A stretch of 32,542 nucleotides of DNA from a bacterium (lineage in GTDB: Bacteria; Patescibacteriota; Minisyncoccia; Moranbacterales; GWC2-37-73), in assembly GCA_003251635.1 (NCBI GenBank), contig QKEW01000016.1:1-32542 (forward strand). The letters run 5' to 3'. Position numbers and translations under genes: made by a program. The first letter of the stretch is position 1. The number at the start of each line of letters is the position of its first letter. Positions 1 to 32,542 of the stretch are shown here, one piece after another. The notes under the pieces are model-generated. The model was not told the origin of the DNA. It searched no databases and worked only from the letters and a program-made list of their open reading frames with translations.

Positions 1-1278
1 GCTTTTTTCAACATTGATGCGTCCATAACCGAAGTATTGATCAAAACCGACATCTCCCAAGTCATCTGAGTTTTCTTTAAGAATTTTTTCCATCTCTGCA
101 GCTGAAAGATTTGGATTGACTGAAGCCATCAAGGCGACGAGACCGGCTGTTATTGGAGCTGAAAAACTGGTTCCATTCCAAGCACCATAACCACCACCTC
201 TATTAGTTGAATAAATGTAAGATCCAGGAGCTGCTATGTCTACCCAACTGCCATAACTGGAGAAACTAGATTTGGCATCGGTAGAAGTTGTGGCAGAAAC
301 AGCAATGGCATTTTCTATAGCTGCCGGATAAACCGGGGTACTGGTGTTATAATTTCCGGCTGAAGCGATAACCAAAACATCCTTACCATAGGCGTAATCA
401 ATAGCACTTTGCAAAGTTGAGGAATAGCTAGAGCCGCCGTAACTCAAATTTACAACTCGAGAACCATGACTAACTCCATACATTATGCAATTAGCCATAT
501 TTGAATAACTTGCAATCGCGTTAGCATCAGCGATTCTAACCGGAATAATCTTATTATTCCAAGCCACACCCGCTACTCCTAAAGAATTGCCAGTGATAGC
601 CGCTGCACTACCAGCTACCGCAGTTCCATGACCATTAACGTCTTCAAAATTGGTATTGCCATCATAGAAATTATATCCATCCACAAATTTGCTAGCCAAA
701 TCCGGATGATCCGAATCAACTCCAGTATCACAAATAGTTACCGGGCTAGATTCGATTCCCTTGGAGATGTCCCAGCCAGCTGGAGCTGAGATTTTTGGCA
801 AATGCCATTGAGAAGAATAGATTGGGTCGTTGGGAACTTCCATTGGTTCAGCGAGATAGTTTGGTTCAGCATATTCAACGTCACTGTCCTTGGAAAGTTT
901 TTCCAAGACTTTTTCCCTTTTTTCTTTTGAAACTGAAACGACTTTTACTTTAATCTTATCAATTTCTTTCTTTTCTTTAAGCTCATTGTCTTTTAAAATT
1001 TTGTCTTTTTTATCCTTGGAAACACCATCTTTAAATTTCACCAAAAGCTCGTCTTCAACTAACTTAGAACTTTTTGAGCCAGAATCAGCCCAAGAGCTGT
1101 TTTGCAAATTCATATTCACCATCCAAACCAAAGAAACGATTATTCCGGCTACAAAGGCTACAATAACAAAGCCTTTCAAGGTGCTGATTTGTTTTTTCTG
1201 CATCAGGGCCGTTTTTTTCCAAATCCAACTTCGACTTTTTTTCACGGCCTTGTCGATCGGCCTTTTTGTTTTTTTCAT
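1..1278 (-). CDS. S8 family subtilisin-like serine peptidase with N-terminal TM segment and propeptide-like region (C-terminus off the window edge)
   Basis: Own translation of the minus strand from ATG at 1278: MKKTKRPIDKAVKK...; hydrophobic segment; catalytic motifs DTGVDSDHPDL (Asp), NGHGTAVAG (His), WNGTSFSAP (Ser). Missing from the ORF track because it runs off the edge. Confidence 0.92.
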   Translation of the reverse strand, partial: MKKTKRPIDKAVKKSRSWIWKKTALMQKKQISTLKGFVIVAFVAGIIVSLVWMVNMNLQNSSWADSGSKSSKLVEDELLVKFKDGVSKDKKDKILKDNELKEKKEIDKIKVKVVSVSKEKREKVLEKLSKDSDVEYAEPNYLAEPMEVPNDPIYSSQWHLPKISAPAGWDISKGIESSPVTICDTGVDSDHPDLASKFVDGYNFYDGNTNFEDVNGHGTAVAGSAAAITGNSLGVAGVAWNNKIIPVRIADANAIASYSNMANCIMYGVSHGSRVVNLSYGGSSYSSTLQSAIDYAYGKDVLVIASAGNYNTSTPVYPAAIENAIAVSATTSTDAKSSFSSYGSWVDIAAPGSYIYSTNRGGGYGAWNGTSFSAPITAGLVALMASVNPNLSAAEMEKILKENSDDLGDVGFDQYFGYGRINVEKS

Positions 1279-1306
1279 TTTTTTATTTATTATTTATATT
1301 TAATTT

Positions 1307-1750
1307 TTAAATTAATTTTATCATATCCGAAACCGTCACAATCCCTCTGAGAATACCTTTTTCATCCCCAACCGGAATTGTCTTGAAACCAGATTCCTGA
1401 AAAATTTTTATCAAATCCTCTAATTTCAGTTTTGGATCAACATAAAAACACTCTTTGGTCATAATGTCCTCAACGGTTGAATTTGCAACATAGCTAATTG
1501 TCGGATTTTTTTGAGAAACCTTCTCTAAGCTCTCACTGCGGATAAAATCTATGAAAGACGGTAAATAAATATTAGCATTTTCCTTCGAGAAAAAATCCGT
1601 TTCCGAAACTATGCCGATTATTTTGTTTTCATCATCCACAACCGGCAAAGCATGCAATTTTTTTTCTGCCAACAAACTTGCCACTTTTGAAATTTGTTGA
1701 TCGGAGTGAACCGAAAAAACTTCTTTTGTCATTACGTCTTCAACTATCAT
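1307..1750 (-). CDS. Two-CBS-domain protein
   Basis: VEDVMTKEVFSV... and VEDIMTKECFYV..., the tandem CBS pattern. Confidence 0.9.
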   Translation of the reverse strand: MIVEDVMTKEVFSVHSDQQISKVASLLAEKKLHALPVVDDENKIIGIVSETDFFSKENANIYLPSFIDFIRSESLEKVSQKNPTISYVANSTVEDIMTKECFYVDPKLKLEDLIKIFQESGFKTIPVGDEKGILRGIVTVSDMIKLI

Positions 1751-1764
1751 AGATCGTTGATATT

Positions 1765-2676
1765 TTAAATTTTTAGATATCTTTTTATAGCTATAAAACC
1801 ACTGATTACTCCTAGCAGAACTCCGGTCAACATGGTAGCACCTAAAATCCAGAAAAAATTACTAAAATAAAAACTCAACAAATTTCCCTGAGGAATACTG
1901 CCATTGGTTAACGGTGAAATAAAATAGGAGGTACCAAAAAGCAAAATCATCGTCAAAACTCCCGCCACCAATCCATAGAAAACTCCTTCAAAAACAAAAG
2001 GCATGCGGATGTACAAATTTGAGGCCCCAACCAAGCGCATAACTTCAAATTCTTGTTTATGCGAATACATCGTAATCCTGATAGCGTTAAAGGTTATCAA
2101 AATTCCAATAACTACAAAAGCCAGGCCAAAAATCAAGCCAATTTTACGCGACATTAAAACTATTTCAGACAAGCGATCAATTGTCTTTTTATTTTCAATA
2201 TAGTTAACACTACTGATATCTTCTTTAAAATAAGAATCCTCGACTGATCTCACGATCTGTTCATATTGTTCCGGATTATTAGCCCTAATCACGATAGAGG
2301 CTGGCAAAGGATTTTCACCAATTTCTTCCAGGGCCTTATTGATCATTTCAGTATTAGAACTAAGAGCCAACAAATCCTCCAAAGCTTTGTCTTTAGAAAT
2401 ATAATCAACTGATTTTATTTCTTCATAATCCGCTAATTTATCCTTAATCTCAATAATTTTAGACTCTTCTACTCCAGGATTAAAATATACGCTGACATTG
2501 ATCTTATCTTGCAAGCTAACAATGATCAAATTAGCCGTAAGGCCCAGTACTACCGTAACGCTGATAATATAGAGAGATGTCGCTAAAATACTCACCGTAG
2601 CAAAAGTCAACCAACCATTTCGATAAAAATTGGTCATCCCCTCTTTAAATGTTCGCACTAATTTTAGCCACTTCAT
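1765..2676 (-). CDS. ftsX: Cell division protein FtsX (permease-like)
   Basis: N-terminal TM, extracytoplasmic domain, three C-terminal TMs; YSHKQEFEVMRLVGAS motif; next to ftsE. Confidence 0.93.
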   Translation of the reverse strand: MKWLKLVRTFKEGMTNFYRNGWLTFATVSILATSLYIISVTVVLGLTANLIIVSLQDKINVSVYFNPGVEESKIIEIKDKLADYEEIKSVDYISKDKALEDLLALSSNTEMINKALEEIGENPLPASIVIRANNPEQYEQIVRSVEDSYFKEDISSVNYIENKKTIDRLSEIVLMSRKIGLIFGLAFVVIGILITFNAIRITMYSHKQEFEVMRLVGASNLYIRMPFVFEGVFYGLVAGVLTMILLFGTSYFISPLTNGSIPQGNLLSFYFSNFFWILGATMLTGVLLGVISGFIAIKRYLKI

Positions 2677-2729
2677 ATATTTAAATCCTAGTTTGTTTTT
2701 GTAATTTATTTTTTAGTATTTTTTTAAGT

Positions 2730-3404
2730 TCAATACCTCCCCTTAATTTCATCGCTGACTATCTTGCCATTCTCCAATCGAATAACTCTTTTTTCAATTT
2801 TATCCACCATTTCTTTGTTGTGAGTTGCCAAAACTATAGTTGTTCCCAGGCCATTGATTTTTAGAAGCAATTGAGTGATATCCCAGGTTGAGTCCGGATC
2901 CAAATTACCAGACGGTTCATCTGCCAAAATAACTTGCGGATTACAAACCAAAGCTCGAGCCAAAGAAATTTTTTGTTTCTCTCCTCCGCTTAATTGATGC
3001 GGGTATTTTTCCATTTTATCCGTCATTCCAACTATGTCCAAAATTTCAGGAACCTTTTCAGCAATATTTTCATTAGTCTCACCGAAAACTTCAAGAGCAT
3101 AAGCTACATTTTCAAAAACCGTTTTTTTTGGAAGAAGTTTGAAATCCTGAAAAACCGTACCAATATTGCGACGGAAATAAGGCAAGAGTCTTTTTTTGAT
3201 TGAACTGAGAGGCCTTTCGTTGAAATAAACCACACCTTCCGATGGCTGCTCTTCAGCTGAAATTAATTTTAATAAGGTTGACTTGCCGGCACCGCTCTGA
3301 CCTACAACTGAAACAAACTCGCCACTTTCGATGGTTAAATTGACATTGTCCAAAGCTACAAAATTTTCCGGATAAACTTTAGAAACATTTTCAAACTTGA
3401 TCAT
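2730..3404 (-). CDS. ftsE: Cell division ATP-binding protein FtsE
   Basis: Walker A GQSGAGKST, signature LSGGEKQK, Walker B VILADEPSGNLD; upstream of ftsX. Confidence 0.95.
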   Translation of the reverse strand: MIKFENVSKVYPENFVALDNVNLTIESGEFVSVVGQSGAGKSTLLKLISAEEQPSEGVVYFNERPLSSIKKRLLPYFRRNIGTVFQDFKLLPKKTVFENVAYALEVFGETNENIAEKVPEILDIVGMTDKMEKYPHQLSGGEKQKISLARALVCNPQVILADEPSGNLDPDSTWDITQLLLKINGLGTTIVLATHNKEMVDKIEKRVIRLENGKIVSDEIKGRY

Positions 3405-3433
3405 AAGATTTATTTCGAATCCAATTTATATTT

Positions 3434-4538
3434 TTATTTTTTGTTTTGACCAGCTTGCCATTTAAGATAACTCTCCATAAAATCATCCAGATCTCCAGAT
3501 AGAACCTTTTCAGTTTCAACACTTTCTGTTTTAGTTCGATGATCCTTAACCATCTGATAAGGATGCAGGACATAGGATCGAATCTGGCTTCCCCACTCAG
3601 CACTTTGAAAATCTCCCCGCAACTTTCTTTTTTCCTCCTCTTGTTTTTCTAGGAATTTCTGATGAATCCGCGCCTTCAAAACTTTCATGGCCCGCTCCTT
3701 ATTTTGAATTTGTGATCTTTCACTCTGACAAGTCACCACAACCCCCGTTGGCTTGTGAGTAATTCTGACTGCGCTATCGGTCGTATTTACATGCTGCCCC
3801 CCAGCTCCGGAAGAACGATAGGTATCAATTATCAAATCCTGCGGATTTATCTCAACTTCTTCAATTTCTCCAATTACCGGCAAAACTTCTACTAGCGCAA
3901 ATGAAGTTTGGCGCAAGTTATCTGAATTGAAAGGCGAAAGCCTCACCAAACGATGCACACCTGCTTCACTTTGCAAATAACCGTAGGCCCACTCGCCTTC
4001 TATTTCCATCGTCACACTTTTAATTCCAGCTTCCGTACCTCGTGATTCATCAATGATCCTGGCTGAATAACCTTTATTCTCTGCCCAGCGCAAATACATT
4101 CTGAGCAACATTTCGGTCCAATCCTGAGCATCAACCCCGCCAGCCCCTGCATGAATGGCTAAAATCACACCAGCGCGATCATATTTGCCACCAAGCAACA
4201 ATTGAAATTCCAATTTATCCAAATCCTCTCTAATTTTTTCTATTTGATTTTCAATTTCCTCCTTTTCTGAATCATCCAGACTTTCAAGCAAATCCACATA
4301 TTCCGCCAGATCCGAAATTTGTTTTTCCAACTTTTCAAAATCATTAATCTCTTTTTGTAAGGACTCCAGTTTTTTCATTAACTTTCCAGCCTCCTGCGGA
4401 TCATTCCAAAAACCTTCCCTGATTGAGACTTTTTCCAAATCCAAAACTTCTCGCTTCTTTTCTTCCAAGTCAAAGACATTCCCGCAGCGGCGGGATCTTA
4501 TCTTGCAAATCTTTCAATTCTTGTTTAACTTCTTTCAT
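3434..4538 (-). CDS. prfB: Peptide chain release factor 2, expressed through a programmed +1 frameshift
   Basis: GGQHVNTTDSAVRITH motif. Frame 0 from ATG 4538: MKEVKQELKDLQDKIPPLRECL then TGA (4472-4470) in context CTT TGA C; the +1 frame continues DLEEKKREVLDLEKVSIREGFWNDP. The track start at 4468 is an artefact (TTG codon just after the shift). Confidence 0.95.
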
Positions 4539-4608
4539 TGCAACCTTGCCTTAATTTTCCAATGCTTTTATATTTTATTATTTTGATATTTTTATTATAC
4601 CACAAATT

Positions 4609-5352
4609 TTATTCTAGAAAAAGCATTGTCCACATCACAAAAATTCCCAAAACAAAAAAAGCCACTTGATTGAAGGATTGGGCGAAAGTTTGAGTTTTTT
4701 TCTTGTGAAGTTCCGGAATCATGTCAGCCATGGCGATATAGATAAAGCCGCCAGCCGCAAAAGGCACTAAAAATAGAGTGACTCTATCTTGAGCCAAACT
4801 GACCAATAAAACCAAACCAGCACCCAAAAAAGCAGTCAGAGCGCTGAAAAAATTGTAGAGCAAGGCCTTGCCTTTGGAAAATCCGTCATGGAGCAGTACC
4901 CCAAAATCCCCAATCTCTTGCGGAACCTCATGGAAGAAAACCGCCAAAGTAGTCGCAACTCCGACCGGGACACTAATCAAGAAACTAGCCGCAATAATCA
5001 TGCCATCGAGAAAATTATGAAAACCGTCACCAATCAAAATCATGTAAGACAAAATATGTGAATGCTCTGGGCAATCAACTTCGTGGCAGTGTCGCCAATA
5101 AATTATTTTTTCCAAAACAAAAAAAGAGAGGATTCCACTCAAGATGAAAATGGAAACCCAAGAACTTCCATGATCCAAGCTTCCCGGGATTAAATGGATG
5201 AAAGCGTCGCCCAAAAGCGTGCCCGCCGAAAAGCTAACCAACAAAATCAAAATCCGCTCAAGACGTTTTTCGCCCAAAGTCAAAGTCACGACTCCAACCA
5301 AGGAAGCTAGACTAATCAATAAAACACTAAGAAAAATATAAAACCAAAGCAT
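4609..5352 (-). CDS. ZIP family metal transporter
   Basis: Multi-TM; FSAGTLLGDAFIHLIP, GDGFHNFLDGMIIAASF, FFHEVPQEIGDF motifs typical of ZIP. Confidence 0.92.
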   Translation of the reverse strand: MLWFYIFLSVLLISLASLVGVVTLTLGEKRLERILILLVSFSAGTLLGDAFIHLIPGSLDHGSSWVSIFILSGILSFFVLEKIIYWRHCHEVDCPEHSHILSYMILIGDGFHNFLDGMIIAASFLISVPVGVATTLAVFFHEVPQEIGDFGVLLHDGFSKGKALLYNFFSALTAFLGAGLVLLVSLAQDRVTLFLVPFAAGGFIYIAMADMIPELHKKKTQTFAQSFNQVAFFVLGIFVMWTMLFLE

Positions 5353-5358
5353 ATCAAC

Positions 5359-5880
5359 CTATTTCAAATACTTCTCAATCAAAATTCCGTGATCGCCTTC
5401 AACTTGGGTCAAGGCTGTGAAGAAAATTTTGATTGGTTGTTCAATAGCTTGTTTGGCAAAATCAACATAGAGTTTTTGTGCATGATCTTCCAATTCCAAA
5501 GTCTTTTTGAAATTCTCCACATCTTCAGTTGAGCAAGCTTCCTCTCCCGAAGCAGGCATTTCGATCTTTAAGATTTTGGTCACAATGACTGCGTGTTCCA
5601 ATTCAATCTTAGCCAAGCGTTTGTACATGGCTTTGATTTCATAGGTTGAGGCCTGATTGGCCATGCAAAGATAAATCGCATTAGCTTTGATTTCCAAATC
5701 CAAAGTTTCCAGCAAGTTTTTGCGCGAAACCTCACTAACTTCAACTTGCTGATTCACAATTGGGTTAGCTTCATTTCCGTCTTTGATAAAACTCATTCGC
5801 GCCCCACAAAATGGACAATTATGCGGCTTAGCTTCGCCAATATAGGCATCTCCACAAATTTCACAAATAAACGTCTGCAT
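5359..5880 (-). CDS. Reverse rubrerythrin (N-terminal rubredoxin-like + ferritin-like di-iron domain)
   Basis: CEICGDAY...CPFCGA at the N-terminus followed by a four-helix domain with E/ExxH motifs (KIELEHAV, QVEGDHG). Confidence 0.85.
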   Translation of the reverse strand: MQTFICEICGDAYIGEAKPHNCPFCGARMSFIKDGNEANPIVNQQVEVSEVSRKNLLETLDLEIKANAIYLCMANQASTYEIKAMYKRLAKIELEHAVIVTKILKIEMPASGEEACSTEDVENFKKTLELEDHAQKLYVDFAKQAIEQPIKIFFTALTQVEGDHGILIEKYLK

Positions 5881-5915
5881 AGTTTTTTATTTTAATTATT
5901 AGAACTTATTCAATG

Positions 5916-5988
5916 AGCCACCTATCAGGATTGAACTGATGACCTATGCGTTACGAGTGCATTGCTCTACCAACTGAGCTAAGGTGGC
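5916..5988 (-). tRNA. tRNA-Thr (anticodon CGT)
   Basis: Cloverleaf on minus strand: GCCACCT TA GCTCAGTTGGTAGAGC A ATGCA CTCGTAA CGCAT AGGTC ATCAG TTCAATC CTGAT AGGTGGC T; CCA not encoded. Confidence 0.92.
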
Positions 5989-6001
5989 TTGTGCATTGCT
6001 C

Positions 6002-6044
6002 GGACCCTGCCTACCGGCAGGCAGGCCTGTCCGCCTTGGGCGGA
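6002..6044. repeat. GC-rich double-hairpin element inside a partial tRNA-Thr duplication
   Basis: CCTGCC-TACC-GGCAGG and TCCGCC-TTG-GGCGGA stems; flanked by gtgcattgctc (5991-6001) and aactgagcta (6045-6054), both copied from the tRNA gene. Confidence 0.75.
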
Positions 6045-6076
6045 AACTGAGCTACATCAGCAAACGTCCCGTCAGT

Positions 6077-6988
6077 TTAGCTAATTTGCGATTTTTTGAC
6101 AAGCCGGGCCACATTCTCCTCTACCGCTCTTTGAATTTCACCGATTACGTGCTGATTGTCCGGATTTTTGAAAAGATGCTTGAAGCGGCCTTGAGTTTTT
6201 AAAAATTCTTCAATCGGCTTGGGATTTTCGTTGATATAGTTAATCTTATATTTTCCATCTTCAATTTCATAGAGCGGCCAAAAATTAGTCTCCACAGCTA
6301 ACTTGGCCACGTTGACATATTGCGAAGTTGGATATTTCCAAACCTGGGTGCAAGGTTGCAAAACTAAAAGAAATGTCGGCCCTTCAATTTCCAAAGCCTT
6401 TCGAGCTTTTTTTTCTAGGTCTGCCAAATTTCCAACCGAAGCCTGGGCTAAATATTTCAAACCATGTCCATTGATGATTTCCATCAGATCTTTTCTTTGA
6501 CGAACTTTACCAAAAGATTCTTTACCAGCTGGCTCAGTTTCCGTATCCGCACCATAAGGGGTTGCACCCGACCGCTGCCCGCCAGTATTCATATAACCGC
6601 CATTGTCATAACAAACATAAAGAAAATCATGGCCGCGCTCAAGTGCGCCGGAAAGCGATTGTAATCCGATATCCGTGGTTCCACCATCTCCACCAAAAAC
6701 CACCAATTTAGCTTTCTTTTTGATTTTGCCTTTTTTTAAAAGAATTTTTTGAGCCGCTTCTACTCCAGACATTGTAGCTGCTGCATTTTCAAAAGCATTA
6801 TGAATAAAAGGAACCTTCCAAGCTGTGTAGGGATAGATCGTAGTGGTTACTTCAAGACAACCGGTTGCACTGGCCACAATTATTGGATCTTCAGTTGCCC
6901 CCAAAACGGTTCGCACAATGGCCGGAATCCCACATCCTGCGCATGTGCTGTGCCCTGGGGCTAATTTTTCAGTTAGTTTTTTATTCAT
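6077..6988 (-). CDS. porB: 2-oxoacid (probably pyruvate):ferredoxin oxidoreductase beta subunit
   Basis: TPP-binding beta subunit: GHSTCAGCGIPAIVRTVL, ATGCLEVTTTIYPYTAW, GGDGGTTDIG. Confidence 0.92.
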   Translation of the reverse strand: MNKKLTEKLAPGHSTCAGCGIPAIVRTVLGATEDPIIVASATGCLEVTTTIYPYTAWKVPFIHNAFENAAATMSGVEAAQKILLKKGKIKKKAKLVVFGGDGGTTDIGLQSLSGALERGHDFLYVCYDNGGYMNTGGQRSGATPYGADTETEPAGKESFGKVRQRKDLMEIINGHGLKYLAQASVGNLADLEKKARKALEIEGPTFLLVLQPCTQVWKYPTSQYVNVAKLAVETNFWPLYEIEDGKYKINYINENPKPIEEFLKTQGRFKHLFKNPDNQHVIGEIQRAVEENVARLVKKSQIS

Positions 6989-6999
6989 AAAGCAAAAAG

Positions 7000-8190
7000 T
7001 TATTTCAAATATTTAACTCTGTCAGAAATATTTCCCTTTTCCAAATCGGCAAAAACTTTCTCAATCTGTTTTTGAAAAGTATCCCGTCCGCCTAAGCCAT
7101 AAGTGTAACTGGCCACTTCGATTTTACGCCCAGTGGCGTGGTAGACTCCATTAACCACTTCAGTGTAAAGCGGCGGATAGGCTCCTACTGACATCGCCCG
7201 ATCCAAAACAGCAATCCTTTTAGCATGCGCCAATTTTTCTCCAATTTTTTGATAATCAAATGGCCGAAAAAGAGTAACGGCAAGCACGCCGACCTTTTTG
7301 CCTTTTTCTCGAAGCCGATCAACCACCTCTTTAACAGTACCAGCCACTGAACCCATAATCACGATAACTTCTTTGGCATCCTTAGTTTCGTATTCTTCAA
7401 AAAAATCATAGTGTCTTTGAAATTCCCGACCAAAATCCCGACAAATTCGCTGGAATTCATTTTTTGTCTTGAGAAAATCTTTTTGCTGATCGACACGGAA
7501 ATCAAAATAACTGTCTTGCAAAGCCAATGGTCCAAAACTAACTGGGTTTTTCAAATTGAGCAAGAAGTTTTGAGGCTGATAAACGCCGACAAAATCCTCA
7601 ATTTCATCATCCGGCAAAAGTTCAACTCTCTCAGTGGTGTGCGAAGTTTGAAATCCATCCATAACTACCATAACCGGAAAACGAGTTTCTTCCGCCAACT
7701 TTAGACCGATAAAACCCAAATCATAAACTTCTTGAGCATTTTGCGCAAAAATCTGAATCCAGCCACTGTCGCGCACCGCCATTACATCCCCATGTTCTCC
7801 ATGAATATTAATTGGGGCCGAAAGCGCCCGGGCACTTACATACATCAGCGACGGCAGACGGAGTCCGCTGGCGATGTAGAGAATTTCGTGCATCAAAGCC
7901 AGGCCTTGGGAACTGGTGGCTGTGACTGTTCGTGCTCCAGCCGCTTGAGCCCCAACCACCGCACTCATGGCGCTGTGTTCTGACTCAACTTGAATAATTT
8001 CCGCGTTGACTTTACCGTCAGCTTTCATTTTAGCAAAAGTCTCAATAATCGGAGTCTGGGGAGTGATCGGGTAAACTGCCATAACGTCCGGTTGAATTTG
8101 TCGCAAAGCCTCAGCCGCAGCCGCTCCGCCAGTCAGAGCCCTGACTAAATGCTTCTCCTGTTTTGATTTTGAATATAATTTATTTAACAT
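7000..8190 (-). CDS. porA: 2-oxoacid (probably pyruvate):ferredoxin oxidoreductase alpha subunit
   Basis: AVYPITPQTPIIE, VESEHSAMSAVVGAQAAGARTVTATSSQGLALMHE. Confidence 0.93.
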   Translation of the reverse strand: MLNKLYSKSKQEKHLVRALTGGAAAAEALRQIQPDVMAVYPITPQTPIIETFAKMKADGKVNAEIIQVESEHSAMSAVVGAQAAGARTVTATSSQGLALMHEILYIASGLRLPSLMYVSARALSAPINIHGEHGDVMAVRDSGWIQIFAQNAQEVYDLGFIGLKLAEETRFPVMVVMDGFQTSHTTERVELLPDDEIEDFVGVYQPQNFLLNLKNPVSFGPLALQDSYFDFRVDQQKDFLKTKNEFQRICRDFGREFQRHYDFFEEYETKDAKEVIVIMGSVAGTVKEVVDRLREKGKKVGVLAVTLFRPFDYQKIGEKLAHAKRIAVLDRAMSVGAYPPLYTEVVNGVYHATGRKIEVASYTYGLGGRDTFQKQIEKVFADLEKGNISDRVKYLK

Positions 8191-8193
8191 AAT

Positions 8194-8484
8194 TTATTTT
8201 TTCATACTGATAGCCTTAACCGGACAAACCTCAGCACAAACCCCACAGCCTTTGCAAAATTCCAAATCAACGTGAGCTAATTCTTTTTCCCGAAAATTTT
8301 CCTGTGAAACTTCTTTTTCCTCAGCAGCTCGCTTCTTCATCTCAATACAAGCATCCGGACAAAATCTCACGCAAGTTTCGCAACCAATACATTTAGCCGG
8401 ATCAACTTCCGGTTTCAAATAACCCCAGTCGCCCGTCTTTGGAGCTTTTTTCAGATCATTTTTAATTATTGCGCCTTCTTCCAT
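8194..8484 (-). CDS. porD: 2-oxoacid:ferredoxin oxidoreductase delta subunit (2x[4Fe-4S])
   Basis: CIGCETCVRFCPDAC and CKGCGVCAEVCPVKA; located between alpha and gamma subunits. Confidence 0.92.
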   Translation of the reverse strand: MEEGAIIKNDLKKAPKTGDWGYLKPEVDPAKCIGCETCVRFCPDACIEMKKRAAEEKEVSQENFREKELAHVDLEFCKGCGVCAEVCPVKAISMKK

Positions 8485-8505
8485 TTTTTTGTTTTTAAAA
8501 ATAAA

Positions 8506-9072
8506 TCACAAGGCATCATGCCCAGCCCAAATAGCTGCAATATTTTTCTCTGTCAAATCCTGACCAAGTTTTGAAGTAAAGTAATGACGAAAAATTCCAG
8601 TCAAAGTTTCCATGGAAACCACTTCCATGACTTTTATTAGCTTACCCAACAACACCGCATTAGGATTAGCATTACCAGTTAAATCCAAAGCGATAGCTGT
8701 TGCATCGATCAAATGAAAACTGCCATTGAAATTCGGCAACTTCTTTTTCATTTCTTCTTTGGAAAGCTTTGAATTGATGATTAAAAATCCATTTTCATTT
8801 AAATTCTCAATGACCTCACTCCCACCCATAACAGTTTCATCCATCACAATCACAATGTCCGGCTTGATGATCGGCTCTTGAGTTCGAATCTCCTTTTCAG
8901 AAATACGCAAAAACATCTTGGTTGGGGCTCCGCTACGCTCCGGTCCAAAAAACGGAAAAGCTTTCACAAACTTTCCCTCTTCCACGGCCGAGTGCGCCAA
9001 AAGCTCGGAAGCCGTCTTAGCTCCCTGCCCACCTCGTGCCAAAAAAATTATTCCAAAAGATTCTTTTTCCAT
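8506..9072 (-). CDS. porG: 2-oxoacid:ferredoxin oxidoreductase gamma subunit
   Basis: ARGGQGAKTASELLAHSAVEEGKFVKAFPFFGPERSGAP; ATG at 9072 preferred over the TTG at 9078. Confidence 0.92.
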   Translation of the reverse strand: MEKESFGIIFLARGGQGAKTASELLAHSAVEEGKFVKAFPFFGPERSGAPTKMFLRISEKEIRTQEPIIKPDIVIVMDETVMGGSEVIENLNENGFLIINSKLSKEEMKKKLPNFNGSFHLIDATAIALDLTGNANPNAVLLGKLIKVMEVVSMETLTGIFRHYFTSKLGQDLTEKNIAAIWAGHDAL

Positions 9073-9110
9073 ATGCAAAGTATACCATAAAAAAAATTTA
9101 AAAAAAATCC

Positions 9111-9130
9111 CTTGAAAATTATTTCAAGGT
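9111..9130 (-). terminator. Rho-independent terminator (minus)
   Basis: CCTTGAAA-TAAT-TTTCAAGG followed by GATTTTTTTT on the minus strand, downstream of the 9155-9484 gene. Confidence 0.7.
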
Positions 9131-9154
9131 AAAAAATGCATTTATTTCAAATGG

Positions 9155-9484
9155 CTATAAAGTTAAAATGAGTCGATTGCGATTATTTTCCCGCAATTGA
9201 TCGGAAAAAATGAAAACGAGTTTATTTTCATCAATCGACTCAATGGACTCATAAATAGGAGCCCAAACTTTTCCCGTAAAATTAGGCACTTCACTCCAAT
9301 TACCCCTCTGGGCTTTAATCTCGACCTGGCCAAAAACAAACTCGCCCACGGAATCCTTGATCAAATCAAAACCTTCCAGTTTTCCGCGAAGTTCTAGGTC
9401 ATTCCAAATAAACCTAACACCCAATTCTTTGCCAAAAGTAATTCCGTTGGCAAGAATCTTTCTCATTGCCTCTCCTAAGTTCAT
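9155..9484 (-). CDS. Hypothetical protein
   Basis: 109-aa ORF with GGAGAG SD-like sequence before the ATG and a terminator downstream. Confidence 0.75.
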   Translation of the reverse strand: MNLGEAMRKILANGITFGKELGVRFIWNDLELRGKLEGFDLIKDSVGEFVFGQVEIKAQRGNWSEVPNFTGKVWAPIYESIESIDENKLVFIFSDQLRENNRNRLILTL

Positions 9485-9602
9485 GATTTCTCTCCATTTT
9501 CAAAGAATAAAAAACACAAAAAACAAGCGATAATTTGTAATTCATCTCGAATTTAGTACAACCCAGAGCAAATTTAATTGCAAAATCAAGTTTAAAATGA
9601 AG

Positions 9603-10745
9603 CTAAAAAGCCTTTTCTAGTTTTTGCAGAACTTCTCGTAATTTTTCACCCTGCAAACAATAAGACAAACGCAAATGAGTGTCATAATTTTCTCCAAAAG
9701 AAATGCCTGGGGTGGTGGCTACCTGAACTTTTTCCAAAAAATAGGTCGCCAACTCTGTGGAAGTTTTCAACTTTTTGCTGCGCATAAAATCAGCAAAATC
9801 CGGAAAAATAAAAATTCCACCTTCAGAAGACGCAAAAGGAATCTGCATTTTTTCCAACCAAGCGTGAATAACTTGGCGCTGTTTGGTTAAATCCGGAAGT
9901 GCCGGAGTTTGCAAAGCAACCAAAGCTGCCGCATCCGAAATCGAACAAGGACAACCCAGATAGTTTTCCAAAAATTTTTCAATCACCCCAACAAGCTCTT
10001 TAGGTGCAATCACAAAACCAATCCGCCAGCCAGTCATGGCGTGAGATTTGGAAAGCGAGTTGATCACGATCACATCTTGGGAAAACCCCCGGAGCGTGAA
10101 ACCCTTCTCCGCACTAAACTGATTGTAACATTCGTCTGAAATGACCGTAATTTTATTTTCGCGGCAAAATTCCACGATTTTTTTCAATTCGTTTTTGTCA
10201 TAAACAGTTCCAGTTGGATTGTTAGGTGAATTTACTAACAAATATTTCTGCCCGGCAAAATCCGGATTTTCTTGATAAGAATTTTCAAAAGCGCTGCGCA
10301 AAGATTCCACAGTCATCTTAAAACCAGAGGGCTTAGTATCAATCAAAATTGTCTGGCCTCCGCAAGACTGAATGATTTGCAAAAATGGCGGATAGAAAGG
10401 CGCAGCCAAAAAAACCTGATCGCCTTCATTCAAAAGCGACCAAAAAACCGCGCCCAAAATCGGCTTAGCGCCGGAAGACACTGCCACATTTGCAGCTTCC
10501 GCTTGATATTTTTCAGCCAAAGCTTGGCGCAATTTCATGGAACCAGCCGCCGGATTATAATGCGTTTGATTTTTTTCAATTGCCTCAATGCCGGCTTTTT
10601 TAATAGCTTCGGGCGTATCATAGAAAGGTTCGCCCAAGCCCAGGGAAAAAACCTCAACACCTCGACCCTCCATTTCTTTGACTTTTTTGGAAAAAGCATA
10701 GAGCGGCGAAGAAACCAGAAAATCTGAACGCTTTGAAAAACGCAT
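9603..10745 (-). CDS. PLP-dependent class I/II aminotransferase (AspC-like)
   Basis: NSPNNPTGTVYD, SLSKSHAMTGWRIGF (PLP lysine motif), LRLSYC. Confidence 0.93.
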   Translation of the reverse strand: MRFSKRSDFLVSSPLYAFSKKVKEMEGRGVEVFSLGLGEPFYDTPEAIKKAGIEAIEKNQTHYNPAAGSMKLRQALAEKYQAEAANVAVSSGAKPILGAVFWSLLNEGDQVFLAAPFYPPFLQIIQSCGGQTILIDTKPSGFKMTVESLRSAFENSYQENPDFAGQKYLLVNSPNNPTGTVYDKNELKKIVEFCRENKITVISDECYNQFSAEKGFTLRGFSQDVIVINSLSKSHAMTGWRIGFVIAPKELVGVIEKFLENYLGCPCSISDAAALVALQTPALPDLTKQRQVIHAWLEKMQIPFASSEGGIFIFPDFADFMRSKKLKTSTELATYFLEKVQVATTPGISFGENYDTHLRLSYCLQGEKLREVLQKLEKAF

Positions 10746-10812
10746 GGATTTAAACTTAATTTTTATCTAGATTAAATATATCAGGCAAATTTGAATTTCG
10801 ACAATACCCCCC

Positions 10813-10840
10813 TGGACAGTTCGCTAATAAATGCTAAAAT
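10813..10840 (+). promoter_or_regulatory. Sigma70-like promoter of a short transcript
   Basis: TGGACA (10813-10818), N16, TAAAAT (10835-10840), 6 nt before an ATG. Confidence 0.65.
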
Positions 10841-10846
10841 CCATTC

Positions 10847-10903
10847 ATGCACAGCTTTGATCAAAAATTCAATCTTCTAAACAATGACGATGATCGCGAT
10901 TGA
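10847..10903 (+). CDS. Candidate leader peptide / small ORF MHSFDQKFNLLNNDDDRD
   Basis: 18-codon ORF directly after a promoter and before a strong terminator; not in the ORF track. Confidence 0.45.
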   Translation: MHSFDQKFNLLNNDDDRD

Positions 10904-10940
10904 TTGTCGTCGGTTTAGCGCTTTGTCAAAAACGAATGCA

Positions 10941-10967
10941 AAAACCGACCAGACTGGTCGGTTTTTT
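10941..10967 (+). terminator. Rho-independent terminator (possible attenuator terminator)
   Basis: AAAACCGACCA-GAC-TGGTCGGTTTTTT. Confidence 0.85.
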
Positions 10968-10998
10968 GTTGAATGGATTGATCAATTCCAAATTTAAA

Positions 10999-11023
10999 AA
11001 TAATACGTATTATAATACTTACC
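10999..11023 (+). promoter_or_regulatory. Palindromic promoter motif, copy 1 (upstream of the 11030 gene)
   Basis: AATAATACGTATTATAATACTTACC; perfect 14-nt palindrome ATAATACGTATTAT overlapping TATAAT. Confidence 0.75.
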
Positions 11024-11029
11024 AAAAAT

Positions 11030-12367
11030 ATGCCAGAAAAAAAAGCTAATGAATTTGAAGTCCTGATTTTGGGCGGCGGAATAACCGGCAGCGCCGTTTT
11101 TCACATCCTATCAAAATATACCAGCCTTAAATCAATCGGACTTTTGGAAAAACAATCCGAATTAGGCCAAATCAATTCCCACGCTAATAACAACAGCCAA
11201 ACTTTGCATTTTGGAGACATCGAATCAAATTATTCTCTGGAAAAAGCCCACAAAACCAAGCAGGCTTCGGAGATGGTCGTGACTTACTTAAAAAAACTGA
11301 CTGATAAAAATCAAACTATTTATTCCAAACAGCCCAAGATGCTGTTGGCGGTCGGTCAGACGGAAGTTGAAATTTTGGAAAAAAGATTTCAAGATTTTTC
11401 CAAACTTTTTCCAGATTTGAGAAAATTGGAATACTCTGAAATTTTTCGTCTGGAACCCAATTTAATCAAAGGGCGTGATCCGCAAGAAAAAATTTTGGCG
11501 CTTCGCAGCGAAAACGGTTTCGTGGTTGATTTTGGAAAACTGGCTCAAAAAATGGCCAGCGATGCTGATCCTCAAAATTCCAAAATTTTCCTCAATCAAG
11601 AGGTTTTAGACATTAAGAAAACATCCAGAGGTTTCCAAGTTATCACTAACAATGAAACATTCAACGCCCAGACCTTAGTCGTCTCAATGTGTTCCCAGAG
11701 TTTGTTTTTTGCCAAAAAATTGGGATATGGACACAACTTTTCCATTTTGCCAATCGGGGGAAATTTTTATGCCTGCCAAAATGAAATTCTGCGGGAAAAA
11801 GTCTATACTATGCAAAGTCCAAAAATGCCATTTGCCGGAGTTCATGGCGATCCGGTTTTAGGACGCCAAGTTGAAACTCGCTTTGGACCAACCGCCACTT
11901 TGACTTTTCTACTGGAGAGAAAAAACTGGAAAACTTTGCGCCAATTTTTCCAATCATCTTTTTCCAACTTTCAATCAGTCAGAGCCTTTTTGAGTGTCAT
12001 TTTTGAAAGAAAACTTTTCTTATTTTTGGCACAAAACCTGGCTTATGAAATTCCATTTCTGGGAAAATATTTCTATTTGAAACTCTGTCGTAAAATCGTG
12101 CCAACTCTCCAAATGAAAGATTTTTCCAAGGGTAAATTCAAGGCCGGAATCCGTCCGCAACTGATTGACAATCCGGAGAGAAAATTGGTTATGGGTGAAG
12201 CTGAAATTGTCGGCGATAACATCATTTTTCACATTTCCCCTTCACCTGGCGCCACCGTTTGTCTGCAAAACGGAGAAAAAACCGCCAAAAAAGTTTTAGG
12301 ATTTTTCGGCGATCAATTTTCTTTCAATCAAGAAAAATTTGAACAAGATTTTCCAATTGCTAAATAA
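11030..12367 (+). CDS. FAD-dependent oxidoreductase, malate:quinone oxidoreductase-like
   Basis: N-terminal FAD motif EVLILGGGITGSAVFHILSK; NSHANNNSQTLHFGDIESNYS region resembles Mqo/L-2-hydroxyglutarate oxidase families. Confidence 0.75.
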   Translation: MPEKKANEFEVLILGGGITGSAVFHILSKYTSLKSIGLLEKQSELGQINSHANNNSQTLHFGDIESNYSLEKAHKTKQASEMVVTYLKKLTDKNQTIYSKQPKMLLAVGQTEVEILEKRFQDFSKLFPDLRKLEYSEIFRLEPNLIKGRDPQEKILALRSENGFVVDFGKLAQKMASDADPQNSKIFLNQEVLDIKKTSRGFQVITNNETFNAQTLVVSMCSQSLFFAKKLGYGHNFSILPIGGNFYACQNEILREKVYTMQSPKMPFAGVHGDPVLGRQVETRFGPTATLTFLLERKNWKTLRQFFQSSFSNFQSVRAFLSVIFERKLFLFLAQNLAYEIPFLGKYFYLKLCRKIVPTLQMKDFSKGKFKAGIRPQLIDNPERKLVMGEAEIVGDNIIFHISPSPGATVCLQNGEKTAKKVLGFFGDQFSFNQEKFEQDFPIAK

Positions 12368-12408
12368 AAACTATTTTTTGATTAATCTTCGGATTTTGGA
12401 AAAATTAA

Positions 12409-12445
12409 AAAAGGCATAATGTCGTTTGACAAAATGCCTCTTTCT
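12409..12445 (+). terminator. Rho-independent terminator (plus)
   Basis: AGGCAT aa TGTC GTTT GACA aa ATGCCT followed by a T-rich tract. Confidence 0.8.
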
Positions 12446-12555
12446 TTTTTCTTTTTTAGGGTTTGGTAAGTGACTCAGTGCATTGCACCGAGCTGGAAAA
12501 AGTTAGAAATTAGTTGGGACAAAAAAGCCACCTTTTTTTCTCGGTTTTCTTTTTT

Positions 12556-12933
12556 TCATGCCACCAACTCCTCATGGTTTTTTTTAGAACAACGAGTTAT
12601 TGTTATCAAAAAATTAATCGAGTCTTCACTTCTTGATATCAAAAACACAAACTCCTCAAGCAACTGCTTGAGCTGAACATATTCAGAAGGTACATCTATG
12701 CAAAATTCCTTTTCAGAATATTTCAGGGTTAAAATTATTCTTCCATCATTATAGCGATAAGTAACTGAAGTTATTATATCCTGGCAAGCCTCAATCACCT
12801 CTCTAATAGCCTCAATGCCAGTCTTCGACAAACCTGTTAAATTAGCCCCGACCAATTCCAATACATCTTCAGATTCACCAAACCATTTTTCAGTAAATCT
12901 AACATCGCCTTGACCCAAATTAACTCGTTCCAT
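12556..12933 (-). CDS. Hypothetical protein
   Basis: 125-aa ORF, purine-rich SD-like AGGGGAAGAGG just before the ATG. Confidence 0.75.
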   Translation of the reverse strand: MERVNLGQGDVRFTEKWFGESEDVLELVGANLTGLSKTGIEAIREVIEACQDIITSVTYRYNDGRIILTLKYSEKEFCIDVPSEYVQLKQLLEEFVFLISRSEDSINFLITITRCSKKNHEELVA

Positions 12934-12981
12934 GTTCCTCTTCCCCTTTCAGTCATGTTTTGTTAAACAACTCTAAAAACC

Positions 12982-13005
12982 AAAAAACCGACCCTAGCAG
13001 GTCGG
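12982..13005 (-). terminator. Rho-independent terminator (candidate attenuator for the 12556-12933 gene)
   Basis: Minus strand CCGACC-TGCTAG-GGTCGG-TTTTTT. Confidence 0.8.
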
Positions 13006-13028
13006 CTTATTTTTTCGAACAACTTGTT

Positions 13029-13118
13029 TTAGTTGTTATTCGCAAAAACAAACTTACCTGCCAGCGCGGCGGTAAACCAAAAGAAGAAAAAATAAAATTT
13101 TTGGTAATGTTTTTGCAT
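13029..13118 (-). CDS. Candidate leader peptide / small hydrophobic peptide MQKHYQKFYFFFFWFTAALAGKFVFANNN
   Basis: 30-codon ORF (with stop) between a TTGACA-N16-TAAAAT promoter and a terminator; not in the ORF track. Confidence 0.55.
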   Translation of the reverse strand: MQKHYQKFYFFFFWFTAALAGKFVFANNN

Positions 13119-13139
13119 AGCAATAATCTCAATGAATTC

Positions 13140-13167
13140 ATTTTAGCGCAAATCCGAATTATGTCAA
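13140..13167 (-). promoter_or_regulatory. Sigma70-like promoter
   Basis: Minus strand TTGACA (13167-13162), N16, TAAAAT (13145-13140). Confidence 0.75.
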
Positions 13168-13178
13168 GCGCTTGTTTT

Positions 13179-14327
13179 CTAGAGCTGAACAGAAACTTTC
13201 AATTCCTCCTTAGCGCGCCAAATGGTCAGTTCAACCAAATCTCCTTTGTGATGCGAACCGATCAAATTGGAAAGCGGATTGTTCAAATCAATTTTTTGAT
13301 CGCCAACTGCCAAAATCACATCGCCAATTTTCAAATGAGCTTTTTGCGCCGGTGATCCATCAATAATTGCCAAAGATGAAAGTCCTGAAGCTGAATAAAT
13401 CAGGGCTCCTTGCTGCTTTTCAAATTTATGAGTCAAAGCATATTCCTTTGTTAGGGTGATGTAATAAACACCCAAAGAAGCTGAATTGTCCAATTCGCCA
13501 TTCAACATTTTATCCAGAGATTCTTTGACTGCATTGGAAGGAATTTGGAAAAATATATCCTGATTGTCCAAGGAAACTTTTCCTATAATTCCAACCAAAG
13601 CTCCCCCATAGCTAATAACCGGTCCGCCTAAATAACTTTGTTGATTATCAAAATCAGTTTCAAAAACACCTTCCATTTTTTCCGAAGAAGCCACTGTCTG
13701 GCCGCTCAAATTAAAAGTACTGTTAATATTGCTCAAGAGACCGGCCGAAAAACGATTTTGATATTCATTAAGAGAATTGCCAATGGAAACCAATTTTTTG
13801 CCCGGTTTAAAATCATTTGAATTGGCAAATTCAATAGCTGGTAAATTGGTAGTCTCTATTTTCAAATAAGCCAGATTAGTAAACTCATCAATTGCCAAAA
13901 GCTTGGCTGGATATTCCTGATTATCATAGAGAATAACGTCATAGGTGGCATTTTTTTCCAAAATCACATCACGATAAGTCACGATAACCCCATCTCCAGT
14001 CACTAAAATTCCACTGCCGCTTCTGCCAGAAAGACTGCTGGTCGAATCAATTGAAATTATATTAACAACTGCCGTAGCCGCCCGTGAAGCGATCTGATTG
14101 ACTGAATCATCCTCCTTGACTGTCACTTGTTCGGTTTTGTTAATTATGGTGATATTCTCCGAAGCTTTTTTAAGAAAAGGAATCTTCTCGAAAAAAGCCT
14201 GATGGCTTAGGCGTGGAAAAAGATAATTATTCATAAAAATCCCGCCAATTCCGCCCAAGATAAAAATAAGCACAGTCCAAGCGATTATTTTTGCTGCTAA
14301 AGCTCCCTTATTTAGGCCTTTTTCCAT
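13179..14327 (-). CDS. HtrA/DegP-like protein with PDZ domain and degenerate catalytic triad (predicted pseudoprotease)
   Basis: GSGILVTGDGVIVTYRDVIL...DEFTNLAYLKI...TDFDNQQSYLGGPV aligned by eye to HtrA motifs; PDZ GSPAQKAHLKIGDVILAVG. Start at internal ATG 14327 preferred; the track start 14432 overlaps the upstream gene. Confidence 0.85.
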   Translation of the reverse strand: MEKGLNKGALAAKIIAWTVLIFILGGIGGIFMNNYLFPRLSHQAFFEKIPFLKKASENITIINKTEQVTVKEDDSVNQIASRAATAVVNIISIDSTSSLSGRSGSGILVTGDGVIVTYRDVILEKNATYDVILYDNQEYPAKLLAIDEFTNLAYLKIETTNLPAIEFANSNDFKPGKKLVSIGNSLNEYQNRFSAGLLSNINSTFNLSGQTVASSEKMEGVFETDFDNQQSYLGGPVISYGGALVGIIGKVSLDNQDIFFQIPSNAVKESLDKMLNGELDNSASLGVYYITLTKEYALTHKFEKQQGALIYSASGLSSLAIIDGSPAQKAHLKIGDVILAVGDQKIDLNNPLSNLIGSHHKGDLVELTIWRAKEELKVSVQL

Positions 14328-14359
14328 ATTTTTTGAAAATCTAAATTTATTGAAATTAA

Positions 14360-15169
14360 TCAAACTACCGGCAACCACTTTGAGCTTGCCAGAACCATGA
14401 TAGCAAGAATGCCAAAAAAGACAATATTCCAAACAAAACCACGCTTTGAAACAATATTAAGGAAATGACTCTGCGCCAAATTCCAAAGCATGAAATAAAA
14501 AATCAACATTACCACTCCATTGGTCAAATATCCAAAAGGCCAAAAATTTAGAATCCAAGCAATCTCCGTCATGCAAAAACCCAAAACCAAACTATAGAGC
14601 CAGACCTTTCCTTTTTCAGCTTCCATCAATCGCAAATACTGATGACTGACTGCAACAGTCGGCACCATAAACAAAAACATGACTATCCATAAGGAAACTG
14701 AAAAGTTCAAATAAAATCCATACAGCAGAGAATAGAAAAGGAAAATTGAAGCCACCGCCACCGCCGCCAAAATGGCGCGAGCTGTCTGATCTTTGACAAA
14801 AACCCGCAAACGATAGAGTCCCAACAAACAGAAGTAATAAGTCGCCCAAGATAAGATGATAAAGAAAAACTTTTTTGAATCAGAATCTATAAAAGCCAAA
14901 AGTCCCAAAGCTGAAAAAGTCAAAGTCAAAGGAATCGGCAACGCACCAAAACGACGACTAATCTTCAAGGAGCTACTCGCCACGATAAAAAGAAAAACTA
15001 AAAGCAAGATGATCACAACTATCAATTTTCCGGCGATCAGAGAAACTAAAAAACCGCTCACTGTTTTGCGAATGACCGCTTCCAATATCAAAACAAAAAT
15101 CAAACTGTGAAAAAAAACCCGCCAATGAAAAAACATAATTTGAAAAGAAAAATTTTGACTAACCAACAA
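14360..15169 (-). CDS. Polytopic membrane protein, hypothetical
   Basis: Multiple hydrophobic segments; start may be the internal Met ([12 protein letters not shown]). Confidence 0.75.
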
Positions 15170-17774
15170 ACTCGATTTTATTCTTTTTTACGGTGAGAGA
15201 AATTTCATCTCCTTCTGTTATTTTACCCTCTATAATTTTTAAGGCAAGCTCGTCCAGAATTTCATTTTGGATAACCCGTTTCAACGGACGTGCGCCAAAG
15301 AGCGGATCAAAACCTTTTTTGGAAAGATAGTGCTCAACAATCCCTGGAATTTTTAGACTGATATCTTTTTTAGCCAACCTAGCTTGAACAACTTCAAGTT
15401 GCAGTTTAACAATTTTGGCTAAATCTTCTTTAGTCAAAGGGTGAAAAATAATGATTTCATCAATCCTATTTAAAAACTCAGGCTTGAAACTTTCACGCAA
15501 GCTGCCTAAAACCCTTTCGCGCATTTCTTTTTCACTGATTTTGTTTTCGGTTTTTTCACCATCAAAACCTAATGACCTGGATCGATAAATAATCTCCGAA
15601 CCAATATTGGAAGTCATGATGATGATCGTATTTTTAAAATTGACCACCCGACCCTTGGCATCAGTCAGGCGCCCGTCATCCATAATTTGCAACAAGACAT
15701 TGAAAACCTGCGGATGAGCTTTTTCAATTTCATCAAACAAAATTATACTATACGGTTTTTTTCGCACGATTTCCGTCAATTGACCACCTTCTTCATATCC
15801 GACATAGCCTGGCGGCGAACCAATAATTTTGGCAGTTGAATGAGCCTCCATATATTCACTCATATCCAAACGCACCAAAGATTTGGTGTCATTGAAAAGA
15901 AATTCCGCTAAAGTTTTGGCCAACTGAGTTTTTCCCACCCCAGTCGGACCCAAAAAAATGAAAGATCCGATCGGCCTGTTTTCCTCTGAAATCCCGGCTC
16001 GTGATCGACGAATGGCATTGCTCACAGTCTTGATCGCCTCGTTTTGTCCAACAACTTTTCTTTGCAACTGCTTTTCCATTTGAGCCAATTTTTCCATTTC
16101 ACCTTGAAGCATTTTAGCCAAAGGAATCCCAGTCCAACGTGCAACCACCTTGGCAATGTCTTCCGGCAAAATTTCTTCCTTCAAGATTGAACCGCTTTTT
16201 TGGATTTGATTCAATTTTTTCTCATCTTCAAGTTTCATTTTTTCCAACTGAGGAATTTTCCCATAACGTATTTCCGCCACCAAATCCAGCTGTCCATTTC
16301 TCTCAGCCACTTCAGCCTCCGACCTCAATTGATCAAGTTGCTTTTTAAATTGTCGACTCTTAGTGATCAATTCTTTTTCGGTTTTCCATTTCAAGGTCAA
16401 AGAATTTGATTTCTCTTTTAACTCAGCTAGCTCCTTATTTATTTGAGCTATCCTTTTTTTAGATTTTGGATCCTTTTCTTTTTGCAAACCCTTTTTCTCA
16501 ATTTCCAGTCGTCGGATATTTCTTTGAAATTGGTCGATTTCAATTGGCATAGAATCGATTTCCATACGCCGAGCCGAAGCAGCCTCATCAATCAAATCCA
16601 CCGCTTTGTCTGGCAAGAAACGGTCGGAAATATAGCGATGGGAAAGATTAACCGCCGCTAAAATCGCCTCATCGGTAATTTTCACTCCGTGGTGCAATTC
16701 GTATTTTTCTTTAATTCCGCGCAATATCGCTATCGCATCTTCAACCGAAGGTTCATTGACATAAACCGGCTGGAAACGGCGTTCCAAGGCCGCATCTTTT
16801 TCAATATATTTTTGATATTCCTTAGTGGTTGTCGCTCCGATTGTCCTGAGTTTTCCTCGAGCCAAAGCAGGCTTGAGCATATTGGAAGCATCAAGTGATC
16901 CCTCACTAGCTCCAGCTCCAACCAATGTGTGCAATTCATCGATAAATAAAATATATCGGCCGCTCGATTTTTCAACTTCTTTCAAAATGGCTTTGAGGCG
17001 ATCTTCAAATTCTCCCCGAAATTTAGCTCCAGCCAAAAGTGCTCCCAAATCCAAAGAAATAATTTCCTTGTCTTTCAAATTTTCCGGCACATCTCCGCCA
17101 ACAATTCGCTGGGCTAAACCTTCCGCAATCGCCGTTTTACCAGTTCCAGCCTCACCAATCAAAACGGGATTATTTTTAGTTCGGCGACTTAGCACCTGCA
17201 TTAATCTGCGAATTTCCTCGTCCCGACCGATTACCGGATCAATTTTTTCCTGACGAGCCAGATCGGTCAGGTTGAGTGTATATTTTTCAATAACCTGAAA
17301 CTTACCCTCCGGTTGAGGCGAATCAACTTTTTGTGAACCGCGAAGCTGAGAAATGATTTTCAAAGCTTTTTCGTATTCCAACCCAAAGCCCTCCAAAAAC
17401 TTCTTGCCGGGCGTGTTGGAACTCAAAGAACCCAAGAGTAAATGTTCAGTCGAGACAAATTCGTCGCCCATCTTGCCCATCTCAGCTTCGGCTTGATTCA
17501 AAATTTGGGCTAACAGTGGGGTGATAAAAATCTGACCGACTTGAACTTGTTTAGCTTTTGGATATTTTTCTATATTTTCACGCAAATCCTGTTTGATTTT
17601 TTCAAGATTCACATCAAATTTTTCCAAAATAACTTTCACGATCGAGCCTTCCTGATCGATCATGGCAGCAAGGAAGTGAAAAACATCCACCTGGGATTGA
17701 CCAAATGAAACAGCCACTTCCTGAGTCTTTTGCAAGACCTCCTGACTCTTAGTAGTAAATTTTCCAATATTCAT
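15159..17774 (-). CDS. clpB: ATP-dependent chaperone ClpB
   Basis: Two AAA+ modules ([26 protein letters not shown]), Clp N-domain, long coiled-coil middle domain. Confidence 0.93.
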
Positions 17775-17848
17775 ATGTTTATTTGAAATAAAAATAAATT
17801 AATTGGACAAATTGGGTAAACTTTTTCGAGTCTCAAATTTTCGAGTTT

Positions 17849-19135
17849 TTATTGAATTCGCTCTTCCAGAACAACTCCGACTTCTTTTTCCTTGCCTTTG
17901 CTCCAGACTTTCAAATTAACCCGATCGCCCACATTTTTACTCGAAATCAAACCTTCCAAGGGATTATCCTTGTCTATCTTAATACCATCAAATTCCAAAA
18001 TAATGTCATTTTCCATGATACCCGCCTTATCCGCCGGCGAACCCGGAATCACAGCCAACTCAGAAACTTTTGCTCCCCTTTGAACCAAAACACCATAGGT
18101 ATAGGGTAAATTGTTTTCTTTTTGAAGCTCGGCGCTCATTTCCAAATATCGCACTCCCAGAAAAGGTGTGGAAATTTTTCCCGTTTGCTTAACCTGGGAA
18201 ACCACCTTTTCAATTTGGTCTATCGGCAAGGCAAATCCGATATTTTGAGCATCTACTGCCATCGCCACATTTACCCCAACGACTTTTCCTTCCAAGTTAA
18301 TCAAGGGGCCACCGGAATTTCCTGGATTAATGGCTGCGTCAGTTTGAATGATGTCAGTCAATCGCTCCAATCCCGTGCCGGTTTGATCTCCAGCCATAAC
18401 CGTTCGACCTAAACCGGAAACAATTCCTTTACTGATCGTATTGGAAAATTCACCCAAAGAGTTTCCAATGGCAATCACTGTCTGGCCCAAATGAATATCC
18501 TGCTCGGATCCTAATTCCAAAACCGGAAAATCACTGCCCTCAATCTTAATTATGGCAATGTCCCGGACCGGATCACGGGCTAAAACATGCGCTGAATATT
18601 CTTGTCCATCATTGGTTGTCACCGAATAATCAGCTTGCTCATCTTCAACTACGTGCTTGTTAGTCACAATCATCCCGTCACTTGAAACTAAAAATCCACT
18701 ACCACCGCTAACTTGTTGCTGGGTATATTCTTCCGGTATGTTCCAGTTAAAATTAAACCAATCAAATTGTTGATTCAAAACCTTCACCTGTTTAGTGGCA
18801 CTGATGCTAACCACGGCTGGAGAAGCTTTTTCCACCATTTGAACAATTTTCGAGTCTTCACCCAGCAAATCCACATTTCCACCCAAAGCCTCTCGGCCGG
18901 ATTCATTTTTTCCATCAATAACCGAGTCCGGAAAATTATTCAGAAAAACTCGGCTAGCCATAAAACCAAAAACTGAACCAAAAAAACTAGAAATAATTAT
19001 AACTCCAACAATCAAGCTCGTCTGGCTTTTATTTTTATAAATTTCAGCTTGATCGCTTTCGGGATGATCTAAATTAGCTTGATCAACCACATTTTCTTCA
19101 TAATTGATGCTTTCTGAACTATTTTCATTTTCCAT
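17849..19135 (-). CDS. HtrA/DegP-like trypsin-like serine protease with PDZ domain (intact triad)
   Basis: VTNKHVV, DPVRDIAIIKI, TDAAINPGNSGGPL; N-terminal TM; C-terminal PDZ. Confidence 0.94.
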   Translation of the reverse strand: MENENSSESINYEENVVDQANLDHPESDQAEIYKNKSQTSLIVGVIIISSFFGSVFGFMASRVFLNNFPDSVIDGKNESGREALGGNVDLLGEDSKIVQMVEKASPAVVSISATKQVKVLNQQFDWFNFNWNIPEEYTQQQVSGGSGFLVSSDGMIVTNKHVVEDEQADYSVTTNDGQEYSAHVLARDPVRDIAIIKIEGSDFPVLELGSEQDIHLGQTVIAIGNSLGEFSNTISKGIVSGLGRTVMAGDQTGTGLERLTDIIQTDAAINPGNSGGPLINLEGKVVGVNVAMAVDAQNIGFALPIDQIEKVVSQVKQTGKISTPFLGVRYLEMSAELQKENNLPYTYGVLVQRGAKVSELAVIPGSPADKAGIMENDIILEFDGIKIDKDNPLEGLISSKNVGDRVNLKVWSKGKEKEVGVVLEERIQ

Positions 19136-19215
19136 AGCCTTTAAAAATCAAAACCCAACTTCAAAATTATGAAAGTCGAGTCTTGACTGAAAAACAATAA
19201 AATAATAAACCGATT

Positions 19216-19398
19216 CTATTCCTCCAATGAAATTGCATTTACCGGGCAAGCGTCAACTGCCGCCTGACAATCACAACCTTCACAATTTTCTTTTGCTACA
19301 TGAGATTTCCCATCTTCAATTTTAAAAACTTCTGGACAAAGAGATGAACAAGTTCCACAACCGATGCACAAATCTTTGTTTACTACTGCCTTTGCCAT
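19216..19398 (-). CDS. [4Fe-4S] ferredoxin
   Basis: CIGCGTCSSLCPEVF...CPVNAI. Confidence 0.92.
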   Translation of the reverse strand: MAKAVVNKDLCIGCGTCSSLCPEVFKIEDGKSHVAKENCEGCDCQAAVDACPVNAISLEE

Positions 19399-19473
19399 AA
19401 TTTTTCTCCGCCAAAATCTTCAGCCTCCACTGAAACTTTCTTTGGAATAAATTAATTATTAATTCACAGCGTC

Positions 19474-20565
19474 TCAAAAAAACAATGACGCATCCCCGTC
19501 TATATTATCATACATTTGCTTTTCAAACACCTTCATATCCTGAGATTCAAATTCTATCAATGCTTCTTCATTGTTCCAAACATATCCGGGAAGCAAAACT
19601 TTCACATTCATTTTTTGCATCTGGGTCTTAAGCCAATCAGCAAAACTTTCCTTTCGCACAAAAATCTGTCTCAAGCGCACCGTATCAACCTCATTCTCCT
19701 TTTTGCTTTCTTCAACTTCAACTATATGATAACCCAATTCGCTTTCAATGATTTCTCTTTTTAATTGATCAGTATCTGATTCCTCGGAAAAGATTTTCTC
19801 GGCTACCTCTGGAATTACCTGATCTTTAGCGATCCAACCAATTTCTCCACCCTCATCCACAGACTGACCCTCTGAATAAGTACGCACAACCTGGACAAAA
19901 TCTTTCCCTTCCAACAATTCAGCCCGGGCTTTTTCAATTTTTCCCAGAGCTTCTTTATTGTATTCATTTTCACTCATCACGGCTTCTTTCAGTTTTTGAC
20001 CATAAATATCCGGCAAAGCGATTCTTTGTTTGAATTTGTCCAAATCCCAGCCATAAAGATCTTGCAAATTTTGAGTAACCTGCTGATCGGTGCCATTTTC
20101 CAAAACCTGTTGCCCAATCAAAGAATCAATTTCCAATGAAGAAATTTCAATGCCTTTTTCTTTGGCCAAAATCTCAATTCCTGCATCTTCAACCAATTTG
20201 TTCAAAATATCTTTTTCTTTTATCTTCAAACGCTTGCGGCCATCAGCCGTAGAAAAATCAATTCGAATGCCAACATCGGAAAAATTCTGATTCTCATAGA
20301 AATGTTCCAATGCCTTCAAGTTTTCCTGCAAATCATGGTTATAGATAATTTTTTGATCATTAACAACCACCGCCGGATAGGCAATTTTTTGAGATAGGCG
20401 ACCCAGCCAACTTTCCTGATCAAAATCGGTCAAATAAAAACTGCCTAAAAAACTGACCACCAAAATCAAAATCAAAACAGAAAAAGCAATCAAGACTGTT
20501 TTGAGTCTGAATTTCTTTTCTTGCTTTTCTCTTTTTTCCTCTTTTTTATCCTGTTGATTTTTCAT
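19474..20565 (-). CDS. Membrane-anchored PpiC/SurA-type peptidyl-prolyl isomerase
   Basis: N-terminal TM; SEGQSVDEGGEIGWIAKDQVIPEVAEKIFS...GYHIVEVEE rotamase pattern. Confidence 0.85.
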   Translation of the reverse strand: MKNQQDKKEEKREKQEKKFRLKTVLIAFSVLILILVVSFLGSFYLTDFDQESWLGRLSQKIAYPAVVVNDQKIIYNHDLQENLKALEHFYENQNFSDVGIRIDFSTADGRKRLKIKEKDILNKLVEDAGIEILAKEKGIEISSLEIDSLIGQQVLENGTDQQVTQNLQDLYGWDLDKFKQRIALPDIYGQKLKEAVMSENEYNKEALGKIEKARAELLEGKDFVQVVRTYSEGQSVDEGGEIGWIAKDQVIPEVAEKIFSEESDTDQLKREIIESELGYHIVEVEESKKENEVDTVRLRQIFVRKESFADWLKTQMQKMNVKVLLPGYVWNNEEALIEFESQDMKVFEKQMYDNIDGDASLFF

Positions 20566-20589
20566 ATTTCAAATATTGCTCACACTAAA

Positions 20590-21000
20590 TTAGAGTCGAA
20601 AAAACTGCCTCCACCATTTCTGATAATTTTTCAAATTCTGAGTCGATCCAGCTTTTGAATTGTCTGCAAGCTGACTGCCCTGATTTTTTTCGATTTCCAA
20701 ATCGCTTTGCCCAGAATGAACGGTCGGTCGGATTTCCACTACCTTTTCATCCTCCTTCTTTAAATTTAATTTTTCCTTGGCGATTTTCTCCCGAAATTCA
20801 TCGCTGTCAAAATAGGCAATTTTTTCCTGCAAAGTAGTATTTTCCATTCTGATCTTATCCGCTTGGGCTCTCAAGTCTTCAATTTCTTTTTCAATTTGAC
20901 GCCCCCGATAGGATTGTTTACTGGCAGCATAAACCACCCAACCAGCCAAAAAGCTGCCTAAAACAAAAATTGTGATTGCTAAATAAGCTTTTTTCTTCAT
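20590..21000 (-). CDS. FtsB/DivIC-like septum formation initiator family protein
   Basis: N-terminal TM, short coiled coil (KEIEDLRAQADKIRMENTTLQEKI), DSDEFREKIAKEKLNLKKEDEKVV. Confidence 0.75.
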   Translation of the reverse strand: MKKKAYLAITIFVLGSFLAGWVVYAASKQSYRGRQIEKEIEDLRAQADKIRMENTTLQEKIAYFDSDEFREKIAKEKLNLKKEDEKVVEIRPTVHSGQSDLEIEKNQGSQLADNSKAGSTQNLKNYQKWWRQFFRL

Positions 21001-21036
21001 GCCTCCAAAAACTCTTAATCTCTAATTATTTTTCGA

Positions 21037-21141
21037 TTAAAACATCGGTGCCAAAGAAAAACCAATCATGGACAAAACCACCAGGATTGAAATAAAAATC
21101 CAGGCAATTTTGATTTTCTTTTTGTGCTTTTGATAACTCAT
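21037..21141 (-). CDS. Small single-TM protein MSYQKHKKKIKIAWIFISILVVLSMIGFSLAPMF
   Basis: 35 codons including stop, clear TM segment and basic N-terminus, in the intergenic space upstream of the ftsB-like gene; absent from the ORF track. Confidence 0.75.
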   Translation of the reverse strand: MSYQKHKKKIKIAWIFISILVVLSMIGFSLAPMF

Positions 21142-21236
21142 AGCTTAATTATAGTAAATTTTAAAACTTAGGCAAATTTAAAAAAAATAGAAATCAAAAA
21201 GATTCATTGAAAATTTGCCCCATCTTCAAAACAAAT

Positions 21237-21737
21237 CTAGGTTGAACATTTGCGATCAATTTCACCATCGCTTCTTTTCTCTGCCCAAAACCAAAGCCCC
21301 GCCCAAATTAAAACTGGCAAAAATCCCACCAACCAGCTACCTTTCAACATTGAGAGGTGGATTCCCGTGAAAATAAAAGCGACGTAGGCTAAACGTTGAA
21401 AATTTTTCCATTTTCCTTTCAGAAATTTTTGCGAAAAACGATTGGAGGTCAGAAATGGAAAAAGCATGGCTACCAAAGCCAAGCTTCCCCAACCAAAGAA
21501 ACTGTTAGGGCTCCAAAATGATGAATCCAGCAAAAAGTCAGCCAAATGCCCACTGGCTGTCAAAAAAATCAAAACATGTAAAAGTGCACTCAAGCCACAC
21601 AAAATTCCCAGAATTTTTCTCTTGCAAACGATATATATGAAAAATTTTTTTTGAAAAATATCCGCCAAAGGGCGCGAATACAAGATGACAATCAAAAGCC
21701 ACCAACTAAGCTCAGCAAAAAACACATTGAACTCCAT
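21237..21737 (-). CDS. Ferric reductase-like transmembrane domain protein
   Basis: Multi-TM with spaced histidines (LLHVLIFL, TGIHLSML), RLAYVAFIFTGIH pattern of the ferric reductase/MsrQ family. Confidence 0.7.
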   Translation of the reverse strand: MEFNVFFAELSWWLLIVILYSRPLADIFQKKFFIYIVCKRKILGILCGLSALLHVLIFLTASGHLADFLLDSSFWSPNSFFGWGSLALVAMLFPFLTSNRFSQKFLKGKWKNFQRLAYVAFIFTGIHLSMLKGSWLVGFLPVLIWAGLWFWAEKRSDGEIDRKCST

Positions 21738-21749
21738 ATTTTTTATTTT

Positions 21750-22172
21750 TTAAGAAATTGAAATAGCACTGGCCGGGCAGGAAGAAATGGCTTCTTGCAC
21801 TTCAGCTCCGCCCAAATTTTCCTGCGAAATAACCTGGGCCTTGCGGGTCGTCAGACTCATTTGAAAATTATCCGGCGCCAAACGCACACAGCGTCCACAA
21901 CCCCGACATCTTTGCGGATCGACCGCTAACTTTCTTTCCACTGTTTGTATGTTATCAGAAACTTGAGAATTGTCCGCTCCGCTCACATTGGAATTTTCTG
22001 AAGTTGTGCTTGAGCTGGTAACTGAAGTATTTTCTTTTATGTTTGAACTTGAACTGTTTTCATCAAGCTCTGGAATTGTTTCATCATTTTGGCCATTGGA
22101 CCACAAAAAACCGGCTCCGCCCAAGGTCAAAACCGCAATCAACCCCGCCCAAATTTTTTTCGCCTTATCCAT
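21750..22172 (-). CDS. Membrane-tethered ferredoxin (N-terminal TM, Ser/Thr/Asn linker, [4Fe-4S] domain)
   Basis: KKIWAGLIAVLTLGGAGFLW TM; low-complexity linker; CRGCGRC...SCPASAI gives four ligands for one cluster. Confidence 0.85.
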   Translation of the reverse strand: MDKAKKIWAGLIAVLTLGGAGFLWSNGQNDETIPELDENSSSSNIKENTSVTSSSTTSENSNVSGADNSQVSDNIQTVERKLAVDPQRCRGCGRCVRLAPDNFQMSLTTRKAQVISQENLGGAEVQEAISSCPASAISIS

Positions 22173-22245
22173 GCTATTTTGAAAAATTATTTGCTTATTA
22201 TTTCGAGTTTAGTACGTCATTTATTGGTAATAAATTGCAGGAATT

Positions 22246-22270
22246 GGTAAGTATTATAATACGTATTATT
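22246..22270 (-). promoter_or_regulatory. Palindromic promoter motif, copy 2 (upstream of tethered ferredoxin)
   Basis: Minus strand AATAATACGTATTATAATACTTACC, identical to copy 1. Confidence 0.7.
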
Positions 22271-22273
22271 TTT

Positions 22274-22726
22274 CTAAAATTTATTATGCTTAATAACTTG
22301 TTCGAAAAGTTCTTTTAATTCAGGAAAAGTAAGTGAGTTCAGAACTTTTTCTTTACCCATCCACTCAATTTTTTTCAATTCGTTGGTATATTCAATTTTT
22401 CCTCTTTCCAAAAACTCTGCCAGAAATATTTGATATGATCCCCTGCATCCAACTCTTTCAACTTTTTTTTTATTGAAAACAAACTCATGCTTCAAATCAG
22501 TAACTTTCAATCCATATTGATTCGCATCCAAATTCAACTCTTCTTTTATTTCTCTTTTAGCACAATTTTCCATAGATTCATCACCTTCTTGCGCTCCGCC
22601 AACAAAACTAACATTTCCGGTTTTGGCATTTTCAACCACTAAAAACAAAGTTTTTCCATCAACTTTTTGATAAAAAATTATCAATGCCCCCTTGAATATC
22701 TTTTTATTTTCCATATCAACTTTCAT
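22274..22726 (-). CDS. NUDIX hydrolase
   Basis: GGAQEGDESMENCAKREIKEELNL Nudix box. Confidence 0.92.
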   Translation of the reverse strand: MKVDMENKKIFKGALIIFYQKVDGKTLFLVVENAKTGNVSFVGGAQEGDESMENCAKREIKEELNLDANQYGLKVTDLKHEFVFNKKKVERVGCRGSYQIFLAEFLERGKIEYTNELKKIEWMGKEKVLNSLTFPELKELFEQVIKHNKF

Positions 22727-22731
22727 AAAAA

Positions 22732-23388
22732 TTATTTTTCACTTTCAATCTCCTCCTTAGCTTCATCATAAAAACTTCGGGCCAATTCTTTGGCTTCGGG
22801 CGTTATGATCCGGGAAAAATAATAATCCATGTTTTTATGCATTTCTTCCTTGGTTTTGCCTTGATCCTTCCATCTTTTCACTCTTCGCAAAGCTTTGTCT
22901 TCAAAAAAAGACAAGCAATCGCTGTCGCAAAGAACATTTTGATCCTCATCGCCTCCAGTTTCATGACTGGCAATCAGATGTTTGACTCTTGCAATAAATT
23001 CCTCGTCAGCTCCATGACTTAGCAAAAATTTTTCAGCTTCCTGAACACTCAAATCCTGATGCTTTCGCAAAGCTTCCGGATCGTCCGATCCGGCTTTCCA
23101 GTCGCCATGGATGGCACGCTCCACATCGTGCAAAGCGGCCGCCACCAACAAAGCCTCATCTGCTTCGGGTTTTATTTTTTTGACCCAAGCCACCGTTTGT
23201 CGCGAATGCTTGATATCATTTTTGTCTTCACTTTTTTCAAACAAACTCTCAAACCAAGCTTGAGATTTTTCCAAAGTTTCCATTTTTACCTGTTCAATTT
23301 CCATTTCTTTTTCCTTGATCATTTTTGCAGATATTAAAAAATTATTTCTTCTCACCAAAATAGCCCAGCATCTTGGTTGGCCATTCAA
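22732..23388 (-). CDS. HD-domain protein (putative phosphohydrolase)
   Basis: KHSRQTVAW...ALHDVERAIHG; HLIASHETGGDEDQNVLCDSDCLSFF. Start may be an internal Met (MIKEKEMEIEQ). Confidence 0.8.
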   Translation of the reverse strand: MNGQPRCWAILVRRNNFLISAKMIKEKEMEIEQVKMETLEKSQAWFESLFEKSEDKNDIKHSRQTVAWVKKIKPEADEALLVAAALHDVERAIHGDWKAGSDDPEALRKHQDLSVQEAEKFLLSHGADEEFIARVKHLIASHETGGDEDQNVLCDSDCLSFFEDKALRRVKRWKDQGKTKEEMHKNMDYYFSRIITPEAKELARSFYDEAKEEIESEK

Positions 23389-23899
23389 TATTTCCTCTTT
23401 TTATTTCATCACGAAAAAAAGAAATCATAAAATTTTTGGGTTCATCTGAAATAGGAACATGAATTATTTCCGGCCAAAATTCTCTGTAACGATTCCCGAT
23501 ATTGTCATGTGCAACATCACAAGCTCCTCCATTGGGATCCTTTTGAATATAGACAATCCTATCGACATTATTGGCAACACAAGCTCCGAGACATTGCAAG
23601 CAAGGTTCCAATGTTGAATAAATCGTCTTTATTTTTTTCTCTTTTGCCGCATCATAGAGTTTTTCTCCATTTCGTATAATTAGCAAATTTTCAGCATGAT
23701 TGACGAAGGATTTTTGCTTATTAATTTCATTGCCAGCCGAACCAATAATCTTACCATCAATAGCCAAAATAGCCCCAACTGGATAATTGACTCCCTTTTG
23801 ACAAGTTTCTCTGGCAATTTCAATAGCCTGATTCAAACATTCTTTATCAAATTTCGTCAGATTACTTTCCTTATTTTTTCCTTTGGTCATATTTTTCAA
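23342..23899 (-). CDS. Cytidine/nucleoside deaminase family protein
   Basis: HAEN and EPCLQCLGAC zinc motifs. Confidence 0.88.
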   Translation of the reverse strand: MKNMTKGKNKESNLTKFDKECLNQAIEIARETCQKGVNYPVGAILAIDGKIIGSAGNEINKQKSFVNHAENLLIIRNGEKLYDAAKEKKIKTIYSTLEPCLQCLGACVANNVDRIVYIQKDPNGGACDVAHDNIGNRYREFWPEIIHVPISDEPKNFMISFFRDEIKRGNIEWPTKMLGYFGEKK

Positions 23900-23900
23900 T

Positions 23901-23923
23901 GAAGTATTATAATGCGTATTATT
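23901..23923 (-). promoter_or_regulatory. Palindromic promoter motif, copy 3 (upstream of deaminase)
   Basis: Minus strand AATAATACGCATTATAATACTTC; one change in the palindrome. Confidence 0.7.
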
Positions 23924-23927
23924 TAAA

Positions 23928-24830
23928 TCAAACTCTAATCAAAATACCAACAAATGAATTCCCTATGTCAAGAACTTCATAATCAAATCCTTTCAATTGT
24001 TTTTTCAGTGATTTAAGCGTCGGACGTAAAGATTGAAAAACCTTAAGATTATCACCAACTTGCAATCCTTTCTCTTGAAGCCCACTATTAACACTGGCTA
24101 TTTTACACCAAACTGATATATCGTCCTTAACAAAAAAATTCAAAATATCCCTAGAAGGATCTAGCCCTAATAAAGCTATTTTCTGGGAACAGACTGGGAT
24201 CATATACTCTTCATATATTTCAACAAGCTTTTTTACATTGATTCTTTCCCTTAATTGAACATCGAAAAAAATATAACCACCCCCGCCAACAATGTCCTTT
24301 AAAAGTTTCAAAAATTTTAAAGCATCATAATTCGAAAAAGTTAAGCCCAACAATGTTACAAATCTAACTCTGCCATCATCTTCAAACAAAGCCGGCAGCT
24401 CCTCAAAAGAACTGTTTATACATTTGGCGCTGATTCCACTTTTTTGAGCATTTTTAAACGCCAAGAGTAAAAAATATTTGCTAATATCAACAGGCAGATA
24501 TTCAAATTTTTTTTCATAAAATGCTTCAAAAAAATATTTTTCTTTGTTTTCCACTCCAACTCCCAAATCAAAGTAATCAAATTTATCTGGCAGCTTTTTA
24601 GCAAGATCTTTTACAATTGATTTTAAAAATAAATGTTCAGGTTCTGTAACTAACTTAAAATAAGAAGAGTTCCGATCATGCGCTGATGAATAAACTTCCT
24701 GACCTTGAGAGAAGTAAAGCAACAAAGAATCTGAATAATCCCAGGTATTGTCAGATATCTTTTCAAGACTCAAGAAGGCTCTGTCAATAAACCAATTTTT
24801 GTTATATTTATTTTTATAATCCTTGTTCAT
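23928..24830 (-). CDS. SAM-dependent methyltransferase, EgtD-like
   Basis: YFDLGVGVENKEKYFFEAF...EYLPVDIS, resembling histidine-specific methyltransferase family motifs. Confidence 0.65.
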   Translation of the reverse strand: MNKDYKNKYNKNWFIDRAFLSLEKISDNTWDYSDSLLLYFSQGQEVYSSAHDRNSSYFKLVTEPEHLFLKSIVKDLAKKLPDKFDYFDLGVGVENKEKYFFEAFYEKKFEYLPVDISKYFLLLAFKNAQKSGISAKCINSSFEELPALFEDDGRVRFVTLLGLTFSNYDALKFLKLLKDIVGGGGYIFFDVQLRERINVKKLVEIYEEYMIPVCSQKIALLGLDPSRDILNFFVKDDISVWCKIASVNSGLQEKGLQVGDNLKVFQSLRPTLKSLKKQLKGFDYEVLDIGNSFVGILIRV

Positions 24831-24851
24831 AAAAATTATTCCGAATTTTAA

Positions 24852-25805
24852 TTACAAAGAAAGCACAAATTTTTCCTGCCTCGCTAAATCCCCATCCAGC
24901 TCTCCGATCTTGCGAAGCGTTCCTTTGCCAAAAGTTCCATCAATCAATTTTGCGAAAAAAATTATTTTTCCAGTCATCATGGCCCTTGAGAAAATCTCAA
25001 AAATATCTTCCCGACTCTTAAATTTACCCTTATTACGCTCGAATAATTTATTGATCAAGATTTCCAGAATTTCTCGCTCTCTTTTAAAGGTAAAATTTTC
25101 AACAATTATTTCATTTGGTTCTTTTCCCATTTTGGCATAAAAAGTATCCTCACTGAAAAGATCTGCCCCTTTATTTGTTTTAGCATCCGGATATTTATCA
25201 ATGATTTCATTGGTCTGTAAAATATCTTCAATAAACAATGGGTTACCAATCAAACCTTTTAAAATATTCTTAACAATCTCTTCAGTAACAGCCTCATTTA
25301 AATTTCCAAGATACATATTTTCCCCATCTCTCGTAGTAATAACTAATCCAACTCTGAAAGAATGAAAATCAGCATCTTCAACATTTGTCAGTTGCAATGA
25401 ATTATAAGACTTGAAATGCAACATTTCATGCACTATTTTTTCCATAAAAACAACATTGGCATATTGTTCACGTATTGCCACAGCCTGATATATTGGGGAA
25501 TAAAAAGCGCTTTGTTCCTCTTTTTCTGTCGGCCATTCACTTTCTTTTATTATGTGTATATTTTCAGGCGGTATATCAAAATCATCCAGACCATATTTTT
25601 TTCTAACATCATTTGTAAGCCGATTTGCCAAACCAATAATTTGCAACTCCTCATTTGTTTTTTCCTTTTCTTTACTAACCGATTCCTCAAAATATTGATT
25701 ATTAAACTGTTTACTCTTTTCTTTCAAAATATCCCGTTTCTCTTTTTCACTTATTTTTCCAACCACCCGACTAAAGGAAGAAAAGTTTTCCATATTCGCA
25801 AACAT
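24852..25805 (-). CDS. Hypothetical protein with HExxH motif (possible zinc metalloprotein)
   Basis: EKIVHEMLHFKSYN. Confidence 0.65.
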   Translation of the reverse strand: MFANMENFSSFSRVVGKISEKEKRDILKEKSKQFNNQYFEESVSKEKEKTNEELQIIGLANRLTNDVRKKYGLDDFDIPPENIHIIKESEWPTEKEEQSAFYSPIYQAVAIREQYANVVFMEKIVHEMLHFKSYNSLQLTNVEDADFHSFRVGLVITTRDGENMYLGNLNEAVTEEIVKNILKGLIGNPLFIEDILQTNEIIDKYPDAKTNKGADLFSEDTFYAKMGKEPNEIIVENFTFKREREILEILINKLFERNKGKFKSREDIFEIFSRAMMTGKIIFFAKLIDGTFGKGTLRKIGELDGDLARQEKFVLSL

Positions 25806-25811
25806 TAAAAT

Positions 25812-26090
25812 TTAAGAATATTTTTCTTTACGCTTTTCTCTCGAAACAATGATAAAAGTTCCCACCCATGATCCCATTGCCAAGGGAATAATGTAAAGAT
25901 AATTCTGAACATAATTAATAACACCAAATGCCAAGAGGAAATGCATTAAAGCTCCAATGGATGATGAGGTGAGCGGCTTTTTCTTAACCACTGAAAAGGT
26001 ATAAAGAGCATACATGGCATCAATCGCAAAATATGCTGAGAAAATCATGAGGGCTATTTTGATATCGAATTTTTCCCAGAGATTATCCAT
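25812..26090 (-). CDS. Small polytopic membrane protein
   Basis: Three hydrophobic segments; LLAFGVINYVQNYLYIIPLAMGSWVGTF. Confidence 0.75.
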   Translation of the reverse strand: MDNLWEKFDIKIALMIFSAYFAIDAMYALYTFSVVKKKPLTSSSIGALMHFLLAFGVINYVQNYLYIIPLAMGSWVGTFIIVSREKRKEKYS

Positions 26091-26126
26091 GAGATAATTT
26101 TATCATAAAAATATAATCAACTAAAT

Positions 26127-26393
26127 TTATTTTTCAATCTCTTCCTTAGCTTCGTCATAAAAACTTCGCGCCAATTCTCTGGCTTCAGGCGTTATGATCC
26201 GGGAAAAATAATAATCCATGTTTTGGTGCATTTCTTCCTTGGTTTTGCCTTGATCCTTCCATCTTTTCACTCTTCGCAAAGCTTTGTCCTCAAAAAAAGA
26301 CAAGCAATCGCTGTCGCAAAGAACATTTTGATCCTCATCGCCTCCAACTTCTGTTTTTAATAATTTTGATTTAGCATTATTTGTGAAATTCAA
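26127..26393 (-). pseudogene. Partial duplicate of the HD-domain gene C-terminus
   Basis: GGDEDQNVLCDSDCLSFFEDKALRRVKRWKDQGKTKEEMHQNMDYYFSRIITPEARELARSFYDEAKEEIEK nearly identical to the end of 22732-23388; HD motif absent; start codon only TTG. Confidence 0.8.
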
Positions 26394-26418
26394 AATTTAT
26401 CTAACAGGGTGAATTTTT

Positions 26419-26443
26419 GGTAATAATTATAATACGTATTATT
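26419..26443 (-). promoter_or_regulatory. Palindromic promoter motif, copy 4 (upstream of HD fragment)
   Basis: Minus strand AATAATACGTATTATAATTATTACC. Confidence 0.7.
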
Positions 26444-26489
26444 TCTTTAATTGAATTTTAGCATGAAAATTGATTCAAAAAAAGAAAAG

Positions 26490-26524
26490 GGGGTTGATTT
26501 TTCCAATCAAACCCCTTTTCGAAA
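26490..26524 (-). terminator. Rho-independent terminator-like hairpin
   Basis: AAAAGGGG.TTGATT..AATCAA.CCCCTTTT downstream of the 26536-27351 gene. Confidence 0.65.
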
Positions 26525-26535
26525 GATTTTTTCAA

Positions 26536-27351
26536 TCACCATTCCCGCCTGATAAACTTCAGCAAATATTTGATTTTTTCATCTTTGTCGCCAACTCCCC
26601 AATCACCTCTTTGCAGCATATCCCAGCCCAAAATTCCAATGGCTCGCAAAGCAAAGATCAGCGAAATTTCTGCCTGACCAAATTCAGCGCTGCATTTTTT
26701 CAAATTCCCTACGATTGCTTGAAAGTTTTTTTCGTCACTAAAACTTTTCAAGAAAATCCAATCCAACGAGCGTAAAAAGTCATAGCAATCCGGAACAGGA
26801 CTTGGGGTGAACCGCATTCCCAAAAGATAGAAAGTTTCTTGCTCATTTTGATTGGCGACGAAAACGTGATCGCCGATAACATTGCCATGAGTATAGCCAA
26901 AAAAATCCGCGCCCTTTTTGGCGATAAGTTTTTCAAACTCTTCGGCCAATATCAAGACCTCTTCATGTTGCAATAATCCCGCCTCAACAATCAACCCGCT
27001 CCACTTAAAAAAATTTCCAAAAAGTTTACGTTTTCCTGATTCCAAAAGATCCTCTGTCGATTGTTCATATTTTTCAAAATAACGACGGATGACTTTTTGA
27101 TAATCTTGGGCAATTTTCTGACTAATTTGAAAATAGCGCTCCGGATTTTTCTCGTAACTTTCAACTAAAAAATTTCCTGGGATTTTTTCCTTCAAGATCC
27201 AATTGTGACCGCTTTCCGTTGCTTGATAAAAATCCGAAGTGAAACAGATTTCTCCGCTTCGAAACATTTCCTGCACCAAAGGAACCAACGTGGCCTGCAA
27301 TTCATCAATGCCTTGATTTATTTTTTTATTTTGCAAATTTGCCTTATCCAT
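26536..27351 (-). CDS. Hypothetical protein, possibly aminoglycoside-phosphotransferase-like fold
   Basis: YTHGNVIGDHVFV resembles a degenerate HGDxxxxN loop; otherwise unassigned. Confidence 0.5.
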   Translation of the reverse strand: MDKANLQNKKINQGIDELQATLVPLVQEMFRSGEICFTSDFYQATESGHNWILKEKIPGNFLVESYEKNPERYFQISQKIAQDYQKVIRRYFEKYEQSTEDLLESGKRKLFGNFFKWSGLIVEAGLLQHEEVLILAEEFEKLIAKKGADFFGYTHGNVIGDHVFVANQNEQETFYLLGMRFTPSPVPDCYDFLRSLDWIFLKSFSDEKNFQAIVGNLKKCSAEFGQAEISLIFALRAIGILGWDMLQRGDWGVGDKDEKIKYLLKFIRREW

Positions 27352-27354
27352 ATT

Positions 27355-27379
27355 GGTAATGATTATAATACGTATTATT
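27355..27379 (-). promoter_or_regulatory. Palindromic promoter motif, copy 5 (upstream of the 26536-27351 gene)
   Basis: Minus strand AATAATACGTATTATAATCATTACC followed by AATATG. Confidence 0.75.
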
Positions 27380-27454
27380 TCTTACTCCATCCCAAAAACC
27401 ATCACACCCTTTGCTCTTTCATTGGGATAAGCAAGACCGTATTCTAAATATAGC

Positions 27455-27482
27455 ACAAAAAAAATGGGGTTAAAAAACCCCA
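27455..27482 (-). terminator. Rho-independent terminator (minus)
   Basis: Minus strand ATGGGGTT-TTTT-AACCCCAT-TTTTTTT. Confidence 0.8.
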
Positions 27483-27510
27483 TAATTATCCAGCAGCCAA
27501 ATGAATATTG

Positions 27511-28401
27511 CTACCCCCTATTCAAATAAACCTTAACAAAACTGCTTTTCAATTCAGCGCCTTTGTCCGGTAGGGCCTCGGCATCCTTTTCTTGCGCCAA
27601 TTTGAGCAAATCTTCAAGATTTTTTCTGATGGCTTGTATTTGGGGATCATTGGCCTCGCTTTCCACGATCAACAGTTTATCATTAGCCTCGGCATAGGTC
27701 TTCACGACTCCGGCTGGATTTTTAGCGTCAGCTTCTTCCAAAACTTTTTCCATTGAATCGTGAAAATCCACCAAAGCTAATGCCAGCATGGAAAATCCAT
27801 TGCGCTTAAAAAGTTCTTGAGTAATGGGACGCACTTTTTCAAAATCCAAATGAGCTTCCTTGAGGTCGCCCGAGTAAACATTGTCTTTGGCTCCATTGAT
27901 TATGCTTTCTATTTTCTTCAAATCACTTTCAAAACCACCATCAAATCGAAAAGAAAACGGTCGATAGCTTGAATATTTTTTTTCAAAGACAGCGTAACTT
28001 TTCACCAAATTTTCATAATTTTCAATCGATTCAGCTCTTTTTTCTTGGCCAGTATTAAAAAGTGTTTGCTTGTAATGGCTGTTCATGGCGTTGAAATCTT
28101 CAAGGAAAAACTTCTTGCTGAAAAAAATACTAGCCCAGGATCCGCCTATCAATATTATCAAGATCAATAACAAGAAAAAGAGCTTAGTCCATTTGCCACT
28201 AGCAACACCCTTTCCGACCGTACTTACTTTGAACGGCTTATACAAAAGACAAAATCCTGTCAGGGCTGTTACCAAAGAAATTAAAGCCAAGACATAAAAA
28301 ACGATACTCCAAGCGGTGGGTAGCCAAAAAAACGCCAGCACAAAAAGTATGCTCGCTAAAACCAATCTGATCCCTCGATCAAAAAATCCCTCGTTTTTCA
28401 T
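27511..28401 (-). CDS. DUF2892-like (YgaP-type) membrane domain fused to a third TM and helical domain
   Basis: FFDRGIRLVLASILFVLAFFWLPTAWSIVFYVLALISLVTALTGFCLLYKPF. Confidence 0.7.
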   Translation of the reverse strand: MKNEGFFDRGIRLVLASILFVLAFFWLPTAWSIVFYVLALISLVTALTGFCLLYKPFKVSTVGKGVASGKWTKLFFLLLILIILIGGSWASIFFSKKFFLEDFNAMNSHYKQTLFNTGQEKRAESIENYENLVKSYAVFEKKYSSYRPFSFRFDGGFESDLKKIESIINGAKDNVYSGDLKEAHLDFEKVRPITQELFKRNGFSMLALALVDFHDSMEKVLEEADAKNPAGVVKTYAEANDKLLIVESEANDPQIQAIRKNLEDLLKLAQEKDAEALPDKGAELKSSFVKVYLNRG

Positions 28402-28485
28402 AGTTTTTATTTATAAAGTTAAATCCTGACTATACTACATCCAATTCAAACAGATTCTTGCAAAAAACTCGGCTGAAAACTATCC

Positions 28486-28803
28486 TCAATTTAATCTCTT
28501 TTTAAATAAATTTATAAAAATAGATATTAAAAAACCAAAAAATAAAGCGTTCAGGATGAATGTAAACACAGACACAAAGATTACGCCAAACCATCCCAAA
28601 AAACTAAACACGTAAAACAACGGGAAAGCTATAATACTTGCAGGCAAAATAGGCACAAGACAAAAAATTCCATCTAGATCAGAAAAAAACATTGGACACA
28701 CGCCATAGCTAATCACAAACAAAAATATCTCGGATACTAAGGCTATTATCACCCCCACTTTAAAAGACGGGCGATCAGAAAAAAACTTTTTTATTTTCTC
28801 CAT
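28486..28803 (-). CDS. Small membrane protein, hypothetical
   Basis: 105 aa, hydrophobic segments. Confidence 0.65.
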   Translation of the reverse strand: MEKIKKFFSDRPSFKVGVIIALVSEIFLFVISYGVCPMFFSDLDGIFCLVPILPASIIAFPLFYVFSFLGWFGVIFVSVFTFILNALFFGFLISIFINLFKKRLN

Positions 28804-28895
28804 ATTTTATTTTTAAATAATTTTCTATTTAATTATAGCATAAAAATAAATCCGACTAGATATATGGTCCTTGATTCAATACTGTACTCAAAAAA

Positions 28896-28980
28896 ATCAC
28901 AACCAACTAAGAGGCTTTTGTAAGCCTCTTAGTTGGTTCGAATTTCATCAGCACGAGATAATATGGAAAGTTCGAACTGG
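28896..28980 (-). repeat. ~80-nt structured repeat/terminator, copy 1
   Basis: AACCAACTAAGAGGCTT-TTGT-AAGCCTCTTAGTTGGTT (17-bp perfect stem, 28901-28938) plus palindrome AGTTCGAACT; T-tract on minus strand. Confidence 0.85.
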
Positions 28981-28985
28981 AATTG

Positions 28986-29381
28986 CTAATCCACTTTAGA
29001 TTTATTTGAGTTTTTTACTCGTAAAATTATATAAACAGGAAAAACTACCATGAAAAGCCAACCAATTATTGAAATTATTTTTAAAAAGCTTTCGCTTCCT
29101 TGAATTATAATTAACGGAACAAAAGAAATAATAGGCATTATTCCAAAAACACTCACTAAAGATAGGGATGTTTTTAGTGGAGAAAAGCTGCCCGAATCAT
29201 ATTTTCTTAATAATATATTAGCTACGATAAATGAAAGTATGGATGTAATTCCCAGAATAATTATTCCCGGTAAAAGCTTGGATGCATTATAAGTAAAGGA
29301 AAAAGGTATAAGTATAACAATAAGAATAGGAAAAAAAATACTTAAAAAGAAAATAGTAAATTTAGTTACGAACAAGTTCAT
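28986..29381 (-). CDS. Small membrane protein, hypothetical
   Basis: 131 aa, four hydrophobic segments. Confidence 0.7.
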   Translation of the reverse strand: MNLFVTKFTIFFLSIFFPILIVILIPFSFTYNASKLLPGIIILGITSILSFIVANILLRKYDSGSFSPLKTSLSLVSVFGIMPIISFVPLIIIQGSESFLKIISIIGWLFMVVFPVYIILRVKNSNKSKVD

Positions 29382-29543
29382 ATCTCAAAGATTAAAATTA
29401 TATTTCAATTTTACCACAAAAGTTCGATTTAGCCTTGTCCCCACGCAAAAACAAGATTTGAGTTAAATTTGTTTTTATCCTCATGCAATAGTTTGCTTAG
29501 CCAAGAAAAGTCCTCGACTCACTTATTGCAGCGTCAGATTTGG

Positions 29544-30083
29544 TTAATTAACTTTTTTTATCTTCATAATCATTTCAATTTCTGGAATAATCTTGCCGCT
29601 TATTGGCATTTTATATTTCTCATCAGAAAACCTTTTACCAGAATAAACAAAACCAAGTTTTTCATAAAAATTTATAGCCTGCTTATTGTAATCAGCTACA
29701 TGAATTATAATCTCTTTCTTATTATTAAAAAATTCCAAGCATCTCGCCCAAAACATCTTCCCTGTTCCATGCCGCTGATAATCCGGCAAAACATAAATGG
29801 CCTCTAGTTGGTTAAAATCATCATTTATTATAGCCTTGCATAAACCAATAACCTTCTCGCTGTCTTTTGCTACTAAGAAAATTCTATTTTCAAAATTGCT
29901 CTCGATTTCCAAAATTCTTTTTTGAATAGAGTTCTCAGAATGCCTGTTTTTGAATTTTTCTTCAATATCTCCCAATGTAATTCCTACTTCCCTATTTGGA
30001 TATGTAGAAAGCCATGTCTTAAAAAAAACATCTTGTATGCCTCTAACATCTTCTTTCCTAGGTTTATCTATTATTATGTTCAT
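29544..30083 (-). CDS. GNAT family N-acetyltransferase
   Basis: LEAIYVLPDYQRHGTGKMFWARCLEFF...INFYEKLGFVYSG. Confidence 0.9.
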   Translation of the reverse strand: MNIIIDKPRKEDVRGIQDVFFKTWLSTYPNREVGITLGDIEEKFKNRHSENSIQKRILEIESNFENRIFLVAKDSEKVIGLCKAIINDDFNQLEAIYVLPDYQRHGTGKMFWARCLEFFNNKKEIIIHVADYNKQAINFYEKLGFVYSGKRFSDEKYKMPISGKIIPEIEMIMKIKKVN

Positions 30084-30255
30084 ACATTATAAAGTCTTAT
30101 TTGATATTTTATAATACAATATCATCTTAACAAATTATGATATTAAACAAAAACATAAAAAAATTCCCAAGGACGGTCCCCGGTTTGACTCCGTTTTCAG
30201 TAAAAAAACAATATTTTGATCCTTTCTATTTTTTATTGCTAACTTTTCCATAAAT

Positions 30256-30576
30256 TTAATTTTCCAATGGATAAATATCAAAAGCCACTTCTTCATAGGG
30301 GTGAAGCGTTTTCATTTTTTCAACAACATCTTTGAGAATTTTTCTTGGCACCACAACTTCAATTCGTTCCTCTTCAACTTCTTCAAGCTTACCAGCTTTG
30401 CCAATTGTTGGATTTGAATTCTCATTGCCACGGAATCTTCCAATGCCACGTGATGAAAATGAGCAAAAATCATAATTACCAATTTTTCCCGCACCAGCTT
30501 CGCCAAGTGCTTTCCTTACAACATCCACATGAGAAATTGGAACAAAAACAACAAGTTTTACATTTTTACTTTCCAT
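30256..30576 (-). CDS. NIF3/YqfO-type PII-like domain protein
   Basis: GAGKIGNYDFCSFSSRGIGRFRGNENSNPTIGKAGKLEEVEEERIEVVVPR...LHPYEEVAFDIYPL. Confidence 0.8.
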   Translation of the reverse strand: MESKNVKLVVFVPISHVDVVRKALGEAGAGKIGNYDFCSFSSRGIGRFRGNENSNPTIGKAGKLEEVEEERIEVVVPRKILKDVVEKMKTLHPYEEVAFDIYPLEN

Positions 30577-30580
30577 AAAA

Positions 30581-31063
30581 TTATCGCTTATTTAAATTTT
30601 CTTCAAATTTTTCACTGGTTAAATCAAGTAATTTTCCGTCTCTAGCTATTGGCAAATTTGTCATCTCCTTACCCATCCATCCCAATGGAACAAATTCATT
30701 TGCTTCTTTTTCAGAATCAAATTCAACCTCTACACGAATCAGGCCTTCAAATTTTCCATGATAAATCTGTATAGCAATATTTGGCATTTCAGAAATTACA
30801 TACTTATCACGTATAATCGCATCTGAAGCCCTTGCCTTTAACAAATCAAACTCTTCTTTTGATATCTCTTCTTTTCTCGTGTTCGCTCAAGTCCAGATAT
30901 TTCAGTTTTATGTTCATAAAAATATTTATCATCAACTTTCTGAATACGAGTTTCTGTTCCATTTTCCCTTTCCAAAAAATACCTCTCGTAATGCAAGGGC
31001 TCTAATCCTTCCAGACTTGGAAATTCTTTTATAAAAAATTTTCGTTCAATTTCGTTTTTCATA
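30581..31063 (-). pseudogene. CYTH-domain protein interrupted by a -1 frameshift
   Basis: ORF 1 MKNEIERKFFIKEFP...RIQKVDDKYFYEHKTEISGLERTRE joins, in the -1 frame, KEEISKEEFDLLKARASDAIIRDKYVI...IQIYHGKFEGLIRVEVEFDSEKEANEFVPLGWMGKEMTN. Confidence 0.8.
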
Positions 31064-31159
31064 TATTTATTCAAAAAAGCTCTAATATATGAATAGTAGC
31101 ACTGATTTACCCCATATTCAAGGGAAAAGTCGGTTCGATTCCTCAACCTTCAATAAAAT

Positions 31160-31182
31160 CAAAAAACTCCCAAATGGGAGAT
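31160..31182 (-). terminator. Rho-independent terminator
   Basis: Minus strand CTCCC-ATTT-GGGAG-TTTTTT downstream of the 31272-31889 gene. Confidence 0.75.
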
Positions 31183-31271
31183 TTTGATTTGCACGGGCTA
31201 GTGAATGACATTAGCCTGCCCGCAAGCTCTTCGCGCTAGCGATGGCGACCAAGGAATTGTTTTGTGTGAAA

Positions 31272-31889
31272 TTAGTCTATAAATTTAAAAGTTGAAAGAA
31301 TTTGCTGTTGTTCTTCCGATAGGTCAGCGGAACCATAAAAAATTAGAGCATACTTCTTTGTTTTATAAGCTACATTGATTTGAACATATGCAGGTAAACA
31401 AAGGTCTGGACCATCACAAAGACCTTCTGAATCACTGAACTTTCTCGCGGGAATGCCACCTATAAGAATCGAGTCTACATACCCAGCTTGCGTATTATCA
31501 AAATCACTACTTTCCTCTCCAAAAATTATTTCAAGGTAGGTTTCATTTGTTTCTTTTGTTTTTCCTAAACGAAAATATCCACCTCCATCTGCCTTTACTA
31601 TTAACACAGAAGGATAATTAAATTCGAACCCATAAACTTCATTTCTATAGGTTTGCCATTCGGCATTTTCATTAATGGATGATCCTGGCGAGATGCCTCT
31701 ATCATTAGGAATTGATGTATCATCAATTATATCTATATCATTTTTTACATCTTCAACTGATGTTATTTTGCCCGTTTCTATTTTTTCAACATTGTTCTCC
31801 TTTCCAGCAAACCAAATAGAGCTACCTATCAATACTGCAACCAATACAAATATTCCAATCGCAATTTCTGAAGCTATTTTTTTATTCAT
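31272..31889 (-). CDS. Exported/membrane-anchored hypothetical protein
   Basis: N-terminal TM (IAIGIFVLVAVLIGSSIWF) then linker and soluble domain YGFEFNYPSVLIV. Confidence 0.75.
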   Translation of the reverse strand: MNKKIASEIAIGIFVLVAVLIGSSIWFAGKENNVEKIETGKITSVEDVKNDIDIIDDTSIPNDRGISPGSSINENAEWQTYRNEVYGFEFNYPSVLIVKADGGGYFRLGKTKETNETYLEIIFGEESSDFDNTQAGYVDSILIGGIPARKFSDSEGLCDGPDLCLPAYVQINVAYKTKKYALIFYGSADLSEEQQQILSTFKFID

Positions 31890-31968
31890 TTTATTTTTGA
31901 AGAAAATTATACCAATATTATACCACGAGTTCTAAATTCCTACTTCCCGTACCGAAAAGCACAAAAAA

Positions 31969-32053
31969 TCAGAACCAAAAAAGAGGCTTTTGTAAGCCTC
32001 TTAGTTGGTTCGAATTTCATCAACACGAGATAATACTGGAAGTTCGAACTGAA
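31969..32053 (-). repeat. ~80-nt structured repeat/terminator, copy 2
   Basis: Near-identical to 28896-28980, including aagaggcttttgtaagcctcttagttggttcgaatttcatca and AGTTCGAACT. Confidence 0.85.
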
Positions 32054-32067
32054 ATATTTATGAATTA

Positions 32068-32542
32068 TCAACAAGAAATATCCTGGGAACTCATAGTGAG
32101 TAAGAATATTATTACTGATATTATTAGCACAACAAGTATTGATGCCCAATAAACTTCTCTATCTTTACGAAAATAAGTAAGAATTTTATATATAAAACAG
32201 GCATAAATATAGTTTATAAAAAAATATGGAATCCAAAAAATAAGTGCAAACAAGAAGGCAATTGTATTTGAAACAGAAAAACCATCTCCTTTAATAAAAA
32301 ATTCCTCAAAAATATATAGCAAGACAGGTTTAAATCCACCACACAACATAAGATATATATATGTTGGAACAAATGTTGATATAATTATCAATAATATTAT
32401 CTTTTTTTTATTAAATTTTAAAAATCTCTCTTTTTCAAATAATCGCTCTTTTGTTTTAAAAATATAGCGCGAAACAAAATCTAAAAATTTAAAAAATCCC
32501 CATATAATTAAAATTATTCCAATAAAAATAACTATTAGTATA
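32068..32542 (-). CDS. Membrane protein, hypothetical (N-terminus off the window edge)
   Basis: The reading frame stays open upstream of the track start (TTG 32391) to the window end: ...FIGIILIIWGFFKFLDFVSRYIFKTKERLFEKERFLKFNKKKIILLIIISTFVPTYIYLML. Confidence 0.7.
   Translation of the reverse strand, partial: ILIVIFIGIILIIWGFFKFLDFVSRYIFKTKERLFEKERFLKFNKKKIILLIIISTFVPTYIYLMLCGGFKPVLLYIFEEFFIKGDGFSVSNTIAFLFALIFWIPYFFINYIYACFIYKILTYFRKDREVYWASILVVLIISVIIFLLTMSSQDISC

Follow-up and report, generated by a model that had tools for sequence, protein, structure and literature searches.

A probable amino-acid attenuator with a constant RNA core and exchangeable sensor codons in an order of Patescibacteria

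What is the function of a 29-codon, aromatic-rich reading frame that is followed by a terminator and then by an orphan gene? The question is raised by a window of 32,542 nucleotides, the whole of contig C11 in a 0.9 Mb genome of 18 contigs, the nearest named relatives of which, in a contig scan with the HtrA-like protein encoded in the window, belong to Candidatus Moranbacteria, Patescibacteria (none is close, the best showing 52% identity). The earlier note, made from the letters alone, had described a promoter, a 29-aa ORF, a terminator and a downstream gene with a strong Shine-Dalgarno-like stretch, and had read them as a classical amino-acid attenuator or, alternatively, as the gene of a small membrane or exported peptide. 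All these parts are present where the note had placed them.

The cassette lies on the minus strand. The sigma-70-type promoter (13140-13167) consists of a -35 element TTGACA at 13167-13162, a 16-nt spacer and a -10 element TAAAAT at 13145-13140, with 11 of the 12 consensus positions matched, and an element of the form TTGACA-N16/17-TAnnnT is found directly 5' of the leader ATG in most of the homologous leaders as well. The leader ORF, MQKHYQKFYFFFFWFTAALAGKFVFANNN, 29 aa (13029-13118; ATG at 13118, stop codon UAA at 13031-13029), has homologues in many genomes; its own Shine-Dalgarno sequence is weak, and its translation is inferred. Among the 28 residues after Met, 11 are aromatic (binomial p 2e-5 compared with the proteins of the window), and the run FYFFFFWF (codons 8-15, 13074-13097) is taken to hold the control codons on the strength of the folding model and of the aromatic enrichment found just 5' of the crossover in 47 leaders. 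The intrinsic terminator CCGACC-TGCTAG-GGTCGG-T6 (12982-13005) is followed by the 125-aa orphan gene (12556-12933) with its strong Shine-Dalgarno-like stretch, AAGGGGAAGAGG. No promoter-like site was detected in the ~48 nt between the U-tract and the start of this gene, which makes read-through the most likely basis of its expression. The stop codon of the 125-aa gene is overlapped (GCATGA) by a basic 18-aa ORF, MKKRKPRKKGGFFVPTNF (12503-12559, minus strand), as if the two were translationally coupled.

Minimum-free-energy folding of the leader, one of the checks that had been proposed, yields -48.8 kcal/mol compared with -30.8 +/- 3.3 kcal/mol for shuffled sequences (z -5.5, with none of the 200 shuffles as good), and the predicted structure of the transcript is a single long hairpin. 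The 9-bp pairing of CUGGCAGGU with ACCUGCUAG that had been noticed before is real but is not the whole structure, being only the outer part of this much longer hairpin, and the AACAAC/GUUGUU hairpin, although present, is the apical part of the same structure rather than a separate one. The attenuator-like competition of alternative structures is retained, but is correctly described as that of one long antiterminator with one terminator. The 5' strand of the antiterminator (13043-13060) is located within the ORF, its outer end overlapping CUGGCAGGU at 13064-13056, and the 3' strand, AAAAAAUAAGCCGACCUG (12998-13015), includes the 5' arm of the terminator.

These pairings are observed to covary. 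DNA searches across the order detect homologues at other loci and in other genomes that match the window from the ATG to the U-tract and translate to MQKQLQKFYTFSFFWFTGRQGLFVFANNE, MQKQIQKFAYSFFWFTGSADRFVFANNG, MNNQLAKNLFYSFYFWFMPRGRFVFAKKYIN and others; the ORF and the alternative pairing are both kept in the homologous cassettes. In 18 aligned leaders, the segment AGGYCGGUUUGUUUUU of the ORF is the complement of AAAAAUAAGCCGACCU, which comprises the 5' arm of the terminator and its A-rich flank, and a diagonal scan of the leaders reveals the antiterminator as one continuous 18-bp helix. The leader alignments were built without reference to structure; across 41 sequences, 91.7% of the antiterminator cells are paired, compared with 40-55% in slid controls, 8 of the 18 pairs are changed on both sides, and the number of cells with changes on both sides is 47 against 19.8 in shuffled data. 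The terminator is paired in 89-95% of the cells with compensatory changes in relatives (89%, with compensatory changes in five of the six pairs, when calculated on the 41 sequences). The terminator bases common to both structures change in all three strands together, for example, from G14-C87-G108 to A14-U87-A108, which is the mark expected of an attenuator. Accordingly, the classical attenuator layout suggested by the earlier note survives the refuting conditions that had been set there and is supported by comparative evidence, with the reservation that the window leader lacks the protector hairpin.

The reading that we prefer, with a probability of somewhat below nine in ten and in the absence of any expression or starvation data, is that the region works as a ribosome-mediated amino-acid attenuator, with charged tRNA-Phe (probably along with tRNA-Tyr and tRNA-Trp) as the signal and read-through into the 125-aa gene as the output. 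Transcription would start at about 13133. With plentiful aromatic aminoacyl-tRNA, the leading ribosome would pass codons 8-15 and cover the ORF segment 13043-13060, which then could not pair, so that the terminator at 12982-13005 would form and transcription would stop. With the aromatic tRNAs uncharged, the ribosome would stall on FYFFFFWF and leave this segment free to capture the 5' arm of the terminator in the 18-bp antiterminator, and the polymerase would read into 12556-12933. The response in vivo, including that to the charging of the cognate tRNA, and the exact tRNA that is sensed are inferred.

Folding of the window transcript with the ribosome-covered region removed conforms to this scheme: with the A-site at codons 1-15, the probability is 0.97 for the antiterminator and 0.00 for the terminator, whereas from codon 17 on, the terminator is formed with the probability of 0.98-1.00. 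In unconstrained folding, without a ribosome, the antiterminator (P 0.97) and not the terminator prevails; an untranslated window leader is predicted by this model to read through, unlike the leaders of trp-type attenuators. Among 82 leaders, 47 switch in the equilibrium model, mostly with a crossover at codons 15-20 and with aromatic residues concentrated just before it. The crossover falls between MNKITSQNSFFFF and NRLW, just after FFFF, in the leader before pheA; between MQKYQICKNDNNDNDDS and LTKR, just after the Asp run, before the malate:quinone-oxidoreductase-like (hereinafter Mqo-like) gene; between MKKNQLNNMSMMHMMT and CENR, just after the Met run, before the SAM_HAT_C gene; and, in the DAHP synthase leader, close to where the aromatic run ends. 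The position of the crossover depends on the assumed ribosome footprint. In 33 of the 82 leaders, including those of LeuA and ProB, the terminator is dominant without a ribosome in the equilibrium model, and in these, the antiterminator would need to gain its advantage from the order of synthesis. Furthermore, once the antiterminator is fully folded, some of the 3' arm of the terminator is paired to ORF bases near the U-tract, which could allow weak termination.

The codon run and the rest of the peptide behave differently in relatives, as the comparison proposed in the earlier note was to reveal: the C-terminal half of the peptide corresponds to the antiterminator strand, and the run upstream of it varies with the controlled gene. 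The cassette in the window is one copy of a family that combines a constant antiterminator/terminator core with an exchangeable codon run. Of the 101 leader peptides that were read automatically, 50 are aromatic-rich and 38 are Ile/Leu/Val-rich in the first 20 residues, and aromatic residues account for 26% of the leader frame, whereas reading the same T-rich DNA in the two other frames gives 13% and 18%. The run is observed to fit the gene behind it where that gene can be recognized. An FFFF run directly precedes prephenate dehydratase (pheA; locus L240), a FYFYFWFFFF-like run precedes DAHP synthase (L179), and, in genome G124, an Ile run is found before citramalate synthase (cimA) and a Leu run before LeuA (leuA). 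PVPP precedes proB, which is followed, as judged by eye, by proC- and proA-like genes (L193), a Ser/Cys run precedes a PHP-domain gene, serA and serC (L194), a Cys/Ser run precedes a glutamine amidotransferase and an OAH/OAS sulfhydrylase (L196), and an Asp/Asn run precedes an Mqo-like gene and an aspartate-aminotransferase-like gene (L108). Weaker cases are a Met run before a SAM_HAT_C protein (a weak Pfam match; L229) and a Lys reading before a dapF-like gene (L230). In a permutation test of leaders against pathways over ten cases, the observed fit was reached in 0 of 200,000 trials; in these cases, the anchor genes were paired with the leaders after both had been seen.

The test on pheA is independent of such pairing. 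When prephenate dehydratase loci were identified by Pfam model search alone and their 1.5-kb flanks were scanned, 10 of the 30 were found to have a cassette no more than 1.5 kb upstream on the same strand, compared with the chance expectation of ~0.02-0.05 estimated from the match density. By eye, the cassette-bearing pheA loci contain small orphan genes as well as TyrA-like and aminotransferase-like genes in the same run. Among the nine aroFGH loci, one has a cassette. The pheA gene of the genome under study (G000:C16, L256), in an operon with a chorismate-mutase-like gene, has no cassette within 1.5 kb. The window itself, as far as can be inferred from sequence, pairs aromatic sensing with a gene of unassigned role; it is from relatives that a connection with aromatic synthesis is inferred.

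Some further loci can be mentioned as observations in their own right. Leu/Ile- or aromatic-type leaders precede members of two recurring unannotated families of ~370 and ~430 aa (L104, L114, L151, L204, L239), which look ATP-grasp-like by eye and gave no Pfam match in the members scanned. Aromatic leaders are also located near 2-oxoacid:ferredoxin oxidoreductase (PorABCD-like) genes in G004 and G129 (L199, L203), and a PorABCD-like cluster lies beside an aminotransferase in the window (6077-9078). The leader MNLNKQTIDKQVWWWRSYQRSACFCL in G037:C14 (L181), with its WWW run, is possibly a Trp-sensing copy; it is followed by a short Cys-rich ORF and next by a large membrane protein.

The exchange of runs bears directly on the alternative raised at the outset, namely, that the 29-aa ORF encodes a genuine small hydrophobic peptide, exported or membrane-bound, with a terminator of its own and unconnected to the 125-aa gene. 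The peptide does resemble a signal peptide in its basic start, hydrophobic core and VFA/N-like cleavage motif, and its C-terminal GRFVFA is conserved among close relatives; however, the stretch encoding GRFVFA doubles as the antiterminator strand, covarying with the terminator arm, the hydrophobic run gives way to Asp/Asn, Pro, Met or Ser/Cys runs where the gene behind is a matching one, and no promoter-like site serves the 125-aa gene separately, which leaves this alternative highly improbable. Codon-specific stalling could also be dispensed with if the cassette were a regulated terminator read by a protein, by a general translation sensor or by antibiotic-induced nascent-peptide arrest. The match of codon runs to pathways in the permutation test and the crossover predicted at the end of the run speak against such a mechanism, which we consider unlikely even though many of the downstream genes are orphans and an untranslated leader or general stalling would also free the antiterminator in the model.

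Two other explanations start from the HtrA-like gene and can hardly be sustained. The hairpin might be no more than the terminator of the HtrA operon, the ORF and the pairing being fortuitous: there is no other terminator between the stop codon of the HtrA-like gene (13179) and 12982, and relatives have a terminator just after HtrA, but neither the fold (z -5.5) nor the conservation in the family and the covariation across 41 sequences would be expected by chance. Likewise, the ORF might be the decayed start of a secreted surface-protein gene, given that, behind the HtrA-like gene, some nine genomes of the family have a TTGACA promoter together with a gene for a surface protein bearing a signal peptide. 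Yet, leader homologues with the same ORF, core and terminator are found at other loci, and no such core was seen before the surface-protein genes; the dispersal of homologues carrying the RNA core rules out a signal-peptide remnant of the post-HtrA gene. The origin of the core as a mobile or integron-like cassette, suggested by copies ~1 kb apart and by palindromic matches, was rejected as well, on the sole ground that the antiterminator/terminator pairing explains the core, and a short match at G000:C2 is a chance palindrome at the start of another gene. The ribosome-mediated attenuator remains the preferred reading.

With regard to the HtrA neighbourhood itself, the trypsin-like motifs of the HtrA-like gene in the window (13179-14432, minus strand) and in L006-L023 look altered (TYRDVI for TNxHVV and SYLGGP for GNSGGP), which suggests a catalytically dead HtrA paralogue kept across the family beside ClpB and DUF5656 genes; a normal-looking HtrA is encoded at 17849-19135. 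The post-HtrA surface proteins with signal peptides (L006, L010, L013, L017-L020, L022) contain Ser/Asn/Gln-rich repeats and, where it could be seen, a C-terminal ATGSG-type anchor.

The window also contains a second, Asp/Asn-type cassette on the plus strand (10813-10967), the evidence for which as an attenuator is weaker. It comprises a promoter-like TGGACA-N16-TAAAAT element recognized by sequence reading (10813-10840), a leader ORF with an Asn/Asp run, MHSFDQKFNLLNNDDDRD (10847-10903), which has the homologue MQKYQICKNDNNDNDDSLTKRSVYFCG before the same gene in G010, and an antiterminator/terminator region (10899-10967) with ACCGACCAGACTGGTCGGTTTTTT, supported by a model match and by the fold, before the Mqo-like gene (11030-12367). 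The model match (R2) scores 19.1 bits, with an E-value of 8.5e-4 when 361 bases are searched and 0.076 for the whole window; the fold has a z of -4.2, and the equilibrium fold favours the terminator. The Asp/Asn leader of G010 before the same Mqo-like gene scores strongly (74.5 bits). In G010, an aromatic leader and a 119-aa orphan lie directly before the pair of the Asp/Asn leader and the Mqo-like gene, so that the aromatic cassette, the Asp/Asn cassette, the Mqo-like gene and the aminotransferase are common to the two genera, in rearranged order.

The alignment of the 125-aa protein with its positional counterpart in G010, a protein of 119 aa, reaches 23%, too weak to claim homology. No relatives were found in the 132 genomes of the order, viral contigs, phages, plasmids, Pfam, PHROGs, NCBIfam or PDB, and homology to the ~105-aa proteins behind leaders in other genomes of the family was not supported (hhalign probability 0.4%). 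The AlphaFold model has a pLDDT of 51, with no confident fold. Without relatives or a confident fold, a role of this protein in aromatic metabolism cannot be checked and is only inferred.

Two covariance-model searches detect the cassette in 72 and 70, respectively, of the 132 genomes of the order, often with two to five copies per genome, many of which are only a few kilobases apart. In a class-wide sample, there are matches in 21 of 388 genomes, 16 of which come from the same order, and in a phylum-wide sample of 384 genomes, the only match is in the source genome. These counts are lower bounds since few candidates were scored per genome, and some weak matches look false (for example, L234 and L235). 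Several loci (L100, L103, L104, L105, L106, L110, L111, L112) contain at least two cassettes within a few kilobases, often differing in codon type; in these clusters, each cassette has a different gene behind it, mostly a small orphan. Very probably, this is a previously unlisted family of switches, placed ahead of amino-acid biosynthesis operons and of many genes of unknown function, in one order of Patescibacteria with tiny genomes.

The enteric pheL/pheA and pheM/pheST attenuators (Rfam Phe_leader, RF01859) likewise combine a short ORF containing control codons with antiterminator/terminator competition and read-through upon stalling, and locus L240 shares with them the placement of a Phe-run leader directly before prephenate dehydratase. 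In contrast to the enteric phe attenuators, the cassette falls outside RF01859 (26.1 bits, E 0.95, against the gathering score of 55) and has no matching family in Rfam, one conserved core serves several amino acids, and the antiterminator strand is within the ORF, upstream of the stop codon; moreover, the window copy lacks the protector hairpin that, in the trp/his/phe-type enteric attenuators, gives termination when the leader is untranslated. T-box leaders follow a similar logic, with one chassis, exchangeable codon specificity and a terminator/antiterminator output, but sensing here is inferred to proceed via a translated ORF and not by direct tRNA binding, and no T-box was matched with Rfam models in the window at gathering scores or in six leader loci at E<=1. 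Outside the proteobacteria, classical attenuators with leader codon runs and a terminator/antiterminator pair are known in Actinobacteria (trp, leuS and candidate ilvB leaders; PMC1262725); the actinobacterial elements described are operon-specific (PMC1262725), whereas the core described here serves many operons and many orphan genes. It is, then, a new, modular variant of a known attenuation mechanism. In the literature searched, we found no paper linking attenuation to these Patescibacteria and no earlier description of classical attenuation as a modular, repeated system built on one RNA core.

Regulation in Patescibacteria is little known, few of these bacteria being culturable. A recyclable chassis with swapped sensor codons might amount to an amino-acid-starvation regulon extending over the few retained biosynthetic operons and dozens of fast-evolving orphans; this broader view is tentative, and we put the odds slightly against it. 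The codon run in each leader serves as a label for the amino acid probably sensed, which in turn gives a predicted condition for orphan genes without any homologues. If the regulon is real, these orphans would be a lineage-specific response to the shortage of aromatic or branched-chain amino acids, perhaps of those supplied by the host.
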